Below are positions 1-64,000 of a stretch of 64,000 nucleotides of DNA, one piece after another. The stretch comes from Flavobacterium jumunjinense (GTDB lineage: Bacteria > Bacteroidota > Bacteroidia > Flavobacteriales > Flavobacteriaceae), in contig NZ_CP091285.1 in the NCBI RefSeq assembly GCF_021650975.2, forward strand, positions 558,001 to 622,000, read 5' to 3'. How positions within the stretch are numbered: the first letter of the stretch is position 1; each line of letters opens with the position of its first letter. The notes beneath the pieces are model-generated. The model searched no databases. It was not told the origin of the DNA and saw only the letters and a program-made list of their open reading frames with translations. The translations under genes were made by a program, and so were the position numbers.

Positions 1-1
1 C

Positions 2-970
2 AAAATGCTAAAGGCTATAACACCTGCTGGAGGAAGAATAGAAATTACAGATTTAACAGGTGAGTTTTCTGAAAAAATAGAATTGAAAGATTTGAATAAT
101 AAAGAGACTAACTTCTTTTTATTACTAAATGTAGATCCATACTCAAGAGTTCCTTCTGGAGAACAAAACATGGAAGAAGTGCCACCAAGGTTTCCACATG
201 CGCTTTCAAAATACACTTTAACTTGTGTTGCTGAAACAGAAGTAAATCAGAATAATATAGGCGCTCTACAGTTCCCAATTGCAAAATTCAAGTCTAACGG
301 AGATAGTTACGAAGTAATGACAAGCTATATACCTCCAAGTTTAACATTAAATAGCCATCCAAGCTTGGTGAATTTATTTGAAACTTATGACTTATTTTTC
401 AAGCAATTAGAGTTTTATTCCATTCAAATAAATCGTAAAATAAAGTTCAGAACCAATAATGAAGACGAAAACATGATTGCCAATATGGTATTTGATGTTT
501 GCGATAAAGCATTACGTTTTGTTGAACTTCAGATTACTAGAAACAAATGGACTAATTACAACTTAAAACCTATTGAATTACTTGATAATATTGTATCCTT
601 TAGCCGTTCATTAAAGAATAGTTTTGATTATTTTTCAGGAGATGGAAAAGAAATGTTATTCAATTATTTTTCTGAATGGACAGACATTTCTAGTGGTGAT
701 TATGAAAGACTTTTTACAGACACTATCAATGTTAAATATAATGCATACGATATTGAACCTGTAGTTTTACAAATTAGAGATTTTGCATTAAAAATGGATC
801 AGTTATTCTCCGTCCTTAACCAATTAGATTATATTGGTAAAAAACGTGATGCGGGAATATTTGTAAACGAAAACATATTGAAAAACGACAGAAAATCAAG
901 TAGTATTTTTGGGAATGATAACGAAGATAGAGATACACCTCCTTCGTCTCCAACATTTTTAGCAGACTAA
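2..970 (+). CDS. tssK: T6SS baseplate protein TssK, 5' end cut off by window edge
   Basis: TssK is the baseplate subunit that links the T6SS tail to the membrane complex in the cytoplasm. The frame stays open to the window edge, and the first Met (base 5) is not preceded by a convincing leader, so about the first quarter to third of the usual 400-450 residue protein is probably missing. The visible part has the family pattern: a proline-rich PPRFP stretch near residue 60, then an SYIPPSLTLN-type stretch near residue 108, then a helical middle. It heads a rightward run with tssO, tssH, tssE and tssF. The family call rests on motif recall and context, not on a search. Confidence 0.72.
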   Translation, partial: KMLKAITPAGGRIEITDLTGEFSEKIELKDLNNKETNFFLLLNVDPYSRVPSGEQNMEEVPPRFPHALSKYTLTCVAETEVNQNNIGALQFPIAKFKSNGDSYEVMTSYIPPSLTLNSHPSLVNLFETYDLFFKQLEFYSIQINRKIKFRTNNEDENMIANMVFDVCDKALRFVELQITRNKWTNYNLKPIELLDNIVSFSRSLKNSFDYFSGDGKEMLFNYFSEWTDISSGDYERLFTDTINVKYNAYDIEPVVLQIRDFALKMDQLFSVLNQLDYIGKKRDAGIFVNENILKNDRKSSSIFGNDNEDRDTPPSSPTFLAD

Positions 971-1008
971 CAAACAATTTATAGACTTTTTAAACAAACA
1001 GATATATC

Positions 1009-1524
1009 ATGGATATTTTAAATAAGAAAGAACGATTCAATGCGTTCATGTTATTTTTAGTAATGTTTTTTATTACAACAGGTGTTTTAATAACAGCGAT
1101 ATTTTTCAATTTCAAGTTACCTCTAAAAGAGAATGAAGTTCTTAAAAAAGAGAATGATAAAATGAATGCTCAATTTACATTCAACAAAGAATTTTCAGAA
1201 AAAATTGAAGAAATTGGAAAACTTATCGATTCTTTAGACAAAGCTCCAGAAAGTTTTCAATTCATTTCGCAATCTATAAACTATGAATTAGTAGAATTAA
1301 AAGAAAAAATTCCTAATGATAGTGTTGTGAACCCTGCTTTATATGAAAATTTCATTATTACTACCAGCGAATATGTTAACACAAAGAAGAAATTATTTTT
1401 AATAAATGATTCTAAAAAAGAAGTAGATGATTTAAAAGATGATTTAAAAGAATTGCAAGCTGAAAATAAAGACTTAGCGAACAAGCTTCAAATGTGTGAA
1501 ATTGTTAGTAAAATGAATAAATAA
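1009..1524 (+). CDS. tssO: T6SS-iii single-span membrane protein TssO
   Basis: A 171-residue protein with a short N-terminal cytoplasmic segment, one strong transmembrane helix at about residues 13-33, and a long charged coiled-coil-like remainder rich in Lys and Glu (residues 38-165). This matches TssO, a Bacteroidota-specific inner-membrane component of subtype iii T6SS. It lies 38 bp after tssK and only 4 bp before tssH, so it is in the same transcription unit. The leader has the A-rich AAACAAACA stretch seen before several genes here. The name rests on architecture and position; sequence conservation in this family is low. Confidence 0.7.
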   Translation: MDILNKKERFNAFMLFLVMFFITTGVLITAIFFNFKLPLKENEVLKKENDKMNAQFTFNKEFSEKIEEIGKLIDSLDKAPESFQFISQSINYELVELKEKIPNDSVVNPALYENFIITTSEYVNTKKKLFLINDSKKEVDDLKDDLKELQAENKDLANKLQMCEIVSKMNK

Positions 1525-1528
1525 AAAA

Positions 1529-3991
1529 ATGTCTGAAACAACATCTCAAATAATTCATATTGCAAAACAATATGCAAAAGAAAATTTTAATTCTAAATAT
1601 TATGCTGCGCACATACTGAAAGCGCTTTTAAATCAACAATTTGATTTTTTAAAAGAATTAGACGCTAAAGGTATCGATGTCTTCTATTTAGATGAATGGG
1701 CTGATATTAGAATTAGTGAATATCAAAAAGCAAATAAACATTCGGATTCTCCAGAAGCCGATTCTAGTGCAATAATAGTATTAGAAGAAGCTGAAAACAT
1801 TGAAAAAAATTCTGGAATTGATTCTGAGTTTGCATGTCTCCTAAGTGCATTATTAACACCAGGAGTTGGTTTCTCTCATGATCAATTAAAATCATTACCT
1901 GTTAGTCCAACAAGTATCATAGAATTATATCAATCTGGCGGAAAAATAGTAAATCCATCAATTGATTTATCAAACCCTGCTACAACCACTTCAAAAGGTT
2001 CGAATGCAGTTTCTAAATATTGTTTTGATCGATTAAAAACAATTAAAAAAAATGATACACATGCAATAATTGGTAGAGACGAAGAGTTAAAAACAATTAC
2101 AGAAATATTAAACAGGAAACTAAAACCACACGTAATCATTACAGGTGAACCGGGCGTTGGAAAAACCGCATTAGTAGATGGATTCTGTAAAAAAATAGCA
2201 TCAAAAACAATTTTAAATGCTTTTGACAATGCTACAATATTCGAAATAAATATTGGAGCACTTTTTGCGGGTGCTTCCTACAAAGGAGAAGTAGAAGACC
2301 GTCTTCAAAAAATTTTTAATGAGTTAAAAGATTTTGAAAAACCTATACTTTTCATTGATGATATTCATGAACTTTTTGACTCAAATCAAGGTTCTGGAAT
2401 TGCAAGTATTATAAAATCTGAATTATCTAAAGGCATTATTACTTTTATTGGCGCGACAACGCAAGAAAAGTTTAGAAAAACATTAGCAAAAGATGATGCT
2501 TTATCAAGAAGATTTGAAACATTAGAAATTAACGAACCAAATGAAGAGCTTGCATTTAGAATGATAACAAGTATTATTCATTCGTATCAAGATCATCATA
2601 GTTTCACTATAGACGATGAGAATCAAAAAGAGGCTATTCGACTTGCAAAACGCTATTTAAAAGAAAAATCACTACCCGATTCTGCATTAGACTTAATCGA
2701 TAGAACAATGTCTTCGTTGAAAGTTGCGAAAGAAACAATCAAAAAGGAAATTCCTGATTTAAAAATTCAACTCGAAGTCTTAAAAAAAGAAGAAGACAGG
2801 GAAGATAGAGACGAGAAAATTCAATGGTTATTTACAGATATTCTTCAAAAAACTGGAAAATTATTAAATGAAACAGATCAGAGTAATATCCAATTTAAAA
2901 CCATAGAAGAGAAAGAAGAAAAAATAAATTTCATTGCTAATCTATTACAAGAACTTGAGAAGCTTGAAGAGCAAGAAAACACAGTTTTAGGAACTCATTT
3001 ATCTATAGTTGTATCTGATATTACAGGAATTCCAGCTGGAAAAGTAAAATCTGATGAAAGAGAACGATTATTAGATATTGAAAAGACCTTAAAAAAGAGA
3101 GTTATTGGTCAGGATCATGCTGTTAAAGTGGTAGCAGATGCTATTATGGAATCGCGTTCAGGACTAACTAAACCAGGACAACCAATTGGATCCTTCTTTT
3201 TCTTAGGACCAACAGGAACAGGAAAAACAGAATTAGCTAAATCACTTGCAGATTTTCTATTTGGTGATGAAAATGCTATTATCCGACTAGACATGTCTGA
3301 GTTTAAGGAAGAACACTCTGCTGCTTTATTATATGGAGCACCTCCAGGTTATGTAGGTTATGAAGAAGGTGGTTTATTGGTTAACAAAATTAGACAAAAA
3401 CCCTATTCTATTGTTCTATTTGATGAAATTGAGAAAGCACACAAATCTGTTTTTGATGTTTTTCTTCAAATATTAGATGAAGGTAAATTACATGACCGTT
3501 TAGGTAAAGAAGGAGATTTTTCAAACTCAGTAGTTTTATTTACTTCAAATATTGGTTCTGATTATATTGTAAAATCATTTGAAAAAGACATTATTCCAAA
3601 ATCAAATGATTTAATTCAGTTAATGACTGGATATTTTCGACCTGAATTTTTAGGACGTTTAACCGAAATAATACCTTTTGCACCAATTAACGTTAAGAGT
3701 GTTGCAAAAATTTTCGATATACATCTTAAAAAAGAACTTCTTCAATTATTAGAAAAGCTAGAAATTACGCTAGAAATTACTGAGGAAGACAAAGAGAAAA
3801 TTTCATTACTTGGTTTTAGTCCAGAATATGGAGCGAGACCAATTAAAGGTACAATTAGAAACAAACTGAAAAGACCACTTTCAAGAATGATAATTGCCAA
3901 CGAAGTAGTTAAAGGAAGTAAAGTTACAGTTAGCCTAAGCAATGAAGAAGAAATAAATTTCACTATCACTAATGAAGGATCTTTACTATAA
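1529..3991 (+). CDS. tssH: T6SS AAA+ ATPase TssH (ClpV)
   Basis: TssH/ClpV is the hexameric ClpB-like unfoldase that disassembles the contracted TssB/TssC sheath in the cytoplasm. The 820-residue protein has a Clp-N-type helical domain (about 1-150), a first AAA module with Walker A GEPGVGKT near residue 206 and Walker B FIDDIHEL (Asp where Glu is usual), a charged coiled-coil middle domain (about 400-480), and a second AAA module with Walker A GPTGTGKT near residue 561 and Walker B LFDEIEKAH. A ClpB D2-small domain closes the protein. Its 3' end overlaps tssE by 20 bp, which suggests translational coupling. Position inside a T6SS operon separates it from housekeeping ClpB. Confidence 0.93.
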   Translation: MSETTSQIIHIAKQYAKENFNSKYYAAHILKALLNQQFDFLKELDAKGIDVFYLDEWADIRISEYQKANKHSDSPEADSSAIIVLEEAENIEKNSGIDSEFACLLSALLTPGVGFSHDQLKSLPVSPTSIIELYQSGGKIVNPSIDLSNPATTTSKGSNAVSKYCFDRLKTIKKNDTHAIIGRDEELKTITEILNRKLKPHVIITGEPGVGKTALVDGFCKKIASKTILNAFDNATIFEINIGALFAGASYKGEVEDRLQKIFNELKDFEKPILFIDDIHELFDSNQGSGIASIIKSELSKGIITFIGATTQEKFRKTLAKDDALSRRFETLEINEPNEELAFRMITSIIHSYQDHHSFTIDDENQKEAIRLAKRYLKEKSLPDSALDLIDRTMSSLKVAKETIKKEIPDLKIQLEVLKKEEDREDRDEKIQWLFTDILQKTGKLLNETDQSNIQFKTIEEKEEKINFIANLLQELEKLEEQENTVLGTHLSIVVSDITGIPAGKVKSDERERLLDIEKTLKKRVIGQDHAVKVVADAIMESRSGLTKPGQPIGSFFFLGPTGTGKTELAKSLADFLFGDENAIIRLDMSEFKEEHSAALLYGAPPGYVGYEEGGLLVNKIRQKPYSIVLFDEIEKAHKSVFDVFLQILDEGKLHDRLGKEGDFSNSVVLFTSNIGSDYIVKSFEKDIIPKSNDLIQLMTGYFRPEFLGRLTEIIPFAPINVKSVAKIFDIHLKKELLQLLEKLEITLEITEEDKEKISLLGFSPEYGARPIKGTIRNKLKRPLSRMIIANEVVKGSKVTVSLSNEEEINFTITNEGSLL

Positions 3992-4403
3992 AATACCTTT
4001 CGACTACAAAAAGTTAAGCAACGGAGAAGACACTACTAAGGTGACTATTGAAGAATCTTTAGCGCAATTTATTTCTGTGATTATTTCTACTATTTTTGGA
4101 GAATATAAGTATGACGAAGAGTTTGGAACAATAATTTGGGACACCGATTTCAACTTATTAGCCAATCCAAACAAGTTAAAGGATATGATTAAAGAATCTA
4201 TTCATGAAAAAGTAAATCAATACGAAAAAAGGTTAACTGTTACTGAAGTTACACTTGGTGTTAATGAAAACACATTGAGTTATGAAACAAACATTCGAGT
4301 AAAAAAGAGATTAGATATTACTGTTTATGGTGTTATTAAAAACACCAATGAGCCTTATTATTTTAAAAGCTCTTACTATTTAGCTCCATTTTCATTTAAA
4401 TAA
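3972..4403 (+). CDS. tssE: T6SS baseplate wedge protein TssE (gp25-like)
   Basis: A 143-residue gp25-like lysozyme-fold protein of the T6SS baseplate wedge. It shows the family features: EESLAQFISVIISTIFGEYKYDEEFGT near residues 27-53, with the conserved pattern where the chain meets the sheath (EFG followed by a tryptophan), and a C-terminal beta-rich half. The start lies inside the last 20 bp of tssH, and tssF follows after 11 bp. It acts with TssF and TssG to nucleate the sheath. Confidence 0.88.
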   Translation: MKDLYYKIPFDYKKLSNGEDTTKVTIEESLAQFISVIISTIFGEYKYDEEFGTIIWDTDFNLLANPNKLKDMIKESIHEKVNQYEKRLTVTEVTLGVNENTLSYETNIRVKKRLDITVYGVIKNTNEPYYFKSSYYLAPFSFK

Positions 4404-4414
4404 AAGACACGTAA

Positions 4415-6268
4415 ATGAACCCATTATCAAAGAATCAGATTAAAGATAGAATGTTGAAGCGTGCTGCCAAAAAATGGGGGTACAATGATGTTGAGCTTGA
4501 AAATGTATTTGATCCAATTGTCAACCTACTTTTTGATGTTTGTGCAAAAGAACTTGAAAAAATATCGAATGAAATTTTTTCAAGCAGAAGAAGAATGACA
4601 GAAAGGCTTGTAGATATCTTAACTCCTACTGCTTCTGCAAAAGCAACTCCAGCTAGAGGTATTTTAAGAGCTTATCCAGTTGAAAACGAAACTTCATTAC
4701 ATGATTATCATCAATTTTTTTATCAAAAAAAGCAAGTAAATCCATATAATCCAGTTGAAAGTATTATTAAAAACTTTCATTTTGGATCAACCATTCCCGT
4801 TAAATTAAACAGAAACAAACTTTCATATGTAATTCTTCCTAATGGAGCACATCAGGTTGTAAAAGATCAGTTTAAAGAAATTATTTCAAATAAAGACTAC
4901 TTAAAGAAGACACCACATGGTACAATTTGGATTGCTTTAAAACATGAAGGAGAAGGAATTATTGAAGATTTAATGTTTTATTTTTATTTAAAAAACATTG
5001 AAGATCGCTCGAAATTCTTTCATTTCTTACCTCGTGCAAAATGGTATCTTAATGAACAATTGCTAAGTATAGCAGAGGGTTATAATTGCGATGATCCGAA
5101 TCAAAATACTGTTTACGACTTAAAACAGCACGATATTTATCATATTCAAAAGATTGAAGAGCATACAAATGATTTCTATAGAAAGAATTTCATAACTATA
5201 AAAGATAAGATAACTATTGATAAGGACAGTTATAATTTCCCGAAGGAATTTGAAAGTCTTTTTTCTGTAAAAGATCTTGAAAAAATTAAAATTGATAAAG
5301 ACTTAATTTGGTTGCGTTTAGAATTTCCGAATGTTATAGGTCCAGATATTTTATCGAACATATTTTGTTCTAACAATTGTTTCCCAGTAATCAATAAGAA
5401 ACTAAACGAAACTCAAGGTAACATTAAAGAGTTGCTAGATATTTATCCCTTAAAACTAAATGATGATTATTTTCTAGAGCTTTTTTCTGTAATGAACGAC
5501 AGAAACAAAGAGTTTGACGTTATTTCTAACAATGCTGAACCAGAAGACGAAAATTATGCCTACCTACGTTTTGGTGGTGTAGCTCGTTTTGATGAACGTA
5601 ATGCTGCTGAAGAGATTAATTATTTAATTGATCTGATTAGGGATGAAGCTGCTGCTTTTTCAAGATTAGGACAAGATTTTACAGATAATAATTTAAAAGA
5701 AATCAATCAGATAATTGCGCGTTTTAAATCTAAAATGTCGCAAATTGGAATGCAAAACCTCAACAATCCCTATTTAGTTTTGAACACTAAAAAAACAAAA
5801 GAGAAAGGAACTCTTTTTATTAAATATTGGACAACAAACGGAGAGGGTGCTAATAAAATTAGTACGTTTAGTAAATTAAATGTCTTTAAAGGTGCAGATT
5901 TCGAAAAAGATTCTATAACACTTCTTTCTGCAACACAAGGAGGAAGAGATGAACTTACTAATTCGGAAAAAATCTATGCCTACAGAGAGAATTTAATTTC
6001 TAGCCAACGTGTTGTAACTCGACAAGATATCATCATTTTATGTAAAAATCACTTTGGTGATGCTATTGAAGCTATCGAGATTAAAAATGGAATACAAACA
6101 GGTTTAGATAGTAATATTGGCTATACTCCTACTATTGACATTTGCCTTACACGTTCGGATAATGATATATATAATGAGGAAGAATGGAGTTTTCTTAGTG
6201 AAGATTTAAAGCTTATGATAGAAAAAAGAGCTTTAAATATTGTTCCGTTTAGAATTCTTTACGTCTAA
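4415..6268 (+). CDS. tssF: T6SS baseplate wedge protein TssF
   Basis: A 617-residue protein of typical TssF length. TssF forms the baseplate wedge with TssG and TssE. The N-terminus holds the recognisable RMTERLVDILTPTASAKATP segment (about residues 60-80), where TssF proteins carry a conserved SRR...PxxxxP pattern. The remainder is mixed alpha/beta. It is the last gene of the rightward T6SS block; a strong terminator follows 12 bp after the stop. No tssG follows it, so tssG is presumably to the left of the window. Confidence 0.85.
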   Translation: MNPLSKNQIKDRMLKRAAKKWGYNDVELENVFDPIVNLLFDVCAKELEKISNEIFSSRRRMTERLVDILTPTASAKATPARGILRAYPVENETSLHDYHQFFYQKKQVNPYNPVESIIKNFHFGSTIPVKLNRNKLSYVILPNGAHQVVKDQFKEIISNKDYLKKTPHGTIWIALKHEGEGIIEDLMFYFYLKNIEDRSKFFHFLPRAKWYLNEQLLSIAEGYNCDDPNQNTVYDLKQHDIYHIQKIEEHTNDFYRKNFITIKDKITIDKDSYNFPKEFESLFSVKDLEKIKIDKDLIWLRLEFPNVIGPDILSNIFCSNNCFPVINKKLNETQGNIKELLDIYPLKLNDDYFLELFSVMNDRNKEFDVISNNAEPEDENYAYLRFGGVARFDERNAAEEINYLIDLIRDEAAAFSRLGQDFTDNNLKEINQIIARFKSKMSQIGMQNLNNPYLVLNTKKTKEKGTLFIKYWTTNGEGANKISTFSKLNVFKGADFEKDSITLLSATQGGRDELTNSEKIYAYRENLISSQRVVTRQDIIILCKNHFGDAIEAIEIKNGIQTGLDSNIGYTPTIDICLTRSDNDIYNEEEWSFLSEDLKLMIEKRALNIVPFRILYV

Positions 6269-6280
6269 ATCTAATAAACA

Positions 6281-6322
6281 TAAAAAAGGCTTTAAATGAA
6301 TGTATTTAAAGCCTTTTTTATG
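6281..6322. terminator. Terminator after tssF, possibly bidirectional
   Basis: A long inverted repeat: AAAAAAGGCTTTAAAT, a 6-nt loop, then the exact complement. A on one side and T on the other let it serve both the rightward tssF transcript and the leftward cargo transcript ending at 6473. Confidence 0.85.
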
Positions 6323-6472
6323 TTATTATAGTTCTATTCAATGAATATTCTAGATAAGCCATAAAACAATTAAAACCGATAAAAAAGAAAATCGAAAAAT
6401 CAAATTGTTCATTTTCAAGGGGTAAAAATTGAGAGGCAAACATTATTAAAACAAATAATTTAAAAACTCAAA

Positions 6473-7255
6473 CTATCCTTTTAGAGTGACATTTATTTTT
6501 TCGATATAACGAATTTCTTCATTTATTAGAAATTGAAAAGAAGCTGATTTTCTTTTTATTTTTTTCTCCACATTATCAAAATGAGATTCAGCATGTAGCT
6601 TAACTGTTTGATCTTCCCATCTAATTTCTCTCTTAATATTTGGTTTTAGTATTTCAATTATATTATGAGTTAATCTTTGATAGGAATCGAAAGAAATGAC
6701 TATATCTTTTGAATCTGGATTTAAAATTGTTGTTCTTCCAATACAAGGAATTTGACCAATAGCTTTAATATTCCAACTAAAAATTGTTCCAATATCTGGC
6801 AGATTAATGTTATCTATTGGCGGATTAAAGAAGAACAAGTTCCAATATGGTTCTTTAAATTTATTTTTAGTAAAGGTCTCTTTGTCTTTTATTATATTAT
6901 AATAATATTCTTTTACATCTTTTGCTTTATCGAAATAATCAAAACTACCGATTAATTCATCTGCTTTTTGTTCCCATTCTTGCAACCATTTTTCGTGTTC
7001 AAAAATCTCAACAAAATGTCCTTTATAGTCTGTCTTAATTTTTATAGGATAATTCAAGGTTTCTAATTCTTCAACAATCCTTAAGAAAGCATTTTCTTGA
7101 ACCGGAATAGTATTTATTTTTTCTTTATTTATTATATAAATACGTTCGTCTTCTGTTTTTTTAAATAATGAAAAATCAATATTAAATCTTGTTTTTATTT
7201 CTTTATGAAAACCATTCATTAGAATGGTTGTTTCTTCTATAATTTCAAAAACCAT
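6473..7255 (-). CDS. Hypothetical T6SS-associated protein, distant paralog of 23609-24415
   Basis: A 260-residue soluble protein with no signal peptide and no family I can name. A central segment near residues 75-95 (YPIKIKTDYKGHFVEI followed by a charged helix) and the C-terminal strand pattern YIEKINVTLKG resemble FPLQFKIVDNEFQL and YEEKIIIKSK in the protein at 23609-24415, so the two look like diverged members of one family. It is the last gene of the leftward cargo array. A chaperone, adaptor or immunity role is possible, but the sequence does not decide. Confidence 0.55.
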   Translation of the reverse strand: MVFEIIEETTILMNGFHKEIKTRFNIDFSLFKKTEDERIYIINKEKINTIPVQENAFLRIVEELETLNYPIKIKTDYKGHFVEIFEHEKWLQEWEQKADELIGSFDYFDKAKDVKEYYYNIIKDKETFTKNKFKEPYWNLFFFNPPIDNINLPDIGTIFSWNIKAIGQIPCIGRTTILNPDSKDIVISFDSYQRLTHNIIEILKPNIKREIRWEDQTVKLHAESHFDNVEKKIKRKSASFQFLINEEIRYIEKINVTLKG

Positions 7256-7314
7256 ACATTTATTTTAAATTCTTTTGTTTGCTTGTTTGTTTTAACAGTA
7301 AATTGTTTATATCT

Positions 7315-7322
7315 CAAATATA
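7315..7322 (-). promoter_or_regulatory. Possible -7 box (TATATTTG) upstream of 6473-7255
   Basis: The minus strand reads TATATTTG, an exact match to the Bacteroidota TANNTTTG -7 element, about 60 bp before the start. No TTG lies at the usual -33 distance, so it may be weak or accidental. Confidence 0.35.
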
Positions 7323-7653
7323 AGAAAAGATTCACTTTATTTATCGCTTTTTACATTAAAAAAAGATATAAATAAATGACTTTGTGAACTTTAAATAATT
7401 TAAAAATAAGAACAACTTAGATGAACTCAATATTAAAAAGCAGTCAAATTTCAATCTTCACACTATCAACAAATAATATATTATAGGGTTCTTTTTTATG
7501 CATAAATTACATATGTCTTCTATTGCATTGCCTTATTGTATAAGTATATAATAAATTGCTGTTTTATCAATTAAGGTTCTTAGTCTTGAAACAGAAAATG
7601 TATAAATTGACGTCTTCTCAAAATAAAATTTTTATTTAATAGAATAATATGTT
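7323..7653. other. Non-coding stretch, nothing recognised
   Basis: About 330 bp of AT-rich sequence with stops in every frame. I see no RNA gene, clear hairpin or gene fragment. It separates the last cargo gene (6473-7255) from the preceding set, so 6473-7255 may be transcribed on its own. Confidence 0.5.
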
Positions 7654-8430
7654 TTAGATTACTTCAAAATCTGTTTTCCCTTTCGGTATATAGAATGTTA
7701 TATCAAGCATTAGCTCTTCTTGAGTTTCTTCATTAAATAAATATAGTGCTGACTCTCCATTAATTTTTTTAAATACCGCTACTTTTCCATTTCCATAAAT
7801 ATGCAGAACCCTGTCACTAGATAATGGCATAATTTCAAAACCGTTTTTAAAATCTTCAATTAACTCAGATGTTCTAGAAACCGACTCAACATTAGACAAA
7901 TACATCGATTTAGACATGTTTTCTTCTCTTCTTTTTATTGTTTCTAAAAAAAAGTTGTAATTTTTATTTTTTATACTGTCCGAAATATTTCTATAGGCTT
8001 TAATAAGTTTTTGTTCAAGATCTTTTACATCTTTCAATTCTGCGCCATCTTGCCATGCTTCTAGTGCGTAAGGTACGTTTGCAATAAATGTAGAATTATA
8101 TTTTACAAAAGGTATTTCATTTGAGCCATTAATAGCTTCTGACTTATATTCGCCAAACATTTCTTTAAAAACAAAATCATTAGATACATCAAATACTTTT
8201 ATATCAAACTTCACTTCTGCTTTTTCATCTAATTTAGTTTCTCCCAACAATGGTAATATAGTAACTGCTATCGTTTGAGTACCACTTTCTAAAATAGCAT
8301 AATTTATAGGAATCGTAGAAGCTACTTGACCATCCATATTCATTATAATAATTGGGTAATCATTTACTCTAATTTCAAACATACATGCTGATGCACTGAA
8401 ATCTAATGTATAGTACATTTTTTGTTTCAT
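7654..8430 (-). CDS. Hypothetical protein of a T6SS effector module
   Basis: A 258-residue protein without a signal peptide, family not recognised. Residues 1-110 look like a beta-sandwich (alternating hydrophobic strands beginning MYYTLDFSASACMFEI), followed by a helical linker (about 130-190) and a short mixed C-terminus. It starts 3 bp after a lipoprotein gene and ends the module begun by the 935-residue OmpA-domain protein. It may be an immunity or accessory protein; there is no direct evidence. Confidence 0.5.
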   Translation of the reverse strand: MKQKMYYTLDFSASACMFEIRVNDYPIIIMNMDGQVASTIPINYAILESGTQTIAVTILPLLGETKLDEKAEVKFDIKVFDVSNDFVFKEMFGEYKSEAINGSNEIPFVKYNSTFIANVPYALEAWQDGAELKDVKDLEQKLIKAYRNISDSIKNKNYNFFLETIKRREENMSKSMYLSNVESVSRTSELIEDFKNGFEIMPLSSDRVLHIYGNGKVAVFKKINGESALYLFNEETQEELMLDITFYIPKGKTDFEVI

Positions 8431-8433
8431 AAT

Positions 8434-9042
8434 TTATTGCTTATAGGTTTTTATTAGTCTATCAATCACATGCTCATTTTGATTTGGATTTGTTACCTTT
8501 ATATTATCCGAAACGATATACGCTAAAGAAGCAATATTTCTTTTTCCATCAGTATATTCATATGATTGAGTAAGAACTATTGAGTGGTTATCCTTTAAAC
8601 GCCATAAATAAGCAGAATAACCTAACAACTGATTTTCATCATTCTCTTTTGGTATTGGCATAAGAATTTCAGGTGTACCATTTATTTTTATTATTTCTTT
8701 CAAAAAAGAATCACTTGTTTCTGTATCCTCAACAGTAACAACTACCCCTACAATTTTTTTATCTGAACTATTTTCTAATAATACTCCTACTTTACTTAAT
8801 ACAATGTCATTTTCATCAGACTTTATAAACTTTACATTTCCATATTTATATAAATCCACATCATTTGTATAAAGTAATGGCAAGGTTGTGTTAATTTCTC
8901 TAGTTTCTAAAATAGTTTTTTTATTTTGAAACAAATCTTGTTTATTTTCATTAAGTGTTAATTCATCAAGAGAAACTCTATTCTGCGTATTACATGAATT
9001 CATTATAACACAAAACAATAATGTTGAAAATATTTTATTCAT
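8434..9042 (-). CDS. Lipoprotein, candidate immunity protein
   Basis: A 202-residue protein with a lipoprotein signal (MNKIFSTLLFCVIMNSCNT; lipidated Cys near residue 17). The rest is a soluble alpha/beta domain with a Ser/Thr-rich segment. It sits 12 bp downstream of the 935-residue OmpA-domain protein. Small periplasm-facing lipoproteins directly after cell-wall or envelope toxins are often immunity proteins, so that is the favoured role, by position only. Confidence 0.5.
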   Translation of the reverse strand: MNKIFSTLLFCVIMNSCNTQNRVSLDELTLNENKQDLFQNKKTILETREINTTLPLLYTNDVDLYKYGNVKFIKSDENDIVLSKVGVLLENSSDKKIVGVVVTVEDTETSDSFLKEIIKINGTPEILMPIPKENDENQLLGYSAYLWRLKDNHSIVLTQSYEYTDGKRNIASLAYIVSDNIKVTNPNQNEHVIDRLIKTYKQ

Positions 9043-9054
9043 TTTATTTTTAAT

Positions 9055-11862
9055 CTAATTTTTAATTAATGGAATATCAGCGCTTAAACCGAATAATTCT
9101 TCTAAACTTTTTATAACATCGAATTTAGGTATTACTTCGTTATATTTTCCTTGAGATATTACACCTTCATCTGTACTTTCAGGTTTCGTTCCTAGTACTG
9201 TTTTCTTTGAAGAAAGACCAACTTTTCCTTTTATAACATACTCGGCATTCAGCCCATCAAAACCTAACTGTGGCCTATAAATAAGGCCTTTTGAATCATA
9301 ATTAACCTTATGCCCAAATGTAATTGAAGCACTACCTTTACCACTTACTTCAAAATAAACATCTGCTTTAACCACAACCAAACTAATTTCTGCCTTCACC
9401 CAAATACCCGCTTTAAGCTCTAATTTTAATGTATTTGTTGTTTCTAATTTTCCTTTTTTTGACTCTCCAGTATCATTTGCTGTATTAAACGAAAAACCAA
9501 TTGCTGTTTTTATAACACTTGATATGACTAAATCAATAAAAACATCTGAGGATACTTTTGCACCAAAATCATCATTACCAAAATCGACACCAGTATTCAT
9601 TTTTCCTTTAATAATACCATAAAGTCTAACGGCTCCAGGTGCAGCAGTACCACCACTAACGGCTCCAGCAACTAATCCAACAGCTGTACATAATAAATCA
9701 ATTGTAAGCTCTAATCCAATTAACGGGTCTGCATTAAAAGAAATATCCACATTAGTCCCTACTACCTCTTGTGTACTGTTTTTTTGTTTAGTTTTTTCAA
9801 GAAACCAAGTTCCTTTTATATTCAAGTTTGGAGGTTTTATCGCAATTGTCATTGGCAAACCTTTAAAACCTATATTTCTAATCTGACCTTTTGTTTTACT
9901 TGTAATACCCTCTGAAAGAGCTCCTATAGAAGAAAAAATTCCGTATAACTTTTTAAACTTTGCTTCATATTCAGCTTTAAATTCTTTACTTCTATTAAAA
10001 CTTCCACTATCACCTTTATCCCACTCTCCCTTTAAACTGAAGCCAAAAGAAGCATCTTTTTGTTGCCATCTCTTTTCTGCTCCAATCTTTCCTGCTTTCT
10101 TCTGTAACTCTTTTACTTTACTTTCCGGCTGATTTTGCCATTTGACACTTAAATCATTAGTTAAATTTAAAAAGAAAGCTAATTCCCATTTAATATCTGG
10201 ATAGGCTCTTACTAAAACTGTAGAATGATCTTTTTCAGAAAAATAGCGACAAGAATGAATAAAAACATTATACTCTTCAGCAGAATCAATTCCATTTCCT
10301 ATAGCTCCTTCTACTAGATTCCATTTTGGCCAAATATATTGTAATGGAGCTATATTCCAAGTAGATAAAGCAGAATGTATTGGAAATGTAATATGCTCAC
10401 CAGACTTAACCAATGGCGCTTTATACTCTGTAGATGTTATTTTTGTCTCTTTTTTATGCTTGTCCGTTTCTCTAAAACAAGCATTAGTCTGAAAACCAGT
10501 AATATCGATTAACAAATCTTTGTCTTTACTAGGAGCTATAGTTTCAAATACAATAGTTTTTGCAGTATGTCCAAAATATTTAAAGCTTACATCTACTCTT
10601 CTAGCTTCTACATATACTTTTTCATCCTTATATTTTAAATTATCTGCACCACTTTTATTATCAGTAGCCCGAATTTCACCTTTACCAGTAGAAAAAATTC
10701 TTCTAGAATCCAACTTTCCATCAGCAAAAAACTTTTTCACTGCATCACTTCTTTTTTGAGAAAGTGATTTATTATATTCCATTTTTCCAATTACACAGGC
10801 GTATCCGTTAATTGTTATTGTCGAATGCTGATTTACTAAAAGAAAATTTAAAGTGTTTTGTAATTTTTCAAGACCTTCTTTAGTGAGTACATCACTATCA
10901 AAATTAAAAAAGATTGTTTTTGTTATCGGCTTTTCTTCATTCTTAACATCTTTGGCCCCTTTCCCATTATCAAAAATTAATACTTTTTTTTGTTCTACTT
11001 TTCCATCTTTATTGGTTGTTTCCGTTATAGACATTGTTTCAAACTTACACAACTCATACCTTTTTTCACTAACACTTGGCTCTCCTGTTTTTAAAGGAGT
11101 ATTGTTAACAGGTGGTTCTGGAGTATTTGCTACTAATTTATTTTTAATCCTTAAAAAACGAGCATGTTCATCATCTTTATTATCATCTAAAACATATTGC
11201 CCAGTAGCTTGATCTTTAACTTTTATATAGAACTTTTCTTCATCTTGAATATTATTTATCTTTCCTTGCCATGTTGCAGTATTCTTAATTTCTAAGTTGA
11301 CTTCGCCATCTGCTACTTTTACATTTGTATAAACATGAATTTGTTTATCTGCACGTAAATTTTGAATATTATATATTTCAACAATAAGTCTATCTCCATT
11401 TAAACCTTCCGTTTCTAAATTGAGATGAATATTATTCCCATAAGAAAATGGAATTTTTCTTTTATCTGAACCATCAACAGAACTACACCATTTACTAGCA
11501 GTAATCTTCTTATCGCATAGTCCATTTATATATACCCCTGTAGGATTCGAATCCGTTTTCCCTGACAAACTTGCTTCTAAATAATAGCTATAGGAACCAC
11601 ATAATTTTTTGGGCAATTTAATCGCATACTTAAACGTCGATGGATATAATCGCTTCCAAATAATTGTATTTCTATCATGCTCTTGCCAAATCCATGAGAC
11701 ATCTTTCTTTTTATCTTCGGCTGTTGTTCCTGTGTGCCATTCAGTAATTTTAAACCAAACAAATTCTCCTGGCGGAATAACCATTTTAGTTGAAAGGTTT
11801 GAACGACTTTGAAAAACTTTCCCCTCACCTGTCCATCTTATTTTTTTTATACCTCTAGCCAT
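9055..11862 (-). CDS. Large T6SS cargo protein with OmpA-like domain
   Basis: A 935-residue protein without a signal peptide. The first 240 residues look like beta-sandwich modules (a WTGEGKVFQ...WFKITEW start, common in Bacteroidota T6SS cargo). Residues about 315-430 form an OmpA-like peptidoglycan-binding domain (FNFDSDVLTKEGLEKL, then NKSLSQKRSDAVKKFF and a GKGE stretch). The second half is rich in KxGI/KVG strands, with a Gly/Ala-rich hydrophobic segment near residues 725-745 (AVGLVAGAVSGGTAAPGA) that could enter a membrane. It lies 2 bp after a DUF4280 PAAR-like gene. The likely role is an envelope-targeting effector held at peptidoglycan; no catalytic motif is visible. Confidence 0.6.
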   Translation of the reverse strand: MARGIKKIRWTGEGKVFQSRSNLSTKMVIPPGEFVWFKITEWHTGTTAEDKKKDVSWIWQEHDRNTIIWKRLYPSTFKYAIKLPKKLCGSYSYYLEASLSGKTDSNPTGVYINGLCDKKITASKWCSSVDGSDKRKIPFSYGNNIHLNLETEGLNGDRLIVEIYNIQNLRADKQIHVYTNVKVADGEVNLEIKNTATWQGKINNIQDEEKFYIKVKDQATGQYVLDDNKDDEHARFLRIKNKLVANTPEPPVNNTPLKTGEPSVSEKRYELCKFETMSITETTNKDGKVEQKKVLIFDNGKGAKDVKNEEKPITKTIFFNFDSDVLTKEGLEKLQNTLNFLLVNQHSTITINGYACVIGKMEYNKSLSQKRSDAVKKFFADGKLDSRRIFSTGKGEIRATDNKSGADNLKYKDEKVYVEARRVDVSFKYFGHTAKTIVFETIAPSKDKDLLIDITGFQTNACFRETDKHKKETKITSTEYKAPLVKSGEHITFPIHSALSTWNIAPLQYIWPKWNLVEGAIGNGIDSAEEYNVFIHSCRYFSEKDHSTVLVRAYPDIKWELAFFLNLTNDLSVKWQNQPESKVKELQKKAGKIGAEKRWQQKDASFGFSLKGEWDKGDSGSFNRSKEFKAEYEAKFKKLYGIFSSIGALSEGITSKTKGQIRNIGFKGLPMTIAIKPPNLNIKGTWFLEKTKQKNSTQEVVGTNVDISFNADPLIGLELTIDLLCTAVGLVAGAVSGGTAAPGAVRLYGIIKGKMNTGVDFGNDDFGAKVSSDVFIDLVISSVIKTAIGFSFNTANDTGESKKGKLETTNTLKLELKAGIWVKAEISLVVVKADVYFEVSGKGSASITFGHKVNYDSKGLIYRPQLGFDGLNAEYVIKGKVGLSSKKTVLGTKPESTDEGVISQGKYNEVIPKFDVIKSLEELFGLSADIPLIKN

Positions 11863-11864
11863 GA

Positions 11865-12365
11865 TTATTTAGAATTTGATTCGATATTTTCGTGTTTTAG
11901 TGGCTCCTTACCTACTTTCTTAATATCTACCATCGGATTCAACTGACTATGAACATCTTCGTTTGCGTTATTAGCATTCTGAGAAGAGCCTTCTGCCTTT
12001 TGCCCGTGTTTGGTTATAGAAATACAATCTGGACCACCAATAGGACAAGTGGCTTTACTATCTTCTAGAAGTATTTTTCCTTGATTAGACATTGTAACTT
12101 TTTCATAGAAACCACTCCACTTTGTTATAAAGGCTTGGCAAGGTAAATAATCACTACTTGTTGGCTGTAGTTTACATTTACCAAAGGTGTTCTTTTCTAA
12201 AGTTTGACCAATTTCTTTATCGGTTGCAATGAGTTTTTTCGATGCGTCTTTGTCATTTGCATAGTCCTTTGTTTGTGATAAAACTTTAAGTTTATCTTTT
12301 TTAGGTTCTACGCTAAACTTACATTGGCATTCGGCTCCCTGTACCACAATATGTTTTTCGCTCAT
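11865..12365 (-). CDS. DUF4280 PAAR-like spike-tip protein
   Basis: A 166-residue protein with the DUF4280 pattern: a VVQGAECQCKF start, then FGKCKLQPTSSDYLPC, then CPIGGPDCISITKHGQ, with paired cysteines. DUF4280 proteins are PAAR-like caps on the VgrG spike that carry effectors. I chose the ATG at 12365 because the upstream in-frame extension (to 12437) is unlike the family and because an ACAAACAAACAAATC leader precedes this ATG, as with other genes here. It lies 2 bp before the 935-residue OmpA-domain gene and probably loads that protein. Confidence 0.75.
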   Translation of the reverse strand: MSEKHIVVQGAECQCKFSVEPKKDKLKVLSQTKDYANDKDASKKLIATDKEIGQTLEKNTFGKCKLQPTSSDYLPCQAFITKWSGFYEKVTMSNQGKILLEDSKATCPIGGPDCISITKHGQKAEGSSQNANNANEDVHSQLNPMVDIKKVGKEPLKHENIESNSK

Positions 12366-12439
12366 TTGATTTGTTTGTTTGTAACCCTTAAATATACAAA
12401 ATTGCATTATTTTATTTATTGCTATTTTGCTTCCCAATT

Positions 12440-13495
12440 TTATAATATAGACACAACTACTTGTATCTTTTTTTCTACATTTAACGCTATTGAACTTTCC
12501 AAATATAATGATTCGATTAAATTAGATTTCCCATTTAAAAAATATAAAGACCTAAATTTTCCATTTGCTTTATCGTACTCTGGATATAACGTTCCATAAT
12601 ATGGAATATCCATTTCATTTTGCAAGTCGGATTTTGATCTTTCATCTTCTAAAATTCCATTTTGCTCGATTCGTATTAAATTATATTCATCTAAATATTC
12701 ATTTATTTTTTGTTCTATTTTATATTCTACAGCTTTACAATTTGTTAGTATTGGAAATGAAACTGTTGTATCTAACTTAAATTTATGTGTATAATAAATA
12801 TAAATAGAATTGAAATAACTATTTAAAAACCAATCTTTCATTAATGCTCTAAACAATAGATTTTCCTCTTCCAAAACCACTTCATTCGATGCAAGATATT
12901 GTTTTACCCATCTCCCTTCGTATTCGTCTAGAATTTTTTCTTTAACCGTTTCCCAACGTGTTTTAATTACTGCATAATTATTTATTCCAGTCCATCTACC
13001 TTGCTGACTTACTATTATTTCTAACGGATAAAGTACAGTATTCGTTTTTTCCGCCAATTCATCGGCTATACTAGATGCCTCTTCATCATTAATATATGTC
13101 TTTGAAATTCTATCTATTTCAAAAATAAAATCATTATCACTGTTTTTCCCTTTAAAGACTAAACTTATTTCGTACTTTAATGTATTACTATCCTCACCTG
13201 TTGTGATTGTATACATTACACCATAATTAATCTTATTTTGAGATGGTTTTAATTCTAATTTATAAGGCTCCGAAAATGATACTTTAGGAATTAATGATAA
13301 TTCTTCTTGATTATATTCTGGATAGATAAATAATTCCTTTAAATGACAAGGAAGTTCATTGCCAATATAATCAGTATCATTACAAAAAACATTATGAAAG
13401 CTTTTTACTTCATGTGTCGATTTCTCTAATTGTAATGAAATACCTTCTAATGTATCTCCTCTTTTTATCTTATACTTTTTATATTTTGGTTTCAA
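12440..13495 (-). CDS. LysM-domain protein of T6SS cargo module
   Basis: A 351-residue protein whose first 50 residues form one LysM motif (YKIKRGDTLEGISLQL...), expected to bind peptidoglycan or act as a docking module. The rest is an unrecognised alpha/beta domain, notable for many Tyr and Glu residues. No signal peptide. It lies between the Tle1-like lipase (18 bp upstream) and the DUF4280 protein. LysM proteins often occur next to T6SS effectors, where an adaptor role has been suggested; here that is inference from position. Confidence 0.6.
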   Translation of the reverse strand: MKPKYKKYKIKRGDTLEGISLQLEKSTHEVKSFHNVFCNDTDYIGNELPCHLKELFIYPEYNQEELSLIPKVSFSEPYKLELKPSQNKINYGVMYTITTGEDSNTLKYEISLVFKGKNSDNDFIFEIDRISKTYINDEEASSIADELAEKTNTVLYPLEIIVSQQGRWTGINNYAVIKTRWETVKEKILDEYEGRWVKQYLASNEVVLEEENLLFRALMKDWFLNSYFNSIYIYYTHKFKLDTTVSFPILTNCKAVEYKIEQKINEYLDEYNLIRIEQNGILEDERSKSDLQNEMDIPYYGTLYPEYDKANGKFRSLYFLNGKSNLIESLYLESSIALNVEKKIQVVVSIL

Positions 13496-13513
13496 TACAG
13501 TTTTTAATTAATT

Positions 13514-14863
13514 TTAATAATAGACTCTATTTCTATCACTATTTGGGTCCATTCCTATACCTTCTCTTTTAGCAGACCAATGCAAGTATTCATTTCTAAG
13601 CTTTAACAAATCTGCTCTTTCAACTGGAGACAACGAATTGTCTAACAAATATTCCTTTTCATCTCCAAAAACATATCCTCTCAATTTTTCTTTTACACGT
13701 ACTAATAAAGGGTTATCAGACATCTTATATGCATTCTCAAGCTTAGCTTTATTCATTTTTACTTGCTTATTCACACACGATTCGCCCATAAAATGCAAAG
13801 GAATATAACTATATGTTTTCTTTAGGTCCCTTGTTCCTTGCAGTGCCCAATATAAGTTTCCTCCAGTAATTTCTAATTGATCTGACTTGTACCACCCTTC
13901 ATTAACTAGACGCTCTCTCAAAGGATCTAGTGAAGTGTTTTTACCCCAAGAAGTTTCAATCTCTTTAATAACTTCAACTCCATCATAATAACTTCCTCCA
14001 ATGTCTGAATGTACTCCAGGAAAAGATTTCTGTATTCCAATATTTGTATTAGTCAATGAAAAATTTTCTCTATGTTCGTTTGCTGCAACATAATGAACTA
14101 CATTACTTGCTGCCCCGATATCATTTAATCCTAATTCTTCTACATCATTAAAATTTGGAGAAACTGAAAAGTATTTAGAATATGAAGAAACCGTATCATA
14201 AATACCTAAAAATCGAACCCTAACAATATCTACTTCTATTCCCTTTTCTTCTAGTTGCAAACCTAAATGACCTCTTCTCGGAAAATCATCACGCTGTGTA
14301 ACTTTCCCATCACTATCGGATTTTTGTGTAATTGTACTTTTACCTCTTCTAATAGTTTTTACCCTTGCTTTGTATTTTGCTTTACTTATCTCATGAACAA
14401 AGTTTCTTGCTGCGGCAGCTCCTCTACTAAAACCATATACATCAAATGTTAAAACATTAATTTTTGATGCTTTACCATTGTCTTTTTCTTGTTTAACAAT
14501 ATCTGAAATTCTTTCACAACCTTTTCTCACCTTACCTCTAATACCTGTGTCTCCTGTTCCAAAAGCAAAACCCATAGTAGAATCTTCTTCTCTATCTTCA
14601 GTTCCAATTCCTTCTACATAGATTTTATGTGGTTCTTCGTAAAATTCCCAAAGTCGAGCTACATTTGACTTATCATTATAGTAACTAGAGCTCTGCTTTT
14701 TATCAACACCGTTCTTCTTAAAATGCTCTGAATTATTTAATTTTTCTTGAGTATTGTTTTTATTATTAAGCGTACCATCGAAGAAAATACCAATATTTAA
14801 ACTAATAGTTCCCTTAGGTGGTTCAGGTGGTGAATAGTCGCTAAAACTTACATTTATTGACAT
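13514..14863 (-). CDS. Tle1-like (DUF2235) alpha/beta-hydrolase effector, putative phospholipase
   Basis: A 449-residue DUF2235/Tle1-type hydrolase, the family of T6SS lipases that attack membrane phospholipids. Features in order: N-terminal FFDGTLNN (about residues 27-34), GIGTEDREEDS, the nucleophile elbow GFSRGA (Ser in a GxSxG context, about residue 150), an Asp in GIYDTVSS (about residue 222), and GVHSDIGGSY (about residue 294), which supplies a conserved His. All expected catalytic elements are present. The preceding DUF2931 lipoprotein is the likely immunity partner, and the following LysM and DUF4280 genes may help load it. Confidence 0.82.
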   Translation of the reverse strand: MSINVSFSDYSPPEPPKGTISLNIGIFFDGTLNNKNNTQEKLNNSEHFKKNGVDKKQSSSYYNDKSNVARLWEFYEEPHKIYVEGIGTEDREEDSTMGFAFGTGDTGIRGKVRKGCERISDIVKQEKDNGKASKINVLTFDVYGFSRGAAAARNFVHEISKAKYKARVKTIRRGKSTITQKSDSDGKVTQRDDFPRRGHLGLQLEEKGIEVDIVRVRFLGIYDTVSSYSKYFSVSPNFNDVEELGLNDIGAASNVVHYVAANEHRENFSLTNTNIGIQKSFPGVHSDIGGSYYDGVEVIKEIETSWGKNTSLDPLRERLVNEGWYKSDQLEITGGNLYWALQGTRDLKKTYSYIPLHFMGESCVNKQVKMNKAKLENAYKMSDNPLLVRVKEKLRGYVFGDEKEYLLDNSLSPVERADLLKLRNEYLHWSAKREGIGMDPNSDRNRVYY

Positions 14864-14895
14864 ATGCTTATTTTTTAAATTTATTGTTTAATAGA

Positions 14896-15930
14896 TTACT
14901 CTATTATCGTTTTAAAATTTTTAATCTCTATCTCTTTATCGTTACTTTTCAACAATAGATTTACTTTGGAATTGTTAACTATTTTAATTATTAAATCAAT
15001 TTTTTCAGATTCATTAAAGCTTCCAAAAGCCTTAACTATTTCATTTTCATTGAAATTTTCTAACCAACAATCGGCAACTTTTTTATTATGTTCATCAATC
15101 CAACTAAATGAAATTGATTTTATGATTGCTCTTTTTTGATAATCGATTGCAATTCCACTTGTATTTGGACCATCTATTTCTACTTCACCATTATAAGTAT
15201 GAAGAACAAACTCATTAAGTTTATTGCCATTTGGCAACTCTATTAAAGGTTTCCATAAATATCTATTTCTAAAAATTTCATAAACATCTAAGGCTGGATA
15301 AGTCTCTTGTTTAATTCTATCGATAGTATTATACTGTTCATTCAAATCTGACAAAACGATATCGTTATATTCCTTTTCAAACATATAAGCATTCTCTATT
15401 TTTGAAATATCTAAATGTACATCTTCAGTTGCTACAAAATGTGCCACTTCTATTTGTTTAGCCCCTCCTTGTAGCCAAAGAACAGCTAATCCATTTGGAG
15501 ATAACCCAACAACAATAGTAGTGTATGTTATTTTCATATTCGTTGAAGAGTCTACAAAACCTTCTTCAAACAACTTATAAATTTGCTCCTTAGGAAGCTT
15601 CCATTTTCCTATAAAGTTTTTTTGATTCACATAGGAATGCCAAGCAATGTTTAAACTATCAGGAATGCTTTTAACGTCTGGTCCCATAATAACGGAAGCA
15701 GCATAATTTCCCCATCCTGTATTAACATCTCCAAAACCTGTAAAAGATTGTTGATAATCTTTTGCTATAATATTACCCTCATAAACTTGCACTGGATATT
15801 CTTTAGGTGCTGATAATGTTGCTGACCAATCAAATTTTTGTTCCATTTTAATATTTTGGCATGAAATAGTGAGTATGTTTGAGACTAAGATGATAAATAA
15901 TAATTGTATAAACTTATCCTTTATTACCAT
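14896..15930 (-). CDS. DUF2931-family lipoprotein, candidate immunity to the Tle1-like effector
   Basis: A 344-residue lipoprotein (signal peptide ending ILTISC, Cys near residue 24). The mature part opens with the DUF2931 pattern FDWSATLSAPKEYPVQVYEG and a conserved WGNYAASVIMGP stretch, then IAWHSYV. DUF2931 proteins are frequent near T6SS lipase genes in Bacteroidota; protection of the envelope from the neighbouring lipase is the likely role. Its start overlaps the 57-codon ORF behind vgrG1 by 17 bp. Confidence 0.65.
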   Translation of the reverse strand: MVIKDKFIQLLFIILVSNILTISCQNIKMEQKFDWSATLSAPKEYPVQVYEGNIIAKDYQQSFTGFGDVNTGWGNYAASVIMGPDVKSIPDSLNIAWHSYVNQKNFIGKWKLPKEQIYKLFEEGFVDSSTNMKITYTTIVVGLSPNGLAVLWLQGGAKQIEVAHFVATEDVHLDISKIENAYMFEKEYNDIVLSDLNEQYNTIDRIKQETYPALDVYEIFRNRYLWKPLIELPNGNKLNEFVLHTYNGEVEIDGPNTSGIAIDYQKRAIIKSISFSWIDEHNKKVADCWLENFNENEIVKAFGSFNESEKIDLIIKIVNNSKVNLLLKSNDKEIEIKNFKTIIE

Positions 15931-16087
15931 CGGATACTATTTTTTTATTTGAAATTAGATTTAAGTTTCCGTTTTTAGCTTCTGTATTAAACTTACTTGT
16001 GACTTTGTCCAACTTTCCTCCAACCACCAAATTATAATCGGTCACAACAGTAATATGCATATTTTTTGCTTTTTTGTGAATAGCCAT
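15914..16087 (-). CDS. 57-residue ORF behind vgrG1, probably a truncated effector docking module
   Basis: An ATG-initiated 57-codon frame begins 2 bp after the vgrG1 stop, exactly where the metallopeptidase effector begins after vgrG2. Its product holds NMHITVVTDYNLVVGGK and ends GNLNLISNKKIVSDGNKG. The latter resembles the N-terminus of the metallopeptidase effector (GDYNIYTKENIVYSAG): G..N[IL]..[KN]..IV..G. Such short beta repeats look like a tip-docking segment. No toxin domain follows; the frame ends inside the DUF2931 start. It may be a relic of a lost effector or a small stand-alone spike cap. Confidence 0.5.
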   Translation of the reverse strand: MAIHKKAKNMHITVVTDYNLVVGGKLDKVTSKFNTEAKNGNLNLISNKKIVSDGNKG

Positions 16088-16089
16088 AA

Positions 16090-17928
16090 TTAGAATAATT
16101 TAGATTTTTCTGCACTATTAAACTCTACTGTTTTTCCGCTTTGAAGTGTCATATTTTCTTTTTCACTGAAAATAGAAACCTCTGAAGCTATTTCATTAGA
16201 AATATCAGCTTGACGCATAAAATCTTTATCTACTATTTCAGTGCGTTTATCTGATGATTCCTTAATATCTCCTGTTGCACTTTGTATAATATCTGTACCC
16301 GCAACTGTTGTAATGTTTTCATTGGCAGAATTATCAATATTTGCTCCTGCACTTACTGATATATTTTTTCCTGCTGAAATACTCACGTTTTCACCTGCTG
16401 CAATGGAGAAATTTTTAGTCGCATTAACACTAATATTTCCTTTTCCATCCATCATCCATGTGTTTCCACTTGGATCTTCAACAAAAACACTTCCTTCTGC
16501 ATCGTTCATGATTATTTTTGTTCCGCTTCTAGATTGTATCACCTTTTTATCGTTACCTGAAGTCGCATAGGCACTCGATGCACTACCGTTATACATTGCT
16601 CCAAGAACAAAAGGTTTCTCTGCATTTCCGGCTTCAAAACCAACTAATACTTCTTCTCCTATTTCTGGAATAAAATACATTCCTTTTCCTCCTCCTGCAT
16701 GTGGATTTATCATACGAATCCATGGTGAGTTTCCGTCTTGCCAAGCAAACTTTACTTGCACACGGCCTAATCCTGATGGATCATTATTATCTGTAACAAC
16801 TGCGGGTTGCGTATCTGCTGTTGGATGATTGTGTACGTTTCCATAAGGTGGTGCTAAAACGGTATCTGGAACGGCTTGAAAAGTGTTGTGATAGGAGCCC
16901 GATTCTTCACAAACATGAGTAATATCAGTAATGATATAGCTTCCAAAATTTTGCTCTTGCAGACCATCTAATAGATTACCTGTCATTGAAAAAGCAGGTT
17001 CTTGAATAGAAACGACGTCTCCAATTCGTAATCCTGTTTCGTCACTATCTCCTTTTGCAGTTACTAAATCGGCTGCTCGAGATTGCAATTGTGTGGTTAC
17101 TCTATCTATTAAATGTGTTCGTGCACTTCCTTCTTCGATAGGGTGTGTATAAAGCATCGTTGAATCGTCTGGAAAAAGCTTTTTAGAACTCTCATACATT
17201 ACTTTAGAATAGCCTTCTGGCTGGTAATTTACTTCTGTAGCATTCGCTTTTTGTGTTTCTGCATTACTAGAATCATATCCTAAATATTCAAAACCTAGTG
17301 GTTTCGCACGCATTTCGATATTGAAACTGTGCAACGATCGACCATATTCTAATACGAAATTTTTAGATTTTGGTTGACCGAATGTTAATTCTTCTCCATT
17401 ATAATAGAACCATTGTCCTTTTTTTTGTGCCATTCTACAGGCAAAGCCAAAATCGCTTTCTCTGTATTGCACTACATAAGGCAAACTTGTATCGTTTTTT
17501 ATATCAACTGTCGGTTGCAGTTCTCTTTGAGGATAGCTGCCTGTAATTTTTTTTATGATATCTGACAAAGAATCGTCTGAAAAAGATTGTGTTTTTGGTG
17601 TTCCTTCCATTGCAATGGTTGGACTATAACCATTTATTATGATTCCTCCTGCTGCTCCCGAAGTACGAATCATTTGTGCTTCTGTTATTATCCCATTAAA
17701 CAAAAGTGGTGATGATGTTCTTAAACTTGAAGGTTGTATCTCAATTTTTATGGTTTGACCAATATAGCTTTGTGATTTATCTATTGCTTGACTCACAAAT
17801 TCTTTTGGTAAAGGTTGTAATAATGAAAAAGTATGATGTGTATGTACTTTTTGATGTATCACTAACTTAGAAAATCGCGTAAGAGATTCGCCTCCAATTT
17901 GGATGCGTATAGTAGTGCTTATTGCCAT
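16090..17928 (-). CDS. tssI: T6SS spike protein VgrG (copy 1)
   Basis: A 612-residue VgrG: gp27-like N-terminal domains (about 1-370, with YVVQYRESDFGF and RMAQKKGQWFYY), a gp5-like OB domain (about 370-450: NDPSGLGRVQVKF, GKGMYFIPEIGEEVLVGFE, VLGAMYNG), and a C-terminal beta-helix of repeated ISVSAG/SISAG units (about 490-560). It forms the puncturing trimer at the T6SS tip. Most of residues 1-450 are almost identical to VgrG copy 2 (26113-27954), while the last 150 or so differ, consistent with each copy serving a different cargo set. The leader contains AAACAAACAAATA. Confidence 0.93.
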   Translation of the reverse strand: MAISTTIRIQIGGESLTRFSKLVIHQKVHTHHTFSLLQPLPKEFVSQAIDKSQSYIGQTIKIEIQPSSLRTSSPLLFNGIITEAQMIRTSGAAGGIIINGYSPTIAMEGTPKTQSFSDDSLSDIIKKITGSYPQRELQPTVDIKNDTSLPYVVQYRESDFGFACRMAQKKGQWFYYNGEELTFGQPKSKNFVLEYGRSLHSFNIEMRAKPLGFEYLGYDSSNAETQKANATEVNYQPEGYSKVMYESSKKLFPDDSTMLYTHPIEEGSARTHLIDRVTTQLQSRAADLVTAKGDSDETGLRIGDVVSIQEPAFSMTGNLLDGLQEQNFGSYIITDITHVCEESGSYHNTFQAVPDTVLAPPYGNVHNHPTADTQPAVVTDNNDPSGLGRVQVKFAWQDGNSPWIRMINPHAGGGKGMYFIPEIGEEVLVGFEAGNAEKPFVLGAMYNGSASSAYATSGNDKKVIQSRSGTKIIMNDAEGSVFVEDPSGNTWMMDGKGNISVNATKNFSIAAGENVSISAGKNISVSAGANIDNSANENITTVAGTDIIQSATGDIKESSDKRTEIVDKDFMRQADISNEIASEVSIFSEKENMTLQSGKTVEFNSAEKSKLF

Positions 17929-18219
17929 GATGTATTTATTTGTTTGTTTTGTAAAACCTAAGAGGTAAATTTAATAAAAAAAAATCTTTTATTTAATGAT
18001 TTTTAATTTCTTTTCTATTTCATAACTAATTGTTTAAAAGAATAAGTTTCAATTTTGCAGTTAGCTCCCTTTAATATCAATTTATTATTTTTATTATAAC
18101 TGATAAATTGACATTAAAATAATAGCCTCCAAAATTTTGTTTTATCTGTAATAAAAAAGGATTTTCTTAGAAGAATATTTATTATAGGTTTATTTTCTCA
18201 AAATTCCGTGCATCCGAAA
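17929..18219. other. Non-coding stretch upstream of vgrG1
   Basis: Very AT-rich, with stops in all frames. Apart from the A-rich vgrG1 leader next to 17929 I see no clear gene, RNA or strong promoter. It merges into decayed effector sequence at about 18220. Confidence 0.45.
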
Positions 18220-18545
18220 TTTTAAATTTAATTATTTCTTTCAGGCTTAAACTTCCGTTTTCTAAAAATGAGTAATTTACTTCTAAGTTGATCCCATTCT
18301 CTTTCAATATATTCATTAGAAATCACTTCTTTTTCTTGAATTCCTGTAGTGTTTACACAAAACCAAAGTATGTTCATAATTAAATAGGTAATATTTCTTT
18401 AATCCATTTTCGTCGCCAATAATAGTATTTGAAAAAGTTACTTTATTTTTAACTTTAAATTCTAACTTTGGATAAGTTTTCTCTTGATTCTTTAAGGTTA
18501 ACTGAGGTGCAAAAACTTTAAAACAAGGCTTTCCGAAGCATCCTC
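18220..18545 (-). pseudogene. Decayed fragment of the DUF4280/M23 effector middle region
   Basis: The minus strand reads GKPCFKVFAPQLTLKN, then TIIGDENGLKKYYLFNY, then after a frame shift near 18370 WFCVNTTGIQEKE. These align in order with GKLYFKVSAPHLTLKN, PIIGEENGLKKHYLVDY and WFYVNTTGIKDTT in the intact gene at 19914-23588. The match fades towards 18240. It is a diverged, frameshifted relic of a related effector. Confidence 0.7.
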
Positions 18546-18602
18546 AACTAAAAACAGTATCAATATTAAAATTTTAAAAAATATATTAAACATAATAATT
18601 GT

Positions 18603-18800
18603 CTTTTTAAAAATAAAAATGAATAGGTTGATATATCAGTATGTCCATTCTAAAAGTAAAATGAGAATAATTATATATAATTATGCTCTTTTTGAAAATA
18701 AAATGAATAGGTTGATATATCAGTATGTCCATTTTAAAAGTAAAATGGGAATAATTATATATAAATATGCTCTTTTTAAAAATGAAATGAACAGGAATAA
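18603..18800. repeat. 84-bp tandem repeat (about 2.3 copies) made of 42-bp half units
   Basis: Full units run 18619-18702 and 18703-18786, differing at only a few positions, with partial units on both sides. Each unit divides into two similar 42-bp halves. The period is a multiple of 3, so frames stay open on both strands, but the predicted peptides are simple repeats with no family resemblance. It lies between two effector fragments. Confidence 0.8.
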
Positions 18801-19130
18801 ACTGCAAGGTTAAGCTGCTTCGTTCATTTTGCTTACTGAATCACAAAATATTTTGTCGTTCTCGTATTTTACTCATATGTAAACAATACGTAATCTTTTT
18901 ATTTTTTGTATTTTATTCTATTTTTGCTTTTAGAACTCCATCCTTATCTAATGTATGCTTTAAGGCCAATATATGTACTAATTCTTTTTCTTTATTATAT
19001 TGCCAAACACCTATTTTTAAATTTGTTGTGTCTTTTATTCCTGTTGTATTCACATAGAACCAACTTATATCATCATAATCTACTAGATAATGTTTTTTTA
19101 AGCCATTTTCTTCGCTTATAATTGGTTTTA
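18790..19130 (-). pseudogene. Recent duplicate fragment of the DUF4280/M23 effector
   Basis: About 340 bp closely match 21084-21420 of the intact effector (encoding GLKKHYLVDYDDISWFYV through KMNEAALTL). A short deletion near 18920 removes the Trp codon after KAKIE and creates an immediate stop, and further changes follow. The fragment begins just after the lipoprotein stop codon at 19138. High identity points to a recent partial duplication. Confidence 0.85.
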
Positions 19131-19137
19131 AAACTAA

Positions 19138-19911
19138 TTAATCCGCATTATAAATAATAGATTTTTTTACGTCATTATTCATTTTTTTGATTATTAATTC
19201 TGTCAAACCACCATCATAATACATTAAAACTTCAATTGCATTTTCATCTATAACATAGTCAATTGTGTTTAATCCATTTTGTTTAATCTCTAATGTTTTA
19301 TTCTCTTTTGGCAATTGTTCTAAAAACCACTTTACATCCTCAAGTTCTTTATTAAGTATAACATTTTTATAAACTACTTCAATAGTGGTATTTTTAATTA
19401 AACATTCTTGACCACTACCCATTTCAACTTCTAAATCTATACAATCAATTGAAGGTTTCGTTATTTTTTTTTTCTCTATATTACAATTTTTAAAAAAATC
19501 ATCCTCAACATGATATTTAAAATTTAAATTTTCAGGATTTTCAGGATCAGCTGTTATATTTAATAATTCGTTCCTATTTGGCAAAAATAAAAGCCAAGCT
19601 ATTGTACTTTCTACAATTTGCTTTTGATTTACATTATCTGATAAATTATTTTCAAAATATACCTGCATTGTAATTTCGTCTTCTTCTATCGACTCAACTC
19701 TCACAAAGAAATTTTTAACGCCTCTAAAATCCAAATCACTAGATTGAACTACTTTAAATAAAGTTTCTTCACAACTATTCAAACTACTTTTTTCTACTGA
19801 TTCTATAACATTTAGATTTGAAACGTCTTCGACTTGTTTTTTATTTTGCTTACAATTAATAAGAAATAAGGTAACTAAAAAACCTACAAATAAGGATGTT
19901 CTTTTTTTCAT
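19138..19911 (-). CDS. Lipoprotein, candidate immunity to the DUF4280/M23 effector
   Basis: A 257-residue lipoprotein (signal peptide with lipobox LINC, Cys near residue 20). The mature part is acidic and alpha/beta, with extra cysteines (SCEETLF, NCNIEKK, DCIDLEVE, ECLIKNT) that could form disulfides in the periplasm. It starts 2 bp after the effector stop, so both are co-expressed. Position and export fit an immunity protein against a cell-wall hydrolase. I do not recognise the family. Confidence 0.6.
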   Translation of the reverse strand: MKKRTSLFVGFLVTLFLINCKQNKKQVEDVSNLNVIESVEKSSLNSCEETLFKVVQSSDLDFRGVKNFFVRVESIEEDEITMQVYFENNLSDNVNQKQIVESTIAWLLFLPNRNELLNITADPENPENLNFKYHVEDDFFKNCNIEKKKITKPSIDCIDLEVEMGSGQECLIKNTTIEVVYKNVILNKELEDVKWFLEQLPKENKTLEIKQNGLNTIDYVIDENAIEVLMYYDGGLTELIIKKMNNDVKKSIIYNAD

Positions 19912-19913
19912 TT

Positions 19914-22900
19914 TTAAAAACTATTTACTATTCTTGGAACTGCTGTTTTAATATCTTTTTTATAATTATTTTGTATTGTAGCATCTAACGAATGCCACCT
20001 TCCAATATTATTATCATGTCTTTGAATAAAATTAACAACATACATCATTCCTGCTTCTACACTAGGAAACTTTATATATTTCTTCTTTTTATCATTAATC
20101 TGAGCATTTCCACCTTGACCACTCTTACCTTTACCTTCAAAAGCTTCCCATAATCCAACAGGCTTATACTCTGGATGACTTAAGTACAAAGTACCATCCC
20201 AACCATAATTAGGAGCAGAATTATTACCAGAAACTTCCATTCCAGGTGCTCCACAATTTTTATATTGTTCAGATTTAAAATGTTTACACTCCCATCTATA
20301 CATACTCTCAATTGTTTGAGCCATTTCTTTTCCATAAAGATCATATATTTTCATTAATACTAACCTTGCATCATGTTCTGTAAAACCATCATCATCATTT
20401 TTTACTATTTGAGAAACAACTCCAAACGAATTCCTATAACCTTCTTGCAAAATAGATAATGAATCTATCAAATCACTTCTTCTACTATATGGCTTAGTAC
20501 TATTAGAAAGTGACTCTTTTATATCTAATCCTTTAGCTCCAGTAAAATGCTCAAAATGCAACATATACACTATATCTTCACCAATTTTCATTAAAGGAGT
20601 ATATTCTTTTTTAACTGGCAAGTATTTCAATAACTTTCCTGTTTTACCAATCTCATGTTCTTGTTCAATCTCTTGACCAACAACAACCTTTATACTCTTT
20701 GGGTCTAACTCTCCATATCTAATTATAAAAGAACGACCATCTTTAGTCTTATGAGAAATAACAACTTCATGTGTTTTACAGTAAAAATCTGAAACATCGA
20801 GAACAACTCCTGCACATATTGCTACAACAGATTCTAATTCATTAGTATATAAATCTCTCGCTGCATGTTTTCTTTTTCCCCCATCTCTATTTGCATTAAA
20901 AGTAGTCATATTTGCTCCTTGATTTGCCGTCCAATTCCTTGTTTTACCCCATTTTTTTCCTTTATCGTTTTCAGGCTTTACTAAGAGTGGAAAAATAACT
21001 TGTTTTTCTTTTTCAATTTTAACAACTGGACTTGTTCCCACCACCATAGCCGCTTTATTTTCGACCATTTTTACAGCAGTAGGAGTAAACTGCAAGGTTA
21101 AGGCAGCTTCGTTCATTTTACTTACTGAATCACACAGTATTTTGTCGTTCTCGTCTTTTACTCGTATGTAAACTATGCGTGATGTTTTTATTTTTTGTAT
21201 TTTATTCCATTCTATTTTTGCTTTTAGAACTCCGTCTTTATCTAATGTATGCTTTAAAGCCAATATATGTACTAATTCCTTTTCTTTATTGTATTGCCAA
21301 ACACCTATTTTTAACTTTGTTGTGTCTTTTATTCCTGTTGTGTTTACATAGAACCAACTTATATCATCATAATCTACTAGATAATGTTTTTTTAAGCCAT
21401 TTTCTTCGCCTATAATTGGGTTTTCGAAGTTAATAGCGTCTTCAACGGTCAATTTTTCACTTGGAAATCTCGTATCGCTATTCTTTAAGGTTAAGTGTGG
21501 TGCAGAAACTTTAAAGTATAATTTCCCGTTTGAACCCGTTTTATCCTTTACTGTTTTATCCAGTTTGAATTCTAGGGGTTTTCCGTTATAACTCTTTGTA
21601 TTTACAGAACCTACATGATCATTACCATCAAAATAATCTTGATCGTATACTTTTATATTTATTTCTTCTCCTGACAGATGTTTTGCATCTATATATATAT
21701 AAACCGTTTGTTCCCAGCTTGCATTCTCAATTTTAATTCCGTTACTATCGGTAAAATGAGCGTCTAGTATTTCTGCTTCCGCAATCTCTATACTTTGTGA
21801 AACTCCTTTTTGATGGTTAATTTTGCATGTTACATTTTCTTTACGCGCATATCCAGGCGTTATGTCTATCACTGGATTGTTATAGCTTGTATTTTCGAGT
21901 ATTTTACCAAAAACATTCCATACTACTTTTTCACCTGCTATTGGCGGCATTATAAATTTATCAGCTTTAAGTTGGGTCGTTTTTCCAACTTTAGGTACGC
22001 CACCTATATAGCCAAATCGAAGAACATCGTTTTTCTTTACTTCAAAATGCCAATCGTCTTTTTCATTGTCTTTATTTGAACCGCTTGTTACACTTGCATT
22101 AGCTGTATTTACATAAGCTTCAACTACATATTTCCCTTCTTTTAAAAAGTAAACTCCTGGAATTTCTACACACGAACCTGTTCCAACAAGCTGTCCGTTC
22201 AAATTCCATTTTACTGTTGCAGCTTCTTCATTGGTTAAACTTCCTGTAGTTTTAAATTGGGTATTAACCACTTTAAAATTCATAGGTGTTTCTGGACGAA
22301 TAACTTCATCTGCATGAGAAATACTGTTCACATAAATACTTTCTGTAGTTGCACTGAAAGTTTGGGTTTCTACTTGTCCTTCTAAATTAGTATATTTCGC
22401 AAGAATGGTATACTTCGCTTTAGAATTTGTTGGTGTAAACGTGAATGTATTTCCAGATTGTGTTCCAGACGCAACAACATTACCCGAAGCATCGGTTGCA
22501 TATATTTGTAGGTTTCCTAACTCTTCTTTATTTGGATCTAATAGAAACTTCGCTTCAAAAGTAGCTGGCGTTCCTTGTCGTAGTGTGTTTTCTTTCCCTT
22601 TAACTCTTGTAAAATTACTTGCTTCTTTTGGGAGTAGAACATTCCCGTCTAACTTGTTGACAATAACTTCAACATCGATAGAACAATCGGTATAATTTTT
22701 ATCATTTTTCCCATCATTATACGTTGGTGTTTTAGGCTTTCCGTAGCCCTCTACACGATATGTTCCTAATGTTGAAAAAGTGTTTTGAAAAGAAGTCCCT
22801 TTTTGTTCTAAAGTGATAAATTTCGCTGCAACTTTACCCATTTTCATTTCATAGATTACCCACGAAGTAAGTTTTTCGTTTCCTTTATTTAAATTTGCCT

Positions 22901-23588
22901 TGAAGGTTAGCTCTTCATTTAAACGTATCCTTATTTTTTCAACACCTGAACCTTCTGACTTTATTTCGCCAAACCTTGCTCTTCCTGTAATTTCTTTTAA
23001 AACAATACTTGAAACGCTTGGGTATTTCATTTCCAAAACTGGCATTGGCACTGCAGGATTAACCAAGGCTTGTTCGGCTGCATTTGTATTTTCGGCATGC
23101 TCTTTTACAACACTATACTCTTGTCCGTGTTTTTTAATTTCTATTTTCCCTCCAATTGTACATTGTAATGTGGAAAGTTCTGTTAATATTTTTTTTCCAT
23201 CAACGGTTTTCTTGTCATAAGCTTTTTCCCATTTAGGTAAAAACGCAGGCATACAAGCCAAATAATCACTACTTGTAGGTTGCAATATACATTTTCCAAA
23301 AGTAGATGATGCAGGTTTCATTTTAATATCTTCTTCGGTTGCAGCAAATTTTTTAGCATCGTCATTAATGATCAATTTACTATTTTTTGACACAACAATT
23401 TCAGCCTCTTTATTAACATCTTGAGCTTTGTTACAAACACATGTACCACCATTAACAACAAAGTACTTATCTTCGTGCTCACTTTTTTCTGCCTCTTTCT
23501 GCTCTTCCTTTTCGGCTTCTTTATTTTCTTGCTCAGCTTCTAAAGTTACAATTTTTGCTTCTCTTTCTTCATCTGTTAGTGGTTCCAT
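19914..23588 (-). CDS. T6SS effector: DUF4280 cap, beta-sandwich repeats, M23-like and C-terminal muramidase-like domains
   Basis: A 1224-residue fusion. Residues about 42-165 are a DUF4280 PAAR-like domain (VNGGTCVCNKA, FGKCILQPTSSDYLACMP, CTIGGKIEIKKHGQ). About 190-880 are Ig/PKD-like beta modules. About 890-1040 are an M23/LytM-like peptidase: KHAARDLY gives HxxxD and MLHFEHF gives the last zinc His, but the first His of the usual HxH is Met and the usual AHL is RYGEL. About 1050-1224 carry MYRWECKHF, then GAPGMEV and an aromatic-rich tail, resembling lysozyme-like cell-wall effectors (weak). It should degrade peptidoglycan after T6SS delivery. A charged E/K-rich stretch precedes the DUF4280 domain. 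Confidence 0.72.
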   Translation of the reverse strand: MEPLTDEEREAKIVTLEAEQENKEAEKEEQKEAEKSEHEDKYFVVNGGTCVCNKAQDVNKEAEIVVSKNSKLIINDDAKKFAATEEDIKMKPASSTFGKCILQPTSSDYLACMPAFLPKWEKAYDKKTVDGKKILTELSTLQCTIGGKIEIKKHGQEYSVVKEHAENTNAAEQALVNPAVPMPVLEMKYPSVSSIVLKEITGRARFGEIKSEGSGVEKIRIRLNEELTFKANLNKGNEKLTSWVIYEMKMGKVAAKFITLEQKGTSFQNTFSTLGTYRVEGYGKPKTPTYNDGKNDKNYTDCSIDVEVIVNKLDGNVLLPKEASNFTRVKGKENTLRQGTPATFEAKFLLDPNKEELGNLQIYATDASGNVVASGTQSGNTFTFTPTNSKAKYTILAKYTNLEGQVETQTFSATTESIYVNSISHADEVIRPETPMNFKVVNTQFKTTGSLTNEEAATVKWNLNGQLVGTGSCVEIPGVYFLKEGKYVVEAYVNTANASVTSGSNKDNEKDDWHFEVKKNDVLRFGYIGGVPKVGKTTQLKADKFIMPPIAGEKVVWNVFGKILENTSYNNPVIDITPGYARKENVTCKINHQKGVSQSIEIAEAEILDAHFTDSNGIKIENASWEQTVYIYIDAKHLSGEEINIKVYDQDYFDGNDHVGSVNTKSYNGKPLEFKLDKTVKDKTGSNGKLYFKVSAPHLTLKNSDTRFPSEKLTVEDAINFENPIIGEENGLKKHYLVDYDDISWFYVNTTGIKDTTKLKIGVWQYNKEKELVHILALKHTLDKDGVLKAKIEWNKIQKIKTSRIVYIRVKDENDKILCDSVSKMNEAALTLQFTPTAVKMVENKAAMVVGTSPVVKIEKEKQVIFPLLVKPENDKGKKWGKTRNWTANQGANMTTFNANRDGGKRKHAARDLYTNELESVVAICAGVVLDVSDFYCKTHEVVISHKTKDGRSFIIRYGELDPKSIKVVVGQEIEQEHEIGKTGKLLKYLPVKKEYTPLMKIGEDIVYMLHFEHFTGAKGLDIKESLSNSTKPYSRRSDLIDSLSILQEGYRNSFGVVSQIVKNDDDGFTEHDARLVLMKIYDLYGKEMAQTIESMYRWECKHFKSEQYKNCGAPGMEVSGNNSAPNYGWDGTLYLSHPEYKPVGLWEAFEGKGKSGQGGNAQINDKKKKYIKFPSVEAGMMYVVNFIQRHDNNIGRWHSLDATIQNNYKKDIKTAVPRIVNSF

Positions 23589-23608
23589 GTTCTGTTGTTT
23601 GTTTTGTA

Positions 23609-24415
23609 CTAAATCTTAGATTTTATGATTATTTTTTCTTCATATTCAAAGTGGTTCCCAAGCACAATCTTACATTTAGCATCTGTTTGTAAAACATTTA
23701 ATTTATTACTTTCGTAGCATATTTTTACTGCAAACTCATTTTCTACTATTTCATCTTCATTGATACTGTTGTTTATTTTATTTGCTACAAAATAGTTACG
23801 CAACGAATTTATAAATTCCTTTTGATTCAATTCTTCAGAAAGAAAATTAATTTCATCCATTCTATTTCCATTCATTTTCAAATTCCAACAGGTAAGACCT
23901 AATGCTGGAGTTGTCCAATTAAATGGATAGTTAGTTTCTTTTAAGTATCGCTTTAAAGTCAAATTAAGAATATTTATAACATTCAAAGAGTTTACAAATG
24001 CTATCATTTTTATTTCGTCTTCAACTTTCTTTAGAAATTCTTTTCTGATATAATCTAATCCTTCTCCGTTATATTTGTTGATTAAGAAAATGTCTTTTTT
24101 AGCTATTCTTTTTTTTATTTCTTTATAATTATAGAGCTGAAATTCGTTATCAACAATTTTAAATTGCAACGGAAATAAACATTGAAAATAATCATTAGAA
24201 ATACTTGAAAATTTATTGATTATTTCATTCCCATTGACTAAATAGTTTAATCGATTCATTTCTACATCATACTCTTCTTCTGGTTTTTTCTTAAATAGTA
24301 AATCATATGTTACTTTTGCTTTATGATTCGCATCAGCAAATTTAATTTTTATTTCGTTTGTTATTTCAAAGTAATTTGATCCTATTGCTATTGTTTTATT
24401 GAATGAATCAGACAT
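23609..24415 (-). CDS. Hypothetical T6SS-associated protein, distant paralog of 6473-7255
   Basis: A 268-residue soluble protein with no signal peptide or known family. It shares a central FPLQFKIVDN...LYNYKEI segment and a C-terminal YEEKIIIKSK strand pattern with the protein at 6473-7255. It lies 20 bp upstream of the DUF4280/M23 effector start and 5 bp after a lipoprotein gene. Location next to a giant effector suggests an effector chaperone or adaptor; this is inference. Confidence 0.5.
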   Translation of the reverse strand: MSDSFNKTIAIGSNYFEITNEIKIKFADANHKAKVTYDLLFKKKPEEEYDVEMNRLNYLVNGNEIINKFSSISNDYFQCLFPLQFKIVDNEFQLYNYKEIKKRIAKKDIFLINKYNGEGLDYIRKEFLKKVEDEIKMIAFVNSLNVINILNLTLKRYLKETNYPFNWTTPALGLTCWNLKMNGNRMDEINFLSEELNQKEFINSLRNYFVANKINNSINEDEIVENEFAVKICYESNKLNVLQTDAKCKIVLGNHFEYEEKIIIKSKI

Positions 24416-24420
24416 GAAAA

Positions 24421-24816
24421 TTAGTTATTTATGACTCTTTTTAGTATGACATTCATTTTCATCACTTCTTCTTTATTTGCATTCGAATAATCTGCTATTC
24501 TAATTGTATCTGATAAATAACCTTCTTTTTTGAAAATGATTTTACTTGGTAATTTTTCACTTAACAAATTTGTGATTCGGTAATCTCCTTTTACTTTTAC
24601 TTCTTTAACACTGAAAAATCCATTTTCATCTGTTTTTAAAGACTTAGGGACAAATCCAAAATCGTCTCCATCATTATAGAATTTAACATCAACATTACTA
24701 ACTGTTTCATTTTCTATGTTCAACACCGTTCCATTAATTTCGTTTTGTATGACATGTTTTTTAGCAGATGAACATGAAAACAAATAGAAAAAACAAATAA
24801 TTAGAAAATTCTTCAT
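24421..24816 (-). CDS. Small lipoprotein with carboxypeptidase-regulatory-like fold, candidate immunity protein
   Basis: A 131-residue lipoprotein (lipobox LFSCSS, Cys near residue 15). The mature part matches the carboxypeptidase regulatory-like beta-sandwich: INGTVLNIENETVSNVDVKFY, then TDENGFFSV and IIFKKEGYLSDTI. It starts 1 bp after the metallopeptidase effector stop, so it is the natural immunity candidate for that effector. A general surface lipoprotein role cannot be excluded. Confidence 0.6.
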   Translation of the reverse strand: MKNFLIICFFYLFSCSSAKKHVIQNEINGTVLNIENETVSNVDVKFYNDGDDFGFVPKSLKTDENGFFSVKEVKVKGDYRITNLLSEKLPSKIIFKKEGYLSDTIRIADYSNANKEEVMKMNVILKRVINN

Positions 24817-24817
24817 C

Positions 24818-26110
24818 TTACTTAATTTTTAGTTTAGAACACCATAATAAGCCTAATACATCTTTCTCATCTGCAATAACTCGATCATAAAAATCAATTG
24901 GTTTGACTTCTGTATATTCAACATATTTCATTATATCTATTTCGCCTCCATTTTTAGGATATGTATATTCTCCATTAGGGCTTTGCATTACTGATGACGA
25001 ACCTTTATGAGTAATTGATTTCCCAAAACTAAGATATTCTTTGAGGATTTCGTGTCCTAATTCATGAGCTGCAGTTTCAATAAAATCTTTTGTAGCATTA
25101 CTTGGATAAATGTATAACCAATCTTTTGTAGTGCTACTATAACCATCTTGATGATAATAACCTTCTATATAAAATAACTTTCTTGATAATGCCCAGTTTC
25201 TAGATCTATTAGCTCCAAGTATTTCTTGAATAAGATTAAGTTTTGTATTTGTCCAATACGTTATTTCTGGTGCAGGCATTCCGTTTTCATCTTGACATAT
25301 CGATTTCACATGTACTTCATAAACGTTCCCATTAATCAAAACACCACCATTTTTATTTTTTGCATTATTACTTTTTGTTCTACTCCAATAAGTATCAATC
25401 CCTTCTAGCGCCATTTTTTTTAGATCTTCATACGATTTATTTTGCTTTATAAAAGGTTGAATATTATAATGCGTAATAGCACTTTTTGACACTTTATCCG
25501 CATCGTTAATTCCTTTTGCCCTACCATCTTTAAGGTCTACTCTTAAAATAACATCAATTTTTTTAGCAGTATCATCTATCTTAATATCTACCCATTTTAC
25601 TTCATCATATTTGGATTTAAAAGTATCCTTTGCCTCATTATCTGCTCCAGTAAGCTCTACGATGAGCTCTCCGTTTGTAAAAAATGTACTGTCATATATT
25701 TTTGAATCTGAAAACCCATCCCAATCCACAATTATTTTATCGCCTAAACGAATTGTTTCTTCTATTTTTTTAGTAAAAATGGCTGTCCCATCATGCTTTA
25801 CATTTAGAATTAAGTTTTCGACTTTTCCTTTTCTTAAACGAATTTCAAATTGAATTGTTTTATTTTCTATTTCTCCCTTTACATTTTCAATCCCTAAGGG
25901 TAAAAAAGTATTATTTAATATTTTTATGGTAACTTCTGATGCTACTTCATTAGTATAGATTTCTGGTTCTCCATAGCTTACACCTTTCTCTACACCAGTT
26001 TCTGTTATTGTTGTTCCAGCACTGTATACAATATTTTCTTTCGTATAGATATTGTAATCTCCACCTGTTGTTTCTATTATTTTCCCTCCTACAATTCTTG
26101 TTCTAGTCAT
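24818..26110 (-). CDS. Putative T6SS metallopeptidase effector (HExxH)
   Basis: A 430-residue protein starting 2 bp after vgrG2. The N-terminus (RIVGGKIIETTGGDYNIYTK, then IVYSAGTTIT) is a short beta-repeat that looks like a spike-docking segment. Beta-sandwich sequence follows (about 50-190). The C-terminal domain has AAHELGHEIL (HExxH near residue 348), a later His in SITHKGSSSVM and a Met (Met-turn-like), the order found in metzincin-type zinc peptidases though with longer spacing. No signal peptide, as expected for T6SS cargo. Substrate unknown. Confidence 0.7.
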   Translation of the reverse strand: MTRTRIVGGKIIETTGGDYNIYTKENIVYSAGTTITETGVEKGVSYGEPEIYTNEVASEVTIKILNNTFLPLGIENVKGEIENKTIQFEIRLRKGKVENLILNVKHDGTAIFTKKIEETIRLGDKIIVDWDGFSDSKIYDSTFFTNGELIVELTGADNEAKDTFKSKYDEVKWVDIKIDDTAKKIDVILRVDLKDGRAKGINDADKVSKSAITHYNIQPFIKQNKSYEDLKKMALEGIDTYWSRTKSNNAKNKNGGVLINGNVYEVHVKSICQDENGMPAPEITYWTNTKLNLIQEILGANRSRNWALSRKLFYIEGYYHQDGYSSTTKDWLYIYPSNATKDFIETAAHELGHEILKEYLSFGKSITHKGSSSVMQSPNGEYTYPKNGGEIDIMKYVEYTEVKPIDFYDRVIADEKDVLGLLWCSKLKIK

Positions 26111-26112
26111 TC

Positions 26113-27954
26113 TTAATGTGCTTTTGCTTTTTCTCCACTATTATTCTGAATCTCTTTTTGAGAATGCTTATTAATAGCTCCACTAGTCGCTGCCTCATAA
26201 CCTTTTTCACTACTAACAACCCTTTGTTTTTCAGTGTGTGATTTCAAATCACCCATAATAGTTTCCATCATTTCTCCTCCTACATTCAAAGTATTATTCC
26301 CACTTATACTTGTACTGTTTGAGTTACCAACAGAAATATTTTGATTTGCACCAACTCCTACAGTTTTATTATTCCCTGCTGAAATAGTAATATCATTTGA
26401 AGCTGAGATATTAATATCTGTTGCTTGAATATTAATAGTCTTCGGTGCAGTAATGTTTATATTACTGCCAACAGTATCAAAATGAATTTCATTTCCGCTT
26501 TTATCAGTAATAATAATACTTTCATCTTCTGTAAATTTTACAATATGTCCACTACGCGTATGAATTGCTTTAATATTGTTTCCAGAAGTAGTATACCCTG
26601 AAGATTCACTACCGTTATACATTGCACCAAGAACAAAAGGTTTCTCTGCATTTCCTGCTTCAAAACCAACTAATACTTCTTCTCCAATTTCTGGAATAAA
26701 ATACATTCCTTTTCCTCCTCCTGCATGTGGATTTATCATACGAATCCATGGTGAGTTTCCGTCTTGCCAAGCAAACTTTACTTGCACACGGCCTAATCCT
26801 GATGGATCATTATTATCTGTAACAACTGCGGGTTGCGTATCTGCTGTTGGATGATTGTGTACGTTTCCATAAGGTGGTGCTAAAACGGTATCTGGAACGG
26901 CTTGAAAAGTGTTGTGATAGGAGCCTGATTCTTCACAAACATGAGTAATATCGGTAATAATATAGCTTCCGAAATTTTGCTCTTGCAGACCATCTAATAG
27001 ATTACCTGTCATTGAAAAAGCAGGTTCTTGAATAGAAACGACGTCTCCAATTCGCAATCCTGTTTCGTCACTATCTCCTTTTGCAGTTACTAAATCGGCT
27101 GCTCGAGATTGCAATTGTGTGGTTACTCTATCTATTAAATGTGTTCGTGCACTTCCTTCTTCAATAGGGTGTGTATAAAGCATCGTTGAATCGTCTGGAA
27201 AAAGCTTTTTAGAACTCTCATACATTACTTTAGAATAGCCTTCTGGCTGGTAATTTACTTCTGTAGCATTCGCTTTTTGTTTTTCTGCATTACTAGAATC
27301 ATATCCTAAATATTCAAAACCTAGTGGTTTCGCTCGCATTTCGATATTAAAACTGTGTAACGATCGGCCATACTCTAATACGAAATTTTTAGATTTTGGT
27401 TGACCAAATATTAATTCTTCTCCATTATAATAGAACCATTGTCCTCTTTTTTGTGCCATTCTACATACAAATCCAAAATCACTTTCTCTGTATTGAACTA
27501 CATAAGGCAAGGTTACGTCATTCTTAATTTCTATTGTTGGTTTAAGTTCTTTTTGTGGATAATTACCTGCCACTTTTTTTATAATCTCGGAGAAAGAATC
27601 GTCTGAAAAAGATTGCGTTTTTGGTGTCCCTTCCATTGCAATAGTTGAACTATAACCATTGATTATGATTCCTCCAGCTGCCCCCGAAGTACGAATCATT
27701 TGTGCTTCTGTTATTATCCCATTAAACAAAAGCGGTGATGCTGTTTTTAAACTTGATGGCTTTATTTCAATACTTATAGATTGACCAATATAGCTTTGCG
27801 ATTTATCTATTGCTTGACTCACAAATTCTTTTGGCAAAGGTTGTAATAATGAAAAAGTATGATGTGTATGTACCTTTTGATGTATCACTAACTTAGAAAA
27901 TCGGGTAAGAGTTTCACCTCCAACTTTTATACTTATTGTTGTACTTATTGCCAT
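26113..27954 (-). CDS. tssI: T6SS spike protein VgrG (copy 2)
   Basis: A 613-residue VgrG with the same domain plan as copy 1: gp27-like (about 1-370), gp5 OB domain (about 370-450), C-terminal beta-helix (about 470-560, with NITAPKTINIQ and ITISAGN repeats). DNA from about 26600 to 27320 is nearly identical to 16570-17290 of copy 1, while the tail after residue about 450 and parts of the N-terminus (about 100-140) differ. It is followed 2 bp later by the metallopeptidase effector, its presumed cargo. Confidence 0.93.
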   Translation of the reverse strand: MAISTTISIKVGGETLTRFSKLVIHQKVHTHHTFSLLQPLPKEFVSQAIDKSQSYIGQSISIEIKPSSLKTASPLLFNGIITEAQMIRTSGAAGGIIINGYSSTIAMEGTPKTQSFSDDSFSEIIKKVAGNYPQKELKPTIEIKNDVTLPYVVQYRESDFGFVCRMAQKRGQWFYYNGEELIFGQPKSKNFVLEYGRSLHSFNIEMRAKPLGFEYLGYDSSNAEKQKANATEVNYQPEGYSKVMYESSKKLFPDDSTMLYTHPIEEGSARTHLIDRVTTQLQSRAADLVTAKGDSDETGLRIGDVVSIQEPAFSMTGNLLDGLQEQNFGSYIITDITHVCEESGSYHNTFQAVPDTVLAPPYGNVHNHPTADTQPAVVTDNNDPSGLGRVQVKFAWQDGNSPWIRMINPHAGGGKGMYFIPEIGEEVLVGFEAGNAEKPFVLGAMYNGSESSGYTTSGNNIKAIHTRSGHIVKFTEDESIIITDKSGNEIHFDTVGSNINITAPKTINIQATDINISASNDITISAGNNKTVGVGANQNISVGNSNSTSISGNNTLNVGGEMMETIMGDLKSHTEKQRVVSSEKGYEAATSGAINKHSQKEIQNNSGEKAKAH

Positions 27955-27990
27955 GATTTTGTTTATTTGTTTTAGAATCTTACAAATTAT

Positions 27991-28701
27991 TTAATTCGAA
28001 ATCTCTTTAATTTTTTCAGCTGCTGACTGATAATCCGATTGATAAATTAACGCTTGCTTATAATCTGATAATGCTTTTTCTTTTTCTCCTAATTTATGAA
28101 ACAAATCTCCTCTATTTGTTAATATTTGAGCACTCTTTGGTTCAATTTTCAAAGCTTTATTATAGCAAAACATAGCTTCTTCATTTCTATTAAAACCGGA
28201 TAATATTCCAGCTTTAGAATTATAAGCAATAGCCCAATTTGGAGCTATTCTTAACAATTCATTAAATGTTAGAAATACTTCTTCAAATCTGTCAGCTTCA
28301 TATAAAACACCAATTTTATTCATATAAAACCATTTATTATTAGCATCTAATGCTATAGCTTCATTAAATGATTGTAATGACAGTTCGGGATTATTTAATT
28401 TATAATACATTTTACCTTTAAAATTCTTAACATCACTGTTATTAGGTAAAATACTATCTAAAATTTTTGTAAACTCAATTGCCGATTGATAATCCTTATT
28501 TTTTAAAGAGGATGCAATTTTTGAATTTACAATTTTAGCTTTTTCTGGGAATAGTTGAATACGCTTTTTAAGCGCAGTATTTTCTTGGGATAGTTCTTCT
28601 AAATAAAAATCATCAAATGAATTATTCTCTATAATCGACTGAGAAATAACATTTTGACAAAGACAAAAAATCATTAAACATTGCAAATATATTTTTTTCA
28701 T
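27991..28701 (-). CDS. Exported TPR-repeat protein
   Basis: A 236-residue protein with an N-terminal signal peptide (cleavage after about residue 20, VISQ) and at least four tetratricopeptide repeats across about residues 60-230 (for example SLQSFNEAIALDANN, AMFCYNKALKIEPKS, ALSDYKQALIYQSDY). TPRs mediate protein contacts. It lies 36 bp upstream of vgrG2. It may be a periplasmic accessory of the cargo module or an unrelated passenger. Confidence 0.6.
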   Translation of the reverse strand: MKKIYLQCLMIFCLCQNVISQSIIENNSFDDFYLEELSQENTALKKRIQLFPEKAKIVNSKIASSLKNKDYQSAIEFTKILDSILPNNSDVKNFKGKMYYKLNNPELSLQSFNEAIALDANNKWFYMNKIGVLYEADRFEEVFLTFNELLRIAPNWAIAYNSKAGILSGFNRNEEAMFCYNKALKIEPKSAQILTNRGDLFHKLGEKEKALSDYKQALIYQSDYQSAAEKIKEISN

Positions 28702-28914
28702 ATCTATAAATTTATTGGTATCTATTCAGTAATTATTATTGCTTTAATATATTGTAGTTCACAATACTTTATGAGATATATCCTTCTTTTAGATAATTCT
28801 CCAAGTAATTGTTACACAACTTCTGATTAAAAGTTATTCAACTTAAAATCAATAATTTAAACAAACATACTAAATACTTAACAACAAAATTTATAAAATA
28901 TTGCCTAAAGAAAC

Positions 28915-29481
28915 TTAAAGTTCAATAGGATAATAAACATATTTTACTGTATTTGAATTTTTACTACTTTTTTGGTCTTTTAAAAAAATAGTATCAGAAA
29001 CAACAACTCCATTTCTATAAGTGAATCTTTTTCGATACCAATTATAGGATTCTAAAAACACACTATCATTTTCAATTTTATAAATATCATAGTTTTGTTC
29101 TTTATCCATTTTTTTCACTTCTTTTATTAAATCTGCTAGACTATAAAATCCACCAGATTGTTTCCACTTTCCATTGTTTTCAAATTGACAATAAAAGTAT
29201 CGTTTAAAAGCTATAACAGTATCTTTTGAGGGAATATTCCCTTTTAAAGCTGGATGTGTTCTTTCTAAATAATTATTTTTATAACTTTCTACCTTATAAT
29301 CGAACAATTCATTAGAAACACAAATATAAACTCCTTTTGTTTTTAATGATGACTGTTCTGGTAGTGTAAAATTTTTATTATAATATCTATATTTCTCATT
29401 TGCTACACCTTCCTTTGAGTTATAAAGTGCTTTTTCACAACTCATTAGAATAAAAAAGAGAAATATGATTAACTTGTTCAA
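28915..29481 (-). CDS. Lipoprotein, candidate immunity to the toxin-23-like protein
   Basis: A 188-residue lipoprotein (lipobox ILMSC, Cys near residue 15). The mature part is Tyr- and Lys-rich with likely beta strands; family not recognised. It starts immediately after the toxin-23-like gene (the stop and start are adjacent), which makes it the natural immunity candidate for that toxin. About 210 bp of AT-rich DNA without features follow before the TPR gene. Confidence 0.55.
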   Translation of the reverse strand: MNKLIIFLFFILMSCEKALYNSKEGVANEKYRYYNKNFTLPEQSSLKTKGVYICVSNELFDYKVESYKNNYLERTHPALKGNIPSKDTVIAFKRYFYCQFENNGKWKQSGGFYSLADLIKEVKKMDKEQNYDIYKIENDSVFLESYNWYRKRFTYRNGVVVSDTIFLKDQKSSKNSNTVKYVYYPIEL

Positions 29482-30435
29482 TTAAAATTGGTTTTTTAAT
29501 GGTGTCATTTGAAATTCCCAATAATTAGGAGTATTTGATGGAATCACGTGAAAGTTTATAATATTATGTATACTATTTTGAGACCACATATGACTTTTTC
29601 CTAAACCATTCACTCCAAACTCTCCTTCAGGAGTTTTTAATCGAAATGAGGTTCTACCTTGGTTTAAATCGAAATCGTGCATTTGACTATTCCAAGTTAT
29701 ACCATTCCTATGTTCATCGAGATAATCTTGATTTAATTCTGATGCAATATTGGGTTTATGTAGAAAATACTTCTCATAAAAGTTACTATCTTTTGATGCT
29801 GGAATATTTTTATCAAAAACATCCAATTTCATTTCATCAGAAGCAACAACTTCTCCATCTATAATCTGTTTTGAACGAGGTTCAACATCTGTATCTGCAG
29901 TAAAAACATCACTAGCAATTACTAATTGATAATCGCTATTATTGTTTCCTATAGTTATATTTCCTCCACCAGTCCACCAACGATCAAAGCCATCACTAAT
30001 ACCTATCTTTTTAAATCCTTGAAAATCATTGTAGGTTTGGAAGCTAAAATCGAATGCTCTAACTTGAAGAAAACCTACTTGTTGATTTCTATTGTGATTA
30101 TTTAAGATAAAATTTGTTCCTAATGTTGCTGAATATTTATAACTATCCTCCATTCCAGAACCACTATTTAAGTGCAACGGACGTATTGTCATTGGTTCAC
30201 CTTCTCCTCCTCCAACAGTCAATTTAGCAGTAACTACAGTGTCTATATTAAAACTAGAACTGTTTGTTAACGAACCTAAACCACCATTATAGAAATTAAC
30301 ACCAAGGTTTACACCAGGTGTTACAAAGTCCAATTTTCTGCTCACTCCAACTCCAGCAGTACCTGACATATAGTTCTTAGGTCCGCCAAAGTGAATGCTT
30401 AATCCTATAAAGAAATTAGCTTCTAACTCGTCCAT
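29482..30435 (-). CDS. Polymorphic toxin type 23-like protein linked to hcp2
   Basis: A 317-residue protein without a signal peptide. The N-terminal half is Gly-rich and beta-stranded (FFIGLSIHFGG, then SGTAGVGVSRKLDF). The segment GFDRWWTGGGNITIGN (about residues 148-163) resembles the DRWRT...IG core that I associate with the Bacteroidota polymorphic toxin type 23 domain. It follows hcp2 after 6 bp and precedes a lipoprotein, so it looks like an Hcp-delivered toxin. The enzymatic activity of this domain is not evident from the sequence. Confidence 0.6.
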   Translation of the reverse strand: MDELEANFFIGLSIHFGGPKNYMSGTAGVGVSRKLDFVTPGVNLGVNFYNGGLGSLTNSSSFNIDTVVTAKLTVGGGEGEPMTIRPLHLNSGSGMEDSYKYSATLGTNFILNNHNRNQQVGFLQVRAFDFSFQTYNDFQGFKKIGISDGFDRWWTGGGNITIGNNNSDYQLVIASDVFTADTDVEPRSKQIIDGEVVASDEMKLDVFDKNIPASKDSNFYEKYFLHKPNIASELNQDYLDEHRNGITWNSQMHDFDLNQGRTSFRLKTPEGEFGVNGLGKSHMWSQNSIHNIINFHVIPSNTPNYWEFQMTPLKNQF

Positions 30436-30441
30436 GTTCCA

Positions 30442-30837
30442 TTAAAATTTTAATGGCCAATTACGACTAAATTTAGAACCGTTCATAATTATCTCTTTTG
30501 CTGAAACAATTATTTCTACACTCATTGAAGAATTACTTTGAGCTAAAAACATTTCATTATAGCCAATACAGTATCCATCATTAAATTGCAGTTCTCTCAT
30601 TTTCGAAACTGCATCTCTTCTAAAAAAAGTTACTTTTCCGTTTTTTGTTTGATTGTTACTTATCATCCAATCAAATAACATAGTACTTTTTGTAGATTCT
30701 AGAACCATTCTAAATCTACCACCTGTAGGGTCTGCTGAGGGCTTCCCGCTTTTATCAATATCTTGTCCAATTGAGAATTGGAACTCTAAGACATTCATAA
30801 CTTCTCCATCAATCTCAAATTTTGCTAAAAAAGACAT
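30442..30837 (-). CDS. tssD: T6SS tube protein Hcp/TssD (cargo-linked copy)
   Basis: A 131-residue Hcp-like protein with the Bacteroidota form of the fold: MSFLAKFEIDGE, LEFQFSIGQDIDKSGKP, LFDWMISNN, FFRRDAVSKMRELQF and IIVSAKEIIMNG. It is diverged from the main Hcp at 30925-31311 and sits 6 bp upstream of the toxin-23-like gene. Its tight link with a toxin suggests that it carries that toxin inside the tube. Confidence 0.85.
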   Translation of the reverse strand: MSFLAKFEIDGEVMNVLEFQFSIGQDIDKSGKPSADPTGGRFRMVLESTKSTMLFDWMISNNQTKNGKVTFFRRDAVSKMRELQFNDGYCIGYNEMFLAQSNSSMSVEIIVSAKEIIMNGSKFSRNWPLKF

Positions 30838-30871
30838 ATCTATAAAGTTTGATTAATTAAAAAATGACAAT

Positions 30872-30896
30872 AAAGGGTTAGCAATACTAACCCTTT
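30872..30896 (-). terminator. Terminator after the main hcp
   Basis: Inverted repeat AAAGGGTTAG / CTAACCCTTT with a 5-nt loop, followed on the minus strand by a T6 run. It probably attenuates read-through from hcp into the cargo genes. Confidence 0.75.
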
Positions 30897-30924
30897 AAAA
30901 TTCATTATTATAAAGAAAGGAATA

Positions 30925-31311
30925 TTATACCCATTCGTTAATATGCTCACCACCACCCATAGAAATTTCTTTTGCAGAAATTGTAAAAGTCTCTACTAAT
31001 GGATTGTTTCCTGTAGCATCAAAAGTTTCTTTATACTTAATTAAATAACCTTCTTTGAAGTTTAATTCTTTTAGTTTTGCGTCAGTATCACGTTTCACAT
31101 ACTGAATAGTCCCGTCTTTTCTTTCGAAGTTATTCGTCATCCATTCGAAGAAGAATGAATCTCCCGTAGCTTCAACTACTAAATTAATTGTTCCACCACG
31201 AGTAACTGAAGAAGGTCTTCCGCTAGCGTCAACTTCTTGAAACAAGTCGTAACTTGCACTTAAAATGTTTAATTCTTTCCCGCCAACTTTTAGTTTTGAT
31301 TTAAATGACAT
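30925..31311 (-). CDS. tssD: T6SS tube protein Hcp/TssD (main copy)
   Basis: A 128-residue Hcp of the Bacteroidota type: MSFKSKLKVGGKELNIL, SYDLFQEVDASGRPSS, FFEWMTNNFERKDGTIQY, LKELNFKEGYLIKY and FTISAKEISMGG. It forms stacked hexameric rings inside the TssB/TssC sheath. It follows tssC after about 110 bp with its own candidate promoter and a terminator downstream, fitting the high expression needed for a secreted structural protein. Confidence 0.92.
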   Translation of the reverse strand: MSFKSKLKVGGKELNILSASYDLFQEVDASGRPSSVTRGGTINLVVEATGDSFFFEWMTNNFERKDGTIQYVKRDTDAKLKELNFKEGYLIKYKETFDATGNNPLVETFTISAKEISMGGGEHINEWV

Positions 31312-31361
31312 AATGTAATATTTAAAGATTAAAATTTATTGTTTATTGTTTGTTTGGACTT

Positions 31362-31369
31362 CAAAAGTA
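31362..31369 (-). promoter_or_regulatory. Candidate -7 box for the main hcp
   Basis: The minus strand reads TACTTTTG, matching TANNTTTG, about 50 bp before the hcp start and followed by an A-rich leader with AAACAAACA. No clear TTG at -33. Confidence 0.45.
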
Positions 31370-31422
31370 ATAAAAATTTTATTTAAAATTATCTTTCGAA
31401 ATATTATTTTTTTATTAATTAT

Positions 31423-32793
31423 TTATGATTCAGCATAATCTGTATCCCAATCGTTCCCTTCATCACCTTTTTGACCATCCATTTTTATTAAGAAATTTTT
31501 AGCTGGAAAGTAAGGTTTTAACCTAATATCAAGAAATATTCTGTCTTTTTGATTAGGGTCTTGCTCGAATCTTTTAATATCGAAATCTTCGATTAATTTA
31601 TCTGGTCCGGCAACGTTATCTAAAAATTTTACAATTTGATTTAAAATTTCTTTTCTAGTTTTCGCATTGAAGTTTTCAAATGCTCTTCTATTTAAGAAAT
31701 CCATTAACACTTTAGTGATATAATCAAATACACGAACAACAGAATAGGTTTGAAGACCTAAATTATCACCATTAAATAAAGTTTTTCCAGAAAAAGCCAT
31801 TACTTTACCATACTCATTAACCATAGGTATTAAACCTAAGTTTTCTAAGTTAGCAATTTCGCTTTTCTTTAAATCAAATTTAACTCCATCAACCTCGTTA
31901 ATACCTCCAAATTTCTTACCCGCAGTAATTTGAGACATTAAAGTATTATACACTTTTCCTGCTAATGCCATAGATGGAGCAACATATAAATCGTCCTCTT
32001 CATCTATTTCATCATGTTTACCTCTACCAACAAGCCAGTTACAAGCCATCATTACATTTGAACGATAAGTATCTCCTCCTGTTAAATTTGCAGATTCAAA
32101 CATTTCCATTACATCATCCGGTTCATCTAAATGTTGAAAGTCCGTAATTAACATTACTTTATTATCATATGCAATTTTTGCCCATTTCTCAACCACTTTG
32201 TTTGAACCTAAATAACCAGGAATAACAAGTAAAGAATAATTTTGTCTTAAATCTAAACGATCAAATCCATTAACTAATTCTTCTTGAATACTATCGATAA
32301 AACGCGTATTATCTAGATCACTTAATTGATCTAGCTCAGCATTTACAATAGAAATATTTTTTAACTTACTCTCTTCTGTGTTTTTATAAAAAAGAGCAAT
32401 ACTTCTATAGTTTTCTTCTAATTCTTTAGTTTCTTCTATTGCAATTTTAAGATTCTTCTTGAATGTCTTTTCAGACTCTTCCGATTTATTTGTACAGTCA
32501 TTAACTAAATCTACCAAATTATCAGAAGACTTTAACGAATCTGACCACAATCTTAATATTTTCTTTAGGTTTTGACGTTCCGCTTTTTTACTTGATTCAG
32601 AAAGGAATATATTTTTTCTAGCTTTCCTTTCTGGGTTCAAATTCTGAACTCCTTCAATTGAACCTTCTAATAAATCGAATCCTCCAAATTGTATAAATGA
32701 TTCTAAACTTTGCTCTAACGAACGTGATTGTTCTACTTCTTTATGCTCTTCATTAATCCCTGATAAAGCACTACTGTTTTCATTGTTTACCAT
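31423..32793 (-). CDS. tssC: T6SS contractile sheath large subunit TssC
   Basis: A 456-residue TssC/VipB-like protein of the Bacteroidota type (DUF5458 length). Conserved features include the segment ending LNRRAFENFNAKTRKEIL (about residue 355-375) and the C-terminal RLKPYFPAKNFLIKMDG, which is close to the family's end. With TssB it builds the sheath whose contraction drives secretion; ClpV then recycles it. The start lies 6 bp after tssB. Confidence 0.92.
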   Translation of the reverse strand: MVNNENSSALSGINEEHKEVEQSRSLEQSLESFIQFGGFDLLEGSIEGVQNLNPERKARKNIFLSESSKKAERQNLKKILRLWSDSLKSSDNLVDLVNDCTNKSEESEKTFKKNLKIAIEETKELEENYRSIALFYKNTEESKLKNISIVNAELDQLSDLDNTRFIDSIQEELVNGFDRLDLRQNYSLLVIPGYLGSNKVVEKWAKIAYDNKVMLITDFQHLDEPDDVMEMFESANLTGGDTYRSNVMMACNWLVGRGKHDEIDEEDDLYVAPSMALAGKVYNTLMSQITAGKKFGGINEVDGVKFDLKKSEIANLENLGLIPMVNEYGKVMAFSGKTLFNGDNLGLQTYSVVRVFDYITKVLMDFLNRRAFENFNAKTRKEILNQIVKFLDNVAGPDKLIEDFDIKRFEQDPNQKDRIFLDIRLKPYFPAKNFLIKMDGQKGDEGNDWDTDYAES

Positions 32794-32799
32794 AATTGT

Positions 32800-33264
32800 C
32801 TATTTGTCTGATTCTTCTATTTCTGAAATTAAAGTTTCTAAAGTTTCTATAATTGCTTTCTTAGAATCTGGATCTTGCAATGCTAGTTTAAGCACTTTAT
32901 TTGTTTTCAGTTGTTTAATCATTTTTTTGTATTGTTCGTTTTTTGTCCTTAAGTCAGTCAAAATTGAACTTTGTTGCGATATTCCATTAATAGAAAAATC
33001 TCCAACATTCTTAAACTGTAATTCTTCTCTTATTGTTTGTCCTTTTTCATCTTCAAAAGCAACTTTTACTTTTGGATCAAAATGTTCAAAAACTTCATCC
33101 ATATTCTTCAAACCAGTAACCACTTGTGGCTTCACTGGTGTGTTTGGAGTTAATTTATGAGCAATTAATGTTCTATTTTGTGGAATTTCCAAAATTCCTT
33201 CTTGTCCTTCTACCTTGACTTCGTTCCCACCGATTCCATAGCTATTTGAAAATGTGTTTGCCAT
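32800..33264 (-). CDS. tssB: T6SS contractile sheath small subunit TssB
   Basis: A 154-residue TssB/VipA-like protein: the NRTLIAHKLTPNTPVKP stretch (about residues 30-46) and LKNMDEVFEHFDPKVKVAFE (about 52-71), then a coiled-coil-like C-terminus (about 95-150). It pairs with TssC. It precedes tssC by 6 bp and follows the PKD-domain membrane protein by 25 bp. Confidence 0.9.
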   Translation of the reverse strand: MANTFSNSYGIGGNEVKVEGQEGILEIPQNRTLIAHKLTPNTPVKPQVVTGLKNMDEVFEHFDPKVKVAFEDEKGQTIREELQFKNVGDFSINGISQQSSILTDLRTKNEQYKKMIKQLKTNKVLKLALQDPDSKKAIIETLETLISEIEESDK

Positions 33265-33289
33265 ACTATTTGTTTTTTATGATATAGAT

Positions 33290-34276
33290 TTAAAAAAATG
33301 TTTTAAACTTGAAGCTTATATGTATTGATTCAATACATTTATCTTTTTCTTTGTTTATTGTTACTTTTCTTATTTTTATTCCTTTGTTCCTTATTGATTT
33401 ATACAATTGATCTAAAGTCATAAATCTTTTGTCTGAATTTACCTTTATTAAAGGTGGAAAATCATAACAAAAATGATTTTTGAAATTACTCAATGTAATT
33501 TTATCCTCAGAAATTGAATACATCAATTCTGTAAATTCACTTTCGCTAACGGTTTTTATAACCGAAGGAACTAATTTTATCGTTTCAGCTTCTGGTAAAG
33601 CCCTAACCAAAGTATCTGGTCGTACTTCCACAGTCTTCTTTCTCTTCTTTTCAACTTTAGTTGGCGTTTTCGAAACCACAACAATATCGCTAAATTTAAT
33701 ATTTTTTTTATCACCATTAACAACTAATGAAACTGTTTTCACTCCAATAGTTCTAAAAGTATATTTTGGATTTTTAGACTTACTATCTACTTTTCCACTT
33801 TCTCCAAATCTCCATTCCCAAGTTTCTCCATTATTTGTTTTATCCTGAAACTGAACTAACTCACCTTGAGTAACTCTAGTTGGTGAATCAAAATCTACCT
33901 CTAGTTTTTCCTTAATTATAACAACTTTAGGAAAAACTTGTACAGTTTTCTCAATTTCACAAGTTTCATTAATCAAAAGTTTCACTTTATATTTACCTGG
34001 CTTCGTAAAAACATGCCCAATTTTAGACTTATATGATATATCAGTACCATCTCCAAAATACCAACGCCAAGAAAAGGAACTGCTAGAATTTTCGGAAAAA
34101 GTAACCAATTCACCTACAGTAAATTCAGCTGCTTCTACCTTAAAATCAGTCACTTCACAAGTCACTTCATTTGCTTTTTGGAATGCTAGTAATAAACATG
34201 AGAAGACAAAGATTGATATAAAAAAGATAATTATTTTAAAATCAAAATGGGTTTTAATCTGGCTTTTAGTATTCAT
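33290..34276 (-). CDS. PKD-domain membrane protein of the T6SS-iii locus (possibly TssP)
   Basis: A 328-residue protein with one transmembrane helix near residues 13-33, then two PKD-like beta-sandwich domains (about 45-115 with SSFSWRWYFGDGTD and about 125-200 with GETWEWRFGESG, each ending in a YKVKL/KTVSL strand), a basic linker (about 205-220) and a C-terminal domain. The topology places the PKD domains in the periplasm. As the first gene of the tssBC block it likely belongs to the trans-envelope complex of T6SS-iii; TssP is my best guess, but I am not sure of the letter. Confidence 0.6.
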   Translation of the reverse strand: MNTKSQIKTHFDFKIIIFFISIFVFSCLLLAFQKANEVTCEVTDFKVEAAEFTVGELVTFSENSSSSFSWRWYFGDGTDISYKSKIGHVFTKPGKYKVKLLINETCEIEKTVQVFPKVVIIKEKLEVDFDSPTRVTQGELVQFQDKTNNGETWEWRFGESGKVDSKSKNPKYTFRTIGVKTVSLVVNGDKKNIKFSDIVVVSKTPTKVEKKRKKTVEVRPDTLVRALPEAETIKLVPSVIKTVSESEFTELMYSISEDKITLSNFKNHFCYDFPPLIKVNSDKRFMTLDQLYKSIRNKGIKIRKVTINKEKDKCIESIHISFKFKTFF

Positions 34277-34316
34277 TAATTTATAGTTATCTTAAATTCT
34301 TAAATAAAGAACACTC

Positions 34317-34324
34317 CAAATATA
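34317..34324 (-). promoter_or_regulatory. Candidate -7 box for the tssB/tssC block
   Basis: The minus strand reads TATATTTG, an exact TANNTTTG match about 40 bp upstream of the PKD-protein start. No TTG at the expected -33 position. Confidence 0.45.
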
Positions 34325-34423
34325 TAAAAAAAAAATCTAGTTCATATTCATTCTATTTTACATTTTATCAATGTTAACAAAAAAAAATAAAAAAATAAAA
34401 TTTTATTATGCATGCATAGTATT

Positions 34424-34456
34424 TTGTGATTTTTTTTTAGTAAATTCGTAACCTTG
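34424..34456 (+). promoter_or_regulatory. Candidate etfBA promoter
   Basis: TTG at 34424-34426, 22 nt, then TAACCTTG at 34449-34456 (one mismatch to TANNTTTG), about 30 bp before the etfB start. Spacing fits Bacteroidota sigma-A promoters. Confidence 0.55.
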
Positions 34457-34485
34457 AAATATATATAATTTTAATTTAAAAATAA

Positions 34486-35232
34486 ATGAAAATATTAGTT
34501 TGCATCAGCCATGTACCTGATACTACATCAAAAATTAACTTCACAAATAACGATACTGAATTTGATACTAATGGTGTACAATTTGTAATTAACCCAAATG
34601 ATGAGTTTGGTTTAACAAAAGCAGTTTTATTAAAAGAACAACAAGGAGCATCGGTAACCGTTGTTAATGTTGGTGGTCAAGACTCAGAAGCTACCCTTAG
34701 AAAGGCATTAGCAATTGGAGCAGACGAAGCTATTCGAATTAACGCTAACCCTACTGACGGAATGTTTGTTGCAAAACAACTTGCTGAAGTAGTAAAACAA
34801 GGTGGCTTTGATTTAGTAATTGCAGGAAAAGAATCATTAGACTATAATGGAGGTATGGTTCCTGGAATGCTTGCTGGAATTCTTGGACACAACTTTATAA
34901 ACTCTTGTATAGGTTTAGAGATTGACGGTACTAACGTAAAAGCCTCAAGGGAGATTGACGGTGGTAAAGAAACGCTTTCAACTACATTACCTTTAATCAT
35001 TGGTGGTCAAAAAGGGTTAGTAGAAGAAAAAGAATTAAGAATACCGAACATGAGAGGAATCATGATGGCACGTTCAAAAGCATTAACAGTTAATGAACCA
35101 ACTGGAGATAGCAATGCAACAAAAGCTGTGAAATTCGAAAAACCAGCTCCAAAATCGGCAGTTAAATTAGTAAATGCAGATAATTTAGATGAATTAGTAA
35201 ATTTATTACATAACGAAGCTAAAGTAATCTAA
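34486..35232 (+). CDS. etfB: Electron transfer flavoprotein, beta subunit
   Basis: A 248-residue EtfB: MKILVCISHVPDTTSKI at the start, NPNDEFGLTKAV, and the AMP-binding-type stretch VIAGKESLDYNGGMVPGMLA (about residues 110-130), with IPNMRGIMMARSK near residue 190. With EtfA it holds FAD and passes electrons from acyl-CoA and other dehydrogenases to the quinone pool. It is 70 bp upstream of etfA, in one operon. Confidence 0.95.
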   Translation: MKILVCISHVPDTTSKINFTNNDTEFDTNGVQFVINPNDEFGLTKAVLLKEQQGASVTVVNVGGQDSEATLRKALAIGADEAIRINANPTDGMFVAKQLAEVVKQGGFDLVIAGKESLDYNGGMVPGMLAGILGHNFINSCIGLEIDGTNVKASREIDGGKETLSTTLPLIIGGQKGLVEEKELRIPNMRGIMMARSKALTVNEPTGDSNATKAVKFEKPAPKSAVKLVNADNLDELVNLLHNEAKVI

Positions 35233-35302
35233 TTATAACGTTTTTCATGTTTTGGTTATCCAGCCAAACTTTTAAACCATTATTCATTTTAAACTAAAAA
35301 AT

Positions 35303-36271
35303 ATGTCAATCTTAATATACGCTGAATCAGCAGAAGGAAAATTTAAAAAAGTAGCTCTTGAACTTGCTTCATACGCAAAAAATGTAGCTGACAAAATAGG
35401 AACAACTGTAACCGCAATAACAGTTAATAACTCAGATAATTCTGAATTAGCAAAATACGGAGTAACTAAGGTTTTAAAAGTATCAAACGATAAATTAACT
35501 ACTTTTAACGCAAAAGCATATGCAGATGTTATCAAGCAAGCTGCTGAAAAAGAAAGTAGCAAATTAGTTGTTTTATCTGCTTCAACAGATAGTTTATACC
35601 TTGCTCCATTAGTAGCAATTAGTTTAAATGCTGGCTACGCATCAAATGTTGTCGCTTTACCAGAAAGTACTTCACCTTTTCAGGTAAAAAGAACCGCTTT
35701 TTCAAACAAAGCATTCAATATTACAGAAATTACTACAGATGTAAAAGTTATCGGAATAGCTAAAAATTCATTTGGATTAGCAGAATCTGCTGTAACAATA
35801 ACAGAAGAAGACTTTGCCGCTACTTTAAATGATGCCGATTTCGGAGTTAAAGTTGAAAACATTGAAAAAATAACTGGAAAAGTAACAATCGCAGATGCAG
35901 AAATTGTTGTTTCTGCAGGTCGTGGAATGAAAGGACCAGAAAACTGGGGAATGATTGAAGAATTAGCTTCAGTACTTGGTGCTGCAACTGCTTGTTCTAA
36001 ACCAGTTTCAGATATTGGATGGAGACCTCACAGCGAGCACGTTGGACAAACAGGAAAACCTGTTGCTGCAAATTTATATATTGCTATTGGAATTTCTGGA
36101 GCAATTCAACACATTGCTGGAATCAACTCTTCTAAAGTAAAAGTTGTAATCAACACAGACGCTGACGCACCATTCTTTAAAGTTGCAGATTATGGAATTG
36201 TTGGTGATGCTTTCGAAGTTGTACCACAATTAATCGAAAAATTAAAAGCATTCAAAGCTAATAACGCATAA
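35303..36271 (+). CDS. etfA: Electron transfer flavoprotein, alpha subunit
   Basis: A 322-residue EtfA. The C-terminal FAD domain is clear: VVSAGRGMKGPENWGMIEEL, then SKPVSDIGWRPHSEHVGQTG and AIGISGAIQHIAGI, then INTDADAPFFKVADYGIVGD (about residues 195-300). It pairs with EtfB in fatty acid and amino acid oxidation. A terminator follows at 36306. Confidence 0.96.
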   Translation: MSILIYAESAEGKFKKVALELASYAKNVADKIGTTVTAITVNNSDNSELAKYGVTKVLKVSNDKLTTFNAKAYADVIKQAAEKESSKLVVLSASTDSLYLAPLVAISLNAGYASNVVALPESTSPFQVKRTAFSNKAFNITEITTDVKVIGIAKNSFGLAESAVTITEEDFAATLNDADFGVKVENIEKITGKVTIADAEIVVSAGRGMKGPENWGMIEELASVLGAATACSKPVSDIGWRPHSEHVGQTGKPVAANLYIAIGISGAIQHIAGINSSKVKVVINTDADAPFFKVADYGIVGDAFEVVPQLIEKLKAFKANNA

Positions 36272-36305
36272 TTTTAGCTGTTTAAAAATATATTATATTA
36301 AAATT

Positions 36306-36338
36306 AGAGTTATCTTTGTTTAGATGGCTCTTTTTTTT
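36306..36338 (+). terminator. Terminator after etfA
   Basis: AGAGTTATCT ... AGATGGCTCT pair over 10 bp with two G-U pairs, followed by eight T. Confidence 0.7.
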
Positions 36339-36340
36339 AT

Positions 36341-36465
36341 TTTTGGAGCGCAGTGGCTTGCGCTTTTCTGCAAACCATTTTCCTGCTGTACACTTCAATC
36401 TGTTTTATAAGTATTAAGCATACTCATAAAGCAGGATTTACGTTTCCATCAGGGCTAAATTAGTA
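36341..36465. repeat. Possible dispersed flavobacterial intergenic repeat
   Basis: The stretch with GGAGCGCAGTGGCTTGCGC, then TTTCCTGCTGTACACTTCAA, and ending in CATCAGGGCTAAATTAG resembles a dispersed intergenic sequence I have seen in other flavobacteria (TTCCTGCT...CACTTCAATC...ATCAGGGCTA). Only one copy is in this window. It is somewhat richer in G+C than its surroundings. Confidence 0.35.
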
Positions 36466-36531
36466 ACATCTGTAACATAATAAAATCTTTAAGTACATAT
36501 CTATGGGTAGATACTTAATATAAATTGGAAA

Positions 36532-37158
36532 ATGAGTTTAGTAAAATTAACAATAAAAGGCATTTCGTACAGCCAAACACAAAATGGTGCCTACGCCCTC
36601 ATATTAAATGAAGTAGACGGAGAGAGAAAATTACCAATTGTTATAGGTGCGTTCGAAGCACAATCAATTGCAATAGCCTTAGAAAAAGAAATAAAACCAC
36701 CTCGCCCACTCACACACGATTTATTCAAAAATTTCGCAGACCGATTCGATATTATTGTAAAACAAGTAATCATTCACAAACTAGTTGATGGTGTTTTCTT
36801 TTCCAGTATTATTTGCGAAAGAGACAAAATTGAAGAAATTGTAGACGCAAGAACATCAGATGCAATTGCCTTAGCACTTCGTTTTAGTGCTCCAATATTT
36901 ACTTATAAAAATATTTTAGACAAGGCTGGGATATACCTAAAGATAAATCCATCAGAAACCGAAGAAAACAAAGACACAGACGATATACTTTCTGTACCTG
37001 AGACCTTTGGTTCCGAAGAAGAAACACCTCAAAAAACAGATGATTTTTCAGGTAATACACTCCAAGAATTACACACAAAACTAGATGAAGCTGTTCAAAA
37101 TGAAGATTATGAAAAAGCAGCAAAAATAAGAGACGAAATCTCTAAAAAAGAATCCTAA
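36532..37158 (+). CDS. Bifunctional nuclease family protein (DUF151) with UVR motif
   Basis: A 208-residue protein. Residues 1-130 are a DUF151 domain (ISYSQTQNGAYALIL, GERKLPIVIGAFEAQSIAIALE, PPRPLTHDLF, DARTSDAIALALRF), found in stress-linked proteins with reported RNase/DNase activity. Residues about 170-205 are a UVR motif (LHTKLDEAVQNEDYEKAAKI), which mediates protein contacts in UvrB, UvrC and Clp regulators. It lies 15 bp upstream of the nucleoside transporter. Confidence 0.85.
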   Translation: MSLVKLTIKGISYSQTQNGAYALILNEVDGERKLPIVIGAFEAQSIAIALEKEIKPPRPLTHDLFKNFADRFDIIVKQVIIHKLVDGVFFSSIICERDKIEEIVDARTSDAIALALRFSAPIFTYKNILDKAGIYLKINPSETEENKDTDDILSVPETFGSEEETPQKTDDFSGNTLQELHTKLDEAVQNEDYEKAAKIRDEISKKES

Positions 37159-37173
37159 TCCAAACGTATCAAA

Positions 37174-38832
37174 ATGCTAAAAAATATTTTTTTATTAGTT
37201 ACACTTGCCTTTTCGCTAACAAATATTAGTGCTCAAGAAATTGAAAAAAAATGGCAATCAAAAAATGCATCGAGTGATTTTCTTGAATTGAAAGAGGGCA
37301 CATATAATCTAAAACTTACTTCAGATAGCATCTCTCAAAATGGAGATTATTTAATACAAGATAAGTTTCTTTTTCTTTTCGAAAACGACTCCGATTCGCC
37401 AACAAAACGTTTTGTTATAGATACAAAAACAGACTCTACACTAACTTTAAAAAAAGGCGATAAAGCCTATTCATTTTTCTCATCTAACAAAGCAAAAGAA
37501 ACTGTTCCAAACGCTACTTTAATTGCAAGTACTGGTCTAACAGGTATGGGAATTGCAAGAGGAATACTTGGAATGATAGCATTATTAGGAATTGCATTTC
37601 TTTTTAGCGCCAATAGAAAAGCTGTAAATTGGAAAACGGTCGCAATAGGTTTGGGAGCACAATTAATTCTTGCAATTGGAGTATTAAAAATCTCATTTGT
37701 TAAAACTGCTTTTGAATTTGTAGGTAATCTATTCGTACTTGTACTTGATTTCACAAGAGCTGGTAGTGAATTTTTACTTGGAGGAATGATGAACGTGGAA
37801 AGCTTCGGTTTCATTTTCCTATTTCAAGTTTTACCAACAATTATATTCTTTTCCGCATTAACTTCATTATTATTCTACTTAGGAGTAATTCAAATTGTAG
37901 TTAAAGGGCTAGCTAAAGTTTTAACAAAACTACTTAACATTTCAGGAGCAGAAAGCTTATCTGTTGCAGGAAATATTTTCCTAGGACAAACAGAAGCACC
38001 TTTAATGATAAAAGCCTACCTAGAGAAAATGAATAAATCAGAAATGCTATTAGTAATGGTTGGAGGAATGGCAACCGTTGCTGGAGGTGTTCTTGCTGCT
38101 TATATTGGGTTCTTAGGAGGAAACGACCCTGTGCTTAGATTAGAATTTGCGAAACACTTATTAGCTGCATCAGTAATGGCTGCACCAGGAGCAATTGTTA
38201 TCTCAAAAATATTATACCCTCAAACCGAAAGCATAGACACAAATGTAGAAGTGTCAAAAGAAAAAATTGGTTCTAACATTTTAGACGCAATATCTACAGG
38301 GACAACTGAAGGTTTAAAACTTGCTGCCAATGTTGCTGCGATGTTATTAGTATTTATTGCTTTTATCGCAATGATAAACTACACACTTGGATGGATTGGA
38401 GATTGGTCTGGTTTAAATAGCGTAATTACTACAAACACACCATACTCAAAATTCTCATTAGAAACTATATTAGGATTAATTTTCTCTCCATTAATGTGGT
38501 TAATTGGAGTTGCAACAGACGACATGATGCTTATGGGACAGTTATTGGGAATCAAATTAGCTGCCTCTGAATTTGTTGGATATATTCAATTAGCAGAATT
38601 AAAAGATATGTCTAGCAATATTCACTTTACCTATGAAAAGTCTGTTATAATGGCAACATATATGCTATGTGGTTTTGCAAACTTTGCTTCTATCGGAATT
38701 CAAATTGGTGGAATTGGTTCATTAGCACCTAACCAAAGAAAGACATTGTCAGAATTTGGTCTGAAAGCAGTAATTGGCGGAAGCATTGCTTCTTTATTAT
38801 CTGCAACTATTGCTGGAATGATTATAGGGTAA
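37174..38832 (+). CDS. nupC: Concentrative nucleoside transporter (NupC family) with exported N-terminal domain
   Basis: A 552-residue protein. A signal peptide (about 1-20) and a roughly 100-residue soluble domain precede the CNT transporter (about 125-552) with its many helices and family motifs NIFLGQTEAPLMIKAYL (substrate binding) and FANFASIGIQIGGIG. It imports nucleosides driven by an ion gradient. The extra N-terminal domain is longer than in E. coli NupC and seems usual for flavobacteria. It lies upstream of thyA, which fits pyrimidine salvage. Confidence 0.88.
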   Translation: MLKNIFLLVTLAFSLTNISAQEIEKKWQSKNASSDFLELKEGTYNLKLTSDSISQNGDYLIQDKFLFLFENDSDSPTKRFVIDTKTDSTLTLKKGDKAYSFFSSNKAKETVPNATLIASTGLTGMGIARGILGMIALLGIAFLFSANRKAVNWKTVAIGLGAQLILAIGVLKISFVKTAFEFVGNLFVLVLDFTRAGSEFLLGGMMNVESFGFIFLFQVLPTIIFFSALTSLLFYLGVIQIVVKGLAKVLTKLLNISGAESLSVAGNIFLGQTEAPLMIKAYLEKMNKSEMLLVMVGGMATVAGGVLAAYIGFLGGNDPVLRLEFAKHLLAASVMAAPGAIVISKILYPQTESIDTNVEVSKEKIGSNILDAISTGTTEGLKLAANVAAMLLVFIAFIAMINYTLGWIGDWSGLNSVITTNTPYSKFSLETILGLIFSPLMWLIGVATDDMMLMGQLLGIKLAASEFVGYIQLAELKDMSSNIHFTYEKSVIMATYMLCGFANFASIGIQIGGIGSLAPNQRKTLSEFGLKAVIGGSIASLLSATIAGMIIG

Positions 38833-38870
38833 CCATTTCTAAATTCTAACTTCTAAATTCTAATTTTAAA

Positions 38871-39695
38871 ATGCAACAATATCACGATTTAGTAAAACAT
38901 GTATTAGCAAACGGAAACCAAAAAGGTGATCGTACAGGAACAGGAACCATAAGTGTATTTGGTTATCAAATGCGATTTGATTTAAGCGAAGGTTTTCCAA
39001 TGGTTACTACAAAAAAGCTACACTTAAAATCAATCATACATGAATTATTGTGGTTTTTAAAAGGAGATACAAATATTAATTACCTAAAAGAAAACGGAGT
39101 TAAAATCTGGGATGAATGGGCAGATGAAAATGGAGACTTAGGACCCGTTTACGGACATCAATGGAGAAGCTGGAACAGTGAAGAAATCGATCAAATTTCT
39201 GAAGTAATCCAAACACTAAAAACAAATCCAAATAGCAGAAGAATGCTCATTTCTGCTTGGAATCCAAGTGTTTTACCCGACACATCCGTTTCTTTTTCAG
39301 AAAATGTTGCAAATAACAAGGTTGCCCTTCCTCCTTGTCATGCCTTTTTTCAATTTTATGTAGCAGACGGAAAATTAAGTTGTCAATTATACCAACGTAG
39401 TGCAGATATCTTCTTAGGCGTACCATTCAACATTGCATCCTACGCTTTACTAACAATGATGATTGCACAGGTTTGTGATTTAAAACTAGGTGATTTCGTG
39501 CATACTTTTGGTGATGCTCACATTTACAACAACCATATTGAACAATTAGAATTACAATTATCTCGCGAATGTCGTCCGTTACCCACAATGAAATTGAATT
39601 CTGAAATTAAAAATATTTTCGATTTCAAATTTGAAGATTTCACATTAGAAGGATACGATCCTCATCCACATATTAAAGGAGCTGTTGCTGTTTAA
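38871..39695 (+). CDS. thyA: Thymidylate synthase
   Basis: A 274-residue ThyA converting dUMP to dTMP with methylene-tetrahydrofolate. Motifs: [18 protein letters not shown] near the start (folate/phosphate binding), [12 protein letters not shown], the catalytic Cys in [12 protein letters not shown] (about residue 159), [17 protein letters not shown] and HIYNNHIEQ. folA, which regenerates its folate product, lies 6 kb downstream. Confidence 0.97.
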
Positions 39696-39705
39696 AACTC
39701 GTTTT

Positions 39706-40146
39706 ATGAAAAAGATTTTACTTTTATTTTTATTTGTTTCATTTTTTGGTTTTTCCCAGATTGAAATTGAAACTACTGATATTAATTCTGAAAATAAGGA
39801 AGTGAGTATTTCCGTTATAGAAGAGATTCCATTATTTAAAGAATGTGAAAAATCTGAAAAAGAAAAACACATTGAATGTTTCAATGAAATGATTCAAAAT
39901 CACATTAAAAGTAATTTTAATTACCCTATTTTAGCTGCAAAATATGGAATACAAGGAACAGTTCTTATTCAATTCATTATTGGCAAAGAAGGAAAAATAA
40001 CTAGTATTACATCTAAAGGACATCAATTGCTAACTGATGAGGCAGAGAGAATTATTGGTTTAATACCTCAATTAAAACCAGGAAAACAAAGAGGAAAACC
40101 AGTAAATGTAAGATACGGTTTACCAATAACATTCAAACTTCAGTAA
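39706..40146 (+). CDS. TonB C-terminal-domain protein
   Basis: A 146-residue exported protein: signal peptide (MKKILLLFLFVSFFGFSQ), a short linker, then a TonB-C domain (about 65-146; YPILAAKYGIQGTVLIQFII, GKEGKITSI, LPITFKL). I prefer the ATG at 39706 over one 21 bp upstream that overlaps thyA, because it starts a clean signal peptide. It lacks a transmembrane anchor and Pro-rich spacer, so it is not a classic energy transducer. Confidence 0.8.
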   Translation: MKKILLLFLFVSFFGFSQIEIETTDINSENKEVSISVIEEIPLFKECEKSEKEKHIECFNEMIQNHIKSNFNYPILAAKYGIQGTVLIQFIIGKEGKITSITSKGHQLLTDEAERIIGLIPQLKPGKQRGKPVNVRYGLPITFKLQ

Positions 40147-40413
40147 TCAATTAGCCATTTAGCGGTAAATTTAATGAAAAAAAATCTGTTTTTTTCTACT
40201 TATCACATCTTCAATCTTTTCTGAAGAAGAAGGTTTCTCAAAAATTTTTTCAAACTTCGATAGTATTCAAAAGAAAGTAATTAACTTTTAAACTTTAATA
40301 AACTATAAAAAGCTATTATTTTCTTAAAAAAAAGACCTCCTTTTTTTTTCATTATTCTTTATTGTGTTATTTTTAACAAAAATGTATTCAACTACCAAAA
40401 CAACACATTAAAA

Positions 40414-42864
40414 ATGAAAAAAATCACACTTCTAATTGTAATACTATTGTCATTCAACAATAGTTATTCTCAATTTTGGAAAAAGAAAAAAACAAATAAA
40501 ATAGAAACTACTACTCCTACAGAAAAAAAGAAGGACGATAAAATAAAAGAATACATAAGTGTAATTACAAAAGAAGCAAAAACTTCAAACGGATTGTTCA
40601 AAGTTCATAAAGTCATTGACAAATACTATTTTGAAATCCCGAACAATCTACTAAACAAAGACATGCTTTTAGTAAGCAAATTTGCTAAAGTACCAGAAGG
40701 TTTAGGTGGCGGCTATGTTAATGCAGGAACAGAAATGAACACCCAAATGATAATTTGGGATCGATTTGAAGATAAACTTTTAATAAAAGTAAAATCAGCA
40801 AATAGCATTGCCAATGACAGTCTTCCAATAAACATATCGGTTAAAGCCAACAACAACGAGGCTACGCTTTACGCATTCGATATTGCTGCTTTTTCAAAAG
40901 ATTCAACTAACATTGTTATTGATGTAACGAAATTTTTCTCAACAGACATTAAAGCGATAAGTGGTTTATCTCCAGGAATTCGTGAGGCTTACAAAGTAAA
41001 AAACTTAGATGAAAGCAGAAGCTTCATTAATTACATCAAAGCATTTCCTTTAAATATTGAAATACTCCAAGATTTCACTTACAATGCAGCAAAGCCATCT
41101 GTATTAGAAAATACAGAAACCATAAGTATTCACATGAGTCAATCCATGATACTTCTTCCAGAAATCCCTATGAAGCCAAGACTATTTGACTCACGCGTTG
41201 GTTGGTTTACTTTAAACAAATACGACTATAATAGTGAAGAGTTAAAATCAGACAGAAAAACATACATTAGGCGTTGGAGATTAGAACCGAAAGATCCTGA
41301 AGCATACGCAAGAGGTGAATTAGTTGAACCTATAAAACCAATAGTTTATTATATCGACCCAGCAACACCAGAAAAGCTTAGGTCATACATAAAAAAAGGA
41401 GTTGAAGAATGGCAAAAACCATTTGAAGCTGCTGGATTCAAGAATGCAATCATAGCCAAAGATCCACCTACAAAAGAAGAAGATCCTGATTTTAGTCCAG
41501 AAGATATTCGTTATTCAGTAATTCGCTATGTAGCGAGCGCAACTAGAAATGCAATTGGGCCAAGTATATCCGATCCAAGAACTGGAGAAATAATTGAAAG
41601 TGACATTATTTGGTACCACAATCACCTACGTTCTTATAGAAATAGGTATCTTTTAGAAACAGGAGCTGCAAATCCTTCAGCAAGAACACTTCACACCAAT
41701 GAAAAAGAGTTAGGAGAAATGATGCAAATGGTAATCGCACACGAAGTGGGTCATGCTTTAGGTTTTCCACACAACATGAGTGCTAGTTGCGCTTACAATG
41801 TAGAAGACTATCGAAAACCTGCTTTTACTAAACTTAACGGGATTTCAGCCAGCATAATGGATTATGCTAGATACAATTATATTGCTCAACCAGGAGATAA
41901 AGATGTTCGTTTCATTAGACAAATGGGGCCTTACGATACATATGCGGTGAATTGGGGATATCGATTAATATCGAATTCAAAAACACCAGAAGACGAAATA
42001 CCAACACTCGACAAATGGATACTAGAAAAAGAAGGTAATCCAATTTATGAATTTGGAAAACAGTCAAGTAACTTCGATCCCTATTCACAAACTGAAGACA
42101 TTGGTAATGACGCTGTAAAAGCAAGTACTTATGCCCTAAAAAATTTAAAAATTGTTGCTAAAAACTTACCAGAATGGACAAGCGAAGAAACCAACAACTA
42201 CGAAGACCTTGAAGAATTATATGGAGAACTACTTTCAGTTTGGAGTAGGTATATAGGACACGTTGTAACGTATATAGGAGGTGTTAATGAACTAGAAAAA
42301 AAACCAAATCAATCTGGAGCTGTTTATAATATCATTTCTAAAGAGAAACAAGAAGATGCTGTAAAATGGTTAATTGAAAATGCTTTTTCAAATCAAAATT
42401 GGTTAGTTGATACAGCTATTTTAAATAAAATTACTCCCGACGGTTACAATCAAAAATTATTAAACTACCAAAGGAGACATTTGAATAATTTAATAAGCAT
42501 TGAGAGATTGGGAAGATTATTAGATGCCGAATTTGTAGACACAAAAAACTACAAAGCTTTAGAGTTATTATCCGATGTTAGAAAGGGAATTTGGAAAAAC
42601 AATAATTCAAATAATGATCTTGACATTACAGAAAGAAACATTCAAAAACTACATTTAGATCGATTAATTTCGCTGTATGAAGATGACAAATCAAATCATA
42701 GTTATAATGTTGCTTTATCTGATGTAAAATCTTTATTATATGGAGAATTACTAGCACTAAAAGCTGACTTGAACAAGACAAAAAACTTGACAAGAAATCT
42801 CGAAACTAAATATCATTTCCTTGAATGTATAAACAGAATTGAAAAAAGTATAGAAAACAAATAA
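40414..42864 (+). CDS. Exported zinc-dependent metalloprotease (DUF5117/DUF5118 type)
   Basis: An 816-residue protein with signal peptide (about 1-19). Domains: a short N-terminal region (about 45-90), a beta-rich DUF5117-like region (about 90-280, GGGYVNAGTEMNTQMIIW), then a metallopeptidase core with IAHEVGHALGFPHNM (HExxHxxGxxH near residue 443) and a Met-turn-like ASIMDYARYNY, then a helical C-terminus. It is a metzincin-like enzyme expected in the periplasm or at the surface. The roughly 270 bp upstream hold no other gene. Confidence 0.88.
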   Translation: MKKITLLIVILLSFNNSYSQFWKKKKTNKIETTTPTEKKKDDKIKEYISVITKEAKTSNGLFKVHKVIDKYYFEIPNNLLNKDMLLVSKFAKVPEGLGGGYVNAGTEMNTQMIIWDRFEDKLLIKVKSANSIANDSLPINISVKANNNEATLYAFDIAAFSKDSTNIVIDVTKFFSTDIKAISGLSPGIREAYKVKNLDESRSFINYIKAFPLNIEILQDFTYNAAKPSVLENTETISIHMSQSMILLPEIPMKPRLFDSRVGWFTLNKYDYNSEELKSDRKTYIRRWRLEPKDPEAYARGELVEPIKPIVYYIDPATPEKLRSYIKKGVEEWQKPFEAAGFKNAIIAKDPPTKEEDPDFSPEDIRYSVIRYVASATRNAIGPSISDPRTGEIIESDIIWYHNHLRSYRNRYLLETGAANPSARTLHTNEKELGEMMQMVIAHEVGHALGFPHNMSASCAYNVEDYRKPAFTKLNGISASIMDYARYNYIAQPGDKDVRFIRQMGPYDTYAVNWGYRLISNSKTPEDEIPTLDKWILEKEGNPIYEFGKQSSNFDPYSQTEDIGNDAVKASTYALKNLKIVAKNLPEWTSEETNNYEDLEELYGELLSVWSRYIGHVVTYIGGVNELEKKPNQSGAVYNIISKEKQEDAVKWLIENAFSNQNWLVDTAILNKITPDGYNQKLLNYQRRHLNNLISIERLGRLLDAEFVDTKNYKALELLSDVRKGIWKNNNSNNDLDITERNIQKLHLDRLISLYEDDKSNHSYNVALSDVKSLLYGELLALKADLNKTKNLTRNLETKYHFLECINRIEKSIENK

Positions 42865-42883
42865 TATATTTAATTTATTCACC

Positions 42884-42928
42884 AAATACCTGATACAAGA
42901 ATACCTTATGAGTTTGTATCAGGTATTT
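42884..42928 (+). terminator. Hairpin terminator after the metalloprotease gene
   Basis: Inverted repeat AAATACCTGATACAA / TTTGTATCAGGTATTT around a 13-nt loop; only a short T stretch follows. Confidence 0.7.
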
Positions 42929-43269
42929 CTATGTTACAAGCTATTAAAAATAAAAATCACTATCAAAAAAACTTAATTCAACACAACAAAACAAAAATTT
43001 AACACAAGATCAAAACCTAGAACAAACCCTTAAAACACTAAAGAATCATCCGTATTTTCAATGAAAACTAAAGAAAATACTATTTTTTAATATATTTATT
43101 TTAATAAAACACAATAATTCTATTTATATTTTTTGTACATTTAAGTTACAAACACTCGATTTAGCACAACTAAATAAAATTTGGCTCGTTTTTTGTAAAG
43201 ACATTTACAGAGAATGCAAAATAATATTTATTTAAATGGTTTTCAGGCTTTTATTAAAAAAAAAGTTAT
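42929..43269. other. AT-rich intergenic stretch, no gene seen
   Basis: About 340 bp with stops in all frames and no recognisable RNA gene; it leads to the promoter region of the DUF547 gene. Confidence 0.5.
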
Positions 43270-43317
43270 TATTTTTGATGAAAATTTAGTCTTAACTAAA
43301 TAGTTTTATTATTTTTG
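43270..43317 (+). promoter_or_regulatory. Promoter region of the DUF547 gene with palindromic operator
   Basis: Two TATTTTTG -7-like boxes (43270-43277 and 43310-43317) bracket a perfect palindrome, TTTAGTCTTAACTAAA at 43285-43300 (6-bp arms, 4-nt centre). The downstream box is about 40 bp before the start. The palindrome lies where a repressor or activator would control that promoter. Confidence 0.5.
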
Positions 43318-43358
43318 CGCTCGTTTTTCAGGAATTTATAAAAAATTAAAAGAGAATT

Positions 43359-44057
43359 ATGAAGAGAATTATTTTACTGTTATTATTAACTGTAAGCCTA
43401 TCAGGGTTTAGCCAAGTCATCACTTTTTCAGAGTATGACGATTTCCTAAAAAAGCACGTATCTAGTAAAGGTATTGTAGATTTTGACAAGGTGTTAAAAA
43501 ACATCAAAGACATTAACACCATTACTTACAATTTTTCTAAAATTTCACCAAACAAAAGTTGGTCTCCTGCAGAAGTAAAAACTTATTGGATTAATGTTTA
43601 TAATGCTAATATTATTAAATTATTAGCAGAAAATTATCCTATAAAAAGTATTAATTATATTAGAGACCCATTTAAAATGGATTTCATCGACTTTGATGGA
43701 GGAAAAATTTCACTTGATTATATTCAACATGAAATTTTAAGACCAATGAACGATCCTAGAGTTCATTTTGCAATATTTTCAACAGCTATTTCATCCCCTT
43801 TATTAAGAAACACAGCATATACTTCAAACAGTATTGATTATGATCTAGATGTTGCAACTAGTCTATTCATAAATGATGCTTCAAAAAATATTCTTGGAAC
43901 CGCTTCTTCTCAATTATCTAAAGTATTTGAGTGGTATTTCACAGATTTTATTGGACACGTTACTATTGTAGACTTCATTAATAAATACTCAACTACACAT
44001 ATTAGTGCAGAAACCAAACTTACTTTTTCAGAATACGACTGGAATTTATATAAATAA
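43359..44057 (+). CDS. Exported DUF547 domain protein
   Basis: A 232-residue protein with signal peptide (cleaved after about residue 18, SGFSQ) and a DUF547 domain (about 50-200): AEVKTYWINVYNANIIKLLAE, then FDGGKISLDYIQHEILR and DPRVHFAIFSTAISSPLLRN. Function of the domain is not established. It stands alone between a palindromic promoter and a strong terminator. Confidence 0.85.
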   Translation: MKRIILLLLLTVSLSGFSQVITFSEYDDFLKKHVSSKGIVDFDKVLKNIKDINTITYNFSKISPNKSWSPAEVKTYWINVYNANIIKLLAENYPIKSINYIRDPFKMDFIDFDGGKISLDYIQHEILRPMNDPRVHFAIFSTAISSPLLRNTAYTSNSIDYDLDVATSLFINDASKNILGTASSQLSKVFEWYFTDFIGHVTIVDFINKYSTTHISAETKLTFSEYDWNLYK

Positions 44058-44078
44058 TATTAAAATATTACATACCTT

Positions 44079-44116
44079 ATGCCTGTTTGATTTTCTTAAT
44101 CAAACAGGCATTTTTA
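44079..44116 (+). terminator. Terminator after the DUF547 gene
   Basis: ATGCCTGTTTGATT / AATCAAACAGGCAT perfect inverted repeat with a short loop and a T5 tail. Confidence 0.88.
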
Positions 44117-44135
44117 TTTACATTATTTCATTAAA

Positions 44136-45497
44136 ATGAAAACACAAGTCAGTAATCAGCAGGTTTTTTTTAGCAACAACAAAACAAAAGATATCAATTT
44201 CAGAATTGAACAACTTAAAAAGCTTAAAAGTATTATTCAAGAAAATGAATCACTTTTAAACAAGGCTATCTATCTTGATTTCAAGAAATCTTCTTTCGAC
44301 AATTACACAAATGAGCTTAGCTTAATCTACAAAGACATTGATGAAGCTGTAAAAAAAATAAAAAAATGGTCTAGTAAAAAGTCTGTCCGAACCAATATCG
44401 TCAACTTACCTGCCAAAAGCTATATCATTCCCGAACCCTTAGGAACAACACTTATAATTGGAGCTTGGAACTATCCTTACCAATTATCATTCTCTCCTGC
44501 CGTAGCAGCTTTAGCCGCAGGAAACACAGTAATACTAAAACCAAGTGAATTAGCCAAAAACACAAGTCAAGCAATAGCCAAAATTGTCAATGAGAATTTT
44601 AGTCCCAATTATTTTTTAGTAATAGAAGGTGGAATACCAGAAACCACAGCCTTACTAGATGAAAAATTCGACAAAATATTCTTTACAGGAAGTGTTCCTG
44701 TTGGAAAGATAGTCTATCAAGCGGCTGCAAAAAACCTTACTCCTGTTACTTTAGAATTAGGAGGAAAAAGCCCCGCAATTATGACTAAGAATAGCAATTT
44801 AAAAATAGGTGTAAAAAGACTAATTTGGGCAAAATTCTTAAATTCTGGACAAACCTGCATTGCACCAGATTATGTATTCGTCCATGAATCCATAAAAGAA
44901 AGCTTTTTATCCGAATGTAAAGTGGCAATAGAAAAATCAAATTATAGCTTTGAAAACAATAATTACGTTCAAATAATCAATAAAAGAAACACAAATAGAC
45001 TTATCGATTTAATAGAAGAAGAAAAAATCTTTTACGGTGGCAATTATAATATCAACGAAAGATACATACAACCTACTTTACTTCATAACATCAATACAAA
45101 CGACAAAGTAATGAATAATGAAATATTTGGACCAATTCTTCCAGTCTTAACTTATAACAACATTCAAGAAACTATCGATTATATTAAATCCAAACCAAAA
45201 CCTCTCTCTTGCTATGTTTTTACAAATGATAAAAAAACAAAAGAAAGAATACTAAATGAAATATCTTTTGGGAATGGTGCTATAAATGATGCTATAATGC
45301 AAATAACAAATGACAAGCTTCCTTTTGGAGGTGTTGGAGAAAGCGGAATTGGATCATACCACGGAGAAGAAGGTTTCAAAACATTCTCACATTACAAAAG
45401 TATTTTAGAAAAATCAACATGGTTTGAGCTAAATCTTAAATATTTTCCTCAAACTTTAAGAAAATTAAAAATAATCAAGTTTCTTTTAAAATTTTAA
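44136..45497 (+). CDS. Aldehyde dehydrogenase family protein
   Basis: A 453-residue NAD(P)-dependent aldehyde dehydrogenase of the class-3/fatty aldehyde group, which is shorter than typical betaine-type enzymes. Motifs: WNYPYQLSFSPAVAALAAGN (about 115), FFTGSVPVGKIV (cofactor binding), catalytic Glu in LELGGKSP (about 207), catalytic Cys in NSGQTCIAPDY (about 238), and NEIFGPILPVL. The C-terminal hydrophobic/basic tail could touch the membrane. folA follows 27 bp downstream. Confidence 0.9.
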   Translation: MKTQVSNQQVFFSNNKTKDINFRIEQLKKLKSIIQENESLLNKAIYLDFKKSSFDNYTNELSLIYKDIDEAVKKIKKWSSKKSVRTNIVNLPAKSYIIPEPLGTTLIIGAWNYPYQLSFSPAVAALAAGNTVILKPSELAKNTSQAIAKIVNENFSPNYFLVIEGGIPETTALLDEKFDKIFFTGSVPVGKIVYQAAAKNLTPVTLELGGKSPAIMTKNSNLKIGVKRLIWAKFLNSGQTCIAPDYVFVHESIKESFLSECKVAIEKSNYSFENNNYVQIINKRNTNRLIDLIEEEKIFYGGNYNINERYIQPTLLHNINTNDKVMNNEIFGPILPVLTYNNIQETIDYIKSKPKPLSCYVFTNDKKTKERILNEISFGNGAINDAIMQITNDKLPFGGVGESGIGSYHGEEGFKTFSHYKSILEKSTWFELNLKYFPQTLRKLKIIKFLLKF

Positions 45498-45524
45498 ACA
45501 ATTAATTTAGCAAAAATTTAAACC

Positions 45525-46010
45525 ATGATTACAATTATAGCTGCTGCTGCTGAAAATGATGCATTAGGAAAAGACAACGATTTAGTATGGCATTTACCTA
45601 ACGATTTTAAAAGATTCAAATCTTTAACAACAAACCATTACATTATAATGGGTAGAAAAACTTTTGAAAGCTTCCCTAAACCATTACCAAACAGAACACA
45701 TATTATAATTACTAGACAAGAAGACTACATTGTACCTGAAGGATGCTTTACTACAAATAGTTTAAATAAAGCAATATCAATTTGCCCAAAAGACAAAGAA
45801 ACCTTCATAATTGGTGGAGGACAAATCTACAAGCAATCAATGGAACTTGCTGATAAAATTGAATTAACACGTGTACACACCGAAGTTGAGGCAGATACTT
45901 TTTTTCCAAAAATAGACGATCAAAACTGGGAATTAACAGAAAGTATTTTTCATCCTAAAGATGAAAATCATCAATTTGATTTCACTTATCTAACTTACAT
46001 TAGAAAATGA
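45525..46010 (+). CDS. folA: Dihydrofolate reductase
   Basis: A 161-residue DHFR reducing dihydrofolate with NADPH. Motifs: ALGKDNDLVWHLPNDFKRFK (about 13-32, with the active-site Asp), YIIMGRKTFESFPKPLPNR, and FIIGGGQIYKQSME (about 96-109). It regenerates the folate consumed by ThyA. Confidence 0.96.
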   Translation: MITIIAAAAENDALGKDNDLVWHLPNDFKRFKSLTTNHYIIMGRKTFESFPKPLPNRTHIIITRQEDYIVPEGCFTTNSLNKAISICPKDKETFIIGGGQIYKQSMELADKIELTRVHTEVEADTFFPKIDDQNWELTESIFHPKDENHQFDFTYLTYIRK

Positions 46011-46050
46011 AAATATAATTCGTATTTTTGCACATCATAAAAACACAATA

Positions 46051-46782
46051 ATGTCTAAAAACATAACTCCATATAAAGATTCAGAATTAGGTAAAAAAGA
46101 ACAAGTTGCACAAATGTTCGATTCTATTTCCGGTAATTATGACGGATTAAATCGTGTAATTTCTTTTGGAATCGATATCAAATGGCGAAAAAAAGTTTTA
46201 AAAATAGTCGCAGATAAGAAACCTAAATCAGTTCTTGATATTGCCACTGGAACAGGTGACTTAGCCATATTAATGACAAGTACTTCTGCTGAAGAAATAA
46301 TAGGCTTAGATATTTCTGCAGGAATGCTAGAAGTAGGAAAGAAAAAAATCAAAGACAAGAATTTAGATCAAAAAATACAAATGGTACTAGGAGATAGCGA
46401 AAGCATTCCTTATCCAGATAATTATTTTGACGCAATAACAGTAGCTTTTGGAGTTCGTAATTTTGAAAACCTAGAAAAAGGATTAACTGAAATCTTAAGA
46501 GTTTTAAAACCCAATGGAGTATTTGTTATCCTAGAAACTTCTGTTCCAACGAAATTTCCATACAAACAAGGATATGCTATTCACTCAAAATTTGTTCTGC
46601 CAATTATAGGAAAACTCTTCTCAAAAGACAAATCTGCCTATAAATACCTATCCGATTCTGCAAATATTTTCCCTTTTGGAGAGGCTTTAAACAATATTTT
46701 AAGAAAAATTGGGTTTATAGATGTAAAGCATTTACCTCAAACATTTGGAGTAGCAACAATTTATCAAGCCTCTAAAAAATAA
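46051..46782 (+). CDS. menG: Demethylmenaquinone methyltransferase
   Basis: A 243-residue UbiE/MenG methyltransferase for the last step of menaquinone synthesis. Motifs: MFDSISGNYDGLNRVIS (family signature 1), the SAM-binding VLDIATGTGDLAI (about 64-76), DAITVAFGVRNFENLEKGL, and IFPFGEALNNIL near the C-terminus. Bacteroidota respire with menaquinone, so the MenG role is expected. porT follows after 1 bp. Confidence 0.95.
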   Translation: MSKNITPYKDSELGKKEQVAQMFDSISGNYDGLNRVISFGIDIKWRKKVLKIVADKKPKSVLDIATGTGDLAILMTSTSAEEIIGLDISAGMLEVGKKKIKDKNLDQKIQMVLGDSESIPYPDNYFDAITVAFGVRNFENLEKGLTEILRVLKPNGVFVILETSVPTKFPYKQGYAIHSKFVLPIIGKLFSKDKSAYKYLSDSANIFPFGEALNNILRKIGFIDVKHLPQTFGVATIYQASKK

Positions 46783-46783
46783 T

Positions 46784-47476
46784 ATGAAGAAAAGTATATT
46801 TTTATTTTTAATAACCGCAATAGGTTATGCCCAAGGTGGTATGTTTGGAAAAGACCCTATTATTAACCAAGAAAATTTCGATAAACAAAAAGTTCATTGG
46901 GGATATTATTTAGGATTCAATAGCCTTGATTTCAAGTTTGATTACTTAAGCCCAACGGAAGATGTGAAATCTGAAACAACAACAGGGTTTAATGTTGGTC
47001 TTGTTGGAAACCTTAGACTTATGGAATATGTTGATCTTCGTTTTGAACCAGGATTAGTAATTACACAAAGAAACTTAACTTTCCCAGGTTTTGAAAACCA
47101 AAGAGATGCATTAAGAGAAGTAAAATCTACATACATACATTTCCCTTTACTACTTAAACTTTCATCAAAGCGCACAGGAAACATTAGACCATACTTGCTT
47201 ACAGGAGTTTCTACTACATTAAACTTAGGAAGTAATTCAGATGCACCAGATGACAATTATAACGATCGTTTTAGAGTAAAAAAATGGACTAACAATTATG
47301 AATTAGGTTTCGGAATTGACTTATATCTTGAATACTTCAAATTCTCACCTTCAATTCGTGGAGTTTTTAGCATGAACGATGAACTAATTAGAGATAATAC
47401 AGCCGATAGTCCATGGACAGGAAACATTCAATCTATGAAAACTAGAGGAATTTTTATAAATTTCACTTTTCATTAA
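46784..47476 (+). CDS. porT: PorT-family outer membrane protein (gliding/T9SS)
   Basis: A 230-residue outer-membrane beta-barrel: signal peptide (about 1-16), then HWGYYLGFNSLDFKF, NVGLVGNLRLMEYVDLRFEPGL, IHFPLLLKLSSKR and a final aromatic strand ending FINFTFH. This matches PorT/SprT, needed for the type IX secretion system and gliding in Bacteroidota. The menG-porT pair is a familiar order in the phylum. Confidence 0.85.
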   Translation: MKKSIFLFLITAIGYAQGGMFGKDPIINQENFDKQKVHWGYYLGFNSLDFKFDYLSPTEDVKSETTTGFNVGLVGNLRLMEYVDLRFEPGLVITQRNLTFPGFENQRDALREVKSTYIHFPLLLKLSSKRTGNIRPYLLTGVSTTLNLGSNSDAPDDNYNDRFRVKKWTNNYELGFGIDLYLEYFKFSPSIRGVFSMNDELIRDNTADSPWTGNIQSMKTRGIFINFTFH

Positions 47477-47477
47477 A

Positions 47478-48200
47478 TTATCGTCTAAACTCACTCAAAA
47501 TAATTGCCGTTGCTGTCGCTACGTTTAAACTTTCAGTTTGTTTAAGCTTACCAAATCTAGGAATGGCAATTCTTTTTGATATTAACTCTTCAACTTGTTT
47601 ACTAATACCATTAGCTTCATTACCCATTACAATTACACCTTCATTTGGCATTTTTTGTTGGTAGATATTCTCTCCATCCATAAAAGTTCCAAAAACTGGT
47701 AAATCAATTTTGTTTAACGATTCAATTAAATTAGCATAAATAACATTAACTCTGCTTATTGAACCCATTGTAGCTTGCACCACCTTAGGATTATACACAT
47801 CTACAGTTGCTTCAGAACAAATTAAAGTCTCAATCCCAAACCAATCGCAAAGACGAATTATTGTCCCTAAATTACCTGGATCACGAACATCATCTAGCAT
47901 TAATATCAAACCAGAATTAACCAATTCCTTTTCTAACGGAATCTTAAAAAGAGCTAAACAATCATTAGGCGTGGTTAAAGCGGTGATTTTTTTAAGCTCA
48001 TTTTCAGTAATGGTATGAAATTTTAATTTATCAACCGATGGAAATGAAACATCAGTAGAAAACAAAACTTCTAATTCATAATTTGCATCTAACAATTCTT
48101 GAATTACTTTTTTACCTTCTGCTAAAAATAATTGATGTTGCTTTCTATATTTTTTTTGTTGTAAACTTGTAATAAGTTTAATTTGGTTTTTACTAACCAT
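47478..48200 (-). CDS. TrmH/SpoU family RNA 2'-O-methyltransferase
   Basis: A 240-residue SPOUT enzyme: an N-terminal substrate-binding part (LITSLQQKKYRKQHQLFLAEG), then the knotted SAM domain with LMLDDVRDPGNLGTIIR (motif 1), IVMGNEANGISKQVEE (motif 2) and IPRFGKLKQTESLNVATATAI (motif 3). It modifies rRNA or tRNA; the exact target cannot be set from the sequence. It is convergent with porT (1 bp apart) and divergent from tamL (36 bp). Confidence 0.9.
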   Translation of the reverse strand: MVSKNQIKLITSLQQKKYRKQHQLFLAEGKKVIQELLDANYELEVLFSTDVSFPSVDKLKFHTITENELKKITALTTPNDCLALFKIPLEKELVNSGLILMLDDVRDPGNLGTIIRLCDWFGIETLICSEATVDVYNPKVVQATMGSISRVNVIYANLIESLNKIDLPVFGTFMDGENIYQQKMPNEGVIVMGNEANGISKQVEELISKRIAIPRFGKLKQTESLNVATATAIILSEFRR

Positions 48201-48236
48201 AAAAATTGTATTTTTGACTAACTATTTTATATTACT

Positions 48237-50777
48237 TTGAAAAAAATCTTTCCAAAAATAACACTTATATTTCTAACTGGTATCATTTTCCACTCCTGTT
48301 CGGTCGTAAAAAAAGTTCCAGAAGGAGAACAACTACTCACAAAAAACATCATTCAAACCAATGATAGCATCATCAAGAACGAAAGAATTGATGCATTATT
48401 AAGTCAGAAACCTAACGGCAAACTAATTGGCTACCCTTTCCGATTGAGTTTATATAATTTAGCCAAAGAAAAACCTGATAGCTTATATTATGTTTGGTTA
48501 AACAAAAAACCGAATAGAAGAGAAAATTTAGCTAAAATAATATCAAACAAACAAGTTGACCGATTAAGTCAATCTTTTCTTGTTTCAGGTTTAAGCAGAT
48601 TTCTAAAAAAAACAGGTGAAGCACCCGTTATAATTAATCCTATTAAAATTAGATCTTCAAAAAATAAAATTAGAGGCTATTATCATAATTTAGGCTATTT
48701 TGACGCTGAAGTTGATAGCAAAGTTGATTCTGTTGGATTAAAGAAAGCAAAGATAATTTTCACAGTAAAAACAGGTGAATATTCTACAATTGACAGTATT
48801 TCAAGAAGAATCGAAACACCTGAAATTGACAGCCTTTTTCTAAAAATACAGAGTGCAACATATCTAAAATCTGGAAAACAATACAATACTGATCATTTTG
48901 ATCTTGAGAAAACAAGATTGACTGAATACTTCAGAAACAACGGAGTATATCACTTCCAAATAAATCACGTTCGATACGATGTAATAACTAACCAAAGAGA
49001 TAAAACTATTGACGTAGTCTATGAAATTGAAGATAGAAAAATAAAAAAAGGAGATACATTAGTAAAAACACCCTTTAAAATTTACAAGATTAGTCAGGTA
49101 AACGTTTTCACTAATAACACTTCTAGAAAAACAAACAAAATAACAGATAGTGTTTCATATAAAAATTATAATTTTTATAGTAATGGTAAACTAAATTACA
49201 AACCAAAAGCCATTGCAAATGCAATTTTCATTGAAAAAGGCAATCTTTTTAGTGACAAAGAACGCTCATTAACATCTATTTCACTTAGTAACTTAAAGGT
49301 TTTCAATTTTCCAAATATAGAGTATATTGAAGATCCTTTCAATGAAAACAATCTAATTGCAAACATATACCTAACACCTTTAAAAAAGAAAAACCTAACT
49401 GCCTCGATTGATTTCACACATTCTAACATTCAAGATTTCGGAATAACAGGAAGCCTTTCTTTGACATTCAGAAATCTTTTTAGGAGAGCTGAAACACTGG
49501 AAATAGCGACAAGAGGGAATATAGGATCTTCTAAAGATTTAGCCAACCCAAGAGAAATATTTTTCAATATTGCAGAATATGGAGCCGATGTTAAAATTTC
49601 ATTCCCACGAATTTTTTTTCCAATAAACACAAAATCAATAATAAGGAAAGAAATGTTACCTACGACTCAAATGAGTTTTGGATTAACAAATCAGAGAAAT
49701 ATTGGTCTAGACAAAGAAAACTTCACAGGGATAATCAATTATAATTGGCAACCAAAAAACAACACTAGCTTACGTTTTGACCTCGTAAACATTCAATTTA
49801 TCAGAAATTTAAATAGTGGTAATTATTTCAATGTTTACACTTCTTCTTACAACAGACTGAACGATTTAGCTCAAACCTACAGTATAGACCCTAATGATTT
49901 TAATGGAGATAAACTTTCCAATGACGGAGCTGTTAATTTCATAAATGACGTAGTAAGCGGAAGCACTGCTTTAACACAAGGCGAAAGCGATTACGAATCT
50001 ATAAGAAGCATTGGAGAAAGACGAAAACGATTAATCGAAGACAATTTAATTGTATCTAGCGCACTAACCTTTACAAAAAACACAAAAAAAGGACTTCAAG
50101 ACGATACTTTCTACAGTTTCAAAGCTAAGTTCGAAAGTGCTGGAAACCTTACTTCTTTAATTGCAAAACAAACTCCCGAAGATAGAAGCAATAATGGAAA
50201 TGAAACACTTTTTGGAATAGAATATGCTCAATATTTAAAAGGAGAATTTGACTTAGTAAAACACTGGGGATTAGGCAGAAAAAGAGTAATTACTTTTAGA
50301 ACCTTTGCAGGACTAGCAGTTCCCTACGGAAACGCAAAATCTATTCCGTTTTCCAGAAGTTACTTTGCTGGTGGATCAAATGACAATAGAGGTTGGCAAG
50401 CCTACAGTTTAGGACCTGGAAGCAGCGGAGGAATAAACGACTTTAATGAAGCTAATTTAAAATTAGCAGGAAGTATTGAATATCGCTTCAATATTGTTGG
50501 AAAAATAAATGGAGCGCTATTTGCCGATGCTGGAAACATTTGGAACGTTTTTGATAATATTGAAGATAAATCATATACTTTCAACGGCATCAAATCTTTA
50601 GAAGAAATTGCACTTGGAACAGGAATAGGTTTTCGATATGATTTTGATTTTTTTGTTTTCAGGATAGATTTTGGGTATAAAACTTACAATCCTGCTAAAG
50701 AAGTAAATGAAAGATGGTTTAGAGACATCAACTTTGGAAAAACTGTTTTAAATTTTGGGATTAATTACCCATTCTAA
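48237..50777 (+). CDS. tamL: TamA-like outer membrane lipoprotein TamL
   Basis: An 846-residue BamA/TamA-family barrel with a lipoprotein signal (GIIFHSC, Cys near residue 21), the mark of Bacteroidota TamL. POTRA-like domains lie at about 30-380 and the 16-strand barrel follows, with RSYFAGGSNDNRGWQAYSLG near residue 704 (the VRGY-type loop). It takes part in outer membrane protein assembly or lipid transport with TamB. The start must be TTG (48237): an in-frame TAA lies 18 bp upstream and no ATG intervenes. Confidence 0.85.
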   Translation: MKKIFPKITLIFLTGIIFHSCSVVKKVPEGEQLLTKNIIQTNDSIIKNERIDALLSQKPNGKLIGYPFRLSLYNLAKEKPDSLYYVWLNKKPNRRENLAKIISNKQVDRLSQSFLVSGLSRFLKKTGEAPVIINPIKIRSSKNKIRGYYHNLGYFDAEVDSKVDSVGLKKAKIIFTVKTGEYSTIDSISRRIETPEIDSLFLKIQSATYLKSGKQYNTDHFDLEKTRLTEYFRNNGVYHFQINHVRYDVITNQRDKTIDVVYEIEDRKIKKGDTLVKTPFKIYKISQVNVFTNNTSRKTNKITDSVSYKNYNFYSNGKLNYKPKAIANAIFIEKGNLFSDKERSLTSISLSNLKVFNFPNIEYIEDPFNENNLIANIYLTPLKKKNLTASIDFTHSNIQDFGITGSLSLTFRNLFRRAETLEIATRGNIGSSKDLANPREIFFNIAEYGADVKISFPRIFFPINTKSIIRKEMLPTTQMSFGLTNQRNIGLDKENFTGIINYNWQPKNNTSLRFDLVNIQFIRNLNSGNYFNVYTSSYNRLNDLAQTYSIDPNDFNGDKLSNDGAVNFINDVVSGSTALTQGESDYESIRSIGERRKRLIEDNLIVSSALTFTKNTKKGLQDDTFYSFKAKFESAGNLTSLIAKQTPEDRSNNGNETLFGIEYAQYLKGEFDLVKHWGLGRKRVITFRTFAGLAVPYGNAKSIPFSRSYFAGGSNDNRGWQAYSLGPGSSGGINDFNEANLKLAGSIEYRFNIVGKINGALFADAGNIWNVFDNIEDKSYTFNGIKSLEEIALGTGIGFRYDFDFFVFRIDFGYKTYNPAKEVNERWFRDINFGKTVLNFGINYPF

Positions 50778-50790
50778 TTTTTTAAATTAT

Positions 50791-50798
50791 TATTTTTG
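50791..50798 (+). promoter_or_regulatory. Candidate -7 box for fbaA
   Basis: TATTTTTG matches TANNTTTG 24 bp before the fbaA start; no TTG at the usual -33 distance. The leader contains AAACAAACAAC. Confidence 0.5.
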
Positions 50799-50821
50799 TA
50801 GAATTAATAAAACAAACAACT

Positions 50822-51889
50822 ATGAACCACACTATAAAACCTGGTGTTGCAACTGGAGATCAGGTACAAGAAATATTTAGATTTGCAAAAGAAAAAGGAT
50901 TCGCTTTACCTGCTGTTAATGTTACAGGATCAAGTACTATAAATGGTGTATTAGAAACTGCAGCAAAATTAAATGCCCCTGTTATTATTCAATTTTCAAA
51001 TGGAGGAGCACAATTCAATGCTGGTAAAGGTTTATCAAATGCAAATGAAAAAGCTGCCATTGTTGGTGGAGTTGCTGGAGCTAAACATATACACGAATTA
51101 GCTGAAGCTTACGGAGCAACAGTAATACTCCACACAGATCACTGTGCGAAAAACTTATTACCTTGGATAGATGGTTTATTAGATGCTTCTGAAAAACATT
51201 TTAAAGAAACTGGAAAACCATTATTCAGTTCTCATATGATTGATTTATCAGAAGAACCAATTGAAGAAAATATTGAGATTTCTAAAAAGTACCTTGAGCG
51301 CATGAGCAAAATGGGAATGACATTAGAAATTGAACTTGGAATTACTGGTGGTGAAGAAGATGGAGTAGACAACACAGATGTAGACAGTTCTAAATTATAC
51401 ACACAACCAGAAGAAGTAGCATATGCATATGAAGAATTAATGAAAATTAGTCCTCGTTTTACTATTGCTGCAGCATTTGGAAATGTACACGGAGTTTACA
51501 AACCTGGGAATGTAAAATTAACCCCGAAAATATTAAAAAACTCACAAGATTACGTTCAAAACAAATATAAAACAGGAGATAATCCAGTTGATTTTGTATT
51601 TCACGGAGGAAGCGGATCAACTTTAGAAGAAATCAGAGAAGCTATTACTTATGGTGTTATTAAAATGAACATTGATACCGATTTACAGTTTGCTTTTACC
51701 GAAGGAACAAGGGATTATATCACTTCTAAAGTAGACTATTTAAAAACTCAAATCGGAAACCCTGAAGGTTCTGAAATACCGAACAAAAAATACTACGATC
51801 CTAGAAAATGGATTAGAGAATCTGAATTAACTTTCAATAAGCGTTTAGAAAAAGCTTTTGAAGACTTAAATAACGTTAATACTTTATAA
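50822..51889 (+). CDS. fbaA: Class II fructose-bisphosphate aldolase
   Basis: A 355-residue zinc-dependent aldolase of glycolysis/gluconeogenesis, E. coli FbaA type. Motifs: ILHTDHCAKNLLPWIDGLL (zinc His and the catalytic Asp region, about 107-125), SHMIDLSEEPIEENI, LEIELGITGGEEDGVDN, AAFGNVHGVYKPGNVKL (zinc His) and DFVFHGGSGSTLEEI (zinc His and phosphate binding). accD follows after a terminator. Confidence 0.97.
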   Translation: MNHTIKPGVATGDQVQEIFRFAKEKGFALPAVNVTGSSTINGVLETAAKLNAPVIIQFSNGGAQFNAGKGLSNANEKAAIVGGVAGAKHIHELAEAYGATVILHTDHCAKNLLPWIDGLLDASEKHFKETGKPLFSSHMIDLSEEPIEENIEISKKYLERMSKMGMTLEIELGITGGEEDGVDNTDVDSSKLYTQPEEVAYAYEELMKISPRFTIAAAFGNVHGVYKPGNVKLTPKILKNSQDYVQNKYKTGDNPVDFVFHGGSGSTLEEIREAITYGVIKMNIDTDLQFAFTEGTRDYITSKVDYLKTQIGNPEGSEIPNKKYYDPRKWIRESELTFNKRLEKAFEDLNNVNTL

Positions 51890-51895
51890 TAATAG

Positions 51896-51943
51896 AAAAA
51901 CAGAAATAGTCCTTATAAAATAAGGGTCATTTCTGTTTTTTTT
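51896..51943 (+). terminator. Terminator between fbaA and accD
   Basis: AACAGAAATAGTCCTTAT pairs with AAGGGTCATTTCTGTT (G-U and a mismatch inside), followed by an eight-T run. Confidence 0.85.
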
Positions 51944-51961
51944 ACTGCTAATAATAAATAT

Positions 51962-52816
51962 ATGGCTTGGTTTAAAAGAAAAGAAAAAGGGATTCAAACC
52001 CTTACAGAAGATAAAAAAGATGTACCAAAAGGATTATGGTACAAATCTCCTACTGGAAAAATTATTGATACTGAGGAATTAGCAAAAAACCTATGGGTAA
52101 GTCCAGAAGACGATTTTCATGTACGAATTGGAAGTGCTGAATACTTTGAAATATTATTTGACGATAACGTTTTTAAAGAATTCAATGAAAAAATGACTTC
52201 AAAAGATCCTTTAAAGTTTGAAGATACTAAGAAATATAGCGTAAGATTAAAAGACGCTATGGAAAAAACTCAATTAAAAGATGCCGTTAGAACTGCTGTT
52301 GGTAAATCTAAAGGAAAAGACCTAGTTGTTGCTTGTATGGATTTTGCTTTTATTGGAGGCTCAATGGGTGCAGTTGTTGGAGAAAAAATAGCAAGAGCTA
52401 TTGATTACTCTATTCAAAACAACATTCCATTTGTTATGATCTCTAAATCTGGAGGAGCAAGAATGATGGAGGCTGCTTTATCGTTAATGCAACTAGCAAA
52501 AACATCTGCAAAATTAGCACAATTAGCTGAAGCTAAAATACCATATATATCTTTATGTACTGATCCAACAACTGGAGGAACAACTGCATCTTATGCGATG
52601 CTTGGTGATATTAATATTGGCGAACCTGGAGCCCTAATTGGCTTTGCTGGACCTCGTGTTGTTAAAGATACTACAGGAAAAGACCTACCAGATGGCTTCC
52701 AGACTTCTGAATTTTTATTAGAACACGGATTTTTAGATTTCATCTCTCACAGAAAAGAATTAAAGAACAAAATCAACTTATACTTAGATTTACTTCTAAA
52801 TCAAGAAGTTAGATAA
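51962..52816 (+). CDS. accD: Acetyl-CoA carboxylase carboxyltransferase beta subunit
   Basis: A 284-residue AccD for malonyl-CoA formation in fatty acid synthesis. Motifs: the N-terminal [28 protein letters not shown] (crotonase-like core), [20 protein letters not shown] and [16 protein letters not shown] with [11 protein letters not shown]. The four zinc-ribbon cysteines of E. coli AccD are absent; SPTG and SPED stand where CxxC pairs are expected. Confidence 0.95.
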
Positions 52817-52820
52817 TCAT

Positions 52821-52848
52821 AAAAGCCAACAATTTTTGTTGGCTTTTT
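52821..52848 (+). terminator. Terminator after accD
   Basis: AAAAGCCAACAA / TTGTTGGCTTTTT hairpin with a T-rich tail. Confidence 0.88.
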
Positions 52849-52898
52849 ATTTACAAAATATTATTTTGATTTTTTTAAAAAAAATACGCAAAAGTATT

Positions 52899-52929
52899 TT
52901 GATACTATTAAAAAATAATACTATATTTG
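52899..52929 (+). promoter_or_regulatory. Promoter of tRNA-Leu
   Basis: TTG at 52899-52901, 20 nt, TATATTTG at 52922-52929: a full match to the Bacteroidota TTG-N(17-23)-TANNTTTG consensus, ending 19 bp before the tRNA. Confidence 0.8.
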
Positions 52930-52948
52930 CACTCACAATATGACACAC

Positions 52949-53030
52949 GCGGGTGTGGTGAAATTGGTAGACACGCCAGACTTAGGATCTGGTGCCGCAA
53001 GGTGTGAAGGTTCGAGTCCTTTCACCCGCA
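52949..53030 (+). tRNA. tRNA-Leu (anticodon UAG)
   Basis: An 82-nt type-II tRNA. The acceptor stem is GCGGGTG / CACCCGC with discriminator A, the anticodon stem is CCAGA / TCTGG with loop CTTAGGA (anticodon TAG at 52983-52985), there is a short variable arm, and the T-arm contains GGTTCGAGTCC. CCA is not encoded. The accessory region starts directly after this gene, so its 3' end could be an old integration site. Confidence 0.95.
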
Positions 53031-53041
53031 CGTAAACTCTC

Positions 53042-53072
53042 AAAACCCCTTTTTTTTAAAAGGGGTTTTTTG
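53042..53072 (+). terminator. Terminator after tRNA-Leu
   Basis: AAAACCCCTTTTT / AAAAGGGGTTTTTT hairpin followed by T. Confidence 0.85.
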
Positions 53073-53451
53073 GTTTTTAGAAAAAAACTTAGTCAAATCC
53101 TAGTCATTAACCTTTATAGTTCAGGAATTGGAAACCTACTTAACTTTATCTCTTATGTAATAAATCAATTTCATATAATACATAATCAATTGTAGTATAT
53201 GTTTTGCTTTTTTTCATAGAATAAAAGCCATTGTAACAAAATTACAACGGCTTTTTTGTGGAGAGAAAACTATTTTAATAACGAAAATTTAAAACTTTTC
53301 CACTTCATTACTAAAAACCGTAAAAAAGCCATTTACTTTCTCCTTAATTTTACAAACACAATAAAAGCAAACAACACTTTTTTACAGAAATAAACCTTCT
53401 CTACGCATAAATACGTACAAAAAACAGATAAAAAATACGTATTTATACGTA

Positions 53452-53482
53452 TTGCAAGTTTGAAAAATATAGTCTATATTTG
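53452..53482 (+). promoter_or_regulatory. Promoter in repeat A copy 1
   Basis: TTG, 20 nt, TATATTTG: a full match to the Bacteroidota consensus. The TACGTATTTATACGTA box at 53436-53451 abuts the -33 element. Confidence 0.75.
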
Positions 53483-53487
53483 AAAAG

Positions 53488-53505
53488 GTATGACACTTGT
53501 CATAC
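53488..53505 (+). promoter_or_regulatory. Palindromic operator GTATGACA-CT-TGTCATAC
   Basis: A perfect inverted repeat with 8-bp arms and a 2-nt centre, starting 5 bp after the -7 box, so it covers the expected transcription start. Near-identical palindromes occur at the same place in the other two repeat A copies. Confidence 0.7.
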
Positions 53506-53571
53506 ATATACACAAGTTGGCAAATATTATGACGAACCTGTCCAAAACCAAAAAACTTCAGTCAATAAAAA

Positions 53572-54153
53572 ATGAATGTTGATAAAGTATTAAATGAAAT
53601 TGGAGTAATTTATTCACCGCTATCTAATGAATGTCATCAGGAATTCATTGCCAATTCAAAAATTAATACGTTCAAAAAAGGTGAGATTGTAGTACGTGAA
53701 GGACAATTTTCAGAAAAAGCATACATAATTGTACAAGGTTGTGCAAGAGCCTATTATTTAAAAGACGGAAAGGACATTTCTGACTGGTTTTCTTTTGAAA
53801 ATGAAATTATGACTGCAATAGTTAGTTTTTTCAGCAAAGAGCCAAGTCCTCATTATGTGGAATTTGTAGAAGATTCTATTGTTATCGAATTCTCAAAAGA
53901 AACTGTTGATAGTCTTTCTAACAAATACCACGATTTTGAACGCTTTATTAGTAAAGTAGTAACCCAAACTATGTTAGGCCTGTGCGAAAGATTATATACT
54001 ATTCAATTCAACAAAGCAGACGACAGGTACAAACACTTATTAAGTATTTATCCTGAAATAACAAACAGAATTCCACTAACACATATCGCTTCTTATTTAG
54101 GAATTACACTTGAAACTTTGAGTAGAATAAGAAATCCTAAAAACCGAATTTGA
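53572..54153 (+). CDS. Crp/Fnr family transcriptional regulator
   Basis: A 193-residue regulator: cyclic-nucleotide-binding-like beta-roll (about 15-110, FKKGEIVVREGQFSEKAYIIVQG, DWFSFENEIMTAI), a dimer helix (about 115-140) and a short HTH (about 163-187, RIPLTHIASYLGITLETLSRI). It lacks the N-terminal four-Cys cluster of oxygen-sensing Fnr. It is probably expressed from the repeat A promoter and is followed by two TTGA-type palindromes that it may bind. Confidence 0.88.
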   Translation: MNVDKVLNEIGVIYSPLSNECHQEFIANSKINTFKKGEIVVREGQFSEKAYIIVQGCARAYYLKDGKDISDWFSFENEIMTAIVSFFSKEPSPHYVEFVEDSIVIEFSKETVDSLSNKYHDFERFISKVVTQTMLGLCERLYTIQFNKADDRYKHLLSIYPEITNRIPLTHIASYLGITLETLSRIRNPKNRI

Positions 54154-54198
54154 TTTATATCAAATGATACGTTTCCCATTAGTTTGACCTTTGTCAAA
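54149..54198 (+). promoter_or_regulatory. Two Fnr/Crp-like palindromes before the next gene
   Basis: TTTGATTTATATCAAA (54149-54164) matches the Fnr consensus TTGAT-N4-ATCAA exactly, and TTTGACCTTTGTCAAA (54183-54198) is a sister site reaching the start codon of the next gene. Spacing between centres is 34 bp. The adjacent Crp/Fnr gene makes autoregulation of the operon plausible. Confidence 0.55.
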
Positions 54199-54536
54199 TG
54201 GAAGAAAAAAACAAACAACTCAAATCAGTATGGGGAAAATGGTGGGAACCTATTAGAAAATGGTTTTACCCAAATTGGTTACTTTATGAACTTTCAATTC
54301 GTTTTTACGACTATTCAATAGATGTTCATAATTATTTTACTGATCAGCAAGATTATTTCGCTTCATTTATAGGAGAGTTTGGCACTCAAGCTTTAGCTAT
54401 TTTTTGTAGCGTAGCCACTTTCGTTATTTGCACATTTTTTTTAACAGTATTTACTTGTTTCGTTCTTTATAAGTTCTTCAAAATCGAAAATTTAACAAAC
54501 ACTCGATTTGAAGAAAAAACGAAAAAATATTTCTAA
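54198..54536 (+). CDS. Small membrane protein, unknown function
   Basis: A 112-residue protein: an aromatic, Trp-rich N-terminus (VWGKWWEPIRKWFYPNW), an amphipathic stretch (about 35-55) and a strong transmembrane helix at about 64-92 (ALAIFCSVATFVICTFFLTV and beyond), then a short charged tail. No family recognised. It lies between the Crp/Fnr regulator (44 bp) and the oxidoreductase (5 bp), so it is probably controlled with them. Confidence 0.6.
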   Translation: MEEKNKQLKSVWGKWWEPIRKWFYPNWLLYELSIRFYDYSIDVHNYFTDQQDYFASFIGEFGTQALAIFCSVATFVICTFFLTVFTCFVLYKFFKIENLTNTRFEEKTKKYF

Positions 54537-54541
54537 CGTAG

Positions 54542-55120
54542 ATGAAAAAAATACTAATTATAAACGGACATCCAGACAAGGAAAGTCTCAGTTTTGGACT
54601 TTCAGAATCCTATAAAAAGGGTGCTGAAAAATCAAATGCTGAAATAAAAGAAATTAATATCAGAGAATTGAACTTCAACCCAAACCTACAATTTGGATAT
54701 AGAAAGCGAACAGAATTAGAACCTGACCTATTAGATGCTCAAGCCAAATTAAAATGGGCTGACCATTTAGTTTGGGTATATCCTGTTTGGTGGAGTTCTG
54801 TACCTGCAATAATGAAAGGATTTTTAGACCGAGTTTTACTCCCTGGATTTGCTTTTAACAAAAGAGAGAATTCATTATTTAGTGATAAGTGTTTTACTGG
54901 AAAAACAGCAAGAATAATTTGCACATTAGACCAACCTGCGTGGTATTACAAATGGATTTATGGAAACCCTAGCCACAATGCTGTAAAAAAAGGAACATTA
55001 AAATACATTGGAATAAAAAAGGTGCGAATTACTACTATTGGACCTATAAGACTTTCTAAAGAAGATTTTAGAGCAAAATGGTTGAAAAAAGTTGAAATGT
55101 TAGGTCAAATGAACAAGTAA
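54542..55120 (+). CDS. NAD(P)H oxidoreductase, flavodoxin fold (NQO1/MdaB/KefF type)
   Basis: A 192-residue flavoprotein: KKILIINGHPDKESLSFGL (FMN/FAD phosphate loop, residues 2-20), HLVWVYPVWWSSVPAIMKGF (about 76-95, isoalloxazine contact) and FLDRVLLPGFAF. Family members reduce quinones by two electrons, limiting radical damage. With a Crp/Fnr regulator upstream, a redox or quinone-stress role is a reasonable inference. Confidence 0.85.
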   Translation: MKKILIINGHPDKESLSFGLSESYKKGAEKSNAEIKEINIRELNFNPNLQFGYRKRTELEPDLLDAQAKLKWADHLVWVYPVWWSSVPAIMKGFLDRVLLPGFAFNKRENSLFSDKCFTGKTARIICTLDQPAWYYKWIYGNPSHNAVKKGTLKYIGIKKVRITTIGPIRLSKEDFRAKWLKKVEMLGQMNK

Positions 55121-55198
55121 TAACGTACAACAATTAATATGCTAGATGGAAAGATAACGATTTGTGTAAACATCCGTTATCTTTAAGCATAACTTCAC

Positions 55199-55465
55199 AA
55201 AAAAGCCGTTGCAACAAAAAATTGCAACGGTTTTTTTTTATGGAGACAAAACTATCTAAATAACCAAAATTTAAAACTTTTTTGCCTCATTACTAAAAAC
55301 TGTAAAATTACTATTTACCTTCTCTATATTTTTACAAACACAATAAAAGTAAACAATACTTTTTGACAGAAACAAACCTTATCTACGTATTTATAAGTTT
55401 TGCAAGTTTGAAAAATATAGTTTAGATTTGAAAAAGCATGACACTTATCATACATATAAACAAGT
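55199..55465. repeat. Repeat A, copy 2
   Basis: Same layout as copy 1: hairpin GCCGTTGCAAC...GTTGCAACGG-type terminator (55201-55238), conserved spacer, one TACGTA box near 55384-55389 (the pair in copies 1 and 3 is reduced by a deletion), promoter and palindrome. The preceding 60 bp (AAGATAACG ... CGTTATCTT, AAGCATAACTTCAC) also match the end of repeat B, so B and A can be fused. Confidence 0.82.
55400..55453 (+). promoter_or_regulatory. Promoter and operator in repeat A copy 2
   Basis: TTG (55400-55402), 20 nt, TAGATTTG (55423-55430), then GCATGACACTTATCATAC (55436-55453), the palindrome with two changes relative to copy 1. It drives the gene at 55489. Confidence 0.68.
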
Positions 55466-55488
55466 AGTGTATCATTAAAAAAACCGAA

Positions 55489-56163
55489 ATGAATATCTCT
55501 GAAAGAGCTCTAAAATATTTAAAAACTTTAAAAAGAGATTCTAATTTTGTTTCACGCGAAGAAGAAACAAAGGAATATCTTTCTAAACAGAATATTGAGC
55601 GAGCGGATGAATTTTTGAAATTTCAAATCCAGTATTCGGGATACGAATTGACCATAAATAATGATTCTGGAAATTCATTCTCTGCTTCTTTGTTTTCCAA
55701 AAATCAAATTCAAGGAAACTTAAAACTCGAAATTGAAAAAGCAGGTGATAGATTTATAGAAATTTGTGGTGACCATAAAACAGCTCAATTTACTTTTTAT
55801 CTGACTGATAAAGGGGAATTTTGCACACTAGATGATGATGACTTACCAAATATCCTTCATACCTCTTTTGATAAACTAATTGAAGAGTATGCTTTAAGAA
55901 ATGAAATTTCAGATTGGGCTTCAAATCCATATTATCACGAAATAAAAAACATTGATAGATTAGAAAGCATAATGAATGCTGATTTTGAAATTATTGAGGA
56001 ATGTTCGGATGAATATTCGACTTGGTGGAAAAAAGACAATTTAATTGCTGTAAAAGGTATTTGGTTAGATAGACCAGAATTTTATTTTCATATTTATGGA
56101 AAAAACAAAGGTGAATGTTATGATTTTATTGAGGGATTGAAAGACGATAATATCCTAAAATAA
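55489..56163 (+). CDS. Hypothetical orphan protein (possibly immunity-like)
   Basis: A 224-residue soluble acidic protein. An N-terminal helical region (about 1-45) precedes beta-rich sequence with YSGYELTINNDSGNSF, which faintly recalls SUKH/SMI1 folds; the C-terminal part has WWKKDNLIAVKGIWLDRPEF. I do not recognise a family with confidence. It is a single-gene module expressed from repeat A copy 2 and ended by repeat C copy 1. Confidence 0.5.
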   Translation: MNISERALKYLKTLKRDSNFVSREEETKEYLSKQNIERADEFLKFQIQYSGYELTINNDSGNSFSASLFSKNQIQGNLKLEIEKAGDRFIEICGDHKTAQFTFYLTDKGEFCTLDDDDLPNILHTSFDKLIEEYALRNEISDWASNPYYHEIKNIDRLESIMNADFEIIEECSDEYSTWWKKDNLIAVKGIWLDRPEFYFHIYGKNKGECYDFIEGLKDDNILK

Positions 56164-56183
56164 CGAACACACAACACTATATA

Positions 56184-56358
56184 TAGCAAATTGGACTATT
56201 AGTGTTTAATCGAAAATTTGTGCCTATTTTCAAAGTCGCCAAATCTTTTGATTTGGTATTAAAAGAGAAAAATTAAAACAAAATACAAAAGATTTAGCTT
56301 GTGGTTAATCCGAAAGTAATCGCTTATTTTCTGCCCAACTTGCCATATATTTGACGTT
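56184..56358. repeat. Repeat C, copy 1 (attC-like element)
   Basis: A 175-bp element identical to 57001-57175 except one C/T change. Its ends are imperfect inverted repeats: ATATAGCAAATTGG on the left and CCAACTTGCCATATAT on the right, followed by GACGTTAG. Inside are further short complementarities (GCCAAATC / GATTTGG). This layout recalls integron attC sites, but the core sites do not exactly match RYYYAAC / GTTRRRY. Confidence 0.8.
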
Positions 56359-56373
56359 AGAGCAAATTAAAAT

Positions 56374-56976
56374 ATGACTGCAAAAAAATTAGCTGAAAAA
56401 TATATAACGGATTTGAATATCCCAGAAATGAAACTCAGGGAGATTGAAGATACGCCTAACTATTATTGTTTCAGTTATTTCCATCCAACTGAGACTTATG
56501 TAGGTCAAGGATGGATATTCATTAAAAAATCAGACGAAAGGTTTTTTATTTATGGTTCTGGAAATAATAATCCTAAAACTGACTTCTTAGAAAAAATAGA
56601 ACTTGAAAAAATAGCTCGAAAAACATTTCCTGAATTTGATATTCGAAAATCTTACGATATTGAAATAAATCGGATTCTGCGAAAAATGAGTTTCATTGAA
56701 AAATTATTGGAATTAGATTTGGTTTATACTACACCAGAAATTGTTGGAAGCGATATTTTCAGAATTCCTAAACCATATACTCAAAAACTGTTTGAAAAGC
56801 GTTTAAGTCAATTACCTTGCGAATTCACTAATGTTCCTGCTGAAAAAATCAGTGACATCTTATCTCTTAATAGAGAGAAAAAAGTAGTTGAATTTACTAT
56901 ATCTGAACATATTGAAGCCATAAAAGTAAACAGAGCTGAAAGAGCAACAAATGCTGATTTACAAACTTCTTGGTAA
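56374..56976 (+). CDS. Hypothetical orphan protein with Imm35/YrhB-like start
   Basis: A 200-residue protein. Residues about 25-60 (YYCFSYFHPTETYVG, GWIFIKKSDERFFIYGSG) resemble the short beta domain of YrhB/immunity-35 type proteins. The C-terminal half is helical and ends in a basic tail. It is a single-gene module lying between the two copies of repeat C, the arrangement of a mobile gene cassette. The function suggestion is weak. Confidence 0.5.
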   Translation: MTAKKLAEKYITDLNIPEMKLREIEDTPNYYCFSYFHPTETYVGQGWIFIKKSDERFFIYGSGNNNPKTDFLEKIELEKIARKTFPEFDIRKSYDIEINRILRKMSFIEKLLELDLVYTTPEIVGSDIFRIPKPYTQKLFEKRLSQLPCEFTNVPAEKISDILSLNREKKVVEFTISEHIEAIKVNRAERATNADLQTSW

Positions 56977-57000
56977 AAACAACTTGCCCTAACTCTATAA

Positions 57001-57175
57001 TAGCAAATTGGACTATTAGTGTTTAATCGAAAATTTGTGCCTATTTTCAAAGTCGCCAAATCTTTTGATTTGGTATTAAAAGAGAAAAATTAAAACAAAA
57101 TACAAAAGATTTAGCTTGTGGTTAATCCGAAAGTAATCGCTTATTTTCTGCCTAACTTGCCATATATTTGACGTT
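57001..57175. repeat. Repeat C, copy 2 (attC-like element)
   Basis: Differs from copy 1 at one base of 175 (CCTAAC against CCCAAC near the right end). It starts 24 bp after the stop of the preceding gene and ends with GACGTTGG. The two copies bracket the gene at 56374 as direct repeats 817 bp apart. Confidence 0.82.
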
Positions 57176-57246
57176 GGTGACAATTTTAAAAATCGGTAAT
57201 TGTAACAAACTATTTTTTTAAAAGTCTAATTAAAGAAAAAGAAAAT

Positions 57247-58359
57247 ATGGAACCGAACAGAAGACTTTGGCTGAAAAAAATTGGAATTGGAGTAGCTGGT
57301 ATTGGACTTACAAGCTTCAATTCATTTGCTTCTCCTCTTGCATCAGAAAATTTAATTAATAGTTTTGAGAATGATGCTAACTTGATTTTTTTACGCTCAA
57401 ATGAAAACCCATATGGTCCATCTCCATTAGCAAGGAAAGCATTTGCGGAAAATGTGAATATTAGCAACAGATACAACTGGGACATAGAAGCACAAATAAT
57501 TTCTGCTATTGCGTTGAAAAATAGTGTTAAAGACGAAAACATATTATTGGGTGCTGGTTCAACTGAAATTTTAGATTTAGTCGCAAAATTTGTATCATTA
57601 GACAAAGGAAATTATGTAATCGCTGATCCAAGCTATGATTATTGGACAGTTACATTAGACAATTTTGGTTTAACCAAAAATAAAGTACCACTTACAGCCG
57701 ACAAGAAAATTAATCTAAAAGCTATGGTCGAAGCTGTAAACCAAAATACAAAACTTGTATATATCTGTAATCCAAATAACCCAACAGGAACAATTTGTAA
57801 AAGAGAAGCATTAGTAGAATTTGTAACAAATATTTCACAGAATACAATTGTATTAATTGATGAGACATATTTGGACTTTACCAAACAGCAATCCCTTAGC
57901 AATATCGTCACTGACCACAAAAATATTATTATCGCTAAAACATTTTCCAAAATGTATGGTTTGGCTGGAGCACGTATTGGGTATGCAATTGCAGACAAAA
58001 CATTAATTGATAATTTGTCAAATTTGCAATCCAATACAAATAATAGCGTTAGTGTATTATCAAAACTTGCTGCTATTGCTTCGTTGAAAGACGAGAAATT
58101 TGTTTCAAATTGCTACTTGCTAAATGAGAATGTAAGACAATATACTATCAGCGAACTCAAAAAATTAAATTGTGAGTGCATTACTTCTAATACAAATTTC
58201 ATCTATTTTTCACTTGTAAAATATAACAAGGATTATTTCAAGCAATTAGAAGATAATAATATTGAAGGGGGAAGAATATATGAAGAGCAAGGAAAATGGA
58301 CAAGGATTACAGTTGGTAAAATGGACGAAATGAAAAAATTTATCAAAGCAATACAATAA
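57247..58359 (+). CDS. HisC-like PLP aminotransferase with Tat-type signal
   Basis: A 370-residue class I/II aminotransferase of the histidinol-phosphate aminotransferase group: LRSNENPYGPSPLARKA near residue 50, GAGSTEILDLVAKF, NPNNPTGTICKR (about 177-188), DETYLDF and the PLP lysine in KTFSKMYGLAGARIGY (about 230). The N-terminus (NRRLWLKKIGIG, then a hydrophobic run ending SFASP) is a twin-arginine-like signal, so the folded enzyme is probably exported. Histidine synthesis would need a cytoplasmic enzyme, so another substrate is likely. Confidence 0.85.
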   Translation: MEPNRRLWLKKIGIGVAGIGLTSFNSFASPLASENLINSFENDANLIFLRSNENPYGPSPLARKAFAENVNISNRYNWDIEAQIISAIALKNSVKDENILLGAGSTEILDLVAKFVSLDKGNYVIADPSYDYWTVTLDNFGLTKNKVPLTADKKINLKAMVEAVNQNTKLVYICNPNNPTGTICKREALVEFVTNISQNTIVLIDETYLDFTKQQSLSNIVTDHKNIIIAKTFSKMYGLAGARIGYAIADKTLIDNLSNLQSNTNNSVSVLSKLAAIASLKDEKFVSNCYLLNENVRQYTISELKKLNCECITSNTNFIYFSLVKYNKDYFKQLEDNNIEGGRIYEEQGKWTRITVGKMDEMKKFIKAIQ

Positions 58360-58531
58360 AAACAGCCACCAACCGCTGTTTTGATATAGCTGGAATTTAG
58401 TGGAATTGCCGTTCCGCATTAAGTTTTCGTTAAGCTGAAAATTGAGCGGTTACGATTTTCCAGCCATCTCAAGTGGCGAAACGTTTTGCCTCAGTTTGGC
58501 AGAACAAAAACAGAAAAGAGAATGTTAAATT
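58360..58531. other. Intergenic element with nested inverted repeats
   Basis: AACCGCT (58373-58379) pairs with AGCGGTT (58445-58451), and ATATAGCTGGAA pairs with TTCCAGCCAT further out. The ATATAGC / GCCAT ends resemble repeat C, so this may be another, diverged member of the same element class. No gene seen. Confidence 0.5.
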
Positions 58532-59107
58532 ATGAAGAAAAATATATTAATAATATTGGTTTTAATTTCAACAATTTCATGTGGGATAAAAACATATAAA
58601 CTTAAAAATGGATATTCAAAAGTTGCAATTGATCAAAAAGTTTATCAAAACAAAAAATATTTTGAAAAAAGCATTTTAAAGAAGGTCGATACTTTGGCGG
58701 TTTATGAAGAGTATAACACAACATATTATTCAGGAGACAAACCTGTTAATGCTTTAGCAAGGGAAAATTATGAAAACGTAAATACAATATATGGTGTTTA
58801 CAAATTTTATGGTAACGGGAATTTTAATTTGTTTATGCTTAACAGAGAGAAACCCTTATTAGAAAGTAAAATGTTCGACCCTGAATATACAGGATGGCGT
58901 GGAATTTTGTATTCTGAAAATAATGTAATTAAAGGAGATTTAATAACTCAAATTACAGGAATGGGAGAAATTGGAATAATAAAACAAACATTTGAATTTT
59001 ATGGCGATACATTAATTGTAAATAAAAAAGGTAATAAATTTGGAAATGAAATTTATATTAAAAGAAAAATACCAATTGAATTGCTAAAAAATAATGCTAA
59101 ATGGTAA
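58532..59107 (+). CDS. Hypothetical lipoprotein
   Basis: A 191-residue lipoprotein (MKKNILIILVLISTISCG; Cys near residue 17). The mature part is rich in Lys, Tyr and Asn with beta strands (VYKFYGNGNFNLFML, EIYIKRKIPIEL). No family recognised. It is a single-gene module placed between the element at 58360 and repeat B copy 1. Confidence 0.6.
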   Translation: MKKNILIILVLISTISCGIKTYKLKNGYSKVAIDQKVYQNKKYFEKSILKKVDTLAVYEEYNTTYYSGDKPVNALARENYENVNTIYGVYKFYGNGNFNLFMLNREKPLLESKMFDPEYTGWRGILYSENNVIKGDLITQITGMGEIGIIKQTFEFYGDTLIVNKKGNKFGNEIYIKRKIPIELLKNNAKW

Positions 59108-59112
59108 ACAAA

Positions 59113-59354
59113 ACCGAACGCACAATCGTGTAGACAGCTCTATTAGTAAATAACAGAGTGCGCCTCTCTATTTAGCGAAGCGGTCTCATGAAATACCAAT
59201 AAATAAAATAAACGCTTCATTTCATACTCCACCGAGCGTACTTACGTACTCGGTGATTTGTAAAAAGATGAGCTAAATTCAATGTAAACATCAGTTATCT
59301 TTAAGCATAACTTCACAAAAAAACCGTTGCAACAAAAATTGCAGCGGTTTTTTT
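59113..59354. repeat. Repeat B, copy 1
   Basis: About 240 bp shared with 63032-63271: CCTCTC...TTAGCGAAGCGGTCTCATG, ATACCAATAAATAAAATAAA, CGCTTCATTTCATAC, the hairpin CACCGAG...CTCGGTG and a GTTATCTT...AAGCAT section ending in a GCAAC/GTTGC terminator with poly-T. It starts 6 bp after the lipoprotein stop. Confidence 0.82.
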
Positions 59355-59422
59355 ATTCCTTGGTATTCCTAAGTCTGACGTTGGTTTACTTCATATTTCA
59401 ATCTTAAATCTACAACCGCAAT

Positions 59423-59590
59423 TCACTTTCTTATCCAATCACCGGACAATAATGTGAATTGATAAGCATTAAAAATATTCTTTGCTTGTAATCTTTTTGC
59501 ATGCTTTCTACCACCCCCCCAAACATCTTCTATTTTTGTCCATTTTAATGCTTTAATTCTTTTTTCTTCATTATCTAATAAACCAAGTGT
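59423..59590 (-). pseudogene. Remnant of UmuC (DNA polymerase V subunit)
   Basis: The minus strand reads LLDNEEKRIKALKW, TKIEDVWGGGRKHAKRLQA and NAYQFTLLSGDWIRK, then stops. This is the conserved UmuC stretch ALKxTxxxDVWGIGRRxxxxL...NAxxFxxLxxxWIRK, with GGG where GIG is usual, inside a C7 tract (59512-59520 area). Only about 55 codons remain, with no umuD nearby. Confidence 0.75.
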
Positions 59591-59839
59591 TGAACCGAAA
59601 GTTTAGTGCTTCTAAATCCGCCACTAACCATACACAAAGCATTGTGCGTCATTAAAAAAAACCGATAATCCATTGAACTCAACAGTTAATCAATTGATGA
59701 TTTTTTAATACTGAGTATCAACCTACATTTGAATTAAAGGGTGAAAAAACCTTTTAAAAAGGGTTAAACACCTTATAGAGGCAGAACAAATAAAACTGAC
59801 ATTTACAAAAATATTAAGTTTTCTAAAAAAAAAGAAAAA
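59591..59839 (+). promoter_or_regulatory. Leader of the TGT-like operon with possible -7 box
   Basis: TACATTTG at 59724-59731 matches TANNTTTG, about 110 bp before the first gene of the operon; the -33 region (TTT) is weak. The rest of the 250 bp is AT-rich without a gene. The hairpin-like AACCTTTTAAAAAGGGTT (59748-59765) lies in the predicted leader. Confidence 0.4.
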
Positions 59840-61285
59840 ATGACTGAACAACAATTTTTAACACAACTAGAAGCATTACTATTAGATACTCAAACATACG
59901 CTGATAGTATTCCAATTGCATATAAAAATTATGCTTTACCAATAATTACAACAGACAATGAACAAGTCTACAAATTTATAGTAGATCAAAATTGGCAAGA
60001 TCTTAAAAGCTTTTCAGAAGCGAAACTTTTAAACTTAGAATCTAAAATGCTAGATATGGCAACTCATCAATATCAAATAAATTCTTTAACAGAAAGATTA
60101 TTCAACTTAAAAGATGCCTTCAAAAAGCATTATAGAGAACCTCAAACAAAAGATGATTGGGTAGCTAAAAAAAATGCACTTATTACCAGTTTAAACAACA
60201 ACAATACACCACAAGATAAAATTGATGAATTTATAAAAAAAGTTGGAGGAACAGGCGGTCTAAATGCATATAAATATCAATTAAAGCAATATGACATTCT
60301 TGCTAAATATTTAAATTATGCTTTTGAGAGACATTTAGCTCATTCTATGTATCATTATTCTGCTATTGTTTTTTCTGATTATAACATAAATATTCAAGTG
60401 AATCAAAATATTACTTTCAACACATCTACCAAAATTAGAAGTTTAAGTAATAGCATAAAAAGGAGAAACTCAACTCTTCTTAATAATATTAAAGATAACA
60501 ATCAAATAAGACTTAAAAGTAACAGCAATAATTTAAACCATTGGACAGGTAACACTATAAATCAATTTGGATTACCTATTTTAATTCATTGTTTCCAAGA
60601 AAGAATTTTACAAAATTCATCATTCTTATCAGATGGAAAAAAAGCATTAAAAGCGAGTAGTTTAATTCAAAATTTACTTTTTAATAAAGCTTCATCTAAA
60701 TGGATTAATTGGACTAGTGGTTTTCATAAAGAATTAAATCTATCAGAAAATTTATTTGATAAAAAAGAAAATTTAATTAATGAAGATATAACACTTACAG
60801 AAAATTTAATTTCTATAAAAAAAATACTCAAAAACCCAAATCAGTATAACAATCAAGAAATAGTAATTAGAGGAGTTGTAACAAACCTAGAAGTAAAACA
60901 TATAGGGCCAACAAAAGTTATTTCAACAGCAGATATTTCAGATTCAAAAGGGCGAATTTTAAAAGTGTGTTTACCCCATATAAAACTAGACTCAGGAGGA
61001 TTAGTAAACAATTCGTTTGTTTACATTTCAGGAAGATTTTTAGTAAACAATCCAGAAGCAAATAATGCGCAAGCACTTTCAATAGATAGGTTATCAATAG
61101 GTGAACTATCTAAAACTAATTGGATAGCATGGGCAAGATATGAACTAAGAAATATATTTGAGCCAATACCCCATAACTTAAACCTAAAATTCACCCTTGA
61201 ATCAGGAAATAATGGCGCTTTGAATCCAATTAAATACAATGTTACATTTTCAAAAAACAATTTATTAAACTTTAAAAACATATAA
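59840..61285 (+). CDS. Unknown protein with OB-like segment, first gene of TGT-like operon
   Basis: A 481-residue protein, no signal peptide, family not recognised. The first 300 residues are mainly helical (LTQLEALLLDTQTYADSIP, KLLNLESKMLDMATHQYQI). Residues about 332-415 (KNPNQYNNQEIVIRGVVTNL, then SDSKGRILKVCLPHI and VYISGRFLVN) have the strand pattern of an OB fold, usually a nucleic-acid-binding module. The C-terminal 60 residues look beta-rich. It is 2 bp before the next gene. A nucleic-acid-recognition role beside a base-exchange enzyme is inference. Confidence 0.6.
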   Translation: MTEQQFLTQLEALLLDTQTYADSIPIAYKNYALPIITTDNEQVYKFIVDQNWQDLKSFSEAKLLNLESKMLDMATHQYQINSLTERLFNLKDAFKKHYREPQTKDDWVAKKNALITSLNNNNTPQDKIDEFIKKVGGTGGLNAYKYQLKQYDILAKYLNYAFERHLAHSMYHYSAIVFSDYNINIQVNQNITFNTSTKIRSLSNSIKRRNSTLLNNIKDNNQIRLKSNSNNLNHWTGNTINQFGLPILIHCFQERILQNSSFLSDGKKALKASSLIQNLLFNKASSKWINWTSGFHKELNLSENLFDKKENLINEDITLTENLISIKKILKNPNQYNNQEIVIRGVVTNLEVKHIGPTKVISTADISDSKGRILKVCLPHIKLDSGGLVNNSFVYISGRFLVNNPEANNAQALSIDRLSIGELSKTNWIAWARYELRNIFEPIPHNLNLKFTLESGNNGALNPIKYNVTFSKNNLLNFKNI

Positions 61286-61287
61286 TT

Positions 61288-61584
61288 ATGGCTTGTGAAA
61301 TAGAAAACGACGCTTTAGAGAACGCAAAACACAATCTTACTGAAGCCAATGATGCATGGTGGGAAGCAACTGGAGACATGACAGTTAGCACTTTAGGTGT
61401 TATAGGAGCAACCCTAGCAGAAGGGATGTCATTAGGATTAGCAACTATGGTTTTTGGTTCTGCGGTAATCAATGAAATTAGATCTGCAGCAAAAATGGAT
61501 GATGCAAATGAAGACTACGATTTAGCAGAAGACCTCTATAATGACGCATTAACAGCATATTGTAATTGTTTAGATCTAAACTAA
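61288..61584 (+). CDS. Small helical protein, second gene of TGT-like operon
   Basis: A 98-residue protein. An N-terminal helix (EIENDALENAKHNLTEANDA), a hydrophobic Gly/Ala-rich segment (about 33-60, VSTLGVIGATLAEGMSLGLA) that may cross or enter a membrane, then an acidic helix ending YCNCLDLN. No family recognised. Its stop overlaps the start of the next gene (TAATG), so the two are translationally coupled. Confidence 0.6.
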   Translation: MACEIENDALENAKHNLTEANDAWWEATGDMTVSTLGVIGATLAEGMSLGLATMVFGSAVINEIRSAAKMDDANEDYDLAEDLYNDALTAYCNCLDLN

Positions 61585-63050
61585 TGAAAAAGGAAATCCC
61601 ATATTACAAAAGAGATAAGTATATATTCATTTCTAACTTAAATGATGTTACTGCAAACGAACAAGAACCTTTGTCTTTAAAAAGAGAAGGATATTTATTG
61701 TCAGAATACTATTCTTCAAAAAGTAACGAAGAATTAGCTAATTATGTAAAAATAAAAAACAACTTACTCATTAGCGACAATGGAAATTTTTCAAAAATGA
61801 AGGCAATTTCTAAGTTATTTGAAAAAAAAGGATTCGCAATATTAAATAAAGCAATAAATGAGGAAAGTGAAATAGGCAATGTTAGTGAATTTGTATTAAA
61901 TGAAAGATTAGAATTAATCAAGCTTATAGAAATCGAATGTAAAAAATCTATGGCAACTACAAATTTTAATACCATTTTAGAGAATCAAGTTTACATTAAA
62001 CCTGATTATATTATATGTTTTGAGGACTTTAATATACCTGTATTAATGATGTGTGGATTAATGCATCCAGTTTTCAAACCAAAAGCTTTAGATGTTAAAA
62101 ATTATCAACTGCAAACTTCTGAAATATTCAATAAGCAAATCAAAGGAGACTTTGGTCAAATTGATAGCTTATCTCAAATAAATAAATTCAAAGTATTACA
62201 TTCCTATGATTTCAATAGTGCAGTTCAATCTGTTGAAGTCGCTAATAAATCAAAAGCTAATGGTTATGCTATAAGTTTTGGTGGCCCAATGAAAAGTAAA
62301 AGATGGATAACATCTCTTAATATGGGAGAAAAAGAGATTACTTTTAAAGAAAAACTTCCAGAACCCTATTTAATTTCTACAGCAATTTCTTTAGGTGTAA
62401 ATAAAAAATTAGATAATAAAACACCTGTTCATATCTTGGGAGTTGGCACACCAATACTAATTGCTTTATTTGGTTATTTATTTAATAATTCAAAAGCCAT
62501 AAGTATTGATTCTACTGCACCATTCAAAGACGCATATGCAGGAACTCTATATGGTTCTAAATCTGCATTTTTAAAAATGGATATGTATAAAGTAGCTGCA
62601 AATTGTTTAATTGAGAACAAAGCTTACAAATCGTCAACACCATTCTTTAAAAGATTTGAGAAACAATTCCCTTCTAATTGGTCAAACCTAAGAACTGAAT
62701 TGAAAATAAATAAGAATTCAAGCATAAAGTCAGTAGCTAATTTACTGATTGAAAACCCAAGTTTAGTTGAAAAATACATTCCTTTTTTCTCTAAAATGAG
62801 GTCTGGAAATGATGAAATGATAAACATTCTTAGAACTTCACGAGCTGGTCATAATTATTGGGTTTTAAGAAAAATTTGTATTTCAGTTAGAAATAGAATG
62901 AACGACCCAATTAAATTAGAAAAATGGACTGAATATCAAGTTAACAGATACATTAAAGTAACTAGCGAAAAATGGGGCTTAGCAGTTTTAGAATCATTTA
63001 GAATTGCGAAATTACATAATACTGTTAAAAATAACGAACGAATCGAGTAG
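61584..63050 (+). CDS. Divergent tRNA-guanine transglycosylase (TGT)-like enzyme
   Basis: A 488-residue protein starting at the ATG within TAATG. Motifs follow the TGT order: LLISDNGNF (Asp about residue 65, like SDSGGFQ of TGT), GYAISFGGPMKSKR (about 231, like YAIGGLSVGEP), VHILGVGTP (about 281, like YLMGVGTP) and SIDSTAPFKDAYAGTLY (Asp about 309, where TGT has its nucleophile in FDCVLPTR and NGTLF). The CxCxxC zinc site of TGT is not seen. The TGT superfamily swaps guanine for 7-deazaguanines in tRNA and, in DpdA, in DNA. Target and base are unknown. The C-terminal 140 residues are a helical extension. Confidence 0.6.
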   Translation: MKKEIPYYKRDKYIFISNLNDVTANEQEPLSLKREGYLLSEYYSSKSNEELANYVKIKNNLLISDNGNFSKMKAISKLFEKKGFAILNKAINEESEIGNVSEFVLNERLELIKLIEIECKKSMATTNFNTILENQVYIKPDYIICFEDFNIPVLMMCGLMHPVFKPKALDVKNYQLQTSEIFNKQIKGDFGQIDSLSQINKFKVLHSYDFNSAVQSVEVANKSKANGYAISFGGPMKSKRWITSLNMGEKEITFKEKLPEPYLISTAISLGVNKKLDNKTPVHILGVGTPILIALFGYLFNNSKAISIDSTAPFKDAYAGTLYGSKSAFLKMDMYKVAANCLIENKAYKSSTPFFKRFEKQFPSNWSNLRTELKINKNSSIKSVANLLIENPSLVEKYIPFFSKMRSGNDEMINILRTSRAGHNYWVLRKICISVRNRMNDPIKLEKWTEYQVNRYIKVTSEKWGLAVLESFRIAKLHNTVKNNERIE

Positions 63051-63271
63051 ACTGTCCTGCTAGAAACTAGCAAGGAAAGCCTCTCAATTTAGCGAAGCGG
63101 TCTCATGAAATACCAATAAATAAAATAAACGCTTCATTTCATACAACACCGAGAGCACTTACGTACTCGGTGGTTTGCAAAAAGATGAGTTAAGTTGAAT
63201 GTAAACATCCGTTATCTTCAAACATGACTCCACAAAAAAGCCGTTGCAACAAAAATTGCAACAGCTTTTTA
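63032..63271. repeat. Repeat B, copy 2
   Basis: Matches 59113-59354 over most of its length, including the AGCGAAGCGGTCTCATG and CGCTTCATTTCATAC blocks and the CACCGAG/CTCGGTG hairpin. It overlaps the 3' end of the TGT-like gene and merges into repeat A copy 3 through the shared terminator hairpin. Together the copies bracket the operon and the UmuC remnant as direct repeats 3.9 kb apart. Confidence 0.82.
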
Positions 63272-63465
63272 ATACAGACAAAACTATCTTAATAACGAAA
63301 ATTTAGAACTTTTTTCGCTCCATTACTAAAAACCGTAAAAAAACCATTTACTTTCTTATTAATTTTACAAATACAATGAAAGTAAACAATACTTTTTGAC
63401 AGAAATAAACCTTCTCTACGTATAAATACGTACAAAAAACAGCTAAAAATACGTATTTATACGTA

Positions 63466-63520
63466 TTGCAAGTTTGAAAAATATAGTTTAGATTTGAAAA
63501 AAGTATGACGCTTGTCATAC
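63466..63520 (+). promoter_or_regulatory. Promoter and operator in repeat A copy 3
   Basis: TTG (63466-63468), 20 nt, TAGATTTG (63489-63496), then GTATGACGCTTGTCATAC (63503-63520), the operator with one changed base. Confidence 0.7.
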
Positions 63521-63540
63521 ATATTTACCTCATTTTGGGT

Positions 63541-63569
63541 GTATATGTATGATTTAGTCATACATATAC
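63541..63569 (+). promoter_or_regulatory. Long palindrome with 12-bp arms
   Basis: GTATATGTATGA, 5 nt, TCATACATATAC: a perfect inverted repeat about 40 bp before the HNH gene. Its right arm repeats the CATACATATACAC tail found after the operator in copy 1. Confidence 0.65.
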
Positions 63570-63609
63570 ACAAGTTCTACACCATTTGAAGAAACACCTA
63601 GACAAATTA

Positions 63610-64000
63610 ATGAAATGTATTTTTTGCGATAATAAAAATGATGCCAAATCTATTGAGCATATTGTTCCGGAGTCTTTCGGAAATAACTTCTACACTCTTC
63701 CAAAAGGAGCAGTTTGTGATGACTGTAATAGTAGATTTTCAACTTTTGAAGGAAAGGCTTTAACGAATTCTGTTTTTGCAATGGAAAGAGCTCGTCTTGG
63801 AGTTGTAACTAAAAAAGGTAAGAATTCAAAAGGAAAAGTAAACGAACTTATTATTGAAGGAGATAAAAACTTTAGAAAAACATATTTGACAATTAAGGGA
63901 ATTGACCAAAACAATTCTAGAAATTACGATTCTGAAAAAAGAACAATTCAAGTAGTAGTTCCTGCATTTGACAAAAGTGAAGTAGCAACTTCAAAGTTGC
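63610..64000 (+). CDS. HNH-type endonuclease domain protein, 3' end cut off by window edge
   Basis: The frame starts at ATG 63610 and is open to the window end (130 codons visible). The product begins MKCIFCDNKN, then KSIEHIVPESFGNNF and GAVCDDCNSRFSTFEG: two CxxC pairs (Cys 3/6 and 37/40) around EHIVPES and a final Asn. This is the zinc-ribbon HNH_5-like pattern with the catalytic His near residue 17. It is expressed from repeat A copy 3. Such proteins occur in restriction and phage-defence loci, but the rest of the gene is not visible. Confidence 0.75.
   Translation, partial: MKCIFCDNKNDAKSIEHIVPESFGNNFYTLPKGAVCDDCNSRFSTFEGKALTNSVFAMERARLGVVTKKGKNSKGKVNELIIEGDKNFRKTYLTIKGIDQNNSRNYDSEKRTIQVVVPAFDKSEVATSKL

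Follow-up and report, generated by a model that had tools for sequence, protein, structure and literature searches.

Conserved acids in a highly diverged, predicted TGT-fold protein from a patchily distributed operon that also encodes putative OB-type and small hydrophobic partners

The analysed window, a 64,000-nt stretch of the Flavobacterium jumunjinense genome (contig NZ_CP091285.1), carries three tightly packed genes that encode a putative OB-type protein, a small hydrophobic protein and a predicted TGT-fold enzyme (Table 1). Genes 1 and 2 are spaced by 2 nt, and genes 2 and 3 share one base, the TAA stop codon of the former overlapping the ATG start codon of the latter (TAATG). Re-reading of the ORFs, all located on the plus strand, confirmed the coordinates, sizes and TAATG coupling that an earlier, sequence-only reading of this DNA had assigned to the trio. 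The ORFs are not a product of chance, since two other genomes carry homologues of all three genes together and arranged alike.

Table 1. Features of the three-gene operon, its flanks and its counterparts at other loci.
Feature	Position	Strand	Description
Partial repeat copy	55165-55257
Left direct repeat copy	59124-59356	+	233 nt, 85% identical to 63041-63273
Gene 1	59840-61285	+	ORF, 481 aa; ~310-residue N-terminal region (fold not known) and putative OB-type segment, ~337-430
Gene 2	61288-61584	+	ORF, 98 aa; hydrophobic, Gly/Ala-rich middle between Cys residues near the two ends
Gene 3	61584-63050	+	488 aa; predicted TGT-fold enzyme
Gene 3 candidate catalytic residues	D65, E147/D148, GVG at 286-288, D309
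Right direct repeat copy	63041-63273	+	overlaps last 10 nt of gene 3
L039 locus			order: OB protein (482 aa), small protein (99 aa), TGT-like protein (477 aa)
L036 locus			same order: 457, 99 and ~697 aa
L002 locus			TGT-like gene, OB protein, then twice in succession a calpain-type protease and a small protein

The two flanking repeat copies lie 3917 nt apart (start-to-start), and the segment 63051-63290 has 12 matching places in the genome, counting itself and the left copy. The repeat folds with a z-score of -5.0, better than all of 200 shuffles, and the 3′ end of the right copy resembles, by eye, a terminator-like hairpin with a T run. Its identity as a known RNA was considered and rejected, as no Rfam family matched the 233-nt repeat at gathering score (best E = 0.089). 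Like cassette borders, the copies enclose the operon, and perhaps also a block next to it, and the operon could move as a unit by recombination between them. The aminotransferase gene upstream of the operon recurs in a near relative, G1147 (86% identical), where other genes follow it on a 5.7-kb contig.

The HNH gene that the sequence-only reading placed next to the operon is real (PF14279, E = 3.1e-9) and lies downstream of it. Three gene types, HNH_5, DpnII/MboI and PLD (the last with an HSP70-like part), follow 3′ of the operon from window position 63586 to genome position C1:624429 (L057:587-3430), and an inverted repeat with 26-nt arms (63407-63475; 85% complementary, 17 nt apart) precedes the HNH gene. 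When compared with the PADLOC models, the PLD-type protein with an HSP70-like part matched DrmC at E = 8.5e-11 and, less strongly, DpdK at E = 1.6e-4, the DpnII/MboI-type nuclease-like protein a helical-REase model (E = 5.4e-5) and the HNH protein, weakly, PtuB (E = 0.0031). No CBASS model was among the PADLOC matches of seven neighbouring proteins, and none of the three operon proteins matched any PADLOC model.

Conservation of the trio was assessed at three further loci (Table 1), two of which (L036 and L039) come from genomes sampled within the same taxonomic order as the Flavobacteriales MAG that holds the third (L002). L036 and L039 keep the gene order found in the window, an outcome that supports the operon proposed earlier and passes its co-occurrence check; both operons sit among ordinary genes, with no evident defence island there. 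At L002, no gene 2 homologue was detectable. The two calpain-type proteases of that locus (L002:10760-15405) possess long N-terminal regions, and the small proteins that follow them measure 81 and 100 aa, the longer being WXG100-like (E = 0.011, below the cut-off). Across the four loci read, an OB partner was thus present at all and a gene 2-type small protein at three.

TGT-type enzymes are known to act on tRNA (Tgt, TgtA) and DNA (DpdA), and lately the fold has been implicated in the recognition of protein ends (Cap10). The structural model of the gene 3 product predicts, with high confidence, the fold of this superfamily: a TIM barrel with TGT topology. Among the matches listed, the closest solved structure is the archaeosine TGT TgtA (1iq8). 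Foldseek TM-scores are moderate (0.43-0.48 by query; rmsd 8-11). Predicted fold and structure search hence both support the superfamily membership proposed earlier, at 10-15% identity to TgtA and the TGT family PF01702.

Profile searches gave a fainter signal. The window protein had no match to PF01702 at E = 1 or better, and no significant relative of gene 3 was found in Pfam, NCBIfam, PADLOC or PDB profiles. Among the weak matches listed (the first 25 of 35 Pfam and the first 25 of 29 NCBIfam families), the NCBIfam TgtA model matched the most members of any (9 of 73, best E = 0.01), and the unrelated NCBIfam model TIGR03981 scored a better E-value (0.002, five members). Of ten other gene 3 family members compared with PADLOC, six had no match; those of the other four were weak, spread over dissimilar models and at best E = 0.0033. 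An hhalign comparison of the gene 3 side (A2) with 30 TGTs scored 27.5, which 3 of 100 column shuffles exceeded; in the control, the known DpdA-TGT pair reached a probability of 6.7%, marking the method as weak here. Homology of gene 3 to TGTs is accordingly not proved by sequence profile comparison.

The gene 3 family, for which a threshold of E = 0.001 gathered 109 clusters, shares the motifs SDNGN (103 of 109 members), H[IV]LGxG[TS]P (107) and S[IVF]D[SA][ST] (107), so that the TGT-superfamily motifs first read in the window protein are both present and conserved. In canonical TGTs, an aspartate nucleophile is located late in the barrel and another aspartate follows an early strand. In the family alignment, D309 is conserved in 73 of 73 rows and D65 in all 70 rows with a letter at that position, and both acids sit at strand ends of the predicted TGT-type barrel, a result that does not go against the Asp pair asked for by the sequence-only reading; their equivalence to the TGT acids is by order and place, without residue-level superposition. 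The five motifs are spaced more widely than in TGTs (PF01702), with medians of 82, 83, 54 and 24 vs. 54, 73, 31 and 20 (measured on sequences with all five motifs: 86 of 109 family members and 28 of 30 TGTs).

Absence of the zinc cysteines, also noted at the outset, holds throughout the family (CxCxxC in 0 of 109 members) but is weak evidence of divergence: among 30 canonical TGTs taken, out of 40 matches, from the window's phylum, 11 carry the motif and 19 do not, the separate canonical TGT encoded in the same genome (L017) being one of the latter, and its loss therefore says little and does not discriminate. The canonical TGTs without CxCxxC are L010-L017, L021, L022, L024, L025 and L027-L033.

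DpdA likewise lacks the zinc motif (CxCxxC in 0 of 8 DpdAs) and shows local motifs, DSGAF and VDSSSW, that resemble SDNGN and SIDST of gene 3. However, no profile match between DpdA and the gene 3 family runs along the motifs: the DpdA model matched two of 73 family members (best E = 0.014) and not the window protein at E = 1, and hhalign of A2 against eight DpdAs scored 16.8, compared with a shuffle mean of 16.6, in an 18-column match off the motifs. The gene neighbourhoods differ as well. In seven of eight dpdA loci, a QueC-like, GTP cyclohydrolase or ParB-like gene lies beside dpdA or one gene away (the remaining locus has hypothetical genes only), whereas the three-gene operon contains none of these.

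By length, the family divides into 39 clusters of more than 640 aa, 62 of 440-530 aa and eight others, the long forms having ~220 extra N-terminal residues. On a tree of 73 rows (14 of them long), the long form requires three changes, and the window protein clusters with P0002 and P0003 (support 99/96), the latter labelled Ningiella, a gammaproteobacterium. Both Bacteroidota and Pseudomonadota occur among the family's labels, a spread that would fit transfer from one phylum to another. OGG-type glycosylases are paired with a TGT fold in type IV CBASS; such an identity was considered for the long-form N-terminal domain and is not claimed: the model is mostly helical, but its structure-match list was filled by TGT rows. 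Matches of this region to the Pfam family DUF6308 fell below the cut-off in ten of ten proteins scanned, P0026 carries a precomputed DUF6308 label, and a comparison with PDB profiles returned nothing under E = 0.25.

Among whole genomes, gene 3 is rare. Counts found it in one of 299 and one of 395 genomes (in both cases F. jumunjinense itself), in two of 240 genomes, one being the search centre (G679), and in three of 399 after one hit was dropped, two of which (G679 and G822) were already in the 240-genome search. A candidate relative in G984 (E = 1.9e-4), a 359-aa ORF in a housekeeping neighbourhood, was judged spurious. A search of genome contigs with a single sequence, a weak test of spread, yielded one locus. 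No gene 3 relative was found in the phage and plasmid collections, nor in viral contigs, where ten stretches fitted the patterns and all failed tblastn.

The gene 1 product is 46% identical over its full length to its L039 counterpart and 33% identical to P0111, and its candidate OB segment matches the L036 (E = 4e-8) and L002 (E = 7e-5) partners. Two of five partner proteins scanned had DnaE/RecG-type profile matches, both weak: residues 317-461 of the L039 partner matched DNA polymerase III alpha (DnaE; E = 0.0044) and residues 333-404 of the L036 partner matched RecG (E = 0.04). The OB-like segment noticed earlier thus finds some backing in the partners but not in the window's own gene 1, which gave no such match; together, these data weakly suggest an OB-type protein.

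A TGT fold next to an OB-type partner might simply denote a dispensable module in which the two proteins modify tRNA or another RNA and play no part in conflict. That the closest solved structure among the matches listed is a tRNA-modifying enzyme, and that the L036 and L039 operons have ordinary gene neighbours, would fit such a module; its rare and patchy occurrence would not, and the hydrophobic small protein and the L002 calpains would be left without a role, so we regard this explanation as unlikely.

The gene 2 product begins with MxC (MC in the L039 counterpart) and is 39% identical to the 99-aa protein in the same slot of L039 and 21% to that of L036, the latter pair being only weakly matched by pairwise BLASTP (E = 0.045). 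A profile search retrieved three proteins beside itself. One of these duplicates the L039 protein, which was part of the query, and another is tagged next to a TGT-like protein (ACI837_000946 and _000947). Ten columns of the gene 2 alignment (six rows, two identical) are invariant, C3, W24 and C94 among them. The hydrophobic segment attributed to this protein is present and moderate, with a best 19-residue Kyte-Doolittle mean of 1.55, compared to 2.07, 1.46 and 2.15 in three relatives. The size of these proteins (98-99 aa), their conserved ends and hydrophobic middle, and the WXG100-like protein after a calpain in L002 could also suit a peptide or effector maturation system that has the small protein as its product; the TGT-like/OB pair would modify or protect it before its export or its insertion into a membrane. 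We consider this highly improbable, as no transporter- or secretion-like gene is found among the three and the OB protein would have no role.

The chief rival to an enzyme acting on nucleic acid comes from type IV CBASS. There, as described in PMC11996544, Cap10 binds the deazaguanylated N-terminus of its CD-NTase, and, like gene 3, Cap10 represents a TGT fold within a small accessory operon (compared here by description). By this precedent, the gene 3 product would bind a nucleobase-modified partner end, perhaps the Cys-bearing N-terminus of gene 2, and edit no nucleic acid. In six of six aligned rows (two identical), the gene 2 proteins indeed have one Cys at position 2 or 3, with another near the opposite end. 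However, type IV CBASS includes a CD-NTase and the QueC-like Cap9, neither of which is found in the operon, and the invariant acids are not obviously needed by a pure binder. Known NDG acceptors, according to PMC13279940, carry an N-terminal glycine motif (MGGS, or MGTS in the putative acceptor QatB), which is absent here. Cap10 did not appear among the 50 structure matches listed for gene 3, and may rank further down. We judge this scenario, too, to be rather unlikely.

A match to QueC over its full length is likewise absent from the genome; the best ones, of which two scored 23.2 and 22.7 bits against a cut-off of 22, span ~60 of the 210 positions. Together with the canonical TGT, this suggests salvage of queuosine precursors; a 7-deazaguanine substrate would then probably be salvaged as well, unless the enzyme uses a different base. 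In the open-access literature searched, the three-gene combination was not found described, which is not proof of absence, and passages of PMC13329287 contain no mention of TGT or Cap10.

Taken together, the results support the earlier proposal in part. There is strong support for placing gene 3, despite its deep divergence, in the TGT fold superfamily, for the conservation of its acids and for its location in a patchily distributed operon with a putative OB-type protein and a small hydrophobic protein. As to function, we favor, with a probability of roughly 0.4, an accessory conflict or stress system in which the TGT/OB pair acts on a nucleic acid and the small protein serves as output. The invariant acids point to a working enzyme and the OB-type partner to a nucleic-acid substrate. 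By likeness to TGT and DpdA, D309 would presumably act as the nucleophile in opening the N-glycosidic bond, and the base would be bound or activated by D65 and E147/D148. The OB protein may supply or recognise the nucleic acid, replacing the RNA-binding parts of ordinary TGTs. The changing third component suggests an effector slot: because one relative lacks the small protein and has calpain proteases downstream, the small protein of the window could be an output component, membrane-active or membrane-anchoring.

Within this proposal, the nucleic-acid step is the more secure half and the effector half a guess; the small protein could instead be a substrate. A more explicit version, tentative and less likely than not, is a new conflict system in which base exchange by an OB-guided TGT-fold enzyme serves to sense or edit foreign nucleic acid (or tRNA) and thereby releases an exchangeable effector, i.e. 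a small membrane-active protein here and calpain proteases in the relative. The operon is small enough for testing on one plasmid. Spread over more than one phylum and marked by invariant acids, an OB-type partner of its own and a third component that varies, this separate TGT-fold family would represent a further use of the fold.
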